DNA of 64,000 nucleotides from Lysobacter sp. yr284 (GTDB lineage: Bacteria; Pseudomonadota; Gammaproteobacteria; Xanthomonadales; Xanthomonadaceae), in the NCBI RefSeq assembly GCF_900107375.1, contig NZ_FNPT01000023.1:1-64000 (forward strand), given 5' to 3'. Both the position numbers and the translations under genes were made by a program. Below are positions 1 to 64,000 of the stretch, piece by piece. The notes below the pieces were generated by a model, which saw nothing but the letters and a program-made list of their open reading frames with translations, was not told the origin of the DNA and did no database searches. The stretch's first letter is position 1; the number at the start of each line of letters is the position of its first letter.

Positions 1-3000
1 GCCGGCCTGGTCGTAGGCGAGCTTGATCCGGCCCTGTTCGTCGTAGACGTAGCGCGAGAATCCGGGCGCCCAGTTCTTCACGCTCTGGTTGCTGGCCTGG
101 ACCATGATCTGGGTCTGCTTGGCGCCGTCGAACCAGACGTAGTCGTAGCTGGTCTTGACCGTGGTCGCCTCGCCGTAGGTCTCGGTGAAGTCGACCGTGC
201 CGTCGTTCAGACGATAGGTGATGGTGCCGGTGTTGGCCTGGTTGTCGTGCTCCTGCATCAGCAGGCTGTCGTTGTCCCAGTAGCGCGTGCTGCTGCTCTT
301 GAGCGCGCCGCCGGCGTCGTACTCGTAGTAGTCGCCGACCCGGCCGGCCTGGTCGTTGACCCGGCGCGCGCGCAGCACGCCGTCGATGGTGGTGTCGGTG
401 AGGTAGCCGCGGGCGTCGTAGTCGTAGCGCTCCAGATGCCCGTCGCGTCCGTAATGGGCCGAGCGGCGCTGGTTGGCGGCATCGTACGAGATCGTCACGC
501 CGTCGCCGCCGCTGCCCTCCCACACGCCGACGCCGGTGTCGGCGGCGCTGCTGCCGCGGGTCTTGTTGTCGGTCCCGAGCTGGCCCATGGTCACCACGAA
601 CCGGTTCATGTTGTCGTAGCGGTACCAGTACTCCTGCTCGCGGGTCGCGCCGTTGAGTCCGTCGCGATACAGCGAGTGCATGCGGATGCGGTTGCCCTGC
701 GCGTCGAACTCGTAGGTGATCTCGTAGCGCGGGTCCTCGACCTTGATCAGGCGGTTGAGCGCGTCGTAGGTGCCCTTGGACTGCTGGAACGCCCAGTTGC
801 CGTCCTTGCCGGTGAAGCCCTCGAAGGTGCGGTTGCCGTTCTCGTCGTACTCGTAATAGCCCTTGATCCCGCTGGCGCTGTCGCTCATGCGCTTGATCAG
901 GGCGTTGGCGTAGTACTCGTACACGGTGCTGCCGGATTTCCGGAGCAGGCCGGCGTAGTTGTACTCGTAGCCGAACGCGTGGCCGCCCAGGTCGATGTGG
1001 CTGAGCTTGCGGCCCAGCGCATCGACCAGGTCGGTCGTGCTGCGGCCGTTGGCGTCGGTCATGACCCGGCGCCAGGCGCCGTTGCCGTTGTCGGCTTGCG
1101 CGTCCCAGGTCGCGGTGTAGGTGGTGGTGCGCCCCGCGGCGCTGACCACGCGGCCGACGTCGCCGTCGATGGTGAAGTCGGTCGTGGTCGCGCCGAGCAG
1201 GCTGCTGGTGTGGCGGGTGCGGCGGTCGAGTTCGTCGTAGGCGTAGCTGTCGACGATGCTGCCGCTCTCGGCCGCGTCCTTGGGCCGCTCGATCCAGATC
1301 AGGCGGTTGCCGAGGTCGTAGCCGTAGCGGGTGCGGCGGCCGATCTCATCGACCACCACGCGCTGGTTGCCGAACACGTCGTACTGGAACCGCTTGAACC
1401 CGCCGTCGGCATGCCACTCGCCGACCAGGGTCGGCTGGGCGCTACCGTAGTTCCAGGCCTGGGTGGTCAGGTTGCCGTTGGCGTCGCGATAGGCGACCAC
1501 GCTGCCGGCGAGGTCGTAGACGTAGTCGACGCTGGGATTGAGCTGTTCGCGGAAACCGTTGGCGTGGGTGATCCAGACCGTCGGATCGGTCTTGCGCACC
1601 AGCTTGCCCAGGGTGTTGTAGACCAGCGCCGTCGCGTTGCCGCGGCCGTCGATCTCGCGCGCGATCTCGCCGAAGGCGTTGTAGTCCTGGCGGCGGTGGA
1701 TGGTCAGCGACGACGGCTCGAAGTTGCGCAGCTCCCAGCTGGCCTCGGTGGCCGGGCGGTCGTTGTCGGCCCAGAAATAGCCGCTGTTGCGCACCAGGCT
1801 CTGGCCGCCGGCCGGATTCTGCGCGTCGGCCAGGGTGCGGAAGACGTCGTAGAAGTACTCGTAGGTCGCTTCCTTGTTGAGGCCCAGGCTGTCCCAGCGG
1901 AACTTGCCGTCGCCGCCGCGCAGGATCGTCACCTGCTGGAACGCCGCGTTGACGTCGCCCTCGGGGCGGTAGTGCAGCACCAGCACCTGCCCTTCGGGCT
2001 GCTGCGGATCGAGGTTGAGCGTGTACAGATGCCCGTCGACCTGGATCGTCGCGCCGGGCTGGCGCTGCGGGCCGACTTCGATGACGCCCGCAGCGGTGTA
2101 GCTGCTCGGCGGCACCACCAGGTTGTCGGTGAAGGTCAGCGCCAGGCGATAGCGGCGCACGCCGCCGCCGGCCGCGGCGAGGATCTCGGCCGGAATCGGC
2201 CAGATGAGCTGGCCATTGGCGACGGCCAGTCCCGGCGCGGACCAGGCCACGCTGCCGTCGTCGTTCAACAGCTTCAGATCGACCGAGGACGCGTTCGGCG
2301 GCAGGTTGCCCAGGCGCACGACGTCGGCGTCGTGGGCGAAGTCGATCGCCACCCGCGGCGCGGCGCCGACGCTCACTTCGCCGGCCACGCTCTCGATCAC
2401 CGCGTTCTGGCCGTTGAGCAACTTGAGCACGACTTCGTAATCGCCGCTCAGGCCGGCGGTGTCCCAACGCACGCTGCCCGGCGTCGCCATCGGCGGCAGG
2501 CCGCCGAGCGCGGCGGTGCCGGTCCAGGCGTCCTGGCTGCCCTTGCGCCGGTACTCGACCACGACCTTGTCCGGCGCTTCGCTGCGGCGGGTCAGCAGAT
2601 TGCTCATGTCCAGGCCGCCGGCGGTCCACACGAACGTGCCCAGGCCGTTGCTCTGGAAGGCGTTGTCGGCGGTCTCGGCGACCCGGACGACGGACTGGCT
2701 CGGACCGACGGTGAGGTCGTATTCCTCGCGACGCATCAGCGCGCCGTCGGTGCGGGTGGCGAGGTACAGGACTTCATACTGGCCGTCGGCCAGCGCGGCG
2801 ATATCGGCCGTGGCCTTGCCTTGCTGGAAGTCGCGCTGCACCGCCAAGGCCTGGTACGGCCCGGTCGAGCCCTTCGCGCGCACGTACACCTGCGGCGAGA
2901 CGTCGGCGCGGTAGCCGTCGATCGGCAGTTGCAGAACGTCCGGCGAGAATTCGCTCGGCGTGCCGAGGTCGACGGTGGCGTTGAGGTCGGTGCGACCGAG

Positions 3001-6000
3001 GGTGTAGTCGATCCGGATCTCGGTGTTCCAGTTCCAGTCGCGATCCCAGGTCAGCCTGGCGCCGACCGTCTTGCTGCCCAGTTCCAGTTCGCGGCCGCCG
3101 CCGCTGCCCTTCGGCGTCACGAACACCTTGAGCGCGAAGTTCACATGGACTTCGCGATTGTCGCCGTTGCGCAGATTGAACAGACCGACGGGCACATCGA
3201 TGGTCAGGTTGGTGCCGCCGTTGGGGCTGTACAGATAGCCCTGCCCCGACAGCGGCTCGGTGACGATCCGTTGCAGATCCACCGAATACGCGGTCTGGGT
3301 GCCCTCGATGACCACGCGCACGTCGTATTCGCCGAACGCCGCGGTCATGTCGGGAACGAATACGCCGTACTTCATCAGGTCCGGTGGCCAGTTGTCGGAC
3401 GTGCTGCCGCCGTTCTGCTGGGCCCAGCCGCGATCGCTGTAGACGCCGGAGACCTGGCCCAGCGAACCCGAGAACGGCGTGATCGCGATCGAACCGTCGA
3501 CGCCGCCCAACGCGGGATTGCGCGCCTGCGCGCCCAGGCGCCCGCCCACCGAAGCCTGGATCTGGCCCGGCCGCACCGGCTGCACCGTCACCGTCTTCAG
3601 CCCGAGGCGTTCGCCGGCGGTGGTCATCGCCGCCTGGATCACGTCGATGGCCTGGTTGCGGCGGTCGTACAGGGTCAGCGTCGTCGCCAACTGCGCCGAT
3701 TCCTCGGCCGAAGCGCCGAGCACGCGCTCCAGCGTCCACGCCGCGGAGGCGAGGTTGATCGTCTGCGACTCGATCCGCACCGCCGCGTTGCCGGCGCCGT
3801 CGTAGATGTTCAGGCGGGTCACGCCGCCGTCCATGTTGCTCTTGAGCACGCGGCCGGCATAGTCGTACTCGGCGACCTCCTGCCACCCGCTCGGCCCGGT
3901 GCCGCGGCCGGTGACGTCGCCGAACAGGTTGTAGCGCGTGCGCCGCTCGACGCTGCGGCTGCCGTCGCTGGCGACGGTGATGCGACCGGTCTCGCGGTTG
4001 TCCAGGTCGTAGGCGATCTGGATGGTCTCGGTGCGCTGGCCGCCGGCGGAATCGGTCCGCTGGTAGCTCATCGAGATCATGTTGCCGATCGCGTCGTAGC
4101 CGAAGCGGGTGGTGAAGTTCAGCGCATTGGTCTTGGACAGCAGGCGCCCGCCGTTGCCGTAGACGTAGGTGGTGGTTTGGTCCTGGTCGCTGCCGGTGCC
4201 GCGGCGCAGCTCCTTCACCACCTGGTTGAGCCCGTTGTAGCTGTATTCGGTGCGCGCGACCACGCTGCGCCCGGCGTAATCGACGAAATCCGGCAGGCTC
4301 ACCGCGGTGTTGCGGCCGGCCTTGTCGTATTCCCAGCCGAACACGCTGCCGTTGGCGTCGGTGCGGCGCAGCAGGTTGCCGGCGGCGTCGTAGGCGTAGG
4401 AGGCGGTCGCGGTGGCGACCGCCTCGGTCAGGCGGCCGGTGAGCGGATCGACGCTGCCATAAGCCACGCCCAGCCGGGAATCGCTCAGCCGCCGCCCCAT
4501 CTTGTCGTAGGTGTAGACGGTAATGCGGTCGTCGATGCTGCGCGGCCAGTCGAGGATCAGCTGCTCCGCCTCGCCGTTGGCCGACGCCCCAGCGGCCGAC
4601 AAGCTCTGCGCAGGGGGCAGTTGGCGGCCCGCGTAGCGGATTTCCTCGAGCACGTTGCCTTCGGCGTCGCGCTGCCAGGAAATGCCGAATCCTTCGCCGT
4701 CGATTTCCAGGCGCTTCTGGCCGAGAGCGTCGTAGTAGGTGCGGGTCTGGTTGCCGGCGCCGTCGCGATGCGAGACCGCACGGCCGTTGCCGTCGTACGT
4801 CCAGCGCTCGACGATGTCGCTGCCGTCGATCGCATAGCTGCGCTGCGGGTTTCCGTTCGCGTCGACGCCGTCGCGCAGCGTTCCATGCACCACGCCCACG
4901 GTGGTGGCCTGGATGCGGCGGCCGTTGGCGTCGTACGCGAAGCGCTGCTCGCGCGCGGGGCTGGGCTGGCCGGTGGCCGGATCGACCGGAATGGCCGGCA
5001 ACGTCGCGCCCGCCGGCAGGCTGACCGGACTCGCGAACGCGCGCGTGCGGATCAGGTTGCCGGCCTTGTCGTACTCGTTGAGCGTCAGCCTGCCGTTGGC
5101 ATCGACCTGGCCGGCCAGGCGGTCGGCGGCGTCGTAGTAGTAGACGGTGCGGGCGTTGTTGCCGCTGTACTTCTCCACCACGTTGCCGCGCGCGTCGTAG
5201 AAGAACTCGTCGTAACTTCCGCCGGCGGTGCCGTCGTCGTTGATGGCGTAGACGCCGGTCACCTTGATCCGGTTCAACGCATCGTAGTTGTAGGTGGTGA
5301 TGCGCGGGTCCGCGCTGTCGCCCGATTCCTTCTTGTAGACGACGTTGCCGTGGGCGTCGTAGTTGAAGTAGTTGGCGACCGCGGTCGGGCTGCCGCCCCA
5401 CCGCGACGGCGCGTCGATCGGCAGGCGCTCGGTCACCATCCGGCCGAGCCTGTCGTAGGAATACGAGGACGTGCCGCCGAGCTTGTTGGTGTACTCGCTG
5501 CGGTTGCCGAATGCGTCATAGCGATACGTTTCCACCGCCTGGGCCGCATCGGTGGCGCTGACCAAGCGTCCGAGCAGGTCGTACGCCATCCGGGTGACCG
5601 CCGCCGCTCCGGACGGATCCAGCGGCGGTTCGGCACCGGCGGCAACCGCCCCAACCCGCGCATAGAAGCGGGTCACGCTGACCGGCTGGCCGAGGAATCC
5701 GTACTCGGTGCGGGTCAGGTAGCCCTCGGGATCCACCTGGTGGGTTGTCCGGCCCAACGCATCGAAGTAGAAGTAGCCCGTGTTCCCCAGCGCATCGGTC
5801 ACGGCGACGGCGTTGCCGAAGGCGTTGTAGGTCCGCGTCACGCTCGCGCCCAGCGCATCGACGCTTTCGACCGCGCGCCCCATGCGGTCGTAGACGGTGC
5901 GGCTGGTGTAGCGCGCACGCAGCTCGTCCTGCCGCGCCTGACCGAGGTCGGCGGCGCGCAGGGCCGCGCCGGTCTCGTTGACGTAGCCCAGGCTCTTGCG

Positions 6001-9000
6001 CATGTCCAGCGCCCAGGCCGAATCGGATTCGGCCAGTTCGACCCCGCGCGGGTCGACGGCGGCCACGGCCTGGCCGAACGCGTCGTAGGCGGTCCGCGAT
6101 ATCGCCGCGGCAGCGGTGTCGGCGGCGCGGATTTCTACGATCATCCGCCCGGCCGCGTCGTAGCTGCGCCGGGTCGCGACCTGCGCGGCGGTGCCCCAGG
6201 CCGCGTATTCGACCAGCACCTGGCCCAGCCCGTCGCGCTGGTAACGGCGCACCGCGCCGGCGGCGTCCACGGTCTCGGACATGCGGCCGGCCGCGTCGTA
6301 GCCGAACCGGGTGGTGCGCTCGCCTTCGCCCATCGCATCGACCAGCGTGCGCAGGCTGGCGACCGTGTCGGCGAGCGCGATGGCGCGGTCGCCGGGACGG
6401 CCCCACTTGCGCTCGTAGCGCGTGGCGGCGATCCGATTGCCCGCCGCGTCGTACTCGGTGCGGTTGAAATAGTCCTCGGCGTCGTAGCTGAAGATCGCTC
6501 GGCCGGCGCCGTCGTAAAACCACATCGTGGTCGGGTTGGACAGCCGGTTGGCGCCGCCCATCAGCGCAACCCACGCCTCCATCGCCTCCACCGTGTAAGC
6601 GCTGGGACGCGGATAGGGCCCATCGACCGACGGCCGCATTCTGACGCTGGCCCGCAACAGCCCGGCCGCATCGTACGTGTTGCGGGTGGCGCGGCCGCCG
6701 GCATCGATTTGCCAGACCGCGCGCCCGGCCGCGTCGAACACCCAGCGGTTTTCTGCGGTCTGCTCGCCGGGCTGCGCCGCCGCCCAAGCCTCCAGGCTGG
6801 CCGTATCGATGCCCCCTGCAGAAGGATAGGGAGCGGCGAACTTCGCGCTGGCGACCAGATTGCCTCCGGCGTCATAGCGATTGCGGGTGAGATACCCGCC
6901 GGCATCGATACGGAACGCCAGGCGCCCGGCGGCATCGTAGACGTTGCGCTCGACCCTGTCCGCCGCATGCGCGGCGCCGGACTGCGCAGTCAGCGCGGCG
7001 GCGACGTTGGCCGGCGTCGCCAGGGCGGTCAGGACCACGGCCGTGGCATAGGCCACGCTGCGCACCACGTTGCCGCTCGCGTCGTAGACCGATTCGGTCA
7101 CATAGCCCAGCGAGTCGATCGTGTAGCGCAGGCGGCCATCGCGATCGAACACCTGGCGCAGCGTTCGGTCCTCGCTCGCATTGGGCTGCAGACGCGCCTG
7201 GATCTGCTCGACGGTGACGGCCGGGTCGAGCCCGGCCAAGTCGATCGCCCTTGCGAAGCGGGTGATGCCGACGAAAGCGCCCGAGTACGTGTCGTAGTCG
7301 CGCCGCTCCACCGCACCGTCCGCACCGACCGTGAGCAACAATTGATCGGCGCGGTCGTACACGTAACGGGTGACATGGCCGTTCGCGTCGGTGCGCGCGA
7401 CCACATTGCCGCCCGCGTCGTACGCATAGCGCGTCGTCAGGGCCAGGCCGCCCGGATCGGCGATGGTCGCGATGAGACGGCCGGCCTTGTCGTACTGATG
7501 CTCGGCGACTTGGGCCGCACTGGTGCCCGAGCCCGCGGTCGTGCGCACGGTTCGGCCCAAGGCATCGTATTCGAAAGTCGTGGCCAGATTGAGCCGGCCC
7601 TCGCCGGCATCGACCACGACCGCGACCTTCTGTCCCCTGAGGTCGTAGCGGGTCTCGGTCACGCTGCCGTTCGGATCGGTCGTGCGGACCAACTGGCCCT
7701 TGGCGTCGTACGCGTACGCGGTCTTGATCGCCAAACCGTTCGGGTCGAGCGTGCGGGTCAGCACGCGCCCGGCCGGGTCGTATTCGAACACGGTCTTGAC
7801 GCCGCGCGCATCGACGGTCTCGATCGCCTGTCCGGCCTGGTCGTAGACCGTGGACACCGTGCCGGCCGGCGACGTCGTGCGGATCAGGCGGCCGTCGAGA
7901 TCGTATTCGTACACGGTGGCGTTGCCGCGGCCGTCGATCAACTCGACGATCTGGCCGTGCTCGTTGTAGCGGCTCTTGGTGACCACGCCCTCGGCCGTGG
8001 TCACCTGGATTTCGCGGTTGAACGCGGTATAGGCGTAGCTCGTGTTGCCGGCGATGCCGGTGGCCGTGTACTCGGTGCGGGTCAGTACGTTGCCGAACGC
8101 GTCGTAGCTCAACATATAGCTGGGCAACGAATAGGAACGATCGAAGCCCATGGTCGCCCGGCCGTTGCGGTCGTAGGCGACCGAAACGGCGCGGCGGACT
8201 ACGCCCTTGATGTCGCTGGTCTGGGTGTTGGTCACCCGTCCGAACGCATCGCGAATCTGCCAGTTGATCAGTCCCAGGGGCGCGGCACCGAGCGCATCGA
8301 CGGTCTCGGTATTCTGCCGGCCGGCGCCGTCGTAGCTGTAGACGGTTTGAATCCAGTTGGCGTACGTCCGCGCGTAGTCGCTCCAGCGGTTGACTTTTTC
8401 GACCGTGCCGGAGGTCGTATACGTCCATTCCGTATAAGCGCCCAGCGCATCCACCGACCGCGCCAGCGCGCCGGTGATCGCGTAGCTCAGGGTCGTGCGG
8501 CTGGCCTGCGCATCGTCCAGGGCCGCGATGGCGTCGCCCGCGCTTTGGGTGAGCGCGCCGCCGTGCATCTGCCCGAGCGACAGCGACGTCAGTCGCTTGG
8601 CGTAGACGATGGCCTGGGCGACGTCGCCGAACGCGTTGTAGCGCTGCTCGGTCACTTCGCCGAACGGATTGACCGTATGGGTTAGGCGGCCGAGGCTGTC
8701 GTAGTAGTAGAGCGTCGAACGGTCCAAAGCATCGATCATCGCAGTGCGCCGGCCGCCGGCATCGTACTGGTAGCGCACCGCACGATCCGCCCATACCGCA
8801 TCGATCGCGGCCTGCGAGGGGTTGGCCCCGAGCGCTTCCAAGGCCTTGACGCCCTCACCGCTGAGCTCGGCGACAACGCGCCCTTGCAGGTCGTAGCGGT
8901 AGTTCGATTTGCGGTCGCCGCGGCGTTCCGCTGCCACTCGGCCGAGGCTGTCGTAGCTGCGCTGCGAGTCGACGTTGCCGCTGCTGGAGTACTCGGTCTG

Positions 9001-12000
9001 GTACAACAGCCGGCCTTCCACGTCGTAACTGTAGTCGGTGCGCTCGATCAAGCCGGGCGTGGTCGCCAGCGCGGCCAGCGCCTGCGTCGCGGACACCGCC
9101 CAGCGGAACGCGCCGTCGCCGGCCACATGCGCTTCGCCGGCGGGCTGCCGGGTCGCCGTGCCCGCTTGCGCGCCGGTGCCGCCGGCATCCCACATCGACA
9201 AACCGTTGGCGTCGAAGGCAACGCCGGCGAACGTGGCCGCGCTCAGCCACAGGTCGGCGCCGGAGCCTCGGTAGACCAGCGATACCTGGTGGTTGGCGTT
9301 GGCCACGACCTGGGCGTTGAAGGTATAGACGGTATCGGTCGCCGACAGCTGGACGTCCTTGACCTTGATGCCATCGACCCAGACTTCGACGACCGGCGCC
9401 GGTCCGCCCGCATTGGCGCCCGCACGGGCCGTGAAACTGCCGCTGATCGTCTGCGGCAGGCCCAACGCCGTCGGCGGGATCTTCTCGCCGCGGATGCGGC
9501 GCGAGACATTGCCGGCCGCGTCGTACTCGTAACGGGTGAGATACCCCTCGCCGTCGATCTGCGAGACCAACAGTCCGCGACTGTCGTAGTTGTAGTAGTT
9601 GTGGATGTCCTTGAAGTTCGGTCCCGGACGCAATTGTTCCAGCGTTCCGGTCATGCGCAGGCTTTGGTTGGTCGGCGTCGCGTAGGCGACCGTCTTGATC
9701 TTGCGCCCGGCCCCGTCGTAAATCGTCTCGGTGAGGCCGCCGCCCCCGTTCATGCCGTTGGCGCCTTCCTGAACGCCGACCAGCAGACCATCCGCGCTGT
9801 AGAAGTAACGCGTGGTCACGCTTCTGGAGTCGATCACGCGTTCGGGTACGGCATTGGCGAGCGTCGGCGCCGCCAGGAACGCCGACATCTTTACCGCCGC
9901 GCCGTGCACCTGCTTGCGGATCAGGCGCGAGCCGGCGTCGTACGCGTATTCGGTCAACGCGCCGTCGCCGGCGACCGTCTTGATCGGGCGACCGGCTGCG
10001 TCGTAGAACCGCCACTGCGGCCGGTCCGCTGCGGCGTCCGCAGCGGGCCGCAAACCCGAGTTGGACAAGGTCAGCGCCACCGTCTGTCCATTCACGCTCG
10101 CCGTCTGCTTCGGCTTGCCGTTGGCGTCGATCAGCGCCGCCAGCGCCGCCGCATTCACCGCAGTGGCGTAGGCCAGCGTCTTCACGACCTGGTTGTTGGC
10201 GTCGTAGACGTACTCGGTCAGCGCGCCGGCCGCGTCGATCTCGGCCACGCGACGCCCGGCCTCGTCGTACAGCACGTGCGTCTTGGCGCCGAGCGCGTCC
10301 TCGCTCATGCGCAGGCGGCCGTCGGCGTCGTAGTGGTAGCGCACTTGCGACAGCACGGTGCCGCCGCTGCCGGATTCGGCCAGCGCGATCAGTTCGCCGG
10401 CGTGGTTGTAGCTGGAAGTGCGCACCAGGCCGTTGGCGAAGCTGACGACGGTGCGGCGCTGCGCGTCGTCGTACTGGGTGATCGTCACCGCGTCGTTGAA
10501 GCCGGTGGTGCGGATCGTGCGGCCCAGGCCGTCGTAGACGAACTGCTCGACCTCCGGCGCGGCGATGGTGCCGGCGTAGCGCTGCAGCAGGCGGCCCTGG
10601 GCGTCGTAGACGTAGCGGGTCTGGATCGTCTTGGCGTCGATCGCGCCGCTGCCGTCGGCGGCCAGCGTGCCGTACTGGGTCAGCTTGCTGAGATTGCCGC
10701 GGAAGTCGTATTCGCTGTCGGTGCGCTCGCCGATGCGCGCGTTGGCGCCGGCCCATGCGGCCAGCGCGGTTTCGCTGTAGTCGCTGCCGGCGTAGCGGCC
10801 TTCCGAATAACTCAGCTTGGCGACCTGCTGCCCGGCGGCGTTGTAGCGCAGTTCGCTCACCCGCCCTTCCGCGCTGATCCTGAAGCGCAGATGCTGCTCG
10901 GCGTCGTACACGTAGCGCGTCGTCGCCGCGGCCGTGTTCGGCCCCGATACCGTATCGCTCAGCAGCTGGTTGTCGCTGCCGAACGTGCGCTCCACGAGCG
11001 TGCCGACCGCGTCTTCCTGCTTGATCAGGTTGCCGGCCGCGTCGTAGGTGTATTTCACCTCATTACCCAGGCCGTCGCGGATCGTCGCCACCTGGCCAGC
11101 CGCGTCGTAGCCGAAGAACTGGGTCTGGCGCGCGCCGTTCACCGCCGGGCTGCTGGTCTGCAGCAGCCGGCCCTGGGCGTCGTAGGCCAGGATCGTGTCC
11201 TGGCCCAGCGGGTCGGTGATGGTAGTCCGGCGGTTGGCGGTGTCGTAGGCCAGCGTGGTCGTGCGCAGCACGCCGACCTCGCTGGTCTGGGCGATGCTGA
11301 CCACGCGGTACTGGCCGTCGATCAACTGGTAGCCGAAGGCGACCTTGGCGCCGTCGGACTGGGTGATCGACGCGATCCGGCCGCTGCTGCCGTCGTAGCC
11401 GTAGGTGGTGGTGAACACCTTGCCGTCGACGACGGCGTTGTCTTCAGGGCTCAGGTCCACCGATACCTTGCTCAGGCGGCCGGCATCGTCGTAGACGTAT
11501 CGAACCTGGGTCGAGATCCGGGTATCCGCACCGCTTCCGGTGCGGGTCCATACTCCGGTCAGGCGGTCGAACAGGTCGTAGTCGAGGTGCGTGACTTCGC
11601 CATTGGCGGTATGTACTTCGTTGAGCCGGTCCAGCAGGTCGTACCGATAACTCACCGCATTGCCGTCGCGGTCGACGCTTTCGAACACGCGGCCGTTCTT
11701 GCCGGCGTCGTAGCGCTCGATCAGCTGGCTGCCGCCCTGGGTCCAGGTCCAGCGCTGGTTGCCGGCGTCCCAGGCCAGGGTGTCGCGGGTGCCCGCGCCT
11801 TCCCCGGCCACGTACAACGAGCGCGCCGCGTCCCAGGCGTAGGCGATGCGGCTGCCGTCCCAGTCGGTGCGGTAGACCACGCTGCTGGCGGCGTTGGCCG
11901 TGCCGGTCAGGCCGCCGACCTGCTTGCTGACCCCGGCGCGCCAGGTCTCGCCGACCAGCTGCGCCTGGCTGTTGTAGGCCCGGTACAGCTCGGCATCCAC

Positions 12001-12180
12001 GCCGCGGCCCATCAGCCATTGGTCGCGGTCGCGCAGGATCAGGTTGCCGGTCGCGGCGTTGACGAACACCTGCTCGCCGGCCTTGCCGAACCCGGCCGTG
12101 CCGATCTGGCCGCGGCCGCCCAGGCCCAACGCCGAGGACGCCTGCAGACCCAGCCCATTCCCTGTGACGATCGCGACCAT
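1..12180 (-). CDS. Giant RHS/YD-repeat protein (C-terminus beyond window)
   Basis: One uninterrupted frame of 4060 codons runs from ATG at 12180 off the left edge. I checked the frame at several points across its length. There is no signal peptide. The N-terminus has the ATGNLILRDRDQWLMGRG-type opening common to large RHS proteins. Several dozen YD repeats (YDAAGRL, YDALGR, YEYDANG) follow. Two stretches are not YD repeat. Residues about 900-980 resemble a xylan-binding CBM60-like domain (EVWVDGIKV, then a beta-rich segment). Residues about 2840-3475 look like several beta-sandwich domains. YD repeats then resume to the edge. Such proteins form a beta-cage shell that often carries a C-terminal toxin. 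The tip, and any immunity gene, lie outside the window, so a toxin role is inference. Ribosome site is weak (GGGAAAG). Confidence 0.93.
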   Translation of the reverse strand, partial: MVAIVTGNGLGLQASSALGLGGRGQIGTAGFGKAGEQVFVNAATGNLILRDRDQWLMGRGVDAELYRAYNSQAQLVGETWRAGVSKQVGGLTGTANAASSVVYRTDWDGSRIAYAWDAARSLYVAGEGAGTRDTLAWDAGNQRWTWTQGGSQLIERYDAGKNGRVFESVDRDGNAVSYRYDLLDRLNEVHTANGEVTHLDYDLFDRLTGVWTRTGSGADTRISTQVRYVYDDAGRLSKVSVDLSPEDNAVVDGKVFTTTYGYDGSSGRIASITQSDGAKVAFGYQLIDGQYRVVSIAQTSEVGVLRTTTLAYDTANRRTTITDPLGQDTILAYDAQGRLLQTSSPAVNGARQTQFFGYDAAGQVATIRDGLGNEVKYTYDAAGNLIKQEDAVGTLVERTFGSDNQLLSDTVSGPNTAAATTRYVYDAEQHLRFRISAEGRVSELRYNAAGQQVAKLSYSEGRYAGSDYSETALAAWAGANARIGERTDSEYDFRGNLSKLTQYGTLAADGSGAIDAKTIQTRYVYDAQGRLLQRYAGTIAAPEVEQFVYDGLGRTIRTTGFNDAVTITQYDDAQRRTVVSFANGLVRTSSYNHAGELIALAESGSGGTVLSQVRYHYDADGRLRMSEDALGAKTHVLYDEAGRRVAEIDAAGALTEYVYDANNQVVKTLAYATAVNAAALAALIDANGKPKQTASVNGQTVALTLSNSGLRPAADAAADRPQWRFYDAAGRPIKTVAGDGALTEYAYDAGSRLIRKQVHGAAVKMSAFLAAPTLANAVPERVIDSRSVTTRYFYSADGLLVGVQEGANGMNGGGGLTETIYDGAGRKIKTVAYATPTNQSLRMTGTLEQLRPGPNFKDIHNYYNYDSRGLLVSQIDGEGYLTRYEYDAAGNVSRRIRGEKIPPTALGLPQTISGSFTARAGANAGGPAPVVEVWVDGIKVKDVQLSATDTVYTFNAQVVANANHQVSLVYRGSGADLWLSAATFAGVAFDANGLSMWDAGGTGAQAGTATRQPAGEAHVAGDGAFRWAVSATQALAALATTPGLIERTDYSYDVEGRLLYQTEYSSSGNVDSQRSYDSLGRVAAERRGDRKSNYRYDLQGRVVAELSGEGVKALEALGANPSQAAIDAVWADRAVRYQYDAGGRRTAMIDALDRSTLYYYDSLGRLTHTVNPFGEVTEQRYNAFGDVAQAIVYAKRLTSLSLGQMHGGALTQSAGDAIAALDDAQASRTTLSYAITGALARSVDALGAYTEWTYTTSGTVEKVNRWSDYARTYANWIQTVYSYDGAGRQNTETVDALGAAPLGLINWQIRDAFGRVTNTQTSDIKGVVRRAVSVAYDRNGRATMGFDRSYSLPSYMLSYDAFGNVLTRTEYTATGIAGNTSYAYTAFNREIQVTTAEGVVTKSRYNEHGQIVELIDGRGNATVYEYDLDGRLIRTTSPAGTVSTVYDQAGQAIETVDARGVKTVFEYDPAGRVLTRTLDPNGLAIKTAYAYDAKGQLVRTTDPNGSVTETRYDLRGQKVAVVVDAGEGRLNLATTFEYDALGRTVRTTAGSGTSAAQVAEHQYDKAGRLIATIADPGGLALTTRYAYDAGGNVVARTDANGHVTRYVYDRADQLLLTVGADGAVERRDYDTYSGAFVGITRFARAIDLAGLDPAVTVEQIQARLQPNASEDRTLRQVFDRDGRLRYTIDSLGYVTESVYDASGNVVRSVAYATAVVLTALATPANVAAALTAQSGAAHAADRVERNVYDAAGRLAFRIDAGGYLTRNRYDAGGNLVASAKFAAPYPSAGGIDTASLEAWAAAQPGEQTAENRWVFDAAGRAVWQIDAGGRATRNTYDAAGLLRASVRMRPSVDGPYPRPSAYTVEAMEAWVALMGGANRLSNPTTMWFYDGAGRAIFSYDAEDYFNRTEYDAAGNRIAATRYERKWGRPGDRAIALADTVASLRTLVDAMGEGERTTRFGYDAAGRMSETVDAAGAVRRYQRDGLGQVLVEYAAWGTAAQVATRRSYDAAGRMIVEIRAADTAAAAISRTAYDAFGQAVAAVDPRGVELAESDSAWALDMRKSLGYVNETGAALRAADLGQARQDELRARYTSRTVYDRMGRAVESVDALGASVTRTYNAFGNAVAVTDALGNTGYFYFDALGRTTHQVDPEGYLTRTEYGFLGQPVSVTRFYARVGAVAAGAEPPLDPSGAAAVTRMAYDLLGRLVSATDAAQAVETYRYDAFGNRSEYTNKLGGTSSYSYDRLGRMVTERLPIDAPSRWGGSPTAVANYFNYDAHGNVVYKKESGDSADPRITTYNYDALNRIKVTGVYAINDDGTAGGSYDEFFYDARGNVVEKYSGNNARTVYYYDAADRLAGQVDANGRLTLNEYDKAGNLIRTRAFASPVSLPAGATLPAIPVDPATGQPSPAREQRFAYDANGRRIQATTVGVVHGTLRDGVDANGNPQRSYAIDGSDIVERWTYDGNGRAVSHRDGAGNQTRTYYDALGQKRLEIDGEGFGISWQRDAEGNVLEEIRYAGRQLPPAQSLSAAGASANGEAEQLILDWPRSIDDRITVYTYDKMGRRLSDSRLGVAYGSVDPLTGRLTEAVATATASYAYDAAGNLLRRTDANGSVFGWEYDKAGRNTAVSLPDFVDYAGRSVVARTEYSYNGLNQVVKELRRGTGSDQDQTTTYVYGNGGRLLSKTNALNFTTRFGYDAIGNMISMSYQRTDSAGGQRTETIQIAYDLDNRETGRITVASDGSRSVERRTRYNLFGDVTGRGTGPSGWQEVAEYDYAGRVLKSNMDGGVTRLNIYDGAGNAAVRIESQTINLASAAWTLERVLGASAEESAQLATTLTLYDRRNQAIDVIQAAMTTAGERLGLKTVTVQPVRPGQIQASVGGRLGAQARNPALGGVDGSIAITPFSGSLGQVSGVYSDRGWAQQNGGSTSDNWPPDLMKYGVFVPDMTAAFGEYDVRVVIEGTQTAYSVDLQRIVTEPLSGQGYLYSPNGGTNLTIDVPVGLFNLRNGDNREVHVNFALKVFVTPKGSGGGRELELGSKTVGARLTWDRDWNWNTEIRIDYTLGRTDLNATVDLGTPSEFSPDVLQLPIDGYRADVSPQVYVRAKGSTGPYQALAVQRDFQQGKATADIAALADGQYEVLYLATRTDGALMRREEYDLTVGPSQSVVRVAETADNAFQSNGLGTFVWTAGGLDMSNLLTRRSEAPDKVVVEYRRKGSQDAWTGTAALGGLPPMATPGSVRWDTAGLSGDYEVVLKLLNGQNAVIESVAGEVSVGAAPRVAIDFAHDADVVRLGNLPPNASSVDLKLLNDDGSVAWSAPGLAVANGQLIWPIPAEILAAAGGGVRRYRLALTFTDNLVVPPSSYTAAGVIEVGPQRQPGATIQVDGHLYTLNLDPQQPEGQVLVLHYRPEGDVNAAFQQVTILRGGDGKFRWDSLGLNKEATYEYFYDVFRTLADAQNPAGGQSLVRNSGYFWADNDRPATEASWELRNFEPSSLTIHRRQDYNAFGEIAREIDGRGNATALVYNTLGKLVRKTDPTVWITHANGFREQLNPSVDYVYDLAGSVVAYRDANGNLTTQAWNYGSAQPTLVGEWHADGGFKRFQYDVFGNQRVVVDEIGRRTRYGYDLGNRLIWIERPKDAAESGSIVDSYAYDELDRRTRHTSSLLGATTTDFTIDGDVGRVVSAAGRTTTYTATWDAQADNGNGAWRRVMTDANGRSTTDLVDALGRKLSHIDLGGHAFGYEYNYAGLLRKSGSTVYEYYANALIKRMSDSASGIKGYYEYDENGNRTFEGFTGKDGNWAFQQSKGTYDALNRLIKVEDPRYEITYEFDAQGNRIRMHSLYRDGLNGATREQEYWYRYDNMNRFVVTMGQLGTDNKTRGSSAADTGVGVWEGSGGDGVTISYDAANQRRSAHYGRDGHLERYDYDARGYLTDTTIDGVLRARRVNDQAGRVGDYYEYDAGGALKSSSTRYWDNDSLLMQEHDNQANTGTITYRLNDGTVDFTETYGEATTVKTSYDYVWFDGAKQTQIMVQASNQSVKNWAPGFSRYVYDEQGRIKLAYDQAG

Positions 12181-12330
12181 GTGTGCTTTCCCATTCCATT
12201 GGTGCCGCCAAGGGGCGGCTCTCAAATGGACTTCTCAGCACATCGCGGAAAAAGTTTAGTCGGCCCCTGAAAGACATGAACGATGCCGGCCCAGCATCCG
12301 CCCTGGCGCTACGGCGCCGGCGGCGATGGC

Positions 12331-14007
12331 TCAGATCGCCACTTCCTCCACCGCCGCACGCTGCACCGTGACCCGGTCGCGGCCGCCGGCCTTGCTCGCG
12401 TACAGCGCCGCGTCGGCGCGTTCGAGCAGTTGGTCGAAGCTCTCGCCCGGGCGCAGTTCGGCAACGCCCATGCTCAGGCTCAGGTTGAGCGCGCGGCCGT
12501 GCACGGTCGGCGGGTTGGCGCCGACCGCCTGGCGCAGGTGTTCGGCCACCACCAGGCCCTGTTCCAGGCGCGTGCCGGGCAGGCCGACCAGAATCTCGTC
12601 GCCGCCGTAGCGGCCGCACAGGTCGGTCGCGCGCAGCCGGTTGCGGGTGCGCTCGGCGACCGTGCGCAGGGCCTCGTCGCCGGCGCTGTGGCCGTGTTCG
12701 TCGTTGATGCGCTTGAAGTGGTCGATGTCGAAGAACACCACGGTCAGCGGCCGGCGGTTGCGGTGGGCGTCGAGGATGGCCTCGCGCAGGCTCTGTTCGA
12801 TCGCCTGCCGGTTCATCACGCTGGTCAGGCGGTCGTAGGTCGCGCGGTGCTTGGCGGTGTCGTGGTCGTGGCGCAGCTTCTGCAGCTTGGCGGCCAGGCC
12901 CAGCAGCAGGCCCAGGCCGCCGAACACCAGGCCGAGCGGATAGGCGTATTCCAGCCAGGCGAACATCGGCCACCATTTCTGGAAGCCGCCGACCAGCACC
13001 ACCAGCACCGCCAGCAGCGGCACCCAGGCGCCGGCGAGGAAATAGGCTTCGTGCTGGCGCCGCGAGATCGCCACCGCGCAGGCGTAGAACACCGCGCCGA
13101 TCAGCACCAGCAGCACCAGGTTGCCGAAGCTGGCGCTGAGCTTCCAGGTCTGCACCAGCGACACCGCCAGCAGCGCGCCCAGCACCCAGCTGCAGACGTT
13201 GAGCACCTTGGCGACCCCGGCCTGGGTGGTGCGCAGGTCGAGGTAGAACATCAGGAAACGCACGCTGGCGATGGTCGCGGCGGTGTTCAGCACGACGTTG
13301 GTGCGGCGGTTGGGCAGCACGTCCTGCAGCCACGGGATCATGCGGATCTCGCCGCCCTCCACCGCCAGGTTGACGGTCTGCACCAGCAAGGTCAGGCATA
13401 AATACGCGTAGCCGCGTTCGCGCAGGCCGACCCAGAAGCCGAACGCGAGGATCGCGGTCGCGCCCAGCGCGGTCAGCACCACGCTGCGCAGGGCGACGTG
13501 GCCCATGTCCTGGCGGTGCACCTGCGCCAGCGGTTCGATGCGCAGGGTCGAGGGCGTGAACTCGGTCGCATAGGTGCGCAGGTAGATCACCTCGCCCTTG
13601 CGCAGGCCGCCTTCCAGCGGATAGACCACGAAGCGCGAGGAATGCTGGAACTCGCTGCCGCGGCCGTGCAGCGCGCGCCGCACCGGGTCGGCGTCGCGGT
13701 GGCGCCAGATGTCGAAGAACTTGCGGTAGGGCTGGTCGATCACCAGCTGCGGCAGCTGGTCTTCGCCGACGTCGGCGGTCGCGGTCAGGCGCAGCCACTG
13801 CGGGCGGCGGTCGGGGTAGGCGATGCGCTCGCCGGCCACCGGCGCGAAGCGCGCGTCGTAGCGCCCGGCCAGCACCTGCGCCAACGGCGGGTCGGCGCCC
13901 GGGCCGAGCCGCGCGACCACGAACGGCTGCGCGCAGGCCAGCGCCGCTGCGCTCAGACCCAGCAGGGTCAGCAGGGTCTGCCAGAGAAGGCGCCAGGATC
14001 GTTCCAT
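12331..14007 (-). CDS. Membrane diguanylate cyclase (7TMR-DISM-like sensor + GGDEF)
   Basis: This 558-residue protein has a signal peptide (about 1-26), then a periplasmic beta-rich domain of the 7TMR-DISM extracellular type to about residue 170. Six to seven membrane helices follow (about 175-370), and a cytoplasmic GGDEF domain (about 390-550). The active-site loop reads GGDEI at 468-472. An RATD inhibitory site sits exactly five residues upstream (459-462), so product feedback is likely. The F-to-I change in the last position is conservative; the metal-binding Asp/Glu are kept. The predicted reaction is synthesis of cyclic di-GMP from two GTP. It is the only gene between the RHS gene and the GH114 gene, and it is transcribed towards the RHS gene with a 150-bp gap. 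Confidence 0.93.
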   Translation of the reverse strand: MERSWRLLWQTLLTLLGLSAAALACAQPFVVARLGPGADPPLAQVLAGRYDARFAPVAGERIAYPDRRPQWLRLTATADVGEDQLPQLVIDQPYRKFFDIWRHRDADPVRRALHGRGSEFQHSSRFVVYPLEGGLRKGEVIYLRTYATEFTPSTLRIEPLAQVHRQDMGHVALRSVVLTALGATAILAFGFWVGLRERGYAYLCLTLLVQTVNLAVEGGEIRMIPWLQDVLPNRRTNVVLNTAATIASVRFLMFYLDLRTTQAGVAKVLNVCSWVLGALLAVSLVQTWKLSASFGNLVLLVLIGAVFYACAVAISRRQHEAYFLAGAWVPLLAVLVVLVGGFQKWWPMFAWLEYAYPLGLVFGGLGLLLGLAAKLQKLRHDHDTAKHRATYDRLTSVMNRQAIEQSLREAILDAHRNRRPLTVVFFDIDHFKRINDEHGHSAGDEALRTVAERTRNRLRATDLCGRYGGDEILVGLPGTRLEQGLVVAEHLRQAVGANPPTVHGRALNLSLSMGVAELRPGESFDQLLERADAALYASKAGGRDRVTVQRAAVEEVAI

Positions 14008-14550
14008 TTCCTCAGCAAGTTGTTTTCAGCCTGTGGAGGATAGCCCACGGTATACGGCCGGCCGGCCGGCGCCGGCACCGACGGCGGCGCGGCGAGCGCG
14101 GAATTGGGACGTGGATTCCGGTCGCGGCCGCGGCGGCCGCCTGTTCACCGATGCCGCCGCGGCGCGCGGGATTTGTAAGCGTCGGTCAAGCTGAGAAGTC
14201 CGGCCGGTTTCGTTGCAGCCCCGCGCCGCGATGCTGGCGTCCCCGGTCGGGCCGCAGTCGCGGGCCGGCCGCGGGCGGCCCGGGTTCGCGACGGCGCGCG
14301 ACGCCCCGGGCGTTCGCGGCCGCCGCGCCGGCCGTGCAGCCGCCACCGCACGCGGGCGCAGGAAGCACGGCAGGAGCCGCTGCGCGCCGCCGGCGCCCTC
14401 GGCGCCGCTCCACCTCCTCATCGCCGCCCGGCGCTCGCGCGCCCGGGCCGGCCGCGAGCGATCCGCCGCTGGCGCGCGGCGCGACGGCGCAGGGGGCCGC
14501 GGGCGGCGCGGTCCGCGCGCAAGTCCCCTCCCCCTCATTCTGGAGATGCA
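14008..14550. other. Intergenic region between divergent genes
   Basis: This is 543 bp of very GC-rich sequence between the divergent cyclase and GH114 genes. Open frames here show no family resemblance and only GC-driven Arg/Ala composition. I see no RNA gene or clear repeat. Promoters for both flanking genes should lie here, but none is convincing by eye. Confidence 0.5.
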
Positions 14551-15396
14551 ATGAACAAGTTCGCGCTCATCGCCCTGGCCCTCGCCGCCGCGCTGTACGG
14601 CAGCGGCGCCCGCGCCGAGGCCGCCGCCCCGACCTGGAAGCCGCTGACCCCGGGCACCAGCTGGAACTGGCAGCTCGACGGCCGCGCCGCCAACGCCTCG
14701 ATGCTCGACGCCCTGGCCAACCCGAAGAAGATGCTCGACATCGACCTGGACGCGACCTCCGCGGCCGAGGTCGCCCGGCTCAAGGCCAAGGGCATCTACG
14801 TGGTGTGCTACACCGAAGTCGGCAGCTACAACACCCAGCGCGCCGACGCCGCCGAATTCAGGAAGGTGCCGGGCCTGATCGGCAAGCAGATGGACGGCTT
14901 CGAGGACGAATACTGGATCGACGTGCGCAAGACCGATGCGCTGATGCCGATCATGACCGCACGCCTGGACAAGGCCCGGGCCAAAGGCTGCGACGGGGTC
15001 GAGCCGGACCTGGACGATTCCTTCAACCAGGGCCAGGAGAACACCGGCTTCGACCTGACCCTGGAGGACTCGCTGTACTACCTGCAGTTGCTGGTCGACG
15101 CCGCGCACGCGCGCGGCTTGTCGATGGGCCTCAAGAACGGCCCGGAGATGGCGCCGTACGCGGCCGTGTTCGCCGACTGGGCGCTCAACGAAGAATGCAA
15201 CCAGCACGGCGAATGCGCCGGCTACAAGGAGTTCGTCAAGCGCAACAAGGCCGTGTTCCAGGTCGAGTACCGTTCCAACGGCACCCGGGTCCAGGACTTC
15301 TGCCCGGCCGACAACAACAACGGCTTCGACGGATTGCTCAAGGACGCCAGCGAACTGCTGCACGCGCTGCCGCGCGAGGCCTGCCGCAACGGCTGA
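14551..15396 (+). CDS. Secreted GH114-like glycoside hydrolase (endo-alpha-1,4-polygalactosaminidase family)
   Basis: The 281-residue product begins with a typical signal peptide cleaved near ARA-EA at about residue 23. The mature part has the GH114/TM1410 pattern: WNWQLDG near the start, the YVVCYTEVGSYN strand, and the acidic motif DGVEPDLDDS around residue 150. Near the end it has a cysteine-bearing CNQHGECAGY segment and a FCPADNNNGFDG motif. Family members cleave alpha-1,4-linked polygalactosamine in microbial exopolysaccharides, so a role in degrading capsule or biofilm of competitors fits a predatory lifestyle (inference). A GGAG ribosome site lies about 8 bases before the ATG. It stands alone; a weak CG-rich hairpin follows at 15418-15449. 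Confidence 0.88.
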   Translation: MNKFALIALALAAALYGSGARAEAAAPTWKPLTPGTSWNWQLDGRAANASMLDALANPKKMLDIDLDATSAAEVARLKAKGIYVVCYTEVGSYNTQRADAAEFRKVPGLIGKQMDGFEDEYWIDVRKTDALMPIMTARLDKARAKGCDGVEPDLDDSFNQGQENTGFDLTLEDSLYYLQLLVDAAHARGLSMGLKNGPEMAPYAAVFADWALNEECNQHGECAGYKEFVKRNKAVFQVEYRSNGTRVQDFCPADNNNGFDGLLKDASELLHALPREACRNG

Positions 15397-15468
15397 TCCT
15401 CGCGCGCCCGGCCCGCGACGCCGGCTGCGCACGCGGCCGGCGTTGTCGCGCGCGACGCCGGCGCGCGC

Positions 15469-16242
15469 TCAGGCGTTGCGCCACGCGGACGCGGCGCGCG
15501 CGCGCCCGGCCGGCCGCTCGAAATCGCGGTCCAGGAAGGCCTTGCAGCGGAACTGGTCGATGTCGTTGATGCGCAGGATGTTGCGCTTGCGGCTGACCAG
15601 GCCGCTGCGGTGCCAGGTCTGCAGCTGCGCGTTCAACTTCGGCCGGCTGGCGTTGACCATCGCCGCCAGGATGCTCTGGGTCGGCGGCAGGGCCACTTCG
15701 AAATCGCCGCCGCGCGGCTGCGGCTGGTTGTGCATCAGCGACAGCAGGTAGCGCGCCAGGCGCGACTCGAGCCGGTGCAGGCACATCGTCTCCAGGCTCT
15801 CCACCGCCTGGCGCAGGCGCAGGCACAGCGAGGCGTGGGCGCGCTCGATCACCACCGGGTCGTTGGTCAGGCTGGGAAAGTGCCGGCGCGGCAACAGCAG
15901 CACCCGGGTCGGGCTGTAGGCCACCGCGGTGAAGGTATGCGCGTGGGTGTCCAGCAGCGGCGTCTCGTCGACGGTCTCGCCGCTCTCGATCGTGTCCACG
16001 ATCAGTTCCTGTCCGTCGGGGCCGTACAGCAGCTTGTAGATGCGCCCGTGCACGACGAAGGCGAGGCAGTCGCTTGGATCGTTCTTGAAGAACAGCGCGT
16101 CGCCTTCTTCCAGGTGCGCCTCGCTGCTGTGGCGGGCGATGTGCTCCAGCAGCGTGACCGGCAGGCCGCGCAGCAGCGCGCAGCGGTCCAGGCCCCAGCG
16201 GCGCCTGCGCACCGCGGCGCCGTCGTCGGCGCTCAGGGCCAT
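15469..16242 (-). CDS. Crp/Fnr-family transcriptional regulator
   Basis: With a start at 16242 the protein has 257 residues (MALSADDG...). Upstream in-frame codons are Arg/Pro-rich and unlikely to be translated. The first two thirds is a cyclic-nucleotide-binding fold (LEEGDALFFKNDPSDCLAFVVHGRIYKL; GETVDETPLLD). The C-terminal third is a winged helix with a recognition segment around STQSILAAMVNASRPKLN, as in Crp. The cAMP phosphate-binding RS pair (RSA in E. coli Crp) is not evident, so the ligand is uncertain. It ends 72 bp from the convergent GH114 gene. An ATG 45 bases further upstream is an alternative start. Confidence 0.88.
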   Translation of the reverse strand: MALSADDGAAVRRRRWGLDRCALLRGLPVTLLEHIARHSSEAHLEEGDALFFKNDPSDCLAFVVHGRIYKLLYGPDGQELIVDTIESGETVDETPLLDTHAHTFTAVAYSPTRVLLLPRRHFPSLTNDPVVIERAHASLCLRLRQAVESLETMCLHRLESRLARYLLSLMHNQPQPRGGDFEVALPPTQSILAAMVNASRPKLNAQLQTWHRSGLVSRKRNILRINDIDQFRCKAFLDRDFERPAGRARAASAWRNA

Positions 16243-16455
16243 GCGCACGGCCGCGCGCTCGGCGCGGCGGCCGGCCGGCCCGCGCATCGGTGCGCGCTGC
16301 GGCGGGCAAAGCGGGAGACGACCCGGACGCCGCGGCAGCCGGCTCCGGAACGGCCGCGGGCGCGGCCGGTGGCAGGATTCATAACGCCCCCTGTGGACGT
16401 CGGCACGGCGCGGACGCGGCAAGCGACCGGCGATCCGCGCCGCGCACGCGGCGAG

Positions 16456-16575
16456 CGGATCGATGCGGCTCGGCTGGGTTCTGATCGGATCGGGTCGGAT
16501 CGATTCGGATCGACTCGGGGCGAATCGGTCCGGATCGGATCGGTTCGAGGCGGCTCGATTCTAAGCGGCTCGGCC
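16456..16575. repeat. GATC-rich degenerate short repeat
   Basis: This tract is built from near-repeats of GATCGG and ATTCGG in about 5-10 bp steps. It contains seven GATC sites between 16458 and 16541, where well under one is expected at this GC content. It lies between the Crp-type gene and the first R-body gene and codes for nothing recognisable. Confidence 0.75.
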
Positions 16576-16691
16576 GCAAGCGTCGGCGGCTCGAGTCGTT
16601 TCCGATCGGCGCGCCACGGCCAGGTGCGGCCGGGATGCGGCAGCGACGATGCCGGAGCCGTGATCCGGCCCGGCATCGCGCAGCGCGGGCC

Positions 16692-17030
16692 TTACGGACC
16701 GTACGGATTGCTCTTGAACGACTGCAGCACGGTCATCAGGCTGGTCAGGTTGTCGGCCACGCCGGTCTGCGCGATCTTCTCGGTCGCGCCGGCCGCCGCA
16801 GCGGTGTCGACCGTGTAGATCTGCATCACGCCCTGGTTGGCCGCGGCCTGCGCCAACGAGGTCTGCTGCTGCTGCGAGGCGATCGCGTTCTCGAACAGGA
16901 TGCCGGTGGAGTGGGCCGACGCCTGGTACATCGAGCCCATCGCGAAGGCCGGGCCCTCGGCGATGACCTTGACGTTGGACTGAGTGACGGCGTCGGTGAT
17001 CTGGTTGTTGACTGCGGTGGGATATGCCAT
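16692..17030 (-). CDS. RebB-family R-body structural protein, 112 aa
   Basis: A small RebB-type (killing trait) protein. It opens with the family hallmark VNNQITDAVTQSNVKVI and continues with a helical body: AHSTGILFENAIASQQQQ, then ANQGVMQIYTVD. RebB proteins polymerise into R-bodies, ribbons that roll into hollow cylinders in the cytoplasm and uncoil to pierce membranes. An excellent GAGGAG ribosome site precedes the ATG. It is the last gene of the reb cluster. It is a close paralogue of the next gene upstream (17134-17454), differing mostly in conservative changes, so the pair arose by tandem duplication. Confidence 0.93.
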   Translation of the reverse strand: MAYPTAVNNQITDAVTQSNVKVIAEGPAFAMGSMYQASAHSTGILFENAIASQQQQTSLAQAAANQGVMQIYTVDTAAAAGATEKIAQTGVADNLTSLMTVLQSFKSNPYGP

Positions 17031-17133
17031 GGAACGCTCCTCGGTATCGGGTGGGGACTAGGCCGCGGCGCCGGCCCTCATGCCGGCCGGCCGCCGCGTG
17101 GCCCGATCGCGCGGATCGGGCGCCGAGCCGGCC

Positions 17134-17454
17134 TTACTTGAACGCCCGCAGCACGGTCAGCAGGCTGGTGAGGTTGTCGGACACGCCGGTCTGCGCGACC
17201 TTCTCGGTGGCGCCGGCGGCGGCGGTGGTGTCGACGCTGTAGATCTGCATCACGCCCTGGTTGGCCGCCGCTTGCGAGAGCGAGTTCTGCTGCTGCTGCG
17301 CCGCCACGGCGTTCTCGAACAGGATGCCGGTGGAGTGGGCCATCGACTGGTAGATCGAACCCATCGCGAAGGCCGGCGCTTCGCCGATGACCTTGACGTT
17401 GGACTGGGTGACGGCATCGGTGATTTGGTCGTTGACGGCGGTCGGGAATGCCAT
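17134..17454 (-). CDS. RebB-family R-body structural protein, 106 aa
   Basis: The ATG at 17454 is chosen because AAGGAG lies seven bases upstream; an in-frame upstream start would lack this. The protein begins AFPTAVNDQITDAVTQ and is otherwise nearly parallel to the 112-residue paralogue downstream. Its length matches the classic RebB of about 105 residues from Caedibacter. The C-terminal half (ATEKVAQTGVSDNLTSLL) is shared between the two paralogues but missing from the 75-residue member. 103 bp separates it from the downstream paralogue, and 56 bp from the orphan upstream. Confidence 0.93.
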   Translation of the reverse strand: MAFPTAVNDQITDAVTQSNVKVIGEAPAFAMGSIYQSMAHSTGILFENAVAAQQQQNSLSQAAANQGVMQIYSVDTTAAAGATEKVAQTGVSDNLTSLLTVLRAFK

Positions 17455-17510
17455 ATCGAGCTCCTTGGAAAGTGAAGTACGGCCGCTGCCGTACATGGCT
17501 GATTAACGAG

Positions 17511-18215
17511 TCATGGATCGGCTTGTGAAGCGGCCCCGCCGTTCGCCTTCGCGGCGGAATCGGAGTTGTTGTCGCGGTCGGGGCGAACAGCGTCGGCGCT
17601 GTCCTGGGCGGTTGCGCGCGACTCGTCGGCGGACGCGGAACCGTCGTTGTCTTGCGGCGGCGCCGCGGCCTGGGGCAAGACCCCGTTGGCGCGCGCGGCG
17701 TCGATCACGTCCTGCAATTGCCGCGCGAGCGGGCCGATCTCGCGCTGGAAACACGCCTGCACTTCCTGCCGGACCAACTCGCCCAGGCGCACTGCGATCT
17801 GCTCCATCGGCGTGGCCGGCGCGGTCCGCGCCGGCGCGCCGGGCGCCGGCTTGGGCGGGATCAGGTCCTGCAGCGATTGCGCGCGTTCGACCACGCCGAG
17901 CACTTCGCGCTCGGCCGCCTCGCCGGCGCGGGCGTTGCTCGCCACCGCCGACTGGGCGCGTTGCAGGCTTTGCTGGATCACGTCCTGGATCTGCCGGCGC
18001 TCGCTGTCGAACAGATTGCCGACCTCGCCGCGCGCCATTGTGGCGGGCGCCGGCGACTGCGCGTCGACCAGCGCCACGTAGGCCGCCAGCACTTGCTGTT
18101 CGTCCTGGCCCAGTTCGCGGCCGAGCTGGGCGCGGGCGAAATCGCGCACGACCTGGTCGAGTTCCTCGCGCGCGCCGGCCGCTGCGGCCGGCGGCGCCGA
18201 TGCCGGCGCGCTCAT
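17511..18215 (-). CDS. R-body locus protein of unknown function, 234 aa
   Basis: I do not recognise a family. The protein is largely helical and acidic. Residues about 15-60 and 70-110 look like amphipathic helices (EELDQVVRDFARAQLGREL; RRQIQDVIQQSLQRAQ). A Pro/Ala linker leads to a helix around 135-170 (EQIAVRLGELVRQEVQACF), and the last 50 residues are disordered and rich in Asp, Ser, Ala and Asn. No signal peptide or membrane segment is visible. Its start overlaps the stop of the upstream 92-residue gene as ATGA, implying translational coupling. Position inside the reb cluster suggests a role in R-body assembly or control (inference). Confidence 0.8.
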   Translation of the reverse strand: MSAPASAPPAAAAGAREELDQVVRDFARAQLGRELGQDEQQVLAAYVALVDAQSPAPATMARGEVGNLFDSERRQIQDVIQQSLQRAQSAVASNARAGEAAEREVLGVVERAQSLQDLIPPKPAPGAPARTAPATPMEQIAVRLGELVRQEVQACFQREIGPLARQLQDVIDAARANGVLPQAAAPPQDNDGSASADESRATAQDSADAVRPDRDNNSDSAAKANGGAASQADP

Positions 18216-18490
18216 CCGCGCAGCCCCAGCAGGCGCACCAGCGCTTGCAGCAGCTTCGGATCGCGCAGGCGCTCGGCCCGGGTCGGCTCGGACGCCGGCT
18301 CGGCGTCGGCGTCGGCGACATCGCTGTCGTCGTCGTCGCGCTCGGGCCGCGCCGCGAAGGCCGCGGGCGGCTCGGCCTGCGACGCGGGCGGCGACAGCGC
18401 GCCATCGCCCGGCCCGGCGCCGGCGGCCGGCGGCGGATCGAACAGCCCGTCCAGTTCCTGATGCAGCAGATAGTGCAGATTCTCGTCCAT
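18212..18490 (-). CDS. R-body locus small acidic protein, 92 aa
   Basis: This begins at ATG 18490 with a CGGAG ribosome site about ten bases upstream. It opens MDENLHYLLHQELDGLF, continues with a low-complexity Pro/Ala/Asp middle (a DDDDSDVADADAE stretch), and ends in a short helix (RLRDPKLLQALVRLLGLRG). No known domain is recognised. It overlaps the following 234-residue gene by four bases (ATGA), so the two products are probably made in similar amounts and may work together. About 285 bp without a convincing gene separate it from the long Reb-like gene upstream. Confidence 0.78.
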   Translation of the reverse strand: MDENLHYLLHQELDGLFDPPPAAGAGPGDGALSPPASQAEPPAAFAARPERDDDDSDVADADAEPASEPTRAERLRDPKLLQALVRLLGLRG

Positions 18491-18774
18491 CGCGAACTCC
18501 GTCTTACACGTCATGCGATACGCAATGAGGGCGCCGATCAGGCCGACTCGGCGGGCGGGAAGAGCGTGGCGGGCGGCCCCGGCGACACCCCGGCGCGGCG
18601 GCGGCGGCCGCGCGCGGGCGTCGGCAACGGCCGCTGCGGCAGGCGCAGCACTGGGGTCCGCCCAGGTCCGGCACGGCCGTGCCGCCCGGACCGGCGGCAA
18701 GGCGGACCGGTCGCCGCGGCGGGCGGTGCCGACGCCGCGCGGCCTCGACCGCAACGGCCCGGCGCCGCCGCGGG

Positions 18775-19719
18775 CTACTTGGCGCCGCTGTTCTGCAGCA
18801 CCGAGGTGTACTTGGAAATGCTCGAATCGATCGCGTCGATGGCGAACTTGGCCGATTCGGCCTCCATCGCCCCGGCCGCGGCCGCGACCGCGGCGGCCAC
18901 GCCCATGAACACATCGGTGGCGAGGATGCCGATCGCGTCCTCGGCGGCGTTGGTGACGTTGCCGGCGACGATGTCCTGGGTGAGCTGCTTCATCAGCACG
19001 CCCTGGCTGGCCAGCGCGATCTTGGTGACGCCGTCGAAATAGGCCGCCGCCGATTGCGCGACCAGGCCGGCGGCCTGGCTGATCATCATGTCGGCGTTGG
19101 TGGCGATCTGCGCCGGCGCGTAGGACGCGGTCTCGGCGTTGGTGAACTGCACCGCCTGGACGATCTGCGTGTTCAACGCGCTGGTGTCGGGCGGCGCCGC
19201 GCTGCCGCTCATCAGCGCCTTGCTGCGGGTGAGCGCGCGGCCGCGCGCGGCAGCCAGCGGCGATTGCGGAAGGCGGCTGCCGCTGTCGTCGCCGCTGCCG
19301 GCGGCGCCATTGCCGGCATCGCCGCCACCGCCACCGCCGGCGCCGGCGCCGCCCTGGCCGGCGCCGTCCGCGGGTGCGCCGCTGCCGGCATCGCCGTTTC
19401 CGGGCGTGCCCGCGGCCGGCGCTGCGCCGGCCGGCGCACCGTCGCCCGCCGCGTCGGCGGCGGACGTGGCCTGGCCCGGATCGGCGCCGGAACCCGCAGC
19501 GCCGCCCTCCGGCGGGATCTGCGCGGCCGCGGGCGGCGCGCCGTCGCTGCCGTCGCCGGCGGCGGTCTTGGCCGCGGCCGCTGCCGCAGCGGCCGCCTCG
19601 GCGCCATCGGCCGCTCCCCGCGCCGCGCCCGCCTCCGCGTCCGGCCCCGCGCCGGGGCCATCCGTGTGCGCGGCGGGCGCGGCGCCCGCATGCTGGTTTT
19701 CGTCCCAATGCAGTTTCAT
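18775..19719 (-). CDS. Long RebB-like protein with Ala/Gly-rich N-terminal extension, 314 aa
   Basis: The first about 170 residues are almost only Ala, Gly, Pro, Asp and Gln and are presumably disordered. The remainder resembles RebB: LNTQIVQAVQFTNAETASYAPA matches the family opening VNxQITDAVTQTN, followed by ISQAAGLVAQSAAAYF and a hydrophobic helical tail. Most RebB proteins are 75-120 residues, so this is a fusion of a Reb domain to a long flexible arm. It could cap or nucleate the ribbon, or tether it; that is speculation. Because the low-complexity part is also open in other frames, the exact start is less certain than the C-terminal half. Confidence 0.82.
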   Translation of the reverse strand: MKLHWDENQHAGAAPAAHTDGPGAGPDAEAGAARGAADGAEAAAAAAAAAKTAAGDGSDGAPPAAAQIPPEGGAAGSGADPGQATSAADAAGDGAPAGAAPAAGTPGNGDAGSGAPADGAGQGGAGAGGGGGGDAGNGAAGSGDDSGSRLPQSPLAAARGRALTRSKALMSGSAAPPDTSALNTQIVQAVQFTNAETASYAPAQIATNADMMISQAAGLVAQSAAAYFDGVTKIALASQGVLMKQLTQDIVAGNVTNAAEDAIGILATDVFMGVAAAVAAAAGAMEAESAKFAIDAIDSSISKYTSVLQNSGAK

Positions 19720-19789
19720 CGCTGTCCTCCCGGACGCACGTCAGCCCCGTATCCGCCTGCGCCGTCGGCGCGGTGCGCTCGGCCGCGAC

Positions 19790-20017
19790 TTACTTGTCGC
19801 CCACGGCCATGATCATCTGCACGGCCTTGGACACCACCGCGCTGGAGATCTGGTTGAGCACCTGCTGGCTGTGCACCGCGTTCTGCAGCGCGAGCCCGGT
19901 GGAGTGGCTGGATACCTGGTACAGCGAGGCGATGGCTTGCGCGGGCGCCTCGGCGACCACCTTGACGTTGGTCTGAGTGACGGCATCGGTGATCTGCGAG
20001 TTGACGGGGTCGGCCAT
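19790..20017 (-). CDS. RebB-family R-body protein, short 75-aa member
   Basis: This compact member begins ADPVNSQITDAVTQTNVKVV and continues with SSHSTGLALQNAVHSQQ, aligning with the first two thirds of the 106- and 112-residue paralogues. The C-terminal ATEK...NLTSL block is absent. It is the first structural gene after the sigma factor, 96 bp downstream of it. The ribosome site AAGGACAGG lies close to the start. Several Reb paralogues of different length in one locus is the usual arrangement for R-body operons. Confidence 0.92.
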   Translation of the reverse strand: MADPVNSQITDAVTQTNVKVVAEAPAQAIASLYQVSSHSTGLALQNAVHSQQVLNQISSAVVSKAVQMIMAVGDK

Positions 20018-20113
20018 GAGCCTGTCCTTGGTGAGAGGTGCGTTGCGGAGTCGGTTGCGTCTGATTCGGTGGAACGCGGGCCCGGGGGCCTTGTGAACTC
20101 CCCGCGTGCGCGC

Positions 20114-20746
20114 TCACTCCCGTCCCACCGCCACCCTGAGCCGGTTGCGCAGCAGTTCGACGTGCTTGCGCGCCAGCGGCTGGTTCATTTCCAGGCGCTC
20201 GGCAATTACCGGATACGGCAATTCCTCGACAAAGCGGTAAGCGAACAACCGGCGCTGCTTGCGGCTCATCCGCGCCACCGCCGCCACCACCCGCTCCAGC
20301 TGCTCCTCCAGTTCCAGCCGCTGCAGCGCCGACAGGCCCTCGTGGGCGAAGCCGCCGCCTTCGCCGTCGACCTCGCGGTGGCGGTCGAACACTTCGCGGT
20401 CGCGGCTGCGCTGGCGCACGCTGTCGAGGAAGACGTGGCGCAGCACCACGAACAGGAACCCGCCCGGATCGGTGATGGTCTGCGGCGCCCGGCGCATGAA
20501 CAGCAAGGCCTTGATCGCGGTGTTGCCGAGCAGTTCCTCGGCGCGGTCGCGCTGGCCCTCGGCGAAGCGGCGCGCGCGCGCTTCCAGCTCCGGAAGGTTG
20601 CTGCGCCAGGCCTCGGTGAACATTTGGTCGGCGAGCTTGAAGTCCGCGCACGCCACGCCGGCTGTGCTGCGGTCCTGCGCAGCGCCGGCCGGCGCTGCGC
20701 GAAAATGCTTGGAATCGACGCGTCCGCGTCCGTTCGCATCCATCAC
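20114..20746 (-). CDS. Sigma-70 family (ECF-like) RNA polymerase sigma factor of the R-body locus
   Basis: The 210-residue product has a sigma region 2 at about 50-120 (the GGFLFVVLRHVFLDSVRQRSRDRE segment is the promoter-melting/-10 part). A spacer rich in Glu and Gly follows, then a region 4 helix-turn-helix at about 145-205 (MSRKQRRLFAYRFVEELPYPVIAERLEMNQPLARKHVE). The first 35 residues are poorly conserved, so an internal start is possible. It is transcribed with the reb genes and is at their 5' end, so it most likely switches on R-body synthesis. No anti-sigma factor is adjacent. Confidence 0.88.
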   Translation of the reverse strand: MMDANGRGRVDSKHFRAAPAGAAQDRSTAGVACADFKLADQMFTEAWRSNLPELEARARRFAEGQRDRAEELLGNTAIKALLFMRRAPQTITDPGGFLFVVLRHVFLDSVRQRSRDREVFDRHREVDGEGGGFAHEGLSALQRLELEEQLERVVAAVARMSRKQRRLFAYRFVEELPYPVIAERLEMNQPLARKHVELLRNRLRVAVGRE

Positions 20747-20812
20747 GGTCCCCCTCCTGTCGTCTGCGGTGCAGGCGAGTCTGGACAGGGGGTCGGGCGA
20801 TGGCTGTTACTT

Positions 20813-20820
20813 GGGTGACA
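20813..20820 (-). promoter_or_regulatory. TGTCACCC motif upstream of the R-body sigma gene
   Basis: Read on the minus strand the sequence is GTGTCACCCAAGTAAC, about 70 bases before the sigma start. The same TGTCACCC occurs on the plus strand at 22179-22186 in front of the small membrane protein gene next to the other sigma factor. ECF -35 elements of the TGTCA type are known, so both may be ECF-dependent promoters. No clear -10 element was found. Confidence 0.3.
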
Positions 20821-21032
20821 CGCACGCCGTGCGCGCAGCGGGGGAACTGCGCACCCGGTCGCGATACAGCGAAATACCGAGGTTTTTCGCGCTTTTTTCG
20901 CTGCGGTTCCGACCGCGTCCGGGCCGCGCGCGCGCGTCGGCGATGCACGCGGACCGGCATCCGGCGGTGTTCAAACCCTGCGCGGGCTCACATTCGCCGC
21001 GCTGCGGCGTTAGCGCTATACGTGCGGAACGA

Positions 21033-21530
21033 TCACGCCGCGCGCGCCGATGCGGCGGGCTCCAGTCCCGCGGCTCGCGCGGCCGCGCTGCAGCCCCAAC
21101 TCAGCAGGCAGCACGCGCCGGCCAGCGCGCCCCACGAGACGACGCCGGCCGGCAAGCGCCGCACCGCTGCGTCCACGCCCGCCAGCCAGTCGGTCGCGCC
21201 GCCCACGATCAGGCTCGCGCTGGCCACGACCAGGCCCAGCAACAACAGGCGTTGCAGCCAGCGCTCGATGCCGTCGCCGGCCTCGGCCGCGGCCTGCGCG
21301 CGACGCGCGACCTGTTCGGCGAAACCGTAGGGGATCGGCTCCATCGGCGGCGCGCGCAGCGCCCGGCTCAGCAAGCGGTACTGGGCCAGGCGCGGCTCGT
21401 CCTCGCTCATCGGCGCGCCGCGCCGCTCGTCCTCGCGCGCGCGCTCCTGCAGCGCCCACTCGCGCGCGGCGGCCGCAGCGTGCGGATGCGGGCCGTCCGG
21501 GCGCGCGTCGGATTCGTCGTTGCGGTTCAT
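21033..21530 (-). CDS. Membrane protein coupled to ECF sigma factor (putative anti-sigma factor)
   Basis: This 165-residue protein starts at ATG 21530, overlapping the sigma stop codon as ATGA. The N-terminal about 90 residues are hydrophilic, with many Arg, Asp and Glu, and no zinc-binding HxxxCxxC signature. Two membrane helices follow at about 94-118 and 129-152. The layout of a cytoplasmic N-terminus plus membrane anchor, directly downstream of and coupled to an ECF sigma gene, is that of an anti-sigma factor. No known anti-sigma domain can be recognised, so the role rests on context. Confidence 0.75.
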   Translation of the reverse strand: MNRNDESDARPDGPHPHAAAAAREWALQERAREDERRGAPMSEDEPRLAQYRLLSRALRAPPMEPIPYGFAEQVARRAQAAAEAGDGIERWLQRLLLLGLVVASASLIVGGATDWLAGVDAAVRRLPAGVVSWGALAGACCLLSWGCSAAARAAGLEPAASARAA

Positions 21531-22111
21531 GCGATTTCTCCCAGCCGCGCTTCCAGCCGCTGGCGCAGCCGCGCCCGGGTCCGGAACAGGTGGCTCTTGA
21601 TGGTGCCCTCGGCCAGGCCGGTCATCTGCGCGATCTCGGCGATGGGCACTTCTTCCAGGTGGTACAGGGTCAACAGGGTCCGCTGCAACGGCGGCAGCGC
21701 CTCGATCTCGGCGTGCAGGCCGGCGGCGATCTCCTCGTCGGCGCAGGCCGCCTCCAGGTCGAAGCCGTCGCTGACCGTCTCCAGCGGCGACAACGCGTCC
21801 TCGTCGGCGGCGGTGTCCGCGATCGGGATGCGCTTGCGTTCCAGGTGGCGCTTGGCCACCGAGTAGGCGACCTGGCCGATCCACGACTTCAGCGCGCTCT
21901 CGTAGCGATACTGGTGCAAACACTGGTGGACGCGCAAGAACGCTTCCTGGCACAGCTCGCGGGTGTCGTCGGGATGCCGGACCATGCGCTGGATGATGTG
22001 CCAGCACAGCCCCTGGTACTCGCGGACCAGGCGCTCGAACGCGCCCGGCTGGCGGGACAGGACGGCATCGACCAGGGCGCGGTCGTCGGTCGGGGCGGGG
22101 GTACCGGTCAT
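21527..22111 (-). CDS. ECF RNA polymerase sigma factor, 194 aa
   Basis: This has typical ECF length and order. Region 2 lies at about 20-90 (FERLVREYQGLCWHIIQRMVRHPDDTRELCQEAFLRV, then YESALKSWIGQVAYSVAKRHLER), followed by a linker. Region 4 lies at about 130-190 (LPPLQRTLLTLYHLEEVPIAEIAQMTGLAEGTIKSHLFRTRARLRQRL). It forms a coupled pair with the membrane protein that overlaps its stop codon. It is divergent from the small membrane protein gene at 22327, with a GTGAC/GTCAC inverted repeat in the gap. It is not part of the reb cluster despite lying next to it. Confidence 0.92.
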   Translation of the reverse strand: MTGTPAPTDDRALVDAVLSRQPGAFERLVREYQGLCWHIIQRMVRHPDDTRELCQEAFLRVHQCLHQYRYESALKSWIGQVAYSVAKRHLERKRIPIADTAADEDALSPLETVSDGFDLEAACADEEIAAGLHAEIEALPPLQRTLLTLYHLEEVPIAEIAQMTGLAEGTIKSHLFRTRARLRQRLEARLGEIA

Positions 22112-22170
22112 CGCAGCCAGGATGCGGGCAAGGCGCGCGCGGTTGCAGTGCCCGGCGCGTCCGCCCGGAT

Positions 22171-22186
22171 GTGACGACTGTCACCC
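22171..22186. promoter_or_regulatory. Inverted repeat GTGAC-GACT-GTCAC in divergent promoter region
   Basis: A perfect 5-bp inverted repeat with a 4-base centre sits 60 bases from the ECF sigma start and 140 bases from the divergent gene. Its right half continues as TGTCACCC, matching the motif before the R-body sigma gene. It may be an operator or overlapping ECF -35 elements. Confidence 0.35.
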
Positions 22187-22326
22187 CAGGCCCGGTCGCG
22201 GCCGCTGCAACCGCCGCGCGGCCGGGCGTATCTCTTGCCCCGAAGCCCGGCACCGCCCGTGGCCACCCGCTTCACGGCCCGCACCCTTCGCTCCATAACC
22301 GGACACGACCCCAAGAGACCGCCGCC

Positions 22327-22650
22327 ATGCCCGATATCCTGGTTCCCATCACCCTGTTCGTCTGCATCGCCTTCGCCATCAAGGTCGTGGTCGAGGCGCG
22401 CGTACGCGGCAAGCTGGCGCAAAGCGCCGGCAGCGAAGAACTGCTGCGCTCGCTGGCCCGCGACGAAGACCAGCGCCGCCGCCACGGCGCACTGCGCTGG
22501 GGCATCGTGCTGGTGCTGCTCGCCATCGCCTTCGCGATCATCGAGGCGGCCGGCTGGCGCGACGCCACCGCCGGCACCTTCGCCGTGCTGCTCGGCGCGG
22601 TCGGCCTGGGCAACCTGGCTTACTACGTGATCGTGCGCAAGCTCGATTGA
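22327..22650 (+). CDS. Small inner-membrane protein, 107 aa (DUF6249-like)
   Basis: ATG 22327 gives MPDILVPITLFVCIAFAIK, a first membrane helix, then a charged loop (RVRGKLAQSAGSEELLRSLARDEDQRRRH) and two further helices at about 55-75 and 80-100, ending RKLD. Similar small proteins, often annotated DUF6249, sit beside ECF sigma genes in related bacteria; I recall this only in general terms. It is divergent from the ECF sigma/membrane protein pair and so probably belongs to its regulon. Confidence 0.75.
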   Translation: MPDILVPITLFVCIAFAIKVVVEARVRGKLAQSAGSEELLRSLARDEDQRRRHGALRWGIVLVLLAIAFAIIEAAGWRDATAGTFAVLLGAVGLGNLAYYVIVRKLD

Positions 22651-22823
22651 CGATGCGCTTCGCGCACGAGCGTGCGGCCGGCGCGAAAGGCCGGTTAACC
22701 ACCCACAGCGCGAGCTAAACGGCGGGCGCGCCAGCGCCCGCCGCGGCCCGGGATGGGTCATAAGTCGCTGGTCATGCGCGGCGGGCGCGGCCATCATCGG
22801 CGCAATCCCGACCGGAGCCCCGC

Positions 22824-23840
22824 ATGCGCCCGTCCGCCCGTCTGCGTTGTCTGCTCGCCTGCCTGCTGATGGCCGCCGCCACCACCGCGACGGCCGCCTC
22901 CAAGCCCCAGGCGCCGCCGCCGGACCGCCGCATCGCCCTGACCGTGGACGACCTGCCCTGGGTGCAACTGCCCTCGGTCTCCACCGAATCGATCCTCGAC
23001 GGCCACCGCCGCCTGATCCCCGCGATCCGCCGCGCCGACGTGCCGGTGATCGGCTTCGTCAACGAAGGCAAGCTCGACGCCGACGGCCAGCTGCAACCGG
23101 CGCGGCTGGCGATGCTGCGCGACTGGCTCGACGCCGGCGCCGAGCTGGGCAACCACACCTACGGCCACTCCGACCTGCACGCGGTCGGCCTAGCCGCCTA
23201 CCAGGACGACATCCTGCGCGGCGAGCGGCAACTGCGCCCGTTGCTGCAGGCGCGCGGCCAGGCTCCGCGCTGGTTCCGCCATCCCTACCTGCGCGCCGGC
23301 CGCAGCGCCGCCGACAAGGCCGCGCTCGCGCGCTTCCTCGACCAGCACGGCTACCGCATCGCCCCGGTCACGGTCGACAATTCCGACTGGATCTGGGCCG
23401 CCGCCTACCTGCGCGCCGACGAACCGCTGCCGGCCGGCACCAAGCCCAGCGCCAAGAACGACCCGCAACGGCTCAAGGCGCGCCTGCGCCGCGACTACGT
23501 CAAGTACATGGGCCGCAAGCTCGACTACTACGAGCGCCAGTCGGTGGCGCTGCTCGGCTACAACCTGCCGCAGGTGTGGCTGATCCACGCCAACGCGCTC
23601 AACGCCGACAGCTACGGCGACCTGATCGCGATGGCGCGCAAACGCGGCTACCGCTTCATCGGCCTGGACGAAGCCATGCGCGACCCGGCCTACCGGCGCG
23701 CCGACGCCTACACCGGCCCGGCCGGCCCGAGCTGGCTGCATCGTTGGGCGATCGGCGAGAAGCGGCCGGCGAGCTTCTTCGCCGGCGAACCCGGCGTGCC
23801 GGACTGGGTGTTGAATCTGGCGCAGATCGACTCCGAGTAA
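22824..23840 (+). CDS. Secreted polysaccharide deacetylase family protein
   Basis: The 338-residue protein has a signal peptide (about 1-25) and a NodB-type deacetylase fold. The metal/catalytic DD is at 42-43 (ALTVDDLPW) and the HxxxH zinc pair is H111/H115 (GNHTYGHSDLH). A later motif, RHPYLRAG around residue 155, corresponds to the RPP/Y motif 3, and a final catalytic His-type motif appears in LIHANALNADSY. Likely substrates are N-acetylated sugars of peptidoglycan, chitin or exopolysaccharide. GGAG precedes the ATG. A REP-like inverted repeat follows the gene. Confidence 0.92.
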   Translation: MRPSARLRCLLACLLMAAATTATAASKPQAPPPDRRIALTVDDLPWVQLPSVSTESILDGHRRLIPAIRRADVPVIGFVNEGKLDADGQLQPARLAMLRDWLDAGAELGNHTYGHSDLHAVGLAAYQDDILRGERQLRPLLQARGQAPRWFRHPYLRAGRSAADKAALARFLDQHGYRIAPVTVDNSDWIWAAAYLRADEPLPAGTKPSAKNDPQRLKARLRRDYVKYMGRKLDYYERQSVALLGYNLPQVWLIHANALNADSYGDLIAMARKRGYRFIGLDEAMRDPAYRRADAYTGPAGPSWLHRWAIGEKRPASFFAGEPGVPDWVLNLAQIDSE

Positions 23841-23857
23841 CGCCGGATGTCGAAACT

Positions 23858-23924
23858 TCGCGGTCGCGGCTCGCGCCGCTCCTACATGAGCTACCTGTAG
23901 GAGCGGCGCGAGCCGCGACCGCGA
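23858..23924. repeat. REP-like inverted repeat, family 1
   Basis: Two perfect 28-bp arms (23858-23885 and 23897-23924) flank an 11-base loop. The core is GTAGGAGCGGCGCGAGCCGC. The same element, in both orientations, makes up the pair at 33031-33130. It lies between two convergent genes, so it could also stop transcription. Confidence 0.9.
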
Positions 23925-23954
23925 CACCGCAACCGCCGACGCAAGCCCCTCGCC

Positions 23955-24389
23955 TCACAGCCGATCCAGCACCGTGCGCAACACCGGCACCGTGGTGACA
24001 TCGTCCACGCCCTTGAGCCCCATCACCTGTTCGCGCAGGTCGGCCAGTTCGCCCGGCGAGCGCGTCTGCACCAGCACCATCAGGTCGGTGTCGCCGACCA
24101 CGCTGTGCGCCAGCCGCACCTGCGGCAGCGGCGCCAGCAGCGGCACCACGTCGTCGCAGCTGAAGCCCTCGGCGTAGCGCAACAGCAACCACGCCCGCAA
24201 CGGATCGTCGCCGCTGCCCAGGCGCACGGTGTACTGGGCGATGGTTCCGCTCGCTTCCAGGCGCTGCAGGCGTTCCTGCACGGTGCTGCGCGACAACGCC
24301 ACCGCCTTGGCCAGGGCGACGGTGGACAGGCGCGCATTGTCCTGCAGCAACGCGATCAGCTTGCGGTCGATCTCGTCGAGGGTCTTCAT
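23955..24389 (-). CDS. Lrp/AsnC-family transcriptional regulator
   Basis: Started at ATG 24389 the product is 144 residues, the usual Lrp size. The N-terminal helix-turn-helix reads LDEIDRKLIALLQDNARLSTVALAKAVALSRSTVQERLQRLEASG. The C-terminal RAM (effector-binding) domain spans about 65-140 (SVVGDTDLMVLVQTRSP). It is divergent from the cysteine hydrolase gene at 24512 with a 122-bp shared promoter region, so it probably controls that gene. The upstream in-frame extension is Arg-rich and unlikely to be translated. Confidence 0.92.
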   Translation of the reverse strand: MKTLDEIDRKLIALLQDNARLSTVALAKAVALSRSTVQERLQRLEASGTIAQYTVRLGSGDDPLRAWLLLRYAEGFSCDDVVPLLAPLPQVRLAHSVVGDTDLMVLVQTRSPGELADLREQVMGLKGVDDVTTVPVLRTVLDRL

Positions 24390-24511
24390 GGCGATGCGGT
24401 CCGTAGCGGCGCCGCCGGCGCAGCGCCGGCGGGAGCCGTCATTCTGCCGGGTTGAGACCGGCCGCGGCGAGCGGCGAGGATGGCGCATCCGTCTTCGTCC
24501 GAGCGTTCCTC

Positions 24512-25099
24512 ATGACCGATACCGCCGACACCGCCGCCGCGACGCGACCCATCGCCCTGATCCCCATCGACGTACAACGCGGCTTCGACTACCCGCCGTG
24601 GGGCCGCCGCAACAACCCGGACATGGAAGCCAACGGCCGTCGCCTGCTCGCGGCCTGGCGCGAGCGCGGCTGGCCGTTGATCCACGTGCGCCACGATTCG
24701 CTGCAACCCGGATCGAGCCTGCGTCCCGACCATCCCGGCCACGCCTTTCGCGATGGTTTCGAACCGCTGCCCGGCGAGGCGATGGTCGGCAAGTCGGTCA
24801 ACGCCGCCTTCATCGGCACCGACCTCGACCTGCGCCTGCGCCGGCTCGGCGTCGACACCGTGGCGCTGTTCGGCGTCAGCACCGACATGTGCGTGTCCAC
24901 CACCGCCCGCATGGCGAGCAACCTCGGCTATCGCACCGTGGTGATCGGCGATGCCTGCTTCTGCTTCGATCTCGACGACGGTGCGGGCGCGACCATCGCG
25001 GCCGAAGCGATCGGTGCCGCGCACCTGGCGACTTTGCGCGCGGAGTTCGCGCAGGTGCTCGACACCGCAGATTTTCTGGCGAAGCTCGACGCATTCTGA
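24512..25099 (+). CDS. Isochorismatase-family cysteine hydrolase
   Basis: With ATG 24512 the protein has 195 residues. The catalytic triad of the family is present: D20 (LIPIDVQRGF), K94 (MVGKSVNAAF) and C127 (GVSTDMCVSTTARMA). The Cys is followed by the usual helix and strand (YRTVVIGDACFCFD). Family members hydrolyse nicotinamide, N-carbamoyl compounds, ureas or isochorismate; the substrate cannot be set from sequence. A divergent Lrp regulator next door suggests control by an amino acid or related metabolite. A 17-bp perfect hairpin directly follows the stop. Confidence 0.9.
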   Translation: MTDTADTAAATRPIALIPIDVQRGFDYPPWGRRNNPDMEANGRRLLAAWRERGWPLIHVRHDSLQPGSSLRPDHPGHAFRDGFEPLPGEAMVGKSVNAAFIGTDLDLRLRRLGVDTVALFGVSTDMCVSTTARMASNLGYRTVVIGDACFCFDLDDGAGATIAAEAIGAAHLATLRAEFAQVLDTADFLAKLDAF

Positions 25100-25102
25100 T
25101 TC

Positions 25103-25140
25103 GCCCCGGGCCTCTCGCGTTTGCGCGAGAGGCCCGGGGC
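25103..25140 (+). terminator. Long perfect hairpin after cysteine hydrolase
   Basis: Arms GCCCCGGGCCTCTCGCG (25103-25119) and its complement (25124-25140) form a 17-bp stem with a TTTG loop, starting three bases after the stop codon. There is no T-run afterwards, so it may act as an mRNA-stabilising or Rho-assisted 3' end rather than a classic intrinsic terminator. Confidence 0.7.
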
Positions 25141-25241
25141 AAGTCGTCCGCGACAACGAGCGCGGGCCCGCGCAGCGCATCGTCGATGCGGACGACGAGC
25201 GCACCGGCGAAAAACATCCGCTCATAAAACGACGAACGGTC

Positions 25242-25270
25242 TTGCAAGGGTAATTTTCCCCGCGTAAAGT
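25242..25270 (+). promoter_or_regulatory. Candidate sigma70 promoter of the RNA-repair operon
   Basis: TTGCAA (25242-25247) and TAAAGT (25265-25270) are separated by 17 bases, each matching the consensus at four of six positions. This is in a local AT-rich stretch that stands out in the high-GC background. The start site would be near 25277, 32 bases before the leader ORF. Confidence 0.55.
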
Positions 25271-25308
25271 TCGCGCCCATCTTCCCCACACCTTCCGACC
25301 GCCTTCTC

Positions 25309-25422
25309 ATGCGCATCGAATCGACCATCGCCAAACACAACGCGCAAGGGCATAGCCCCGCGGTGTTTGCGTGCGCGTCGATCCCGCGCGGTCGCGGCCG
25401 GGATACGCGCACCCCGCACTGA
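25309..25422 (+). CDS. Putative 37-aa leader peptide of an attenuator
   Basis: The ORF begins MRIESTIAKHNAQGHS and ends PRGRGRDTRTPH. The last 11 codons include four Arg codons (CGC, CGC, CGG, CGC). Its TGA (25420-25422) overlaps the first segment of a chain of mutually exclusive hairpins, which is the expected geometry for a leader whose translation sets transcription termination. Weak points: no Shine-Dalgarno sequence is visible before the ATG, and the peptide is not dominated by one amino acid. It could therefore be a chance ORF. Confidence 0.45.
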   Translation: MRIESTIAKHNAQGHSPAVFACASIPRGRGRDTRTPH

Positions 25423-25500
25423 TCTTCCATTCCAGGAAGATCGGTCGCTCCGATCTTCCGAGGAAGGCCACGCCCTCGGACCACACTCCGGGGGCGTTTT
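25421..25500 (+). promoter_or_regulatory. Attenuator: competing hairpins ending in an intrinsic terminator
   Basis: Segments are A GATCTTCC (25421-25428), B GGAAGATCGG (25435-25444), C CCGATCTTCC (25450-25459), C' CCGAGG (25458-25463) and D CCTCGG (25474-25479). A:B pairs over 8 bp, B:C over 10 bp and C':D over 6 bp. The terminator stem pairs 25471-25479 with 25488-25496, followed by TTTTCGTTTC. A:B excludes B:C, and C':D excludes the terminator. A ribosome on the leader stop codon would cover A, allow B:C and favour termination. An earlier stall would leave A:B and C':D, allowing read-through. Confidence 0.6.
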
Positions 25501-25819
25501 CGTTTCGGGCGTCGGCAAAGGATTTGCTGCAGGAATCACCTTAAAAATCGCTCTTTCCGCATACCCCCGGAGCATCCGAGACGAAGGGGATCGACCGTAG
25601 AGGCGTCGAAAGACGCTGTGCCTGGATGCTTCGGCACGGGCGGCGCGTGCGCGAAAGAAACCCACAAGGGCGCTTGCGCCCGAATGGATTGCCGTCCGGA
25701 GACGGGCGGCAATAGGCAGCACCCGATGAAACGCACCGCAGCGGCGCCGGTTTCCGACCGGCCCGGTGCGCGCGGCCCTGCCGTGGCGTATGCCGCGGTG
25801 CGTGGAGGGGCTCCAACCT
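25501..25819 (+). other. Hairpin-rich untranslated stretch of the RNA-repair operon
   Basis: No gene is seen here. Several short perfect hairpins follow each other: GGCGTC-GAAA-GACGCT (GNRA loop, near 25602), GGGCG-CTTG-CGCCC (near 25670), GCCGTC with GACGGGC (near 25695), and CCGGT-TTCCG-ACCGG (near 25755). The run leads straight into the two tRNA-like elements, so this is probably structured transcript. Confidence 0.45.
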
Positions 25820-25890
25820 AGGGAAGTAGCTCAGCGGTTAGAGCGGCGCCTCGTGCGCAGGCCGTCGGTTCGATTCCGACCTTCTCTGCC
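25820..25890 (+). ncRNA. tRNA-like element 1 (degenerate anticodon arm)
   Basis: A 7-bp acceptor stem forms between AGGGAAG (25820-25826) and CTTCTCT (25881-25887). The D arm is GCTC-AGCGGTTA-GAGC with the usual GG. The T arm is GTCGG-TTCGATT-CCGAC with a canonical T loop. Only 19 bases separate the D and T stems, instead of about 22-23. They fold as a 4-bp stem (GCGC) with a 5-base loop CTCGT, so no normal anticodon loop exists. The 3' end is GCC followed by G, so CCA is not encoded. It abuts element 2. Confidence 0.7.
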
Positions 25891-25958
25891 GGATATAGCT
25901 CAGACGGTTAGAGCGCAGCAAATGATGCTGTTGTCGCGGGTTCGACTCCCGCTATCCA
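25891..25958 (+). ncRNA. tRNA-like element 2 (degenerate anticodon arm)
   Basis: GGATA (25891-25895) pairs with TATCC (25953-25957), only 5 bp where a tRNA has 7. The D arm is GCTC-AGACGGTTA-GAGC and the T arm GCGGG-TTCGACT-CCCGC, both canonical. The anticodon arm is CAGCA-AATGA-TGCTG: a good 5-bp stem with a 5-base loop, or a 7-base loop lacking U33 if read as a 4-bp stem. It starts immediately after element 1, so the two form a tandem dimer. It is unlikely to decode. Confidence 0.7.
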
Positions 25959-26358
25959 CTGTCCTGAAACGACAGTCGTTGAACGCGGAACGAAAGTTCC
26001 GATCCGGGAAACGCCCCGCGCGGCGTTCCTCTTCGCATCGCCGGCACGGGACGCGCGAAGGAACGTCGCAGCGGCGATGCCGCCGGCTTCATGCCCGGCG
26101 AGCGATGGCGCACGACGCACGGCATCGACCACAACGGACGTGGCGATGCCGGCGGCGACCGCGCCACGCCCGCCGCGCATGCGGTCCGCGACGACGACGC
26201 CAGGGGCGTTCCCACCCTATTGCCTTCCGCCGCGCTCGTGCGGCGGAATCCCGGAATTCGCGTCGCCGACGCGATCCGCCGCGCCGTTGCGACATTCCGA
26301 TTCGGTCGCAGCGGCCCACAACACGGATCGGACCACACCGGAACCCAAGGAGACGATC
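25959..26358 (+). other. Structured 5' region of the slipin-RtcB operon
   Basis: No gene is evident between the tRNA-like pair and the slipin gene. Perfect hairpins include ACTGTC-CTGAAAC-GACAGT (25958-25976), CGGAAC-GAAA-GTTCCG with a GNRA tetraloop (25986-26001), and TTCCGCCGC-GCTCGT-GCGGCGGAA (26225-26248). The first begins at the 3' edge of tRNA-like element 2, so the non-coding RNA may extend through it. Confidence 0.5.
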
Positions 26359-27489
26359 ATGTTCTGGACGAAGAAGGTCGTGGTCGGCGATGCCGAGCGC
26401 GTCCTGGTCTATCGCAACCGCCGCATCGAGCGCGTGCTCGGCCCGGGCGTGCACATGCTGCGCGACCTGCGCGACGAGCTCACCCTCGACCAGCACAACA
26501 TCGGCAACAGCGCCTACGCCGGCAACGACGGCGAAGCGCTGATCGCCGGCCTCGGCGAGCGCCTGTCCGAGCACTTCGTCCTCGCCGACATCGGCAACGA
26601 CGAAGTCGGCCTGGTGCTGCGCAACGGCCGCTACGCCGAAGTGCTGGCGCCCGGCATGCGCCGCCTGTACTGGAAGGGCCTGGCGACGATCGACGTGCGC
26701 GCGCTGGCGCTGGCCGAGGGCCTGGAGATCGAGCGCGAGGTCGCCGATGGCCTGCGCCAGATCGCCCAGCTCGACCGCGTCGCGGCGCACGGCGCCGTGC
26801 CGACCGAGTCGGCCGGCCTGCTGTTCGTCGACGGCAAGTTCGTGCGCGTGCTGGCGCCGGGCGCGTACGCGTTCTGGAACCTGCGCAAGAACGTCGCGGT
26901 GGAGACCGTGGAGTTGCGCGTGCAGGCGATGGAAGTCTCCGGCCAGGAACTGCTGACCCGCGACAAGGTCACCCTGCGCGTGAACCTCGCCGCCAGCGTG
27001 CGCGTGGCCTCGCCGGTGGCCGCGCGCACCAAGGTCGCCAAATACGCCGAACACGTCTATCGCGAGCTGCAGTACGGCCTGCGCAAGGCGGTCTCGTCCA
27101 AGACCCTGGACGAACTGCTCGGCGACAAGGCCTCGCTCGACGCGGACATCCTCGCCAGCGCGCGCGGCGCCTGCGCCGAGATCGGCGTGGACGTGCTCGG
27201 CGTCGGCGTCAAGGACGTGATCCTGCCGGGCGAGATGAAGGACATCCTCAATGCGGTGGTGCAGGCGGAGAAGACCGCCCAGGCCAACACGATCCGCCGC
27301 CGCGAGGAGGCCAACGCGACCCGCAGCCTGCTCAACACCGCCAAGCTGATCGAGGACTCTCCGGTGCTGATGCGCCTGAAGGAACTCGAAGCACTGGAAA
27401 AGATCACCGAGAAGATCGACAAGCTGACCGTCTTCGGCGGTCTGGAGGGAGTCATGAAGCAGCTCGTCAGCCTCAAGGGCCACGGCTGA
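26359..27489 (+). CDS. Slipin / SPFH (band 7) family protein
   Basis: The 376-residue protein opens with a short hydrophobic-aromatic stretch (MFWTKKVVVGD) and has two repeated beta modules (RVLVYRNRRIERVLGPGVHML and GLLFVDGKFVRVLAPGAYAFW). The SPFH core follows at about 195-310 (VTLRVNLAASVRVA ... YRELQYGLRKAVSSKTLDELLGDK). A helical tail contains the QAEKTAQANTIRRREEANATRSLL segment typical of slipins. There is no long membrane helix, so membrane contact is peripheral. AAGGAGA precedes the ATG. Slipins next to RtcB are a recurrent arrangement in bacterial RNA-repair operons; the mechanistic link is unknown. Confidence 0.9.
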   Translation: MFWTKKVVVGDAERVLVYRNRRIERVLGPGVHMLRDLRDELTLDQHNIGNSAYAGNDGEALIAGLGERLSEHFVLADIGNDEVGLVLRNGRYAEVLAPGMRRLYWKGLATIDVRALALAEGLEIEREVADGLRQIAQLDRVAAHGAVPTESAGLLFVDGKFVRVLAPGAYAFWNLRKNVAVETVELRVQAMEVSGQELLTRDKVTLRVNLAASVRVASPVAARTKVAKYAEHVYRELQYGLRKAVSSKTLDELLGDKASLDADILASARGACAEIGVDVLGVGVKDVILPGEMKDILNAVVQAEKTAQANTIRRREEANATRSLLNTAKLIEDSPVLMRLKELEALEKITEKIDKLTVFGGLEGVMKQLVSLKGHG

Positions 27490-27638
27490 AACGCAGGACC
27501 GGGCGGCATCGCGCCGCCCGGGTTCCGATAGCGCGACAGCCCACGCCAACGCGAACGCCGCCCCGTGCGGGGCGGCGCAGGGTCGCGTGCGCGGTGCGCA
27601 AGCCGCGCGCGCGGCCGACTATCGGATGCGAAATCCAT

Positions 27639-28508
27639 ATGCGAAGCGATATGTACAAAGTGATCGTGGAACGGCCGCGCACCGGCGCCGGCTGGGCCAA
27701 GCCGGGGCGCGAACCGCGCGAACCGGACGATCGTCGCGCCTTCGAGGGCATGCGCCCGCGCGGCGGGAGCCGAAAATGGCTCAACGAAAACCTGCGCCCG
27801 TTGCAGCGCTGGCTGGAACGACAGGCCGGACGCCGCTGGGACGCGGTCTATTCGGAACTGTGCAAAAGCGTGGACCGGCGCAACAGCGTGCAGCAGCACA
27901 TCCACGTGCACCTGCGCGATTTCGTCGCCATCGACGTGCTCGAGATCGGCGGCCGGCTGTGCGTCGCGCGCGGCTGGGGCGGCGTCGTCGCCCTGGCCGA
28001 CAGCCGCTGCGATCTGTATGTGGATCCGCGCAACGGCTGCCTGATGCGCAACCAGGACGCCGCCGCCGACCGCGCCCTGCGTCGCCGCGAGCGCCTGCTC
28101 AAGGTGCGGGCGCGCGAAGCGGGGTGGCGCGAAGGCGTGCGCCGGATCGACGAGACCACCCAGCTGCACCGGGTGGACGGCATCTGGTACCGGGTGGAAC
28201 TCGCGCCCGTGCCGCCGCCGCGCCCCGGCAAGCGCAAGCCTGGCGCCTGCGTGCCGGCGCCTGCGTTCGACGCGCTGCTGCACACCCCTGTCGGTTCGTG
28301 CGCCGGCAAGCGCTGCGGCCTGTTCGGCCGCTGCGATGTCTACGCGCGCAGCAAGCGGCAGTTGAACCAGGCCGAACTGATCGCGCATCGGCTGCGCAAC
28401 GGCGACGGGCCCGACCCGTTCGAACCGCACGTGGCCGTCGCGCGAGGCGAGCGCTCGCGCAAATTCCGCGGCCGGCTGTACTTCGGCGCCCAACACAAGG
28501 AACACTGA
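27639..28508 (+). CDS. Orphan protein between slipin and RtcB, 289 aa
   Basis: The start may be 27639 or ATG 27651 (MYKVIVERPRTGAGW). I do not recognise a domain. The protein is basic. It has an early KWLNENLRPLQRWLERQ helix, then WDAVYSELCKSVDRRNSVQQHIHVHLRDFV. A middle part contains DLYVDPRNGCLMRN, and a Cys-bearing motif CAGKRCGLFGRCD occurs around residue 230. The His/Cys-rich, Arg-rich character would suit RNA or metal binding (inference). It lies 150 bp after the slipin and only three bases before rtcB, so all three are co-transcribed. Confidence 0.82.
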   Translation: MRSDMYKVIVERPRTGAGWAKPGREPREPDDRRAFEGMRPRGGSRKWLNENLRPLQRWLERQAGRRWDAVYSELCKSVDRRNSVQQHIHVHLRDFVAIDVLEIGGRLCVARGWGGVVALADSRCDLYVDPRNGCLMRNQDAAADRALRRRERLLKVRAREAGWREGVRRIDETTQLHRVDGIWYRVELAPVPPPRPGKRKPGACVPAPAFDALLHTPVGSCAGKRCGLFGRCDVYARSKRQLNQAELIAHRLRNGDGPDPFEPHVAVARGERSRKFRGRLYFGAQHKEH

Positions 28509-28511
28509 ATC

Positions 28512-29732
28512 ATGAGTACCTCCCACTACGAACTGCTCCACGCCGACGAAGGCGTGGCCCCAGTCAAGGCCTGGATCCGCGGGGTGCCGGTCGACGAGGG
28601 CGCCAAGCGACAGCTGCGCAACATCGCCGCCCTGCCCCATGTCGGCCCCTGGGTCGCGGCCATGCCCGACGTGCACCTCGGCAAGGGCGCCACGGTCGGC
28701 TCGGTGGTGCCCACGCGCGGCGCGATCATCCCCGCTGCGGTCGGCGTCGACATCGGCTGCGGCATGGCCGCGGTGCGCACCACCCTGCAGGCCAAGGACC
28801 TGCCCGACAGCCTGGCCCGCGTGCGAGCGGCGATCGAGCATTGCGTGCCGGTCGGCAACGGCCGCGGCGGCGAACACCGGCGCCTGCCCGACAGCCACGC
28901 CACCCGGCTGGCGAAATCGGGGCTGGCGGCGCGGCTGGACGCGATCCACGCAAAGCACCGCAAGCTGCGCACCGACAAGCTCGACAAGCAGATCGGCACG
29001 CTCGGCGGCGGCAACCACTTCATCGAGCTGTGCCTGGACGAGGCCGGCGCGGTGTGGGTGATGCTGCATTCCGGCTCGCGCGGCACCGGCAACCTGATCG
29101 GCAGCTACTTCATCGAGCTGGCACGGATGAAGCTGGAGAAGCGCACGCTCGGCTTCCATCTGCCGGACAAGGACCTGGCCTTCCTGCTCGAAGGCGAGCC
29201 CTTGTTCGACGACTACGTCGAAGCCGTCGGCTGGGCCCAGGACTACGCCCGCCACAACCGCGAGGCGATGATGGACCGGGTGCTGCACGCCATGCGCATC
29301 CAGCTGCCGAAGTTCCAGCTCGACAAGACCGCGGTCAACTGCCACCACAACTACGTCCAGCGCGAGGAACACTTCGGCGAGCCGTTGTGGGTGACGCGCA
29401 AGGGCGCGGTCAGCGCGCGCGAGGGCGAGCTCGGGATCATTCCCGGCAGCATGGGCGCGCGCAGCTACATCGTGCGCGGCAAGGGCAACGCCGACAGCTT
29501 CCACAGCTGCAGCCACGGCGCCGGCCGGGTGATGAGCCGGACCGAGGCGCGCCGCAGCATCACCCTCAAGCAGCACCGCGAAGCCACCGCCCACGTGGAA
29601 TGCCGCAAGGACGCGGCGGTCATCGACGAATCGCCGGCGGCGTACAAGCCGATCGAGGCGGTGATGGCGGCGCAGGCCGACCTGGTCGAGGTGGTGCACA
29701 CGCTGCGCCAGGTGGTCTGCATCAAGGGCTGA
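28512..29732 (+). CDS. rtcB: RtcB, tRNA-splicing/RNA-repair ligase
   Basis: At 406 residues this is full length. RtcB joins RNA 2',3'-cyclic phosphate or 3'-phosphate ends to 5'-OH ends using GTP and Mn2+. Key features are present: GVDIGCGM with D80 and the metal ligand C83, LGGGNHFIEL near 175, HSGSRGTGN near 190, NCHHNYV near 277, PGSMG near 317, and SCSHGAGR with the guanylated H335. The gene follows the orphan by three bases and is the last of the operon, closed by a strong terminator. No archease or RtcA gene is present in the window, nor an RtcR activator. Confidence 0.97.
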   Translation: MSTSHYELLHADEGVAPVKAWIRGVPVDEGAKRQLRNIAALPHVGPWVAAMPDVHLGKGATVGSVVPTRGAIIPAAVGVDIGCGMAAVRTTLQAKDLPDSLARVRAAIEHCVPVGNGRGGEHRRLPDSHATRLAKSGLAARLDAIHAKHRKLRTDKLDKQIGTLGGGNHFIELCLDEAGAVWVMLHSGSRGTGNLIGSYFIELARMKLEKRTLGFHLPDKDLAFLLEGEPLFDDYVEAVGWAQDYARHNREAMMDRVLHAMRIQLPKFQLDKTAVNCHHNYVQREEHFGEPLWVTRKGAVSAREGELGIIPGSMGARSYIVRGKGNADSFHSCSHGAGRVMSRTEARRSITLKQHREATAHVECRKDAAVIDESPAAYKPIEAVMAAQADLVEVVHTLRQVVCIKG

Positions 29733-29766
29733 CCCCGACGCTGCGTCGCTTGTTTGCGGTACTTGG

Positions 29767-29792
29767 CGCCGCCCGCGAGGGCGGCGTTTTTT
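29767..29792 (+). terminator. Intrinsic terminator of the rtcB operon
   Basis: CGCCGCCC (29767-29774), a GCGA tetraloop and GGGCGGCG (29779-29786) are followed by six T residues. This is a textbook Rho-independent terminator 35 bases after the rtcB stop, placed just before the convergent neighbour's stop codon. Confidence 0.93.
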
Positions 29793-29795
29793 CGC

Positions 29796-30110
29796 TCAGT
29801 CGGCCAGCACCAGCCGCCAGGCGCCTTCGACGTGGGCCTCGACCTGCGACCACGACGCGCGCTCGGCGCCGCGCAACCGCTCCCAGCCGCGCGCGAGTTC
29901 GTCGCGGATGTCGTCCCAATGGCGCTCGCCGTGGTGCAGGCGCGCGCCCAGGCCGTAGGTGATGGCCAGTTCGCGGGTCCGGTGGGGAATCAGGGCGGCG
30001 GCGGTGGCGGTCGCGGCGGCCGACGAAGCGTCGGCCCCGCCGGCCTCGTCGGCGCTGCTGGAACTGAACCAATCGACGTTGCGAGGCGGCATGGACGAAT
30101 CCGTTGGCAT
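29796..30110 (-). CDS. Hypothetical protein, about 98-104 aa
   Basis: Two starts are possible: 30110 (MPTDSS) and 30092 (MPPRNVDW). The first 30 residues are Ser/Ala-rich. The rest contains LAITYGLGARLHHGERHWDDIRDELARGWERL and ASWSQVEAHVEGAWRLV. The W-D-x-I-R...GWE pattern is reminiscent of small bacterial stress proteins of unknown function, but no named family is certain. It is convergent with rtcB. The upstream region is locally AT-rich, suggesting its own promoter. Confidence 0.65.
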   Translation of the reverse strand: MPTDSSMPPRNVDWFSSSSADEAGGADASSAAATATAAALIPHRTRELAITYGLGARLHHGERHWDDIRDELARGWERLRGAERASWSQVEAHVEGAWRLVLAD

Positions 30111-30442
30111 CCCTTTTGCATTTCGAAGATAACGTTTTTTCGCGCGCGGGAGTCCGGCAAAAGTCGACTTCGCACGTGCAAAACGCGAGCGAAGTCGCAA
30201 ACGCGCATCGGGGATAGCCTTCGTCCGTTCGTCGAAGATGCAAGCGGGCGTGACGGACCGTATACGAAGTCGGCTCGCGACTGAACGCACGTGACCGCAT
30301 TCACAGCGGCGGCGCGGCGCGAGAAAGGCCCACCGGCGCATCCCTGCGCCGGCCGCCGGACGAGAGCGTCGGGCGCATCCGCCATCGGGCGGGCGGGGTC
30401 GAGAAACTCGCGTGCGCAACCGTATACCGTTGCGCCGCGCGC
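30111..30442. other. Intergenic region
   Basis: These 332 bp lie upstream of the small hypothetical gene and after the EamA gene. The part at 30111-30200 is AT-richer and probably holds the promoter of the hypothetical gene. No further gene or repeat was found. Confidence 0.5.
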
Positions 30443-31363
30443 TCAGGCGCGCGCGGGCTGCGGGCGCAGGCGCCACCGCCACTTGAGGTTGACGCCGAGG
30501 GTGCCGAGCACGATCAACGCCACGCCCACGCTCTGCACCGGCGCCAGGGTGTGGCCGTAGACCGCGTAGTCCAGCAGCAGCGCGACCACCGGATAGATGA
30601 AGGCCAGCACCGCGATCGTCGCCACCTGCAGGCGCGGGTAGGACGAATAGAACAGCACGTAGCACACGCCGCTGTGGATCAGGCCGAGGCCGGCCAGCCA
30701 GAACCAGTGCGGGCCCGGCGCCATGACCTTGGCGTAGTCGGCGAACGGCGCCAGCATGACCACGCCGACCAGGCACTGGATCAACACCACCGCGAACGGC
30801 CGCTCGCGGCTGATCCGCCGCGACAGCAGCAACGACGCGCCGCACAGCACCGCCGCGACGAAGGTCAGGCCGACGCCGATCAGGTAGCCGCTGTCGGCGC
30901 TGCGCCAGAGCTTGAACGGATCGGCCGAGCACAGCACGCCGACGAAGGCGATCGCGGTCCAGCCGAGGTCGGCGGCGCGGCTGCGCTCGCCGTAGAACGC
31001 TGCGGCCAGGCCCAGCACCACGAACGGGAAGAAGTGGTAGACCATCGTCGCCACGCCGATCGAAGAGCGCGCCATGCCGGCGAACAGGGCGACCCAGTTC
31101 AGCACCAGCAGCACGCCGCTGAAGACCGCCGAACGGATCAGCGCGCGCTCGCCGAGCAGGCCGCGGAACAGCCCGCGCGCCCAGCCCCAGGCGAGCAGGA
31201 AGGCGACCCCGAACACGCAGCGGAACAACACCGCGGTGATCGCGTCCTGGCCGCTTTCGTGCACGAACACGCCGACCGAGCCGATCAGCAACTCGGCGAT
31301 CAGCAACTGGACCAGCGCGTTGCGCGAATCGGCGCTCGGGGCGGCGGCGGAGACGGTGCTCAT
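30443..31363 (-). CDS. EamA-family (DMT superfamily) transporter
   Basis: The 306-residue protein has about ten membrane helices in two homologous halves, each ending near a positively charged loop, as in EamA/RhaT permeases (LIAELLIGSVGVFVHESG near the start; second repeat from about residue 160). Such carriers export amino acids or other metabolites. It is divergent from a MocR regulator, with two direct repeats in the gap. Pairing of a MocR regulator with a divergent DMT exporter is common and suggests control of export by the regulator. Confidence 0.9.
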   Translation of the reverse strand: MSTVSAAAPSADSRNALVQLLIAELLIGSVGVFVHESGQDAITAVLFRCVFGVAFLLAWGWARGLFRGLLGERALIRSAVFSGVLLVLNWVALFAGMARSSIGVATMVYHFFPFVVLGLAAAFYGERSRAADLGWTAIAFVGVLCSADPFKLWRSADSGYLIGVGLTFVAAVLCGASLLLSRRISRERPFAVVLIQCLVGVVMLAPFADYAKVMAPGPHWFWLAGLGLIHSGVCYVLFYSSYPRLQVATIAVLAFIYPVVALLLDYAVYGHTLAPVQSVGVALIVLGTLGVNLKWRWRLRPQPARA

Positions 31364-31413
31364 GGGGAGGGGCGTGCGGGGAGCGGGAGGCTCAGGGTAG
31401 GTCCCGGCGGTGG

Positions 31414-31458
31414 ACCGATACAGATTCAGTTAGGATGAATTTCGACCGGTACAGTTTC
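31414..31458. promoter_or_regulatory. Direct-repeat operator between MocR and EamA genes
   Basis: ACCGATACAGATTC (31414-31427) and ACCGGTACAGTTTC (31445-31458) match at 12 of 14 positions. They are 31 bp apart, three helical turns, in the same orientation. MocR dimers bind such same-face direct repeats. The site lies 51 bp from the transporter start and about 140 bp from the regulator start. Confidence 0.65.
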
Positions 31459-31535
31459 GTCCTGCTGTCGTGCTTGCCGTCTAGCGGACTGGGCGGGATC
31501 GAGACGAGGGTCCGGCGGTTCGCGGCGGTACGCGC

Positions 31536-31560
31536 GCCCTCGCCCCAACCCCTCTCCCGC
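31536..31560. repeat. Intergenic repeat family 2, single arm
   Basis: The sequence GCCCTCGCCCCAACCCCTCT and following bases match, in reverse orientation and with one mismatch, the right half of the hairpin repeat at 51454-51494. This identifies a short interspersed repeat with at least two copies here. Confidence 0.7.
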
Positions 31561-31596
31561 GAGTGGAACAAGAGCTTTCGTGTTGCGAGGTTCGTC

Positions 31597-33018
31597 ATGT
31601 CCCAGGAACTGCTCTACGAACGCCTCGCCGAGCGCATGCGCCGGCAGATCCAGCGCGGCGTGCTGCGCGCCGGCGAACGCCTGCCGTCGCTGCGCCGGCT
31701 CGGCCGCGACCAGCGCATCAGCCTGGCCACCGCGGTGGAGGCCTACCAGCAGCTCGAACGCGAGGGCCTGATCGAAGCGCGGCCGCGCTCGGGCTACTAC
31801 GTGCGCGCGGCGCCGGCGGCGGCGCCGCGCAGCCACCGCGCGCGCCACCTCGCGCGCGCGCCGACGCCGATGCGCAATCCCGCCCTGCTCGGCGTGCTCG
31901 ACGTGCAATCGCGCCGCGACCTGGTGCCGCTGCACGCTGCCACCCCGGCCGCGGCGCTGCTGCCCAGCGCCGCGCTGGCCGCCTCGGTGACGCGGGCGAT
32001 GCGCCGCGATCCCGCCGTCGCGCTCGGCTACACCGTGCCGCAGGGCTTGCCGGCCTTGCGCGAGCGCATCGCCCAGCGCTACGCGCAATGCGGCGTGGAG
32101 ATCGATCCCGACGAGGTCATCGTCACCGCCGGTGCGATGGAGGCGATCAGCCTCACCCTGCGCACGCTGACCCGTCCCGGCGACATCGTGATCCTGGAAA
32201 CTCCCACCTACCACGGCCTGCTGCAGGCGGTGGCCGCGCACGGGCTGCGCGTGCTGGAGATCCCCAACCATCCCGGCCGCGGCCTGGACCCGGCGCACCT
32301 GCGCGAACTGCTCGAACGCCACGCCGTGCGCGCGGCGCTGCTGGTGCCGAACTTCAACAACCCGCTCGGCAGCCTCACCGGCGAGGCGGCCAAGCGCGAG
32401 ATCGTCGCCGCCTGCGCCGCGCACGGCACGGTGCTGATCGAGGACGACCTCTACGGCGAGCTGGCCTATTCGGGCGAACGCCCGGCGCCGCTGCGCCGCT
32501 TCGACGACGGCGAACACGTCGTCACCTGCGGCTCGTATTCGAAGATCCTCGCGCCGGGCCTGCGCGTGGGTTGGATGCTCGGCGGGCGGCGGCGCTCGGA
32601 GCTGCTGCGCACCAAGAGCTTTTCCACGGTCGCCACCGCGACCCTGCCGCAACTGGCGCTGATCGACTTCCTCGCCCGCCACGACATCGAACGCGGCCTG
32701 CGCCGCCTGCGCCGCGCCCTGGCCGGCAACGCCCAGGCGTACCGGCAGGCGCTGCTGGACTACTGGCCCGACGGCACCTGCGTGGCCGAGCCGGCCGGCG
32801 GAATGACGCTGTGGGCGGAGTTGCCGGAAAGCGTCGACGGCCAGGCGCTGTTCGAAGCGGCGCTGGCGCGCGGCATCGGCATCCTGCCGGGGCACCTGTT
32901 CTCCAACCGCGGCGACTACACCCACCACGTGCGGCTGAGCTGCGGGCAGCCGTGGGACCGCAAAATGGAGACGGCGCTAAAGACGCTGGGGCAGCTGGCC
33001 AAGCAGCTCGCGCGATAG
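31597..33018 (+). CDS. MocR-type regulator (GntR winged helix + PLP aminotransferase fold)
   Basis: From ATG 31597 the product has 473 residues. The N-terminal GntR domain (about 1-75) reads LYERLAERMRRQIQRGVLRAGERLPSLRRL with the DNA-binding helix at ISLATAVEAYQQLEREGL. The rest is a fold-type I aminotransferase domain. The PLP-binding lysine is in SYSKILAPGLRVGW, the Asn/Asp contacts are in NFNNPLG and IEDDLYGEL, and the C-terminal part contains HVRLSCG. Such proteins use PLP as an effector sensor. It likely controls the divergent EamA exporter through the direct repeats. Start codons further upstream would run through the operator and a repeat element, so they are disfavoured. Confidence 0.93.
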   Translation: MSQELLYERLAERMRRQIQRGVLRAGERLPSLRRLGRDQRISLATAVEAYQQLEREGLIEARPRSGYYVRAAPAAAPRSHRARHLARAPTPMRNPALLGVLDVQSRRDLVPLHAATPAAALLPSAALAASVTRAMRRDPAVALGYTVPQGLPALRERIAQRYAQCGVEIDPDEVIVTAGAMEAISLTLRTLTRPGDIVILETPTYHGLLQAVAAHGLRVLEIPNHPGRGLDPAHLRELLERHAVRAALLVPNFNNPLGSLTGEAAKREIVAACAAHGTVLIEDDLYGELAYSGERPAPLRRFDDGEHVVTCGSYSKILAPGLRVGWMLGGRRRSELLRTKSFSTVATATLPQLALIDFLARHDIERGLRRLRRALAGNAQAYRQALLDYWPDGTCVAEPAGGMTLWAELPESVDGQALFEAALARGIGILPGHLFSNRGDYTHHVRLSCGQPWDRKMETALKTLGQLAKQLAR

Positions 33019-33030
33019 CCGCGCAGCATT

Positions 33031-33130
33031 CCTGTAGGAGCGGCGCAAGCCGCGACCGCGACAACGCAACCATGACGAAACTGCGGCGTAGTTGCGTTGG
33101 CGCGGTCGCGGCTCGCGCCGCTCCTACAGG
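33031..33130. repeat. REP-like inverted pair, family 1
   Basis: Outer arms of 30 bp (33031-33060 and 33101-33130) pair with one mismatch and carry the CCTGTAGGAGCGGCG core seen at 23858-23924. Inner arms AACGCAAC and GTTGCGTT add a second stem. The element lies between convergent genes. Confidence 0.9.
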
Positions 33131-33157
33131 GGGCTACCGTGCATTGGCAGCAGTCGA

Positions 33158-33199
33158 AACGAAACGAGCCGCAGTCTTGCGACCGCGGCTCGTTTCGTT
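33158..33199 (-). terminator. Terminator of the RND efflux operon
   Basis: A perfect 14-15 bp stem (arms at 33158-33172 and 33185-33199, core ACGAAACGAGCCGC) lies 27 bases after the tetR stop codon on the minus strand. A short T-rich run TTTCG follows, so intrinsic termination is plausible. Confidence 0.7.
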
Positions 33200-33225
33200 A
33201 CCGCTTCGGGCCGGACCGGCCCGCG

Positions 33226-33861
33226 TCAGGCCTGGGCCGTCAACAGGCTCGGCAGGAACTGGCTCAACGCGGTCTTGACCTGGTCGACGGTGAGGTCGGG
33301 CTGGCTGATCGCGCGCATCGCCAGGCCTTCGATCAGCGACTGCAGGATCAACACCCGCGTGCCGACCTGGTCCTGCGGCACGCCCAGGCCGCCCTCGGCG
33401 GCGCTGCGCGCGAACCACGAGGCCAGGTCCGCGCGGAACACCTTGTCGGAGGCGTGCGTGGCCGCGGCGATCTCCGGATCGCGCGTGGCCTCGGCGGTCA
33501 GCTCCAGGAACAAGGCCGCGCTGGTGATGCCGGGATCGTTGGCCTGCCATTGCTGGAAGACCTCGGCGATCCCGCCGACCAGGTCGCTGCTGGTGTTGAG
33601 CTTGGCCACATCGGCCCGGGCCTCTTCGAGCTGGCGCTCGATGATGGCCAGGATGATGTCGTTCTTGCCCTTGAAGTAGCGATAGATCAGCCCGGCGCTC
33701 ATGCCCGCGGTCTCGGCGATGTTGGCCATGCTGGCGGCGTGGAAGCCGTGCACGACGAAACACTGCTGGGCCGCGACCAGGATGCGCTCGCGCTGGGCCT
33801 GCGCGCGCGCGGCGGCCTTGGCGCTGGGCTTGGCGGCGGTCGGGTTGCCCGGGGTGCTCAT
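33226..33861 (-). CDS. TetR-family repressor of the RND operon
   Basis: The 211-residue protein starts at ATG 33861, overlapping the stop of the outer-membrane factor gene as ATGA. The DNA-binding domain at about 23-68 reads RERILVAAQQCFVVHGFHAASMANIAETAGMSAGLIYRYFKGKNDI, typical of TetR. A variable helical ligand domain follows. Being the last gene of the efflux operon it is autoregulated, and its operator is probably the palindrome at 39760-39777 upstream of the adaptor gene. Confidence 0.93.
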   Translation of the reverse strand: MSTPGNPTAAKPSAKAAARAQAQRERILVAAQQCFVVHGFHAASMANIAETAGMSAGLIYRYFKGKNDIILAIIERQLEEARADVAKLNTSSDLVGGIAEVFQQWQANDPGITSAALFLELTAEATRDPEIAAATHASDKVFRADLASWFARSAAEGGLGVPQDQVGTRVLILQSLIEGLAMRAISQPDLTVDQVKTALSQFLPSLLTAQA

Positions 33862-35315
33862 TGGCTGCGCTCGTTCCAGCCACCTCCGAGCACTTTGTAC
33901 AGCGCGACCCGATTGCTCTGCTCGGCCAGGCGCGTGGTCACCAGGCCCTGCTGCGCGCCGTACAGCGTGCGCTGGGCGTCGAGCTGGTTGAGGTAGCTGT
34001 CGCGGCCGGCCTTGTAACGCGCGGTCGACAACTGGTCGGCGCGCGCGGCCGCCTCGACCAGCGCTTCCTGCGCCTGGCGCTGCTCGGCCAGGGTCTTGGT
34101 CAGCGCCAGCGCGTCGGAGACGTCGCGGAAGCCGGCCTGGATCGCCTTCTCGTACTGCGCCAGCGCGATCTTCTGGTCGGCCTTGGCCGAGGCCAGGTTG
34201 GCGCGCAGCTTGCCGCCCTGGAAGATCGGGATGTTGACCACCGGATTGACCAGCCAGCTGCGGGTGTTCGAATCGAACAGCCCCGACAGCTCGTTGCTGG
34301 CGCTGCCCAGGAAGCCGGTCAGGCTGATCGACGGGAAGAACGCGGCGCGCGCGGCGCCGATGTTGGCGTTCTGCGCGCGCAGCAGGTGCTCGGCCTGGAG
34401 CACGTCCGGACGGCGCAGCAGCACCTCCGACGGCAGGCCCTGCGGCAGCGCCGCCAGGCCGGCGACGCCGGCGGTGAGCTTGCTCGGCAGCAGCGCCGGA
34501 TCGACCGGTTCGCCGACCAGCAGGTTCAGCGCGTTGGTGTCCTGCGCCACCTGCCCGGCGTAACGCGCCGCATCGGCGCGCGCCTGTTCGACCTGGGTGC
34601 GCGCCTGGCTCAGTTCCAGGCCCGACACCGCGCCGAGTTCGCGGCGCTTCTGGGTCAGGTCGTAGGCCGACTGCTGGTTCTTCAGCGTCGCCTCCGACAC
34701 CGACAGCAGCTCGCGGTCCGCGGCCAGGGTCAGGTAGGCGTTGGCGACCTCGGCGATCAGGCTCAGCTGGGCCGCGCGGCGCGCTTCTTCTTCGGCGAAG
34801 TAACGCTGCAGCGCGGACTGGCTCAGGCTGCGCACGCGGCCGAACAGGTCGAGCTCGAAGTTGGCGATGGACGCGCCGGCCTGGTACTCGTCGACGACCT
34901 GCTGGTTGTCGCCGCCGGTGCGTCGCAGCTGCGCCGTGGCGTTCAGCGCGGGCAACCGGTCGGCGCGCTGGATGCGGTACTGCGCGCGCGCCTTCTCGAC
35001 GTTGAGCACGGCCACGCGCAGGTCGCGGTTGTTGTCCAGCGCGCGGCCGATCAGCTGCTCCAGGTTCGGATCTTCGAAGAAATCGCGCCAGCCGATGTCG
35101 GCCACCGCCGCGCCTTCGCCCGCGCCGGCGGCTTGCGAGGCCGCCGGGTCGGAGGTCAGCGGCTGCGCGCCGACGAAGGACTGGGTGGTCGGCGGCAGCG
35201 GCCACTGCGCCGGGATGCCGGCGTCCTGCGCCGGCAGCTTGGGCGCCAGGCTCACGCAGCCGGTCGCCGCCAGCGCGATCGCCAGGGCCAGGGCGTGGGT
35301 CGAAAACTTACTCAT
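33858..35315 (-). CDS. RND efflux outer-membrane factor lipoprotein (OprM/NodT family)
   Basis: The 485-residue protein has a lipoprotein signal peptide with a cleavage Cys at about residue 20 ([13 protein letters not shown]). It then has the two OEP repeats of the TolC-like trimer: [38 protein letters not shown] in the first half, and [19 protein letters not shown] followed by [18 protein letters not shown] in the second. It forms the outer-membrane channel for the pump. It overlaps the pump gene by eight bases and the tetR gene by four, so the operon is tightly coupled. Confidence 0.96.
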
Positions 35316-38300
35316 GGCTCTGCGCTCCTTGGGCGCTGTGCTCAGCGGGCGCGTGTTTGTTTCTGACGAAGATCTTCTCGACCACGACGAAGAACAGCGG
35401 GACGAAGAAGATGCCCAGGAACGTACCCACGATCATGCCGCCGAGCACGCCGGTGCCGATCGCGCGCTGCGCGCCGGAACCCGCGCCCGAGGCCAGGGCC
35501 AGCGGCAGCACGCCCAGGCCGAACGCCAGCGAGGTCATGATGATCGGGCGCAAGCGGTCGCGCACCGCCGCCAAGGTGGCCTCGATCAGGTCCATGCCCT
35601 TCTCCAGGTTCTCCTTGGCGAACTCCACGATCAGGATCGCGTTCTTGCTCGATAGACCGACTGTGGTGAGCATCGCCACCTGGAAGTACACGTCGCGCTC
35701 CATGCCGCGCGCCCAGGTCGCCAGCACCGTGCCGAGGATGCCCATCGGCGCGATCAGCAGCACCGAGGTCGGGATCGCCCAGCTTTCGTACATCGCGGCC
35801 AGACACAGGAACACGATCAGCAGCGACAGCGTGTACAGCAGCGGCGTCTGCGCGCCCGCCTGACGTTCCTGGAACGACAGGCCGGTCCACTCCAGGCCGA
35901 TGCCCTGCGGCAACTGCGCCACCAGCTTCTCGACCTCGGCCATGGCCTGGCCCGAGCTGACGCCCGGCTTGGCTTCGCCGTTGATTTCCAGCGCGGACAC
36001 GCCATTGTAGCGCTCAAGCCGCGGCGAACCGTATTCCCAGCGGGTCGAGGCGAACGCCGAGAACGGCACCATCTCGCCCTTGTCGTTGCGCACGTACCAG
36101 CGGTTGAAGTCGCTGGGCACCATGCGGAACGGCGCATCGGCCTGCACGTAGACGCGCTTGACCCGGCCGCGGTCGACGAAGTCGTCGATGTACTGGCCGC
36201 CCCAGGCCGCCTGCAGGGTCGAGTTGATGTCGGCGATGTTCAGGCCCAGCGCGGCGGCCTTCTGGTTGTCGACGTCGACGCGGAACTGCGGGGTGTCCTC
36301 CATGCCGTTGGGACGCACGTTCTGCAGGAACTGGCTCTGCGCGGCCATGCCGAGGAACTGGTTGCGCGCGGCCACCAGCGCATCGTGGCCGAGCGCGCCG
36401 TTGTCCTTCATGTAGAACACGAAGCCGTTGGAGTTGCCCAGTTCGAACACCGCCGGCGGCGCCAGCGCGAACACGAACGCGTCCTTGATCTGCATGAAGC
36501 TGCCCATCGCGCGGCCGACCACGCCGTTGACGCTGTTGTCCGGCGCCGGGCTCTTGCCGAAGCTGAAGAACGCCTTCATGCGCTCGCCGAAGCTGGTCGC
36601 GCGCTCTTCCCAAGGCTTGAGCTGGGCGAAGGCCATGCCCGCGTTCTGGCCGTTGCCGGCGAAGCTGAAGCCCTGCACGGTGAACAGCGAATCCACGGCC
36701 TTGTCGTTGAGGAACTGGTCCTCGACCTTCTTCAGCACCTCGCCGGTGCGTTCCTGGGTCGCGCCGACCGGGGCCTGCACGATGGTGAACAAGAAGCCCT
36801 GGTCTTCCTGCGGCAGGAACGAGGACGGCAGGCGGAAGAACAGCACGCCCATCAGCGCCGCCATCGCCGCGAACACGATCATGAAGCGGCCGGCGCGGGT
36901 GACGATGCCGTGGACCACGCCCTGGTACTTCTTGTTGCCGGCGTCGAACTTGTTGTTGAACCAGCCGAAGAAGCCCTTGTCGGACGCGTGGTGGCCCTTC
37001 TGGATCGGCTTGAGCATGGTCGCGCACAGCGCCGGGGTCAGCACGATCGCGACCAGCACCGACAGGAACATCGCCGAGACGATGGTCACCGAGAACTGGC
37101 GGTAGATCACGCCGGTGGCGCCGCCGAGGAAGGCCATCGGCACGAACACCGCCGACAGCACCAGGCCGATGCCGACCAGCGCGCCGGTGATCTGGTCCAT
37201 CGACTTGCGCGTGGCTTCCTTGGGCGAGAGGCCTTCCTCGCTCATCACGCGCTCGACGTTCTCGACCACGACGATGGCGTCGTCGACCAGCAGGCCGATG
37301 GCGAGCACTACCGCGAACATGGTCAGCATGTTGACCGAGTAGCCGAACAGCGCGAGCAGGCCGAACGTGCCCAGCAACACCACCGGCACCGCGATCGTCG
37401 GGATCAGGGTGGCGCGGAAGTTCTGCAGGAACAGGTACATGACCAGGAACACCAGCACGATCGCTTCGAGCAGGGTCTTGACCACTTCCTCGATCGCCAC
37501 GCGCACGAACGGCGTGGTGTCGAACGGCGTCACCGCCTTGAGGCCCTTCGGGAACGAGGGCTTGAGCTGCTCCAGCTCGGCCTGCACCGCCTGCGCGGTG
37601 GCCAGCGCGTTGGCGCCGGTGGCCAGCGAGATGGCGATGCCGGTGGCCGGCTTGCCGTTGAAGCGGGCGATGGTGCTGTAGTCCTCCTGGCCCAGCTCGA
37701 CGCGGGCGACGTCGGCCAGCTTCAGCACCGCGCCGGTGCTGTTGGCGCGCACCACGATCTGCTTGAACTGCTCGGCGGTCTGCAGGCGGTCCTGCGCGGT
37801 GATGGTGGCGTTGAGCTGCTGGCCCTTCACCGACGGGGTGCCGCCGAGCTGGCCGACCGCGACCTGGGCGTTCTGCGCGCGCAGGGCGTTGATGACGTCG
37901 GTCGGGGTCAGCTTGTAGGTGTTGAGCTTGTCGGGATCGAGCCAGATCCGCATCGCGTACTTGGTGCCGAACAGCTGGGTGCTGCCGACGCCGTTGACGC
38001 GGGCGAGCGGGTCGACCAGGTTGGCGGCCACGTAGTCGGCGATGTCGGCGCCGTTCATGCTGCCGTCCTCGGACACGAAGCCGATGACCTGCAGGAACGA
38101 CGAGTTCGCCTTGGACACGCTCACGCCCTGCTGCTGCACGATCTGCGGCAGCAACGGGGTGGCCAGCTGCAGCTTGTTCTGCACCTGCACCTGGGCGATG
38201 TCGGGGTCGGTGCCGCTCTCGAAGGTCAGCGTCACCGAAGCCTGGCCGTCGGAGGAGCTGGTCGCCGACATGTACATCAGGCCGTCGATGCCCTTCATGT

Positions 38301-38502
38301 TCTGCTCGATGATCTGGGTCACCGAGTTCTCGACGGCTTTAGCCGATGCGCCGGGATACGACGCGTTCACCGCGACCGTGGGCGGCGCGATGGTGGGATA
38401 TTGCGAAATGGGCAGCCGGGTGATCGCGATCGCGCCACCGAGCATGATGATGATCGCCAAGACCCACGCGAAGATGGGGCGATCGATGAAGAACCGTGCC
38501 AT
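35308..38502 (-). CDS. RND multidrug efflux pump, HAE1 (AcrB/MexB) type
   Basis: The 1064-residue protein is full length. It starts [22 protein letters not shown], has twelve membrane helices, and two large periplasmic loops. The proton-relay Asp pair is in [20 protein letters not shown] and the relay Lys in [19 protein letters not shown]. The porter-domain motif [13 protein letters not shown] and the [15 protein letters not shown]-terminal helix are also typical. It expels drugs or hydrophobic compounds using the proton gradient. It sits between adaptor (12-bp gap) and outer-membrane factor (8-bp overlap). Confidence 0.97.
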
Positions 38503-38514
38503 GAATGTCTCCGA

Positions 38515-39708
38515 TTACTGCTTCGGCGCGGCGGCGGGGGCCGCCGGCTTGGCCGGCGCGGCGCCCTTCTCGGTCGCGTCCACCGGCATGCCGGGGCCGA
38601 TCTTCTGCAGGCCTTCGACGATGACCTTGTCGCCGGCCTTCAGCCCGCCCTCGACCAGCCACTTGTCGCCGATGGCCTGACCGACCTTGATCTCGCGCGG
38701 CTCGACCTCGCTCTTGGCGTTGACCACCAGCGCGGTGGCGTTGCCCTTGGGATCGCGGGTCACGCCCTGTTGCGGCACCAGCAGCGCGTTCTGGCGCACG
38801 CCGGTACCGACCTGGGCGCGCACGTACATGCCCGGCATCAGGATGTTGTCGGGGTTGGGCACCACCACGCGCAGCAGGAAGCTGCCGGTGCCTTCGTCGA
38901 CGGTGACCTCGGAGAACGCCAGCTTGCCGTCGTGCTCGTAGCGGCTGCCGTCCTCGAGCAGGATCTGCACCGGCGTGCTCGCCTCGCTCAGCGTGCCGGC
39001 GGCGATCTGCTTGCGCAGGGCCAGCAGTTCGGCGCTGGACTGGCTGATGTCGACGAACACCGGATCGAGCTGCTGCACCACCGCCAGCGCATCGGCCTGG
39101 TTGGCGGTGACCAGCGCGCCGGCGGTGACCGCCGACTTGCCGATGCGGCCGCTGATCGGCGAGACGATGCGCGCGCGGCCGAGGACCACCCCGGTGCTGG
39201 CGACCTGGGCGCGGCCGGCGGCGACGTCGGCGCGGGCCTGCTTGAGCGTCGCGGTGGCGTTCTCGTCGTCCTGCTTGCTGACCGCGTCGATCTTGACCAG
39301 CTCGGTCGAGCGGCGGGCATTGAGCTGCGCCGAATTCAGCGACGCCTCGGCGCGCGCCAAGGTCGCCTTGGCGTTCTCGGCGTCGGCCGCGTAGGTCTTG
39401 TCGTCGAGCTGGTACAGCGGCTGCCCCGCCTTGACCAGCCCGCCCTCGGCGAACAGGCGCTTCTCGACGATGCCGTTCACCTGCGGCCGCACCTGCGCCA
39501 CCAGCGAGGCGCTGGTCCGGCCCGGCAGTTCGCGGGTCAGGGTGATGGTCTCGGGCTTCAGGGTCACCACGGTGACCTGGCCCTTCTGGCCGCCCGGCCC
39601 GCCGGGGCCGCCTTGTTGATCGCCGCCCTTGCCACAGGCCGCGAGGGCCAACGCAAGTACGGAAACGGTGAAAATTGCCTTATAGGACATGGACTTGCGC
39701 GACGGCAT
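38515..39708 (-). CDS. RND efflux periplasmic adaptor lipoprotein (MFP)
   Basis: With ATG 39708 the product has 397 residues; ATG 39690 (MSYKAIF) is an alternative. A lipobox LALAACGKGG is followed by a GGPGGPGG linker. The barrel-sandwich, alpha-hairpin and beta-barrel domains come next: PGRTSASLVAQVRPQVNGIVEKRLFAEGGLVKAGQPLYQLDD, then KATLARAEASLNSAQ, then ARIVSPISGRIGKSAVTAGALV. It bridges the pump and the outer-membrane channel. It is the first gene of the operon, directly behind a palindromic operator. Confidence 0.95.
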   Translation of the reverse strand: MPSRKSMSYKAIFTVSVLALALAACGKGGDQQGGPGGPGGQKGQVTVVTLKPETITLTRELPGRTSASLVAQVRPQVNGIVEKRLFAEGGLVKAGQPLYQLDDKTYAADAENAKATLARAEASLNSAQLNARRSTELVKIDAVSKQDDENATATLKQARADVAAGRAQVASTGVVLGRARIVSPISGRIGKSAVTAGALVTANQADALAVVQQLDPVFVDISQSSAELLALRKQIAAGTLSEASTPVQILLEDGSRYEHDGKLAFSEVTVDEGTGSFLLRVVVPNPDNILMPGMYVRAQVGTGVRQNALLVPQQGVTRDPKGNATALVVNAKSEVEPREIKVGQAIGDKWLVEGGLKAGDKVIVEGLQKIGPGMPVDATEKGAAPAKPAAPAAAPKQ

Positions 39709-39759
39709 TGGGGGAGCCTCAGGTGTGGGTGCGGCCAGGACGGACTGCAGGCGGATCGT

Positions 39760-39777
39760 AGAATGAACGATCATTCT
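39760..39777. promoter_or_regulatory. Palindromic operator upstream of the efflux operon
   Basis: AGAATGA-ACGA-TCATTCT is a perfect 7-bp inverted repeat, 52 bases before the adaptor start, in an AT-rich promoter-like stretch (followed on the plus strand by a T-run). It is the best candidate site for the TetR repressor encoded at the end of the operon. Confidence 0.7.
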
Positions 39778-39925
39778 CTTTTTTTCTGCGTGAATAGTCC
39801 ATCAACAACGGCGTGCCGATTGCCCTGTTCAGGCAGTTTCAGAGCCGAAGGCTGTGTTTTTTTGTGCGCAGCAGCACCTAAAAAGCAGAATCGGCAAATA
39901 TTGCCGCGCGCCAAGATGTCTCTCC

Positions 39926-40474
39926 TCAAGGACACAAGGGATCGACTCTGCCGCTCTCAACTGCCTGCTGCCATTTGAGGTCGTCGTTGAACTGCAGTAC
40001 GACCAACCCCCACTCCACGCGGACGCAGAACCAGGTGCAATCGGAGGAATCGGGCGCGGGTTCGTTGTCCAATCGCCACACATCCACCGCCCTCGATGGG
40101 CCGACCCGCAGTCGTCCTTGTGCTTCCAGCGCGAACCACAGCGCATCCATCACTCTAAAAGACAAGTATTCGCGCAAGTTCTCCAAATCGGCCGCGCTCC
40201 GATTGGCAACCTCGCGCACCAGAAACGGTTGCATCTCGGACTCCAGGCTGCCCAGTCCGCGCGGCAGGCGCTGCCGCCCCGTCTGTGCAAAGGCGAGTTG
40301 GGAGTACCAGCTTTTGCAATCCCTGATCGCTTGCTCGATGCAGGCGTCCGGCTCGGCCAGTTCGATCAGAAAAGCGCCGGCGGAGTAGCGGCGGGAACCA
40401 TTCGCCGATGCGGCGATGCCGTCGAGATAGCCGTCGAGCCTCGCTACTTCCTTGTGTACTTCCGGGCAGATCAT
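39926..40474 (-). CDS. Hypothetical protein, 182 aa
   Basis: ATG 40474 (MICPEVHKEVARLDGYLDGI) is preferred over a GTG 60 bases upstream. No domain is recognised. The protein is soluble, with a helical first half (EPDACIEQAIRDCKSWYSQL) and a Trp-rich second half (DALWFALEAQ, DCTWFCVRVEWGLVVLQFNDDLKWQQAV). Base composition is visibly less GC-rich than in flanking operons and codon use is mixed, so recent acquisition is likely. The size and acidity would fit an immunity-type protein, but there is no toxin gene beside it. Confidence 0.7.
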   Translation of the reverse strand: MICPEVHKEVARLDGYLDGIAASANGSRRYSAGAFLIELAEPDACIEQAIRDCKSWYSQLAFAQTGRQRLPRGLGSLESEMQPFLVREVANRSAADLENLREYLSFRVMDALWFALEAQGRLRVGPSRAVDVWRLDNEPAPDSSDCTWFCVRVEWGLVVLQFNDDLKWQQAVESGRVDPLCP

Positions 40475-40663
40475 GCGATTCGCGCGGGCGACGTGGCCGC
40501 GGAGGCAACAAATTGGCGATGAGAATACTAACACTCAGCACGAACGAGCCGAAGGCAACAACAAAGCGAAACTTCTATTGGAATCCCGAACTCGCTGAAA
40601 AGCCGTAGCCACGATCCAGCTGAAGGATCGATCTTCGCGGACAGAGGAAGGAGCGCAGTACAG

Positions 40664-41023
40664 CTAATTTAGAGAGCGCCGAGCGAATTCATCGCACCAC
40701 CTGGCATTGAACGCTATCGCAGCCCTTGCCGCTGCGAAGCAAAGCAATCCGATAAGAAAAGAAATCCGATAAGAAACGCCGCCGGCTTCCTTCCATATGG
40801 TCAGGTCGGCACCCGTAACGCCCTTGCAGAATCGAACAAACCGCGGATGCCGCGGGTCCATATGCGACTCAGCCACCTTCCAGCCTTCTCGCTCCAGGCG
40901 CTTCGTATGGTCAGCCACTACCTCATCCGCAGGGCGGCGAGACTTGAAATCCTTGGCGGCGCCAACGGGCCCGCCGTGGTTGATCAGTTCCAGCGGGCCC
41001 ACCTGCTGGTCCTCCTCAAACAC
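40664..41023 (-). CDS. Hypothetical protein, about 119 aa (start uncertain)
   Basis: The only start codon after the preceding in-frame stop is GTG 41023, and it has no visible ribosome site. The product reads FEEDQQVGPLELINHGG, then a charged middle (RRPADEVVADHTKRLEREGWKV), and ends in a hydrophobic helix (ISFLIGLLCFAAARAAIAF). No family is recognised. The same frame is open back to TGA 41055-41057, which ends the small membrane ORF upstream. The two may be halves of one gene broken by a stop, or two adjacent genes. Confidence 0.5.
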   Translation of the reverse strand: MFEEDQQVGPLELINHGGPVGAAKDFKSRRPADEVVADHTKRLEREGWKVAESHMDPRHPRFVRFCKGVTGADLTIWKEAGGVSYRISFLIGLLCFAAARAAIAFNARWCDEFARRSLN

Positions 41024-41054
41024 GGAAAACTGCGAGAGCTGATGTCCCAGCTCT

Positions 41055-41210
41055 CACGCCGGTGAAGCATTCGCACGTTCGTTACCCGCCATCAGGCCGT
41101 TCACCGCGTAAATCGCAGCCACAGCCAAGCAGGCGCCGACGGCCAGACGACCCAGGCGATGCCTGGAGAGCGTGGGCCTACCCGTTGATGAGCGGTCTGC
41201 TTGCTTCACC
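41055..41210 (-). CDS. Small single-pass membrane protein, 51 aa
   Basis: A GTG start at 41210 with GAGGAA eleven bases upstream gives VKQADRSSTGRPTLSRHRLG, then one membrane helix (LAVGACLAVAAIYAVNGLMAG) and a short polar tail. It is not recognised. The next ORF (40664-41023) lies in the same frame directly after its stop. Lower GC around it suggests it belongs to the same acquired patch. Confidence 0.45.
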
Positions 41211-41467
41211 GGGGTAGGTATTCCTCACATTGATGCAGGGCGCGCCGATACCGAGTTCCACAGCGGTGCGGCTGCCGTTCCAGATCCTGCTCCACAGCAG
41301 CCACAAGATCCATCGATGTTATCGGATCGGCTACTGGCGAATCCGACGACTATACGCTTGGGAATTCTCGGATCCCTTGGGCATTCGTCCAACCATCCGG
41401 CCGCCAATGAGTCGGCTTCTCCGCGCGAAGAGGACGATCCGGTTCGCGAACGTTGCGCAAAAGGCAC

Positions 41468-42475
41468 TCACCGATACGGGTTATAGCTATACGCCCCGCT
41501 CACCGCCTCCGGAATCCGGAAGTAGTTCATCGTCAGCCCCACCGGGTCCGTCGCCAGCGCCCCGCGTCCCGGGCCGTCGTTGCTGTCGTCCCATCCCCAC
41601 GGCGCGTTCGCCGCGTTGACGCTGCAGCCGATCGCGCCGCTGCCGCAGCCGCCGCTCTTGTCGCCGGCGAAGCTGCCGTAGCCTGCGAACAGCGACGGGT
41701 TGTTGCGCTGGTCCCACATGCCGCCGGTTTCGAAGATGTCGATGAGTTTGTATTTGACGTCGCGGTCGTCCGGGTTGGACGGGACTTCGGCCACGGTCAG
41801 CGACGGGTAGTAGACGACGCCGTCGCCCTTGATGTCGTACGCCGGCCAGGCCTTGAGGCCGTGGCCCTTGGCTTCCTGCGCGGTCACCGGGTGCGGGGCG
41901 CCGAGGTAGGTCAGGAACGACAGGCTGCCGTCGACGTTCTCGGCGTTGCCGGTCCAGTCGCTGCCGGCGGGCACGTAGGAGAAGAAGTCGGTGTGGGCGA
42001 CGGTGACGGCGGCCTTGAGCGTGCCGTAGGCGCTGCCGTCGCGGGCGATGGCGAACATCACGCCTTCGGCGTCGTTCTCGTGTTCGGTGTCGAAGAACGA
42101 GTCGGTCCAGTCGCGCGGGTGGAAGAACAGGTAGGTGATGTACCAGTGGGTCGCGGTCTCGACCACCGAGTAGTAGGCGTGCGCGGCCAGCGGATAGGCG
42201 GCCTGGCCGGCGCGGTCCCAGTTGTTGCGCGCGTCGAGGTCGCCGTCGAAATCGTAGCGGGCGAGGTAGTCGGCGGCGCCGCCGAGGGCGTGGCTGCCGG
42301 TCTGGTCGACGTCCTGGTAGTGCACCGGCGCCCAGCGCAGGGCCAACGCGGCGCGGTCGGCGGCGTTGGCCGCGGACAGCGCGGCGGCATCGGCGCCGAA
42401 GGCGGCGAGCAGGCCGAGGCCGGCGACGGCCGCGCGCACGGCACGGCGCAACGGGGAGGAAGCGGGTCGGAGCAT
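41468..42475 (-). CDS. Secreted protein of unknown function, 335 aa
   Basis: A signal peptide (about 1-31, LGLLAAFGADAAA) precedes a mature domain rich in aromatic and acidic residues: WAPVHYQDVDQTGSHALGG, DFDGDLDARNNWD, ETATHWYITYLFFHPRDW and EHENDAEGVMF. The C-terminal part has two Cys close together (SGGCGSGAIGCSVN) and WGWDDSNDG. I recall similar unnamed secreted proteins in actinomycetes and other lytic bacteria, without an assigned activity. The conserved HENDxEG pattern looks like a metal or catalytic site (inference). It stands alone. Confidence 0.82.
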   Translation of the reverse strand: MLRPASSPLRRAVRAAVAGLGLLAAFGADAAALSAANAADRAALALRWAPVHYQDVDQTGSHALGGAADYLARYDFDGDLDARNNWDRAGQAAYPLAAHAYYSVVETATHWYITYLFFHPRDWTDSFFDTEHENDAEGVMFAIARDGSAYGTLKAAVTVAHTDFFSYVPAGSDWTGNAENVDGSLSFLTYLGAPHPVTAQEAKGHGLKAWPAYDIKGDGVVYYPSLTVAEVPSNPDDRDVKYKLIDIFETGGMWDQRNNPSLFAGYGSFAGDKSGGCGSGAIGCSVNAANAPWGWDDSNDGPGRGALATDPVGLTMNYFRIPEAVSGAYSYNPYR

Positions 42476-42816
42476 GGCGGCGATCCTGGCGTCTGGGCGA
42501 ACGCCGGAGCTTGCCTGGGGCGCGATGGCAGCGTTGTTGCAATGGCGGCCGCGACGGCGGTCGCGTGCGCGATCCGCTCGGGACGTCTCGGTATAAACGG
42601 GCGGCGGTCACCGCGCGCGGGTTACGCGTGCTGCGATGCAGGAGACACGAAGACAACGGCTGGCGGTGCACGCACTCCGCACGGGCGACGAAGAGATACG
42701 CCCCGTTGCCACGCACGGCGCGTACAAAGAAAAACGACGGCACCGCTCGCCGCGATGCCGTCGTTATCGCGCTGTATCCGTTGCGAATCAGCGCGACGCG
42801 ACGCCGCCGCGAAGCA
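42476..42816. other. Intergenic region
   Basis: 341 bp lie between two same-strand genes. Small ORFs here have no support. No repeat, RNA gene or clear hairpin terminator was found; the promoter of the secreted orphan should be at its left end. Confidence 0.45.
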
Positions 42817-43491
42817 TCACCCCCGCGCGCCGCCCTGCGCCGCGATCTGCCGCAGCGCCGCTTCGAACTGCTCCACCGGCTGGCCGCCCTGGATCAGGTG
42901 GCGGTCGTTGATGATCACCGACGGCACCGCGCTGATCCCGGCTTCCTGGTAGAACCGCTCCTGCTGGCGCACGTCCTGCGCGTACTCGTCCGAATCCAGC
43001 ACGGAGCGGGCGCGCTGCGCATCCAGGCCGGTCTCGCCGGCGACCGCCGCCAGCACCTCGCGCGAGGACACGTCGCGGCCGTCGGTGAAGTAGGCCTTCA
43101 GCAACGCATGCTTGAGCGCGCGCTCGGCGTCCGCGCCCTGGGTGCCGGCCCAGTGCAGCAGGCGGTGGGCGTCGAAGGTGTTGTAGATGCGGTCGCGATC
43201 GCCGAACGCGAAGCCGAGCGCCGCGCCGCGCTGGCGCAGCGCTTCGCGGTTGCTCGCCAGTTGCTCGGCGCCCAGGCCGTACTTGTGCGCCAGGTGCTCG
43301 TCGATGCTCTCGCCCTCCGGGGCCATCTGCGGGTTGAGCTCGAACGGCTGGAAGCGCAGCTCGACCTCGACCTCGCCGTCGAGCCGGGCGATGGCCTGCT
43401 CCAGCGCGTTCAGGCCGACCGCGCACCACGGGCAGACCACGTCGGAAACGAAATCGATCTTGACCTTCGGGATCGAGGGGGACGAACTCAT
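42817..43491 (-). CDS. DsbA-family oxidoreductase, FrnE-like
   Basis: The 224-residue protein has no signal peptide and begins SSSPSIPKVKIDFVSDVVCPWCAVGLNAL. The CPWC redox motif is at residues 20-23. The helical insert (about 65-170) with AHKYGLGAEQ and FDAHRLLHWA is typical of FrnE/2-hydroxychromene isomerase-like thioredoxin proteins. The cis-Pro loop is GISAVPSVIINDRHLIQGGQP. It is probably a cytoplasmic disulfide or thiol oxidoreductase involved in stress tolerance or polyketide metabolism. It is divergent from the large M48 gene. Confidence 0.93.
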   Translation of the reverse strand: MSSSPSIPKVKIDFVSDVVCPWCAVGLNALEQAIARLDGEVEVELRFQPFELNPQMAPEGESIDEHLAHKYGLGAEQLASNREALRQRGAALGFAFGDRDRIYNTFDAHRLLHWAGTQGADAERALKHALLKAYFTDGRDVSSREVLAAVAGETGLDAQRARSVLDSDEYAQDVRQQERFYQEAGISAVPSVIINDRHLIQGGQPVEQFEAALRQIAAQGGARG

Positions 43492-43781
43492 GGCCTGGCT
43501 CCGCGCTGCGCGCAATTCGGGAATCCCCAGACCATGCGGCCGCGGCCCGCCGCCATCAAGCGCGCAGCGCGGCCATCGGCGGATCGGTGCGTTCCACCGC
43601 GCCGCCGGCCGGCGGCGACGGACGGCCGCGCGCGGCCCGCCGCACACTGATGACCCGGTCACAGAAATCTGCGCAAAATAGCCGCGGCACCGGCCGGGGC
43701 GCCCGCACGGGCGGGCCGGGACGCCGATCGCGGCGCGCACCGCGCCGACGCTCAACGTCGCAACGTTCTGATGGGGACCAC

Positions 43782-46700
43782 ATGGACTCGATGTATCCGG
43801 CCGGACCTGCGTCCGTGCCCGCGCAACTGACTGCGCCCAGCGCCGCCTACCGCCGCCACGCCTGGCTGGCCATGCTCGGCCTGCTCGGCTTCGTCGCCAT
43901 CTACTTCGCCCTGCTGGTCTGGTTCGGCTGGACCGCCTGGCGGCTGTTCGCCGCGCTGGTCCAGGGCGACGGCGGCAACCTGATCGGCAACGGCCTCACC
44001 GGCGCCTGCGCCGCGTTCCTGTGCCTGTTCATGGCCAAGGCGCTGGTGTTCAAGCGCCGCGGCGCCGGCGGCGAGGACATGGAGCTCAAGCCGGCCGACC
44101 AGCCCGAGCTGTTCGCGTTCCTGCACCGGCTCGCCGACGAGGCCGGCGCGCCGCGCCCGCACCGGGTGTTCGTGTCGCCGCGGGTCAACGCCGGGGTGTT
44201 CTACGACCTGTCCCTGCTCAACTTGATCGTGCCGTCGAAGAAGAACCTGGAAATCGGCCTGGCCCTGGTCAACGTGCTCAACCTGGGCGAGCTCAAGGCG
44301 GTGCTGGCGCACGAGTTCGGCCATTTCGCCCAACGCACCATGGCGGTCGGCCGCTGGGTCTACGTGGCCCAGCAGATCGCCGCGCACATCATCGCCAAGC
44401 GCGATGCCTTCGACGATTTCCTGCGCGGGCTGTCGCGCTTCGACCTGCGCGTGGCCTGGGTCGGCTGGCTGCTGTCGCTGGTGGTGTGGTCGATCCGCTC
44501 GCTGGTGGAGATGGTGTTCCGGCTGGTGGTGCTGGCGCAGCGCGCGCTGTCGCGCGAGATGGAATACCAGGCCGACCTGGTCGCCTGCTCGCTGACCGGC
44601 AGCGACGCGCTGGTCCACGCCCTGCACCGCCTCGGCGCCGCCGACGACGCCTGGACCCGCACCCTGGACTTCGCCAACCGCGAATACGCCGCCCAGCGCC
44701 CGGTCGCCGACCTGTTCGCGGTGCAGACGCGCACGATCGAACTCCTGCGCCGGGTGTTCGCCGACGCCGAATACGGCGAGCCGCCGCAGTTGCCGGGCGC
44801 CGGCCGCGAGCAGCACCGCGTGTTCAAGAGCGAGCTGGCGCAGCCGCCGCAGATGTGGTCCACCCATCCGGCCAACAGCGACCGCGAGCGCAACATCAAG
44901 CGCAGCTACGTCGCCTGCCCGATCGACCCGCGCCCGGCGATGGGCCTGCTGCGCGACGCGCAGGCGCTGAAGGAGCGGATGTCGCGCGAGATGATCGACA
45001 CCGCCGAACCGCTGCCGGCGGTGCCGGTCGCCGACAGCCTGCAGCGGCTGGACCGCGAGTTCGACGACCTGACCCTGGACCGCCGCTTCCGCGGCACCTA
45101 CCTGGGCCGTTCGATCGTGCGCGACTACGACCGCCCCGACGAGCTGTACGACGCGATCGCCGGCGACGCCGCGCTCGCCGCCAAGCTCGACGGCCTGTAC
45201 CCGCACGAGCACGGCCAGGCGCTGGAGCGCCTGCGCGAACTCGAGGCCGAGCGCGCCACCCTGGAAGCGCTGCAGGCCGGCCATCTGCGCGCGCCCGGCG
45301 GGGTGGTGCGCTGGCGCGGCGAGGAACTGCCGGCCAAGCAACTGCCCAAGGTGCTGGCCGAACTCGACGCCGAACTGGCGCCGCTGCGCACGCAGGTGCG
45401 CGAGCACGATCGCCGCTGCCGCAGCCTGCACCTGGCCGCCGCGCGCGCGCTCGGCGGGCCGTGGGAGGCGCTGCTGCGCGGGCAACTGGCGGTGCTGCAC
45501 TACGCCGACCACAGCCACGCCGACCTGCAGGACGCCAACAGCCTGCTGGTCAACACCTACGAGGTGGTGACCGCCGACCGCCGGGTGTCCTCCGACGAAC
45601 TCAACCGCCTGGTGGCCTCGGCCAACCAGTTGCACCGCACCCTGGACACGCTCTACGCGCACGCCGCGCAGGTGCGCCTGGACCGCCGCATCGGCGAACG
45701 CCTGGGCGCGAGCGACTGGGCCACGGCGCTGGGCGAATTCAAGCTGCCGGCGGCCGACCGCGACAACATCCAGCAATGGCTCGGCGCGATCGACACCTGG
45801 GTGCGCGGCACCGTGGGCCCGCTGGCCGCGTTGCGCAGCGCGGCGCTGGAGTCGTTGCTGGCGACCGAGGACGAGGTCGCGCACAGCCTGCGCACCGGCG
45901 CGCGCGACGGCACCCCGGCGCCGGCCGCGATCGCCGCCGCGCCCGCGGCGGCCACCGCCGCCGCCGACGACGACGCGACCGCATCGCGCCCGGCCGCGCC
46001 GGCGACGATCGCCGCGGTCGCGCGCGACGCCGCCGAGCAAGCGGTGTTCGACGCCGCGCTCGCCGAGCGGGTCGCCGCCGACAGCGCCGCGGACTCTGCG
46101 CACCCCGCGCCGCCGGCCGACGACGCGGCCGCCGCGGCGCCGCGCGACTACACCCGCCTCAAGCCCGGCAACGGCCGCAAGCACCAGACCAAGCTCGGCT
46201 GGTGGGACCGCTTCCAGACCGCCGACGGCCTGGTGCCGTCGCTGTCGCGCGTGGCCGCGGCCGGCGGCATCGTCGGCGCGGTGCTGTTCGTCGGCGCCTC
46301 GGTCGGCATGGCCAAGCTGACCGTGATCAACGGCCTGGCCCAGGCCATGCGCGTGGAGATCGACGGCAAGACCCTCGAACTGGCGCCGCTGCAGCACGCC
46401 ACCATCGAACTGGAAGACGGCGGCCGCCACCACGTGGTCGCGCGCACCGCCGACGGCGCGACCATCGAGGAATTCGACAGCGACGGCCCCAGCCACGCCT
46501 CGCACTTCGTCTACAACATCGCCTCGGCCACGCCGCTGGTGGAGTGGACCGCGGTCTACGGCTCCGCCGGCGAGCGGCCCGAGAACAAGCTCGGCACGCC
46601 GCGCTGGACCGCCTCCACCGCCGACTACGTGTTCGAGACGCCGCCGGAGCGGATCAGCGGCAAGGGCAACGGCGGCACCCGCCGGGTGCTGCAGGGCTTC

Positions 46701-47804
46701 GCCGATCTGTCGCCGTCGGACCAACTGGAACTGGCCCGCGACGACGACGAGAAGCGCGCGCTGATCGCCGCCCACGCGCACTGGGACGCCAGCGATTCGC
46801 GCTACCTGGGCGAGTGGCTGGCGCGTGCCGCGCAATCGCCGGACTTCGCCCGGCTGATCGGCGAACGCCTGCGCCGTGCGCCGACCGAGGTGATGGCGCT
46901 GCGCGCCGAGCAGGAAGCGGCCAAGGGCCAGCCGGGCTACGCCGAGGTCTGCGCGCGCCATCGCGCGCTGTCCGAACGCACGCCCGCGTCGGCGGACCTG
47001 CGCTACATCGCGGTGCGCTGCGCGCCCGACGACGACGCCCGCGACCGCGCCTTCGCCGACGGCCATGCGCGCTGGCCCGAGCATGCCTGGTTCTCGATGG
47101 CCGCCGGCTTCGACGCCAACGAACGCGCGCAGTGGCGGCAGGCGCTGCCGTTGCTGCGGCAGGCGGCGAAGCTGCCGCAGATGGCGGAATGGATGGGCCT
47201 GGAGGCCGCGCGCGCGCAACGCGCGATCGAAGGCGAGTCGGCGCGGTTGCCGGCCGACGACTCCAACCAGCTCAAGACGCTGCTGGCGATCGAGCAGGGC
47301 TCGATCCCGCGGCAATCGCCGACCTGGGCCTACGTCGCGCTGAAGTCCGGCGACCTGGCCGCGGCGCTGGACGCGTCCAAGGCCTCGCCGGAGCAGCGCG
47401 CGCACATGCTGCGCATGGCCGCCGCCTCCGACGGCGCGCCGGCGCAGATGGTGGCGCAGGCGCTGCAGCAACCGGGCGCCGCCGAGCCGGAGCTGGCCAG
47501 CGCCTGGGCGCTGGCGGCGCTGGCCGAACGCGAGCACGATGCCGGCGCCTCGCAGCGGCGCGCGGAGGCGATGCGCGCCGATCCCGAGGACTCGGCCAAG
47601 ATCGCCGCGTTCTTCGACGCGGTGCGCCGCGGCGGCGCCGGCGCCACGGCCGAGGCCGAGCGCGCGCTGGGCAAGATCAATCCGCGCTCGCGCGGCATCG
47701 CCTACAGCACCGCGGTGGTGATGCTCGGCCGCGAGTGTCCGCAGGCCTGGCGCGAAGCCGCCAAGCGCCTGCTGTTCTCGGCCGAGCGGCCGTACTTCGG
47801 CTGA
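43782..47804 (+). CDS. Very large membrane M48-family metallopeptidase, 1340 aa
   Basis: The start at 43782 follows a GGGGA site. Membrane helices lie at about 28-55 and 66-88. The M48 zinc motif HEFGH is at 177-181 (VLAHEFGHFAQ). Another hydrophobic pair follows at about 225-250, then EMEYQADLVA with the third ligand Glu. Typical HtpX/Ste24 enzymes have 290-450 residues, so about 900 residues are extra. These comprise a helical part, an Ala-rich disordered linker (about 705-790), a membrane helix near 825, a beta-rich segment (LELAPLQHATIELEDGG), and a helical repeat-like tail to the end. It may act in envelope protein quality control (inference). A 15-bp hairpin follows. Confidence 0.88.
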   Translation: MDSMYPAGPASVPAQLTAPSAAYRRHAWLAMLGLLGFVAIYFALLVWFGWTAWRLFAALVQGDGGNLIGNGLTGACAAFLCLFMAKALVFKRRGAGGEDMELKPADQPELFAFLHRLADEAGAPRPHRVFVSPRVNAGVFYDLSLLNLIVPSKKNLEIGLALVNVLNLGELKAVLAHEFGHFAQRTMAVGRWVYVAQQIAAHIIAKRDAFDDFLRGLSRFDLRVAWVGWLLSLVVWSIRSLVEMVFRLVVLAQRALSREMEYQADLVACSLTGSDALVHALHRLGAADDAWTRTLDFANREYAAQRPVADLFAVQTRTIELLRRVFADAEYGEPPQLPGAGREQHRVFKSELAQPPQMWSTHPANSDRERNIKRSYVACPIDPRPAMGLLRDAQALKERMSREMIDTAEPLPAVPVADSLQRLDREFDDLTLDRRFRGTYLGRSIVRDYDRPDELYDAIAGDAALAAKLDGLYPHEHGQALERLRELEAERATLEALQAGHLRAPGGVVRWRGEELPAKQLPKVLAELDAELAPLRTQVREHDRRCRSLHLAAARALGGPWEALLRGQLAVLHYADHSHADLQDANSLLVNTYEVVTADRRVSSDELNRLVASANQLHRTLDTLYAHAAQVRLDRRIGERLGASDWATALGEFKLPAADRDNIQQWLGAIDTWVRGTVGPLAALRSAALESLLATEDEVAHSLRTGARDGTPAPAAIAAAPAAATAAADDDATASRPAAPATIAAVARDAAEQAVFDAALAERVAADSAADSAHPAPPADDAAAAAPRDYTRLKPGNGRKHQTKLGWWDRFQTADGLVPSLSRVAAAGGIVGAVLFVGASVGMAKLTVINGLAQAMRVEIDGKTLELAPLQHATIELEDGGRHHVVARTADGATIEEFDSDGPSHASHFVYNIASATPLVEWTAVYGSAGERPENKLGTPRWTASTADYVFETPPERISGKGNGGTRRVLQGFADLSPSDQLELARDDDEKRALIAAHAHWDASDSRYLGEWLARAAQSPDFARLIGERLRRAPTEVMALRAEQEAAKGQPGYAEVCARHRALSERTPASADLRYIAVRCAPDDDARDRAFADGHARWPEHAWFSMAAGFDANERAQWRQALPLLRQAAKLPQMAEWMGLEAARAQRAIEGESARLPADDSNQLKTLLAIEQGSIPRQSPTWAYVALKSGDLAAALDASKASPEQRAHMLRMAAASDGAPAQMVAQALQQPGAAEPELASAWALAALAEREHDAGASQRRAEAMRADPEDSAKIAAFFDAVRRGGAGATAEAERALGKINPRSRGIAYSTAVVMLGRECPQAWREAAKRLLFSAERPYFG

Positions 47805-47807
47805 ACC

Positions 47808-47842
47808 GCGCGGGGCGCGGCCGTCGCGGCCGCGCCCCGCGC
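47808..47842 (+). terminator. Strong hairpin after the M48 gene
   Basis: GCGCGGGGCGCGGCC (47808-47822) and its perfect complement (47828-47842) form a 15-bp stem with a 5-base loop, four bases after the stop codon. No T-run follows, so it may be a 3' stabiliser or a Rho-assisted terminator. Confidence 0.65.
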
Positions 47843-48187
47843 TCCCCGACGCGGCGTGCGAGCGCGCGCGTCGCCGCCGCACGCCGCGCACGACGACCCG
47901 GCTACCCATGGCGGCCACCGGCCGCGAACGACAGCGCAACGCCCGTGGCCCGCGCCGCCAGCGCAGGGCTGGCGACTTTGCCGCAACTGACCGTTGCCGC
48001 ACCGGTGCTGGCGCGCATCGCGCCCAGTGGCCACACTGTCAGCCGAGTTTTTCCCGCATCGCCCCGCATTCCCCCGAGCGCGCGCCCAGCGGCGCGCCGA
48101 ACCAACGACGCTTCCCGCGCCCTGCGCAGCCTCGCGGCCGCGCCGTCGGCCGTATCCGCACGTCCATCCGCCGACCTCGATCCCGCC
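47843..48187. other. Intergenic region
   Basis: 345 bp upstream of the MFS transporter. Open frames seen here are Arg/Pro-rich and not supported. No repeat or RNA gene was identified. Confidence 0.45.
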
Positions 48188-49459
48188 ATGAGCGCTACCG
48201 CCGTCTCCGCTTCCGCCGTCCGCCCGCTCTGGCAGGGACGCGCCTGGGTCCTGGCCGGCATCGTGTTGTCGGCGTTCACCCTGCGCACCGCAGTGACCTC
48301 GCTGACCCCGCTGCTGGACGCGCTCGGTCGCGAATTCGGCTTCGGCGCGACCATGACCGGCGTGTTCGGCATGGCCCCCACCGCCGCGTTCGCGCTGTTC
48401 GGCGTGGCCACCCCCGCGCTGGCCCATCGCATCGGCCTGGAGCGCGCGGCGCTGCTGGCGATGGCGGTGGCGGCGCTGGGCCTGCTCGCGCGCGGCTTCG
48501 TCGGCGACACCTGGCAACTGCTCGCCGCCAACGCGGTGGCGCTGGCCGGCATGGGCATCGGCAACGTGGTGCTGCCGCCGCTGGTGAAGCGCTACTTCGG
48601 CGACCGCGTCGGCGCCGTCAGCACCGCCTACATCACCGTGCTGCAACTCGGCACGATCCTGCCCGCCTTGGCCGCGGTGCCGCTGGCGCAGGCGGCCGGC
48701 TGGCGGATCTCGCTGGCCTCGTGGTCGCTGGTCGCCGTAGCCGCGGCGCTGCCGTGGATCAGCGTGCTGTGGATGGAAGCGCGCGGCCGTTCGGCGCAGG
48801 CGCGCGCGCTCGCCCAGGCCCACGACCGCGCGGTCGCCGGCGGCGACGCGGCGCCGGAACTGCCGGCCGCCGCCGCGCGCGGCAAGGTCTGGCGCTCGCC
48901 GGTGGCCTGGGGCATGACGTTGATGTTCGGCATGACCTCGCTGGTGACCTATTCGATGTTCACCTGGCTGCCCAAGCTGCTGGTCGAAGCCGGCGGCAGC
49001 CCCGCGCTGGGCGGGGCGATGGTGGCGCTGTTCTCGACCCTGGGCATGATCAGCGCGCTGACCATGCCGGCGCTGGCGGTGCGCATCGCCAATCCGTTCC
49101 CGATCGTGCTGGCCTGCGTGCTGTGCTACCTCGGCGGCTTCGCCGGCCTGTTGCTGGCGCCGATGCACGGCACCTTCCTGTGGGTCGCCCTGATCGGCCT
49201 GGGCCCGAGCACCTTTCCGCTGGCGCTGACCCTGATCAACCTGCGCACGCGCACGCCGGCCGGCTCGGCCGCGCTGTCGGGCTTCATGCAGGGCCTGGGC
49301 TACACGCTCAGCTGCCTGGGCCCGCTGATGTTCGGCTGGCTGCACGAGATCAGCCACGGCTGGGTGTGGCCGTTCGCGATGCTCGGCGGCTGCCTGCTGG
49401 TGCTGATCGTCGGCGGGCGCCTGGCCTGCCGGCCGCGTTACCTCGAAGACAGCTGGTAA
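48188..49459 (+). CDS. MFS transporter, CynX/NimT-like
   Basis: Started at ATG 48188 the product has 423 residues with twelve membrane helices in two halves joined by a hydrophilic loop (about 195-235, QARALAQAHDRAV). It opens LWQGRAWVLAGIVLSAFTLRTAVTSLTPLLDAL. The pattern AFTLRTAVTSLTPLL and FGMAPTAAFALFG is typical of the CynX/NimT group, which moves cyanate, nitroimidazoles or small hydrophilic compounds. The same frame is open for thousands of bases upstream, but that part is antisense-like shadow of the M48 gene in another frame. Confidence 0.92.
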   Translation: MSATAVSASAVRPLWQGRAWVLAGIVLSAFTLRTAVTSLTPLLDALGREFGFGATMTGVFGMAPTAAFALFGVATPALAHRIGLERAALLAMAVAALGLLARGFVGDTWQLLAANAVALAGMGIGNVVLPPLVKRYFGDRVGAVSTAYITVLQLGTILPALAAVPLAQAAGWRISLASWSLVAVAAALPWISVLWMEARGRSAQARALAQAHDRAVAGGDAAPELPAAAARGKVWRSPVAWGMTLMFGMTSLVTYSMFTWLPKLLVEAGGSPALGGAMVALFSTLGMISALTMPALAVRIANPFPIVLACVLCYLGGFAGLLLAPMHGTFLWVALIGLGPSTFPLALTLINLRTRTPAGSAALSGFMQGLGYTLSCLGPLMFGWLHEISHGWVWPFAMLGGCLLVLIVGGRLACRPRYLEDSW

Positions 49460-49837
49460 GCCCGATGCCGCGCGCGTTGGCGCGCGGCGCCTGCGCAGCA
49501 TCGTCCTGAGCGGCATCGCGTTCGCGCGAACGCGTCTTCGTCGCGATCCAACACACATCGCATTGCGCGCGCCACCGCAGGCGTGCGCAGCGTCGCGCGC
49601 GGCGCGACCGCATCGTTCCACCCTCGCATGCGCGTTCACCAGCGTGAACCGACAAGCGTGCGCGCGATCAAACGCCGGATATGGAAACGCGGGCACAGAT
49701 CGCCGTGTCATCTCGCGACGGTTTCCGGCAGGCGATCACGTAACGCGCCTGCCCGCTCAAGACAATGAACGCACGGGATCCATGCTTGCCATGCCAACAC
49801 GCGTCCGCCTGCGGCCGCGTCCGAAGGAGATCGTCCG
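49460..49837. other. Intergenic region
   Basis: 378 bp between the MFS and amidase genes. Nothing coding is supported. The amidase ribosome site AAGGAGAT is at its right end; no terminator hairpin was seen. Confidence 0.45.
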
Positions 49838-51442
49838 ATGCATTCGCACACCCTCGCCGCAGCCCTCGGCGGCGTCTTGTTGCTGGGTTCGCTGAACGCC
49901 GCCGCCACGCCCGATGCGGCCGCGCTGCGCCTGGAACTGGATCGCGCCAACGCCACCGTCGCCGCGCAGGTCGCGCGCGCGGCCTATCCCGAATACTTCC
50001 GCCGCGCCTACGCGCGCTACCCCAACCTGCCCGCCGGCGCGCTGGAGGCCATCGCCTACAGCGAGACCAACTGGGTGCACGCGCGCCCGCAGGCGCAGGA
50101 CCCCAAGGACCTGCACATGCCGCGCTCCTACGGCGTCATGGGCCTGTACCACGGCGGCGGTTTCGCCGACCAGGTCGGCGAAGGCGCGCGCCTCACCGGC
50201 CGCACCGCGCAACAGGTGATCGACGATCCGGAAAGCAACATCCTCGCCGCCGCCGCCCTGCTCGACCGCGCGCTCGGCGCGAACCAAGCCGACAAGCGCA
50301 GCCGCGCGCTGGCCCAGCCCGAAGACATGGCCGCCGCGCTCGCGCGCTACGCCGGCTACGGCGCCAGCAACGGCGGCATCGCCGACTACGCACGGCAGAG
50401 CTTCGCCTACGGCGTGCTGCAGACGCTGCAACACGGCGTGGATGCGCAAGGGGTGAAGATCGCGCCGCAACCGCTGCGGCTGGAGCGCGCCTTCGACCCG
50501 GCGCAGCTGCGCAAGCTGCGCGCGCCGGCGCTGCTGCTCGACGCCGCCGACGACAGCGTGCGACTGAACCCCGCGTTGAGCCAGGACATCGCGCGCGCGG
50601 CGATGCCGGCCACCGACGTCGGCGCCAAGGCGGTCGACTTCGGCGAGGCGATCTGGAACCCGGCCAGCGCCAGCAACTACAGCACCGCCTCCAACCAGGC
50701 CAGCGCGGTGATCATGCACACCATGGAGGGCTCGTACGCGGGCTCGATCTCGTGGTTCCAGAACCCCAGCGCGCAGGTCTCCGCGCATTACCTGATCCGC
50801 AAGTCGGACGGCCAGATCACCCAGATGGTGCGCGAGTACCACCAGGCCTGGCACGCCAAGAACCATAACTACTACACCGTCGGCATCGAGCACGACGGCC
50901 GCGCCGCCGATGCCGGCAACTGGTCGGCGGCGATGGTCAACGCGTCCGCGCGGCTGACCAAGAGCATCTGCGCGCGCCGCGGCGTCAACTGCGCCAGCGC
51001 CTGGAAAGGGCCGGGCTACGACACCTTCCACCTGGTTCCCGACAGCGTGCGGGTCAAGGGCCACGGCATGCTCTCGGGCAACGAGAACCGCTACGACCCG
51101 GGCAAGTACTTCCCGTGGGCGAACTACTACAACCTGATCAACGGCGGCGGCGGCAACCCGAACCCGCCGGGCAAGTATTGGGTCGACACCTTCGCCAACG
51201 CCACCGGCTACAAGTGGCCGTCGACGCTGACCCCGGTCGGCACGCTCAACCAGGGCACCAACTACGTCTACTGCAAGGCCTGGGGCGAGGAAGTGCGCAA
51301 CGGCGCGTCCTACAACCACTACTGGCTCAAGACCGACCTCGACGTCGGCCCGGCCGGCGCCTGGGTCTCGGCCTACTACCTCAGCCGCTGGGGCAACGAC
51401 GAGGCCCGCGACAACGCCGGCGCCGTCATTCCCGACTGCTGA
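49838..51442 (+). CDS. Secreted peptidoglycan hydrolase: lysozyme-like + amidase_2 + SH3-like domains
   Basis: The 534-residue protein has a signal peptide (about 1-23). An N-terminal transglycosylase/lysozyme-like domain (about 45-135) carries a candidate catalytic Glu at 76 (AIAYSETNW) and the YGVMGLYHGGGFADQ segment. An amidase_2 domain (about 285-430) has zinc-ligand candidates in VIMHTMEG, VGIEHDG, VKGHGML and NRYDPG. The C-terminal about 90 residues form an SH3-like domain (NYVYCKAWGEEV ... GWVSAYYLSRWGNDEARDN pattern). It would cut both glycan strands and the amide to the stem peptide. It is a paralogue of the gene at 59749-61725. Confidence 0.92.
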   Translation: MHSHTLAAALGGVLLLGSLNAAATPDAAALRLELDRANATVAAQVARAAYPEYFRRAYARYPNLPAGALEAIAYSETNWVHARPQAQDPKDLHMPRSYGVMGLYHGGGFADQVGEGARLTGRTAQQVIDDPESNILAAAALLDRALGANQADKRSRALAQPEDMAAALARYAGYGASNGGIADYARQSFAYGVLQTLQHGVDAQGVKIAPQPLRLERAFDPAQLRKLRAPALLLDAADDSVRLNPALSQDIARAAMPATDVGAKAVDFGEAIWNPASASNYSTASNQASAVIMHTMEGSYAGSISWFQNPSAQVSAHYLIRKSDGQITQMVREYHQAWHAKNHNYYTVGIEHDGRAADAGNWSAAMVNASARLTKSICARRGVNCASAWKGPGYDTFHLVPDSVRVKGHGMLSGNENRYDPGKYFPWANYYNLINGGGGNPNPPGKYWVDTFANATGYKWPSTLTPVGTLNQGTNYVYCKAWGEEVRNGASYNHYWLKTDLDVGPAGAWVSAYYLSRWGNDEARDNAGAVIPDC

Positions 51443-51453
51443 CCGCGGCAACG

Positions 51454-51494
51454 CCCCTCTCCCGGCGACGGGAGAGGGGTTGGGGTGAGGGCCC
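51454..51494. repeat. Intergenic repeat family 2, hairpin copy
   Basis: CCCCTCTCCC-GGCGAC-GGGAGAGGGG forms a 10-bp stem (51454-51479), followed by TTGGGGTGAGGGC. The right half matches the single arm at 31536-31560 in reverse orientation. It sits between the amidase stop and the acyltransferase start, and could also reduce read-through. Confidence 0.85.
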
Positions 51495-51534
51495 CACCCC
51501 AAGACGCTTCCATCTCCCCACACGAGCCCTCCCG

Positions 51535-52863
51535 ATGAAACGCAAGATGATGCTGTGCGAACGCGTCATGTACGTGGATCGCGACTCCACCTTCACCATC
51601 GTCCAGGCCGCGCGCGTGCGCGGCGCGATCGAACCGCAGCGGCTGCGCGCCGCGCTCGACCGGGTCCAGCGCAAGCACCCGATGCTGCGCTGCTCGATCG
51701 AGGACGGCGACCCGCCGACCATCGTGCGCGAGGACGATCCCGCGCCGATCCCGCTGCGCATCGCCGAGCGCATCGACGCCGAGGAATGGCAGCGCCAGTC
51801 GCACATCGAGCGCGAGACCCGCTTCGACAGCGCGCGCGCGCCGCTGATCCGGCTGACCTGGGTGCGCGGCAGCGACGCCCAGGGCGAGGTCGGCGAGCTG
51901 CTGCTGGCCTGCCACCACGTGATCTGCGACGGCATGTCGATGCTGACCCTGCTGCGCGAGATCCTGGCGCTGTGCGCCGATCCGCAACTGGACATCGGCA
52001 CCCACACCGGCTTCAACGCGCTCGCCGACATCCTGCCGCCGCAGGTGCTGAACGACCGCCGCGTGCGCCGCAGCGCCGCGTGGAAGGCGCTGGCGTTCCG
52101 CCTGTTCTTCTCGCTGCGGCGCAGGCGACCGCCGGTACCGCAGGGCGAGTTCTTCGTGCTGCACTGGAAGCTCCCGCGCGAGGACACCGCCGCGCTGGCC
52201 GCGCGCGCCAAGGCCGAGGGCGTGACCGTGTTCGCGGCGATGTCGGTGGCGTTCTCGCTGGCCTTCCGCACGGTCAAGGGCGCGGCTGCGACCGGCAAGA
52301 TCTTCGCGCCAGTGGACGTGCGCAAGTTCCTGCCGCTGATCCTGCCCGACCAGCTGTTCGCGGCCTCGCCCGGCGCGATCGTCCCGCTCGACAAGGAACT
52401 GCCGCCCGAGCGCGTGGACGATGCCGCGTTCTGGGAGCAGGCGCGCGCGTTCAAGGGCCGGCTCAACCAGAAGGTCGAGCGCATGAGCCGCAACGTGCAC
52501 GAATACTTCATCGGCCTGGAGATGATGCATTCGATCTTCGCCCAGTTCGTCGCCGAGCGCCGCTCGGACCTGGACAAGTTCGACACCACCATCTCCAACA
52601 TCGGCCGCATCGACATCCCGCAGGACTACCCAGGCTTCCGCGTCGAGACCGTCTACAGCCCGACCGCGCGCCTGCCGTGGCGCAGCACCACCGCGGTGCT
52701 GAGTTCGGGGTACGCGGGCGAGTTGGACTTCGTGTTCACCTGCGACACCGCATCGCTGTCGCGCGAACAGGTCGAGCGCGTGCGCGCGATCGCCATGGGC
52801 CTGCTGCGCGAGCGCTCGCATGCGCCGGCCGCGGACGCCCCGCCGTTGCAGGAAGCGGCATGA
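51535..52863 (+). CDS. Condensation-domain / PapA-like acyltransferase, 442 aa
   Basis: This is a stand-alone condensation-type acyltransferase. The catalytic motif HHVICDG is at 127-133 (HHxxxDG). Other family cues are FTIVQAARVRG near the start, a VFAAMSVAFSLAFR helix, and TTISNIGRID (like the SNIGxxD/DFGW region). Relatives include PapA acyltransferases and alcohol O-acetyltransferases that esterify glycolipids. Its stop overlaps the start of a glycosyltransferase as ATGA, so the two act together, probably making an acylated glycolipid. No carrier protein or adenylation domain is nearby, which argues against a peptide synthetase. Confidence 0.9.
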   Translation: MKRKMMLCERVMYVDRDSTFTIVQAARVRGAIEPQRLRAALDRVQRKHPMLRCSIEDGDPPTIVREDDPAPIPLRIAERIDAEEWQRQSHIERETRFDSARAPLIRLTWVRGSDAQGEVGELLLACHHVICDGMSMLTLLREILALCADPQLDIGTHTGFNALADILPPQVLNDRRVRRSAAWKALAFRLFFSLRRRRPPVPQGEFFVLHWKLPREDTAALAARAKAEGVTVFAAMSVAFSLAFRTVKGAAATGKIFAPVDVRKFLPLILPDQLFAASPGAIVPLDKELPPERVDDAAFWEQARAFKGRLNQKVERMSRNVHEYFIGLEMMHSIFAQFVAERRSDLDKFDTTISNIGRIDIPQDYPGFRVETVYSPTARLPWRSTTAVLSSGYAGELDFVFTCDTASLSREQVERVRAIAMGLLRERSHAPAADAPPLQEAA

Positions 52864-53867
52864 ACGACGCCGGTTTCCCGCGCGTGGACGACGAACCCGC
52901 CGACCGCGCCGACGGCCCGTCCGGTGCGACCGCGCCGGCCGACCCCGACGCGTACGGCGCGGTGGTGGTGCTGTGGCAACCCCAGCCCGAGCACGTCGAC
53001 CACCTCGAACGCGTGCGCGCCGCCTGCCGCCATCTGATCGCGGTCGACAACTCGCCGCAGGCCGACGCGGCGCTGCACGCGCGGCTGCGCGCGCGCGGCA
53101 TCGAGGTCCTGCACAACGGCAACCGCGGCGGCATCTCCGGCGCCTACAACCGCGGTGCCGCCGCGCTGTACGCGGCCGGGCGCGAGGTGGTGTTCCTGCT
53201 CGACCAGGACTCGCAGCTGGGCGCGGACTTCTTCGACGGCATGATGCGCGCCTGCGCGCGCGCGCGCATAGACGGCGAGGCCTTCATCGTCGGGCCCAAA
53301 GTGTTCGAGGTGAACCTGGGCCGCTACCTGCCGGTGTTCGCGCCGCAGCCGCGCATGCCCAAGCCCGAGCGCATCGACGACCGCCGCGACGGCTTGGTGC
53401 CGACGCTGTTCGTGATCTCCTCCGGCTCGGCGATGTCGGCAGCGGCGTTCGCGCGCATCGGCGAATTCCGCGAGGACTACTTCATCGAGTACGTCGACAT
53501 CGAATACGGCCTGCGCGCGACCCGCAACGGCGTGCCGGTGCTGGTCAACGCCGCGGTGGAGATGCGCCAGCAGGTCGGCCAGTACGTCAAACGCGGAATC
53601 TTCTCGACCAGCAACCACGTCGCCTGGCGCCGCTATTACGCCTCGCGCAACGCAGTGCACGCGCTGCGCTCCAACGCCTCGCGCTGGTCGATCCACTGGC
53701 TGATCGAACTGCTGACCCTGCACCAGGTCGCCTGCGTGCTGGTGTGCGAGGAGCACAAGCTGCGCAAGGTGGTGGCGATCGCGGTGGGTTACGTCGATGG
53801 ATTGTTCGGCAAGCTCGGCACGTTCGAGCAGCGGCATCCACGGGTGGCGGCGTTCTGCAAGCATTGA
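52860..53867 (+). CDS. GT2-family glycosyltransferase (rhamnosyltransferase-like)
   Basis: The 335-residue protein starts in the ATGA overlap with the acyltransferase. After a 30-residue disordered start the GT-A fold begins: AYGAVVVLWQPQPEHVDHLERV, VDNSPQ, then LHNGNRGGISGAYNRGA. The metal-binding motif is FLLDQDSQLG. Later segments VISSGSAMSAAAFARIG and EDYFIEYVDIEYGLRA match dTDP-rhamnosyltransferases. Two weakly hydrophobic C-terminal helices may attach it to the membrane. The donor sugar is probably dTDP-rhamnose by family, the acceptor unknown. Confidence 0.9.
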   Translation: MNDAGFPRVDDEPADRADGPSGATAPADPDAYGAVVVLWQPQPEHVDHLERVRAACRHLIAVDNSPQADAALHARLRARGIEVLHNGNRGGISGAYNRGAAALYAAGREVVFLLDQDSQLGADFFDGMMRACARARIDGEAFIVGPKVFEVNLGRYLPVFAPQPRMPKPERIDDRRDGLVPTLFVISSGSAMSAAAFARIGEFREDYFIEYVDIEYGLRATRNGVPVLVNAAVEMRQQVGQYVKRGIFSTSNHVAWRRYYASRNAVHALRSNASRWSIHWLIELLTLHQVACVLVCEEHKLRKVVAIAVGYVDGLFGKLGTFEQRHPRVAAFCKH

Positions 53868-53890
53868 GGGTTCGCCGCGTCCGAAAGGAG

Positions 53891-54002
53891 AGCGTCGGGC
53901 CTGAAGGCCCTCCCACAAAAGCGGGCCCTCGCGCTGGCGCGGGTTCTGCCCCGTCGGCGCAGGCCGGCGAGCACTTGTGGGAGGGCCTTCAGGCCCGACG
54001 CT
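53891..54002. repeat. REP-like inverted repeat, family 3
   Basis: Perfect 28-bp arms (53891-53918 and 53975-54002) with core GTCGGGCCTGAAGGCCCTCC flank a 56-base centre. A single diverged copy occurs at 59642-59669. It lies between convergent genes. Confidence 0.9.
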
Positions 54003-54024
54003 GTCGTCTCAGCCCAGGCGAATC

Positions 54025-54570
54025 TCAGAACGCCTCGTTGGCCGGCTGCACGTCGATCCCCAGCCCTCTCGCCACCGCCTTCATGTTCTCGTCGTCGCGC
54101 CGCAGCGCGATCCAGCCCGCGTACGCGTCGCCGCCGGTGTCGTAGTTCCACAGCGTATAGCCGTGCTCGCGCAGGCGGTCGTAGGCGATGGACATCAGTT
54201 CGGGCACGTCCACGCCGTCGAGGAAGTCCTCGTCGGACGGGTCTTCCACGCCCCAGTCGATGCGCAGGCTCCAGCGCGCGGCGAGCTGGTCGATCACATC
54301 GACGAAGCTCGGCGTGTCCTTCCAGTCGACGTAGAACCCGGACACCCAGTCGATCGCCTCGCGCACGGTGTCGACCGGCTCGTCCTCGTCGCCGCCTTCC
54401 TCGCGCGCTTCGCGGTAGCGGGCGAACTGCTGCAGCGCGGTGTCCTCGTCGCCGGGGTTGATCAGCAGCAACAGCTGCCAGACCAGGGCCTCGTCGTCGA
54501 GCTCCTCGCCGTCGTCGCTGGCGAAGTCGTGGCCGTCGTCTTCGTAGTCGGACTCGTTGTCGGGCAGCAT
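54025..54570 (-). CDS. DUF6630-like acidic protein, 181 aa
   Basis: ATG 54570 (MLPDNESDYEDDGHDF) is preferred; an in-frame ATG 27 bases upstream is an alternative. The protein is strongly acidic with a helical first half (DEALVWQLLLLINPGDEDTALQQFARYREARE) and a conserved-looking core WVSGFYVDWKDTPSFVDVIDQLAARW, WGVEDPSDEDFLDGVDVPELM and YTLWNYDTGGDAYAGWIALRRDDE. I believe this is the DUF6630 family, of unknown function. It is soluble and possibly an immunity-like or housekeeping orphan. It precedes the family 3 repeat. Confidence 0.8.
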   Translation of the reverse strand: MLPDNESDYEDDGHDFASDDGEELDDEALVWQLLLLINPGDEDTALQQFARYREAREEGGDEDEPVDTVREAIDWVSGFYVDWKDTPSFVDVIDQLAARWSLRIDWGVEDPSDEDFLDGVDVPELMSIAYDRLREHGYTLWNYDTGGDAYAGWIALRRDDENMKAVARGLGIDVQPANEAF

Positions 54571-54680
54571 CGCAGGCGCTCGCAGGATCGGGCGCACCAT
54601 GGTCGCGCCGGCGGCGGACAAAGGAAAGTACGCGGCCGGCCGGCTGCGCGATGGCGGCGGGCCCGGCGGACGCGCAAAAG

Positions 54681-54706
54681 AAAAGCCCGGCTTGCGCCGG
54701 GCTTTT
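54681..54706 (-). terminator. Intrinsic terminator of the cold-shock gene
   Basis: AAAAGCCCGGC-TTGC-GCCGGGCTTTT is an 11-bp perfect stem. On the minus strand it is followed by CTTTTGCG, giving a T-rich tail. It lies 37 bases after the csp stop codon and could work in both directions. Confidence 0.93.
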
Positions 54707-54743
54707 CGAACTGCTTAGAGCAGTGCCTTGGCAGGCGGGCCGC

Positions 54744-54953
54744 TTACAGCGGCTGCACCTGATCGGCCTGCAGGCCCTTCTGGCCCTGGGTCACGATGAA
54801 GGACACCTTCTGACCTTCCTGCAGGCTCTTGAAGCCGTTGCCGAGGATGGCGCGGAAGTGCACGAACACATCGTCGCCGCTCTCGCGGGAGATGAAGCCG
54901 AAGCCCTTGGCATCGTTGAACCACTTGACAGTGCCGGTCTCGCGATCAGCCAT
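54744..54953 (-). CDS. Cold-shock protein (CspA family)
   Basis: The 69-residue single CSD protein reads [30 protein letters not shown], containing both RNA-binding motifs (KGFGFI and VFVHF). It binds single-stranded RNA and DNA and melts RNA secondary structure. An AAGGAGTT ribosome site lies seven bases before the ATG. A long untranslated leader with a GGGTCAC/GTGACCC hairpin at 55071-55092 precedes it, as is usual for csp genes whose leader folds with temperature. An intrinsic terminator follows. Confidence 0.97.
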
Positions 54954-55349
54954 GTTTGCTAACTCCTTGAAACATAATGTTGAAGTACCGCTTTCGCGGC
55001 GTTGGAGCTGGTCGCAAGGAGGAAGCGTGGGACGATGGAGTGGATCTATGGATCGACGATCTACGGCATCGGGTCACGACCTACGGTGACCCTTGACTAA
55101 CTCAGCACGCACACCGTAGTGGCCTGCGCAACGAAAATCAATCGGTCCGAAGCAGGTTTTCGTCGGTCGCGCCTGGCTGAATTCGCCTTCGCGACCCCGA
55201 CCATCCGGCTAGCCGGTTGATTTTGATGGATTTTTCTGCGTATACGGTTCGAAAGCCCCGTTCAGCCAAAAAGTCGCGGGCGTGTGCCTTTCTTTGCCGG
55301 CGGTCACGCCGCGGCTGCGAATCCGATCGATCCGCGCCCGCCGGGCGGT
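54954..55349. other. csp leader/promoter region and spacer
   Basis: 396 bp without a gene. The part nearest csp contains the hairpin GGGTCAC-GACCTACG-GTGACCC and short repeats of ATCTAYGG/ACCTACGG, likely in the csp untranslated leader. The remainder, towards the HEAT-repeat gene end, shows no feature. Confidence 0.5.
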
Positions 55350-56285
55350 TCAGCCGCCCTCGCCGTTCTCGGCGTCGGCGCGGGCCTGGGCGCGCTTCCA
55401 GATCGCGTACTCGGCGCGGCTGAGGCGGAAGTCCTGCAGCGCCAGCGCGGCCGCGCCGCGGTCGCCGGGCGCGCTGGCCGGGTCGGCGGCGATCGCCAGC
55501 AACGCGTCCTTGAGCCGCTCGCTGCGCGCGTGCGAGCCGGCCACGGCGTTGATCGCCTTGCTGCGCACCGCCGCGGCCGGATCGAGCAGGGCGCGGTGCA
55601 GCGCGTCTTCGGCCTGGCCGGGTTCGGCCCATTGCGCCAGTTGGAACACCGCCTCGGCGCGCACTTCCGGATCGGGATCGCGCGCCAGCAGCGCCAGTTG
55701 CGCGGCCACCGGCGCGGCGTCCTCGTCGGCGACCGCGGCCGGGGTCAGCAGCCGGATCAGTTCGACCTCGCGCTGGGCATCGCCGCCGGCGCGCAGTTTC
55801 GCCAGCAACGCCTCGCGCACCTCGGCGCGCTCCAGCGAGTAGCTGCCGAGCAGGTCGAGCCCGGCGCGCTCGTCCTGGGCGCGGGTGCTGGCGGCCAGCG
55901 ACAGCGCGTAGCGCAGTACGTCCTCGCCGCCCACCGCCTGCAGCAGCGCCAGCAGTTCGCCGCGCGCGTCGGGCTGGGGATCGTTGCGCAGGCGCTGCAG
56001 CAGGTCCTGCAGGAACGCCGGATCGGAGGCCGCGCGCTTGCGCAGCGCTTCGAAGCTGGCCGGGGCGCCGTTGCCGAGGGCGAGGTAGCGCGGGTACGGC
56101 GAGCCGGCTTCGGCGCGGCCGTGGTCGCCGGAGTCGTCGCGTGCTGCGGCGGCGGGCGCGGCGTCCGCGCGCACGGCGAGCGGCGCGGGGCCGGCGCGAT
56201 CGCGGTGGTGCACGTAGGCGCCGCCGGCGAGCGCGCCGATCGCGGCGGAGACCAGGGCGATCGGCAGGGCCTGCTTGAGGTTCAT
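55350..56285 (-). CDS. HEAT-repeat protein with N-terminal membrane anchor, 311 aa
   Basis: ATG 56285 begins MNLKQALPIALVSAAIGALAGG, an uncleaved anchor or signal peptide. A disordered Ala-rich part to about residue 60 follows, then helical HEAT-like repeats. Examples are FLQDLLQRLRNDPQPDARGELLALLQAVGG, ARDPDPEVRAEAVFQLAQWAEPGQAEDALHRALLDPAAAVRSKAINAVAG and the final DFRLSRAEYAIWKRA. Such repeats serve as protein-binding scaffolds, here on the periplasmic side. The upstream in-frame extension is composed of repeat-derived sequence and is not translated in my view. Confidence 0.85.
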   Translation of the reverse strand: MNLKQALPIALVSAAIGALAGGAYVHHRDRAGPAPLAVRADAAPAAAARDDSGDHGRAEAGSPYPRYLALGNGAPASFEALRKRAASDPAFLQDLLQRLRNDPQPDARGELLALLQAVGGEDVLRYALSLAASTRAQDERAGLDLLGSYSLERAEVREALLAKLRAGGDAQREVELIRLLTPAAVADEDAAPVAAQLALLARDPDPEVRAEAVFQLAQWAEPGQAEDALHRALLDPAAAVRSKAINAVAGSHARSERLKDALLAIAADPASAPGDRGAAALALQDFRLSRAEYAIWKRAQARADAENGEGG

Positions 56286-56377
56286 GCGAAGTGGCGGCGC
56301 GGGCGCATGGGGGCAGGATAGCGGCTGGCGGCGGAAGCGTCGGGTTTCGCGGGATCCCGCAGGCGCCCGATCGACAT

Positions 56378-56575
56378 GGATTCCGGCTTTCGCCGCAATG
56401 ACGGGCTCATCGGTTCCGGCGTCTCTCGTTGCGACGGGGCGCGGGTTCCAGCGTTCGCCGTAGTAACGGGGTCGTCGATCCGAGCGTTTGCGGCAATGCG
56501 CCGGATCGCGGATTCCGACGCTCGCCGCCGGGACGGCCCGAGGATTTCCGGCTTTCGCCGAACGCAACCGGCGCC
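56378..56575. repeat. Degenerate 33-bp tandem array, six units
   Basis: Units start near 56378, 56412, 56444, 56477, 56510 and 56542, spacing 32-34 bp. The best unit is GGATTCCGGCTTTCGCCGCA followed by ATGACGGG; others keep GGTTCC/GGATTCC and the CGTTCGCCG core with many changes. The unit resembles common intergenic palindromes of xanthomonads. It lies between the HEAT-repeat and M23 genes. Confidence 0.75.
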
Positions 56576-56638
56576 CGCTTCGCGAACCAAGCGGGCGCCG
56601 GCGCGGTGCTGCGCCTGGTCAAGCAGCGCGGCGCGCCG

Positions 56639-57415
56639 TCAACAGTTCGGCGCCACCCGACCGTCCGAGCCGGTGTAGGTATAGGCGTCGGGGATGAAGC
56701 GGCCGCTGCCGATCCGGTTCCAGATGTTGCTGGTGCCGTAGGTGCCGCTGACCGAGGTACCCGTGGTCTGGCACTGGATCGTGACCTTGGCGCCATTGGC
56801 CAGGCTGCCGACGACGGAATACGTGGTGCCGGGGCCGGAGCGCACGTTGAGCGGCGTGCCGTTGGTGCCGACCGTTCCGGTCGCGCCGCCGCTGCCGCCG
56901 CAGGAATTGCGGCTGGTGTAGCTGCCGCTGCCCCAGTAGGCGATCTGCGCGCCGTTGAACTTGATCTTCTGCGCCGCGCCGTTGAGGCGCTCTTCGAAGT
57001 GCAGGTGCGGGCCGGTCGAGCCGCCGGTGCTGCCGACGGTGCCGATGGACTTGCCGATCGCCACGTTCTGGCCGACCGAGACCGAGTACGAGTTCAAGTG
57101 CGCGTACAGCGTGCTCCAGCCGCCGCCGTGGTCGATCACCACGTACTTGCCGTAACTGGTGCTGCCGAGGTTGCGCACCACGCTGACGGTGCCGGCCGCG
57201 GCGGCGACGACGGTGTCGCCTTCGTCGTTGGCGCGGTTGAAGTCCACAGAGTTCTGCGGGCTGTGGTTGGTGCGGGTCTGGCCCTCCCAGACCTGGCCGC
57301 AGGGGAACGGCATCTGGAAGGTCGGTGCGGCCTGCGCGGCGCTGCCGAACAGCGAGGCGAAGGCCAGCAGCGCCAGCGCGCTGCGGGTACGGAAGCGATT
57401 GCGTCGGACGTTCAC
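56639..57415 (-). CDS. Secreted M23 metallopeptidase with SH3 domain, 258 aa
   Basis: The start is most likely GTG 57415, giving a signal peptide ([29 protein letters not shown]). The M23 (lysostaphin/LasA-type) domain follows: [29 protein letters not shown] with first zinc ligands, then [24 protein letters not shown] and [10 protein letters not shown] with the HLH motif. A Gly/Thr linker leads to a bacterial SH3b domain ([27 protein letters not shown]). It should cut peptide cross-bridges of peptidoglycan outside the cell. It heads a run of wall-lytic genes on the same strand. Confidence 0.92.
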
Positions 57416-57470
57416 GGGTGCGGCTCCTGGTTGGGCGGCCGCCGAAGGGGCGGCGCGGTGGTGGCGAAGG

Positions 57471-59591
57471 TCAGTGCACGATCTGCACATCGTCGAGGTA
57501 GAGGTTGACGTCGAAGCCGGTCTGCTCGCGCAGCAGCCAGACCGCGTCCAGGCGCACGCCGGCAGCGTCGATGCGGCCGTTGCTGGCGCCGGCCCAGGCG
57601 TTCCATTGCGCATCGTCGCCGAGCGTCCATTCCAGGTACGTCCACTGGTTGGCGGGGATCGCGCGTTCGACGCTGCGCTCGGTGCCGTCGCTGTCGTCGA
57701 TGCTCAACGCGGCGCGCAGGCCGCTGCCGCCGGTGTAGATCCACAGGCCGACCTTGCCGCCGGCGCGGATCAACTCGACGTTGTTGGCCGGGGTGCCGCC
57801 GCCGGAGAGCAGCCGCACCGACCAGGCCGTGGCGACATTCGGATCGTCCTTGAGCAGCACCCGCAGCGAACACGCGCCGTTGCGGCGGGTGGCGCAGTCG
57901 CGCTGCGCCAGCGAGGCGGTCGAGATCCCGACCGTGCTGCCCGAGTAAGTCGGCGCGCTGTCGAAGCGGCCGACGCCGGTTTCGAAGTCTTCCAGCACCA
58001 CCGCGCCCGGGCCCGGACCGGCGCCGTCGTTGGCGAGGTAGGCGTTGCGCTGGCCGCCGGGGGCGTTGTTGCCGTTGAAGTAGTGGTTGGCGATCCAGCG
58101 CCAGTCGCGGCCGTTGTTCGCCGCCCAGCGCTGGGTGCCCCACTGGCTCATGCCGCGGCCGTGGCCGAAGCAGCCGCGGCCGCGGCCGACCTCGTCGGAC
58201 AGACACGGCCAGCCGTTGCGCGGCGAGCCGTTGCGGCCGTTGCCGCAGCTCAGGTCGGTGTTGACGCAGGACAGCCCGTCGGACGGATCGTCCCAGGCGT
58301 TGTTCTCCGACGAGTATTCGCTGAAGGCGGCGCTGGCGCCGTCGCGGGTCAGGACCACGCCGCGGGTGGCCGCGGCGGCGGCGACGGTGGCCGACACGCT
58401 GTCGCCGTCGAAGGCCTGGCACGAGGTGCTGGCGCAGATGTCGTAGCGGCTGTTGACCGGATGGGCGACGTAGTACGCGGCGTAACTGCGGTAGGCGACC
58501 GCGCCGGCGGCGAGCGATTGCGGGTTCCACGAGGCGATCCATTCTTCGTCGAGGCCGCGGCCGACGTAGTCCTCGAAGGCGTACACCGACATCGAACTGC
58601 ACGAGCGCCCGGAGCAGTTGGTGCCGACGCGGATGCTGGCCGGCACCGGTACGTTGGCCGACTGCGCGGCCAGGCGCTGCGCGCGCGCGACTGTCGCCGG
58701 TTGCGCCGGGTCGTACGCGCTCGCAGCAGCGCTCGCGGCGTCGGCGGCCGGCATCGGCCGTTGCAGGTCGGCGCTGGCGCGGGCGCGCTGCTGCACGTGG
58801 CGGCGGTCGCTGCGGATCAGGCCCTGGCCGGGTTCGAGATCGACGATCAAGCTGCGCGCGTCGTTGAGCAGCGGCAGGCCGGCGAGTTCGCGGCCGCGAT
58901 GGCCGGGCGCTTCGACGGTCAGGTCCACGGTGGCCGGCAAGGCCTCCGCGGCGGCCGTCTGGGCCGGCAACTGCGCGGACAGTTCGAAATAGCCGTCGCG
59001 GTCGCTGCGCGCGCGGCCGCCCTGGCTGCTGCGCACCGTCGCGCCGGCCAGCGGCGCGCCGCTGGCGGCGTCGAACACGCGGCCGGCGAACACGGCGCAG
59101 CGCGCGCAGGCCGCGGCCTTGAGCGCGAGCCGGTCGAGCGCGTCGGACGACACCGTCGGCGGCAGCCACACCGTCAGCGGCAAGGGTTGCGCGGCGTCGA
59201 TGCGCACGCGCGCGCTCAGGCGCTGGTGGCCCGCGGCGCCGATGCGCAGTTCGTATTCGCCTGCGGCCAGGGCCGCGCTGCGCGCGCCGCGTACGCCGGG
59301 ATCGGTAGCGAGCGCGCGCACGCGCGCGCCGTCGTCGAGCGGGTGGATGCTGAGGTTGGCGTCGAGCGCGCCGCCGTCGACGCTGTCGCGCACGCGGATG
59401 CGCAGCAGGCGGTCGCCGGAACCGGCGGCGGCCGCCGGCGGCGACGCCGGCGTGGCGGACGCGACGGCCGGCGCGCTGGCGGCGGCGCGTTCGCGCAGCC
59501 AGTGAGCGAAGACGGTGCCGGCGAGCAGCAGCGCGAGCACCGCCAACCAGGTCGGCGCGCGGCGCGGCGGCGATGAGTGCGGATCGTTCAT
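57471..59591 (-). CDS. SpoIID/LytB-like protein with C-terminal beta-sandwich domain, 706 aa
   Basis: ATG 59591 follows GGGGAA. An N-terminal membrane anchor ([20 protein letters not shown]) precedes a carboxypeptidase-regulatory-like beta domain (about 65-250, with [17 protein letters not shown] and [10 protein letters not shown]). The SpoIID/LytB domain (about 320-520) has the candidate catalytic acidic cluster [10 protein letters not shown] and [16 protein letters not shown]. SpoIID is a lytic transglycosylase acting on denuded glycan. The last about 170 residues ([15 protein letters not shown] to the end) are a jelly-roll-type domain shared with the neighbouring amidase. Spacing to the M23 gene is 55 bp. 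Confidence 0.9.
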
Positions 59592-59641
59592 GCGGATTCC
59601 CCGTGGCGCGGGTCTGCGGGTTCGGCCTGGGCGGAGCGGAC

Positions 59642-59669
59642 AGCGTCGGGCTTGAAGGCCCTCCCGCAA
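59642..59669. repeat. REP-like element family 3, single diverged arm
   Basis: The sequence GTCGGGCTTGAAGGCCCTCC with flanks matches the arms at 53891-54002 with two changes. It has no partner arm nearby. Confidence 0.75.
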
Positions 59670-59748
59670 CGGCGCAAGCCCGGTTGCGAATCGTCGCCGA
59701 GAGCCGGCGCGCAGGCCGCCGCGGGATTGCGGCCTGCGCGCGGGGCGC

Positions 59749-61725
59749 TCAGTTCTTCGTTTGCACGTCGTCGAGGTACACGTTGACGTCGAACGCGGTC
59801 TGGTCGCGGTACAGCCACACCGCGTCGAGCTTGACCGTAGCCGCGGTGATCGCGCCGTTGGCGCCGCCAACCCAGGCGTCCCATTGGGCGTCGTCGTCCA
59901 GGCGCCATTCCAGGTAAGTCCAGGTGTTGACCGGAATCGCGCGCGCGACCGAGCGCTCGGTGCCGTCGCTGTCGTCGATGCCGATCGCCGCGCTCACGCC
60001 GCTGGCGCCGGTATAGACCCAGACGCCGACCTTGCCGCCGGCGCGGGTCAACGCCGCGTTGCTGCCCGGGTTGCCGCCGCCGGACAGCAGGCGCACCGCC
60101 CATGCGTTGGAACTTGCGGCGTCGTCCTTGAGCAACACCCGCAGCGAGCATTCGCCGTTCTTGCGCGTGGTGCAGTTGCGTTCGGCCAGCGAAGCGGCGG
60201 AGATGCCGGTGGTGCTGCCCGAATACGCCGGCGCGCTGTCGAAATGGCCGACCGAGCTTTCGAAGCTGTCGATCACACTGCCGCCGCCAGGCGTGCCCGG
60301 GTTGAGCAGGTTGTAGTAGCGGGCCCAATCCCAATACTGGCCCGGGTCGGTGTGGGTCTGGCTGCTGTAGTGCTGGTGGCCTTTGACCTTGACGCTGGCC
60401 GGCAGCACGTTGATGCCGGTGCCGCCCGGGCCCTTGAACGCGCTGGCGCAGCCGATCGCGCTGTAGGTCGCGCAGAAGTGCCGGGTCAGCGCGGCCGAGG
60501 CGTTGTACATCGCCGCCGTGTACCAGCTGGCGTTGGCGATGAAGCCTTCGTGCTCGATGCCGAGCGTGGTCTTGTTGTGCACGCCGACGTGGTGGGCCGC
60601 GCGGTTCTCGCGCACCATCTGGGTGATCTGGCCGTCGGAGCTGCGGATCAGGTAGTGCGCGCTGACGCTGTTGGGATTGTTCTGGAACCACGAGATGCTG
60701 CCGGCGTAGTAGCCCTGCATCGTGTGGATGGTGACCGAGTCGTACGACGTGCGCGTGGAGTGGTACGGCGAGGCCACCCACAATGCCGGCGGGTAGTCGG
60801 TGCTCTTTTCCGCCGCCGCAGCGACTTCGCTGCGCGAGCCGGCCGGCGCGCGCAGGGTCTCGTCGAGCGGATCGATGCGCCAGCCGCCGTCGGCGCCGAG
60901 CGCCTCGACCTTGTCGGCGGCGACGTCCAGGCGTACGAACGGCGCGCGCAGGCGCAGCAGCGCCGGCGCGTCGAACGCGCGTTCCCAGGCCACCGCGCGC
61001 GCGGGCACGACGATGCCGCGGTCGTTGACGCCCTTGTCCTGCGCCGACAGCACGTCGAAGGCGAAGCTGGCGCGCGCGTGCGACTGCACCGCGCTCTTGG
61101 CCGCGGCGCCGGCGGAAGGCGCGAAGCCGGCGTAACGTTCCAGCGCGGCGCGGGTGGCTTCCACCGGCGATTTCGCGTTCACCGCGTCGGCGCGCAATTC
61201 GCGGTCGAGCAAGGCGGCGGCGGCGAGGATGTTGCTGGCCGGATCGCGCAGCACCCGCTGCGCCGGCACGCCGAGCAGGCGCGCGCCCTCGCCGGCCTGG
61301 TCGGCGAAGCCTTCGCCGTGGTACAGGCCCATGACGCCGTAGGCGCGCGGCATGTGCTGGTGCTGCTCGCCGTAGCCGGCGGCGTCGGGCTGCAGGTGCT
61401 GCCAGCGCGTGGTGACGTAGGCCACCGCTTCCAGCGTGCCGGCCGGGATCGACGGATAGCGCGCATAGGCCTGGCGGAAGTAGCCGGCGTAGAGCTGGCG
61501 GTCGATCCGCGACAGCGATTCTTCCAGGCGCAGGCGCTGGGCCAACGCCGGGTCTTGCGGCGCGGCGCCCGCACGCGCATCGGCGTGAGCGGCGCCGGCG
61601 AAGCCGCAGGCGATCAGCAGCGCCAGCGACAAGGACGACAGCGAATTCGCCGACGACGCGCGGCCCGAAAGCGCGCGCGACAGCGGCCGCCGGCGCGCGC
61701 GCCGGGTTACGGAATATTCGTTCAT
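59749..61725 (-). CDS. Secreted amidase_2 with degenerate lysozyme-like domain and C-terminal beta-sandwich, 658 aa
   Basis: After a long signal region (about 1-49) comes a lysozyme/transglycosylase-like domain parallel to that of the protein at 49838-51442. Here the motif reads AVAYVTTRW, where the paralogue has AIAYSETNW, so the candidate catalytic Glu is lost. The amidase domain (about 325-475) keeps VTIHTMQG, LGIEHEG, VKGHQHY and THTDPGQYWDW, so zinc binding looks intact. The C-terminal about 165 residues (FESSVGHFDSAPAYSG to the end) match the C-terminus of the SpoIID-like neighbour. A GGGGATAA ribosome site precedes the ATG. Confidence 0.92.
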   Translation of the reverse strand: MNEYSVTRRARRRPLSRALSGRASSANSLSSLSLALLIACGFAGAAHADARAGAAPQDPALAQRLRLEESLSRIDRQLYAGYFRQAYARYPSIPAGTLEAVAYVTTRWQHLQPDAAGYGEQHQHMPRAYGVMGLYHGEGFADQAGEGARLLGVPAQRVLRDPASNILAAAALLDRELRADAVNAKSPVEATRAALERYAGFAPSAGAAAKSAVQSHARASFAFDVLSAQDKGVNDRGIVVPARAVAWERAFDAPALLRLRAPFVRLDVAADKVEALGADGGWRIDPLDETLRAPAGSRSEVAAAAEKSTDYPPALWVASPYHSTRTSYDSVTIHTMQGYYAGSISWFQNNPNSVSAHYLIRSSDGQITQMVRENRAAHHVGVHNKTTLGIEHEGFIANASWYTAAMYNASAALTRHFCATYSAIGCASAFKGPGGTGINVLPASVKVKGHQHYSSQTHTDPGQYWDWARYYNLLNPGTPGGGSVIDSFESSVGHFDSAPAYSGSTTGISAASLAERNCTTRKNGECSLRVLLKDDAASSNAWAVRLLSGGGNPGSNAALTRAGGKVGVWVYTGASGVSAAIGIDDSDGTERSVARAIPVNTWTYLEWRLDDDAQWDAWVGGANGAITAATVKLDAVWLYRDQTAFDVNVYLDDVQTKN

Positions 61726-62059
61726 GTTGTTTATCCCCGAGAGAATTAAAAATTCCCGCGCCGCTCTTGTACTGCATTTGTTTGTCGCGCAAGTGCTGGC
61801 CGCCGCGGTTTGCGCGGGCAGTGTTCGGTTCCGCGACGCCAGTCACCCGGCGAGTGCGCGCTGCGGCGAATCCATGGCCGCGCCGCAGCGCAGCCGCTGG
61901 TGCGGCGCGTCATGGCGTCGCGGCGGCGAGCGAAGGCGCGGTTGCCGCGACGGCGGACGCGACGGTCTAGGGTCGCCCCTAGTTTCAGAGCTGAACGGGC
62001 GCTCTTATCTTGGCCGCCTGGACGCCGGGCGCGTCCGCCAACCCAGGGGAATTCCAGCG
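61726..62059. other. Divergent intergenic region
   Basis: 334 bp between the amidase and the last gene. An AT-rich patch (GGAATTTTTAATTCTC on the minus strand, near 61745) probably belongs to the amidase promoter. No repeat or RNA gene was found. Confidence 0.5.
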
Positions 62060-64000
62060 ATGAGCGGCATCGAAGGCGTCAACTACCAGCTCCTGCGCAA
62101 CCTGCCGCCGGAAGACCGGCAGGCGATCCTCGACGCCGCCAAGCCGCAGGCGGCGCCGGCGCCGGAACCTCCGCCGCCGCCGCCCCCGCCGCCGGCTCCC
62201 CCACCGCAGGACGCCAAGACCCCGGAAGAAGCGGTGCGCGCGATCCACGGCCTGCCGCTGCCGAAGAACAGCGACTTGTCTTCGAGCATGCCCTCGCAGG
62301 TCTACAACTCGATCTACCAGCCGCGCGTGAGCGAGTTCAACACCACCCGCCGCACCGAAGCGCAGGCGGCGCTGGACCGGATGGAGCCCAAGCTCGAGGA
62401 CTTCCGCGACAGCGGCCTCAACGGCGCCACCGCCAACTACGAGTACCAACAGTCGCGCGACGCGTTCGACAGCAATCCCTATGTCAAGGAATTGCAGCGC
62501 ATCGTGACGGAAGCCACCGACAAGCCGACCGACGTGCCGGCCTACCTGACCAACAGCGGCGACGCCAAGCCCAGCGAAGTCGCCAAGCTCGACTTCCCGA
62601 CCGTACGCGGCGCGCTGGAAACCCTCGGCGTGCAGTTGCCCGACCAGCCGACGCCGGAACAGGTCGCCTCCAGCTACGAACTGCTCAAGCTGATGCCCGG
62701 CGACGTGCTGTCGTACGCGATCAATCCCGGCATGTCGGTCACCTACAGCACCCCGGTCGCCGGCATCGGCACGCCGGGCGTGGTCTCGCCGCAGCTCAAG
62801 GCCGATGTCGTCGCCGAGGGCAAGGTCGAGCTGTCGGACGTGCAGACCGGCGTGGACTTCCAGCAGACCCAGCAGTTCAAGGCCTCGGTGCAGCTGCACA
62901 CCGAAGCCGGGGTGGAAGTGGCGAAGACGCCGCTGCAGAAGCTCTACAAGTACGCCGACCGCTTCAACCAGGTGCCCGACGGGGTCAAGGAGCTGGTCGA
63001 CAATTCCAAGCTGCTCAAGGCCGCGCTCAAGGCGCCGCCGGTGCTCGGCCACTACATGGAGGTCGAAGGCACCCGGCTGAGCTACGAGGCCACGGTGACG
63101 CCCGAGCAGGGCGCCAAGCTCGACCAGGGCGACATGAGCGGCATGCCCAATCCGCTCGACCCGCTGGCGATGCCCGAGGGCACCTCGGTGCTGATGCGCG
63201 GGCAGAACCTGACCGGCTCGGACTTCGCTCTCAACTACAAGTCCTATGTCGGCATCGGCGGCACCCACACCGAACTCGAAGGCGCCGGCTTCGGCGTGCG
63301 CAAGCTCGACAGCTCGGTGGTCGAGGTCTATGCCGGGCCGATGGACACGGTCGAGAACGCGACCATGTTCGGCCTGGGCAAGGTCGGCTCGTACTCGATC
63401 GGCCTGAGCGTGGAGACCAGCAGCGAGACCCGCTCGCTCAACACCGCGCGGATCGACCTGTCCACCCAGGAAGGCCGCGACGCCTACCAGGCGTTCATGA
63501 GCGGCGGCAAGGTGCCGGACTGGAACCCGCCGGGCGTGCAGCGCTCGGGCACCACCGAAGTGTTCAACGCCGAGCACGCCGCGCGCCTGGGCATCGACCT
63601 GGGCCCGGTGTCGATGGGCATCGGCAACAGCAGCCAGCTCACCATCACCCGCAACGTCTGGCAGGACGGCACGGTCGACCAGACCAACAGCTACCAGTCG
63701 ATGGGCCAGACCACCGACGTGCAGTTCCAGGTCGGCGCCGACGGCAAGCCGGTCGAGAACTCGACCCAGTGGACGCTGGTGCTGCCCAACACCAGCGACG
63801 CGGCGGCCTCGTACTTCAACTCGTCCTACCACCCCGGCGAGCTCAACAAGAAGTTCGACGGCGACCAGCACCTGCAGTTCGAGTTCAGCGACAAGGACCT
63901 GATGGCGCTGCGCGATCGCGCCCGCGAGAGCGTGGGCAACATCGGCGGCGAGCAGCACGGCGCCGAACGCCTGCGCGACCTGGATTCGGGCCGGATCACG
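62060..64000 (+). CDS. Protein of unknown function with proline-rich N-terminus (runs off window)
   Basis: The first 647 residues are visible, in frame to the last base. It begins SGIEGVNYQLLRNLPPEDRQAILDA, followed by a Pro-rich linker at about 30-53 including a run of nine prolines. The body is beta-rich with repeated-looking segments (KADVVAEGKVELSDVQTGVDFQQTQQFKASVQLHTEAGVEV; YVGIGGTHTELEGAGFGVRKLDSSVVEVYAG; VSMGIGNSSQLTITRN). There is no signal peptide. No family is recognised. Size and architecture would fit a secreted effector or surface toxin, but the C-terminus needed to judge is missing. A GGGGAA site precedes the ATG. Confidence 0.85.
   Translation, partial: MSGIEGVNYQLLRNLPPEDRQAILDAAKPQAAPAPEPPPPPPPPPAPPPQDAKTPEEAVRAIHGLPLPKNSDLSSSMPSQVYNSIYQPRVSEFNTTRRTEAQAALDRMEPKLEDFRDSGLNGATANYEYQQSRDAFDSNPYVKELQRIVTEATDKPTDVPAYLTNSGDAKPSEVAKLDFPTVRGALETLGVQLPDQPTPEQVASSYELLKLMPGDVLSYAINPGMSVTYSTPVAGIGTPGVVSPQLKADVVAEGKVELSDVQTGVDFQQTQQFKASVQLHTEAGVEVAKTPLQKLYKYADRFNQVPDGVKELVDNSKLLKAALKAPPVLGHYMEVEGTRLSYEATVTPEQGAKLDQGDMSGMPNPLDPLAMPEGTSVLMRGQNLTGSDFALNYKSYVGIGGTHTELEGAGFGVRKLDSSVVEVYAGPMDTVENATMFGLGKVGSYSIGLSVETSSETRSLNTARIDLSTQEGRDAYQAFMSGGKVPDWNPPGVQRSGTTEVFNAEHAARLGIDLGPVSMGIGNSSQLTITRNVWQDGTVDQTNSYQSMGQTTDVQFQVGADGKPVENSTQWTLVLPNTSDAAASYFNSSYHPGELNKKFDGDQHLQFEFSDKDLMALRDRARESVGNIGGEQHGAERLRDLDSGRIT

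What the first reader, a model, noticed from the sequence alone, without database searches (positions are those of the whole stretch)
25820..25976. Tandem tRNA-like RNAs with shrunken anticodon arms in front of an RtcB operon
Two abutting elements have canonical D and T arms. The first has a full 7-bp acceptor stem and the second a 5-bp one. Their anticodon arms are short (19 and 21 bases between D and T stems) and fold with 5-base loops, so they should not decode, and CCA is not encoded. They lie in the untranslated part of an operon ending in the RNA ligase RtcB, an enzyme that reseals cleaved tRNA. They could be decoys, guides or sensors of the repair system. That is inference; the fold and position are seen directly.
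Basis: partly seen in the sequence, partly recalled or inferred. Interest (0 to 1): 0.88.

Follow-up and report, generated by a model that had tools for sequence, protein, structure and literature searches.

The report
Tandem tRNA mimics in repair-operon leaders
In front of a bacterial gene set that includes an RNA-repair enzyme sit two RNA pieces shaped like transfer RNAs but apparently not used to read the genetic code, and similar pairs recur in the same place in many Proteobacteria, which points to an unrecognised RNA in the cell's response to broken tRNAs.

Summary
Window 25820-25888 and 25889-25960 are two abutting tRNA cloverleaves with 19 and 21 nt between D and T stems, 5-nt loops and no encoded CCA. 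They are not decayed tRNAs. A pair lies upstream of the same slipin gene in all 20 genomes of the genus examined. In 297 family genomes, 78 of 79 covariance-model matches of at least 109 bits lie 334-670 nt upstream of slipin, on its strand; none is in the 196 genomes without slipin. Outside the family, 61 of 66 slipin loci have a match. Covariation is strong (250 double-changed cells against 62 in shuffles). Stems are kept while the anticodon loop is replaced (often by a tetraloop) or scrambled: U33 in 59 of 93 second elements, against 20 of 20 ordinary tRNAs. The tie is to slipin first; RtcB is nearby in 78 of 80 further family loci, and RtcR in 8 loci elsewhere. The same genome also carries rtcR/rsr-like-YrlA-YrlA-rtcB-rtcA, so two RtcB operons each have tandem tRNA mimics. 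Best reading: a selected, non-decoding tRNA-mimic leader RNA of an RNA-repair operon, probably a cis sensor or decoy. Identity is well supported; mechanism is inferred. Papers listed by my searches do not describe it.

The parts
25820..25888 (+). tRNA-like element 1: 7-bp acceptor, D arm, 4-bp 'anticodon' stem with 5-nt loop, T arm; no CCA
   Evidence: RF00005 53.1 bits; region between D and T stems 19 nt, fold; a pair is present in 20 of 20 genomes of the genus examined; covariation
25889..25960 (+). tRNA-like element 2: acceptor shortened to 5 bp, D arm, 'anticodon' stem with 5-nt loop, T arm; no CCA
   Evidence: RF00005 43.5 bits; ARAGORN His(atg); region 21 nt; covariation
25958..25976 (+). 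solitary 6-bp hairpin with a 7-nt loop (CTGAAAC) directly after element 2
   Evidence: read from sequence; similar hairpins follow the pair in a number of relatives; not tested statistically
25986..26026 (+). hairpin with GAAA loop (25986-26001) and hairpin ACGCC/GGCGT (26011-26026)
   Evidence: read from sequence; conserved block in the Lysobacter leader alignment
25563..25819 (+). structured leader domain just 5' of the pair (10 helices, among them an 11-bp hairpin)
   Evidence: RNAalifold on 14 of the 20 Lysobacter sequences; 59 double-changed cells against 16.3 in shuffles, 0 of 500
25309..25422 (+). conserved 37-codon upstream ORF, a possible leader peptide
   Evidence: same start and stop columns in 20 of 20 Lysobacter; codon-position substitution pattern does not show protein constraint
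25420..25500 (+). alternative hairpins followed by a terminator-like hairpin and T run; possible attenuator
   Evidence: read from sequence and alignment; not tested further
26359..27489 (+). slipin (Band 7/SPFH) gene, the constant partner of the pair
   Evidence: PF01145 99.2 bits; search tallies
27639..28508 (+). protein X, family of unknown function
   Evidence: no Pfam/NCBIfam/PADLOC match; found in 26 of 100 genomes, own included
28512..29732 (+). RtcB RNA ligase
   Evidence: PF01139 420.2 bits

Best explanation
The pair is a conserved tRNA-mimic RNA carried in the 5' leader of slipin(-RtcB) RNA-repair operons, and it is not used for decoding. Selection keeps the tRNA body (D arm, T arm, elbow, base-paired stems) and has freed or removed the anticodon loop. 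Most likely mechanism (inferred): a tRNA-elbow-binding protein of the repair response (RtcB, slipin or another product) binds the tandem mimics in the operon's own leader. When broken tRNAs are scarce the protein sits on the leader and holds expression down; when broken tRNAs accumulate they draw it away and the operon is expressed. So the leader counts free repair capacity. Shown here: structure, conservation, covariation, position, loop divergence, operon context. Inferred: transcription of the leader, binding, competition, the direction of control. About 0.93 that it is a selected tRNA mimic not used for decoding; about 0.4 for cis sensing/decoy control as described.
For: Strict cis position: 78 of 79 R1 matches of at least 109 bits in 297 family genomes lie 334-670 nt 5' of slipin on its strand; the 79th is on another contig of a slipin genome. 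Outside the family 61 of 66 slipin loci; leaving out the 14 of the 66 used to train the model, 47 of 52. Covariation: 95.6% paired, 250 double-changed cells against 62.4 in shuffles and 40-77 in slid controls; element-2 anticodon stem 99.8% paired against 66.8% shuffled. Loops: 61 distinct loops and 31 'anticodons' among 93 element-2 sequences with a 23-nt region, U33 in 59, against U33 in 20 of 20 ordinary tRNAs of the same genome; element 1 folds with a 4-nt loop in 29 of 42 unique parsed non-Lysobacter family sequences. Context: RtcB found in 78 of 80 fetched family loci outside Lysobacter; RtcR divergent next to slipin in 8 loci, 7 of them with a sigma-54-like site before the pair or its remnants. 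Parallel: YrlA tRNA-like RNAs lie in the genome's other RtcB operon. The pair sits in a long structured leader, as expected of a cis regulator.
Against: No expression, binding or phenotype data exist here. In 17 of 20 further order-level loci no RtcB was found in the fetched stretch (up to about 3.3 kb after slipin, some shorter), so RtcB cannot be assumed to be the partner. Element 2 often keeps a 7-nt loop with a purine at 37 in 89 of 93, and two anticodons are common (GTT 20, CAT 10 of 93), so some members might still behave as tRNAs. Element 1 carries CCA straight after the discriminator in 11 of 96 unique cases, which fits processing into a free RNA. For element 1 with a 19-nt region, the window's own class, a fixed 5-bp anticodon stem is hardly better than shuffled (56.7% against 54.0%, n=12). 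E. coli and Citrobacter leaders keep only T-arm-like remnants, and 5 of 66 loci outside the family have no match (one of them, L321, a contig end).
Confidence: 0.45

Rival explanations
1. Trans-acting Y-RNA-like RNA: RNase P/Z release the two elements from the transcript and the free tRNA mimics act as adaptor or competitive inhibitor (for example of anticodon nucleases, or as scaffold for the repair complex), like YrlA in the rsr operon.
For: The same genome holds tandem YrlA RNAs in its other RtcB operon. Element 1 has a full acceptor stem in the window, and 11 of 96 unique element-1 sequences have CCA straight after the discriminator. Hughes et al. (PMC7790460, passages) suggest that the YrlA tRNA-like domain may inhibit the anticodon nuclease.
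Against: Element 2 pairs at only 4 or 5 of 7 acceptor positions in 113 of 147 cases. No family genome has a second dimer match of at least 109 bits (the dimer model would not show a lone element). No Rsr/TROVE gene is in the window operon.
Confidence: 0.35
2. Processing or stability punctuation: the cloverleaves are merely RNase P/RNase Z or exonuclease-blocking signals that shape the slipin mRNA 5' end.
For: tRNA structures are established processing signals (recalled). The matches lie 5' of slipin on its strand.
Against: Does not explain why two copies, the removal of anticodon loops, or the structured domain upstream.
Confidence: 0.12
3. Special-purpose tRNAs: stress-induced extra tRNAs, as in tRNA arrays co-regulated with RtcB (the Anabaena trn operon; Povalibacter array), used in translation.
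For: Povalibacter locus L090 has a tRNA array with RtcB, slipin and X. The Anabaena TrcR regulon holds rtcB, a slipin gene and a 26-tRNA operon (PMC10272220, passages). Many loops outside the family look canonical.
Against: Tetraloops and 5-nt loops; U33 absent in 34 of 93; 31 different anticodons at one orthologous site; short acceptor in element 2.
Confidence: 0.05
4. Decayed copies of ordinary tRNA genes.
For: Low RF00005 scores, 51st and 56th of 56.
Against: Conservation across the family and class with compensatory changes in both acceptor and anticodon stems; no source copy in the genome beyond partial matches, the longest 59 nt at 78% to a tRNA.
Confidence: 0.01

Closest known systems
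YrlA (Rfam RF02553), tRNA-like bacterial Y RNA of rsr-yrlBA-rtcBA operons
   Same: tRNA-mimicking RNA with D and T arms, inside an RtcB RNA-repair operon; this genome has two copies in a row in its second operon
   Different: YrlA runs T arm before D arm; the window elements are two unpermuted cloverleaves in the leader of slipin with no Rsr gene, and give no YrlA match up to E 5
RtcR-controlled rtcBA / rsr-yrlBA-rtcBA RNA-repair operon (Hughes et al. 2020, PMC7790460, passages)
   Same: RtcB ligase; RtcR next to the slipin form in 8 loci, 7 with a sigma-54-like site
   Different: The window operon has slipin and X, no adjacent RtcR, no RtcA; its leader carries the mimics and a possible attenuator
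tmRNA tRNA-like domain (reported as an RtcB ligation target in PMC9650030, passages)
   Same: tRNA mimic (lacking an anticodon arm, recalled) linked to RtcB
   Different: No RF00023 match in the window leader; full cloverleaves
Cyanobacterial trn operon and TrcR regulon (PMC10272220, passages)
   Same: rtcB, a slipin gene and tRNA genes are under one repressor and respond to translational stress
   Different: There the tRNA array lies on a megaplasmid away from these genes; here two apparently non-decoding elements lie in cis
tRNA-mimicking mRNA leaders such as the thrS operator (recalled)
   Same: mRNA leader imitates tRNA to control its own gene
   Different: thrS mimics anticodon arms (recalled); here the anticodon loop is the most variable part

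Membership tests
Decoding tRNA | matches the tRNA covariance model | tested here: met
   RF00005 53.1 and 43.5 bits
Decoding tRNA | 7-nt anticodon loop with U33 | tested here: not met
   5-nt loops in the window by minimum energy; ARAGORN's 7-nt reading of element 2 lacks U33 (with sequence); U33 in 59 of 93 element-2 sequences against 20 of 20 ordinary tRNAs
Decoding tRNA | anticodon conserved among orthologues | tested here: not met
   31 anticodons, 61 loops among 93; commonest GTT 20, CAT 10
Decoding tRNA | 7-bp acceptor stem and CCA (encoded or added) | tested here: inconclusive
   window element 1 has 7 bp; element 2 pairs at 4 or 5 of 7 positions in 113 of 147; CCA encoded after element 1 in 11 of 96; CCA addition not testable
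YrlA / bacterial Y RNA | matches RF02553 | tested here: not met
   no match in 25300-26500 at E up to 5; in the same genome's other operon 70.8 and 63.6 bits, gathering 69
YrlA / bacterial Y RNA | T arm precedes D arm (permuted) | tested here: not met
   D then T in both elements; T then D in the YrlA matches
YrlA / bacterial Y RNA | bound by Rsr/Ro60 | not testable with these tools
   no rsr gene in the window operon; one TROVE-like hit, under the cut-off (21.5 of 23 bits), lies on another contig
tmRNA | matches RF00023 | tested here: not met
   no match
RtcB RNA-repair operon | RtcB ligase in the operon | tested here: met
   PF01139
RtcB RNA-repair operon | RtcR divergent with sigma-54 promoter | tested here: not met
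   not beside the window operon; RtcR is on another contig; met in L311, L312, L313, L315, L318, L326, L327

The most novel reading that the evidence does not exclude
The leader is a built-in break detector: the tandem tRNA mimics are bait that the same nucleases or damage that break cellular tRNAs can cut, RtcB reseals them, and the cut or sealed state of the leader RNA itself sets expression of the repair operon. Lineages such as Lysobacteraceae have turned element 1 into an uncuttable tetraloop reference next to a variable, cuttable element 2.
Probability: 0.12. Interest if true: 0.96.

Novelty: new variant of a known kind. Interest (0 to 1): 0.86.

Why it matters
Which RNAs bacterial RtcB systems watch and mend is still open. 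This adds a tRNA-mimic RNA that is tied in cis to slipin, a gene whose place in repair operons is unexplained, in many Proteobacteria. It shows that one genome can hold two RtcB operons, each with tandem tRNA mimics of different topology, which suggests that a tRNA mimic is a general working part of RNA repair. The elements are small, and a slipin locus of this kind (with a reduced leader) is present in 1621 of 5426 complete E. coli genomes (at least 80% of the query covered), so the question can be tested directly.

Tried and rejected
Decayed tRNA genes: rejected by covariation and the absence of a source copy. RtcB as the constant partner: rejected, since slipin loci without RtcB nearby still have the pair. 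Protein X as the partner: rejected; of the 63 loci without slipin, ARAGORN finds a tRNA in 1, and R1 finds a match in 2 of the 38 of those 63 that I gave it; X was found in only 10 of 80 family loci that have slipin. Known Rfam class: at the pair nothing besides tRNA reached gathering score; the E. coli leader has no Rfam match up to E 1. Coding small ORF: frame kept in 20 of 20, but third positions are the least changed (1737 against 2315 and 2172 substitutions), so undecided. A universal bit cut-off for R1: rejected, because in a class sample matches away from any known slipin, taken from their longer span to be ordinary tandem tRNAs, reach 113.9 bits; the 109-bit line is used only within the family, where such matches reach 106.2. 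Fold comparison of slipin and X: not possible, structure prediction failed and was then off.

Faults of my own: read slipin in the wrong frame (start 26361), corrected; the NCBIfam scan of slipin was not repeated. One search placed the small ORF one base off, corrected. R1 was trained on 48 dimers, 34 of them from the family and 14 from the 66 outside loci, so their scores are partly by construction. The 178 upstream stretches include some genomes twice.

Full report
What is there. Window 25820-25888 and 25889-25960 match the Rfam tRNA family over its full length (53.1 and 43.5 bits). Of the 56 tRNA matches in this genome they rank 51st and 56th. Between the D and T stems lie 19 and 21 nt, folding with 5-nt loops; 20 ordinary tRNAs of the same genome have 22-23 nt, 7-nt loops, U33 and a purine at 37 in 20 of 20 (20 of the 54 ordinary matches, high-scoring ones). 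The pair ends 398 nt before the slipin start codon; slipin (26359-27489), X (27639-28508) and RtcB (28512-29732) follow on the same strand.

Conservation in the genus. All 19 other genomes of the genus in the draw have a pair upstream of slipin-X-RtcB, counting cmscan and ARAGORN together. Against the closest relative the pair is 141 of 141 identical; the rest of the leader is also close: 318 of 331, 252 of 261, 79 of 80, and 299 of 333 for 26041-26358.

Conservation beyond it. Slipin of this type (E up to 1e-30) occurs in 101 of 297 family genomes, 73 of 299 at order level, 22 of 369 at class level and 23 of 398 at phylum level; these samples overlap. From 178 slipin upstream stretches (some from the same genome under two names) a strict T-arm pattern found two T arms 56-94 nt apart in 161; 17 had none, four of them contig ends. 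A covariance model of the dimer (R1, 48 sequences) gave 79 matches of at least 109 bits in 297 family genomes (same handles): 78 lie 334-670 nt upstream of slipin on its strand, the 79th on another contig of a slipin genome, none in the 196 genomes without slipin. Other matches, taken from their longer span to be ordinary tandem tRNAs, reach 106.2 bits. Twelve of the 101 slipin genomes had no listed match near slipin. Of these, G128, G154, G216, G231, G259, G321, G171 and G156 show two T arms by pattern; G183 and G148 show one (G148 also a partial R1 match of 66.9 bits); G174 has a short contig; G020 was not fetched. Outside the family 61 of 66 slipin loci have an R1 match upstream on the same strand, 54 of them full length; 7 further matches lie elsewhere in those loci. 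Fourteen of the 66 were in the training set; without them it is 47 of 52. In a class sample of 210 genomes the window and two slipin genomes score highest (124.6, 121.1, 117.1), but matches away from known slipin genes reach 113.9 bits, so the model alone does not prove a new case there.

Covariation and loops. On 48 dimers the 36 pairs are 95.6% standard, with 250 double-changed cells against 62.4 in shuffles (0 of 500 reach it) and 40-77 when slid. Both acceptor stems and both anticodon stems covary. By element: the element-2 anticodon stem is 99.8% paired against 66.8% shuffled (n=93, 23-nt region); for element 1 with a 20-nt region 92.9% against 83.0% (n=28), with a 23-nt region 96.7% against 62.6% (n=24); for the 19-nt class, which includes the window, 56.7% against 54.0% (n=12) under a fixed 5-bp register, so that register is not supported for the window's own subgroup. 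Loops are the opposite of a tRNA: among 93 element-2 sequences there are 61 loops and 31 anticodons, U33 in 59; among 28 element-1 sequences 14 have GNRA tetraloops (GAAA 6, GCAA 5, GCGA 3). Purine 37 in 89 of 93 is like a tRNA, which counts against full loss of anticodon-loop constraint.

Operon context. RtcB was found in 78 of 80 fetched non-Lysobacter family loci (X in 10 of 80) and in 11 of 11 loci of a sister family, but in only 3 of 20 further order-level loci, 9 of 20 class loci and 6 of 15 phylum-level loci L310-L324, where less flank was held. So the constant partner is slipin. The activator RtcR lies divergent to slipin in named Burkholderia and Citrobacter records (L327, L326) and in six unnamed loci (L281, L311, L312, L313, L315, L318); flanks were short for most other loci, so RtcR further off is not excluded. 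A strict sigma-54 motif is found in 14 of 181 upstream sets against 3.1 expected in shuffles; eight of these are a TGGCAC site before the pair or its remnants, seven of them in RtcR loci. In the family the only strict motifs (L179, L184, L186, L221) lie far upstream of the pair; there the Lysobacter leader instead has a small ORF and terminator-like hairpins. A 2026 paper reports that PA14_60630, an SPFH gene of Pseudomonas aeruginosa, lies in the rtc locus; the word tRNA is not in its main text (PMC13086221, one passage). In E. coli the slipin locus covers at least 80% of the query in 1621 of 5426 complete genomes, but its leader keeps only T-arm-like remnants.

Two mimics in one genome. The window's genome also has rtcR, a TROVE-like ORF (PF05731 at 21.5 bits, under the cut-off of 23), two YrlA RNAs (70.8 and 63.6 bits; gathering 69), rtcB and rtcA in a row on another contig. 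The names rtcB and rtcA there are my reading of the translations. YrlA runs T arm before D arm; the window elements do not, and they give no YrlA match up to E 5.

The rest of the leader. 25563-25819 folds into ten helices with covariation (59 double-changed cells against 16.3, 0 of 500 shuffles; 14 of 20 Lysobacter sequences). The structure was derived from the same alignment, which favours it.

Mechanism. What is conserved is the tRNA body and elbow, and what is freed is the loop, so the likely reader is a protein that recognises the tRNA elbow rather than the anticodon. The fixed place in the leader of the first gene, with no second dimer match of at least 109 bits in any family genome, favours action in cis. 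I put cis sensing or decoy control at about 0.4 and a released Y-RNA-like RNA at 0.35. No experiment speaks to either.

Literature. Ten searches of open PubMed Central papers listed no paper that, by title and abstract start or by the passages I opened, describes tRNA-like elements before slipin genes; three of the lists were capped (5 of 1225, 15 of 121, 10 of 45). Two relevant papers recalled from memory (Burroughs and Aravind 2016; Chen et al. 2014) are not held under the ids I tried, so prior notice there cannot be excluded. From PMC7790460, PMC9650030, PMC11090510, PMC7824862, PMC10272220 and PMC13086221 I saw passages only.

Noticed in passing
L330 (own genome, contig C35:112500-122500), 975-7383: rtcR / TROVE-like (rsr) - YrlA - YrlA - rtcB - rtcA in a row; the second YrlA (63.6 bits) is just under Rfam's gathering score.
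   Followed up: yes
window 25309-25500: Small ORF with the same start and stop columns in 20 of 20 Lysobacter, followed by apparently alternative hairpins and a terminator-like hairpin: a possible attenuator ahead of the tRNA mimics.
   Followed up: partly
window 27639-28508: Protein X: no Pfam, NCBIfam or PADLOC family; 218 stretches in genome contigs encode a relative, beside RtcB in some lineages and without RtcB nearby in others such as Variovorax.
   Followed up: partly
L090 (Povalibacter uvarum) 43-6771: 22 ARAGORN tRNA calls (one overlapping on the other strand, one just before slipin) around RtcB, then slipin and X.
   Followed up: no
L096 (Collimonas MAG) 2208-6825 and L048 3207-3360: tRNA-His(gtg) between rtcB/an rtcA-like ORF and X in Collimonas; a His/Asp tRNA pair between divergent rtcR and rtcB in L048.
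   Followed up: no
L329 5817-8270 (E. coli): Slipin plus a DNA polymerase beta superfamily gene between yjbD and lysC; the slipin locus is in 1621 of 5426 complete E. coli genomes (at least 80% of query), with a sigma-54-like site in the leader (read in L325) and only T-arm remnants.
   Followed up: partly
window 54677-55123 (-): cspA thermoregulator RNA (RF01766, 79.5 bits, gathering 78).
   Followed up: no
window 32774-32871: ARAGORN calls a 98-nt tRNA-His inside the 31435-33018 GntR/aminotransferase ORF; Rfam gives no match at gathering score, so probably a false call.
   Followed up: no
L281 and L286: Slipin loci with three tRNA-like elements in a row instead of two.
   Followed up: no
L268, L270, L278, L284: Here the full tRNA-like element is followed by a lone hairpin with an anticodon-like loop and a GNRA hairpin plus T arm, a reduced tRNA-like shape.
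   Followed up: no
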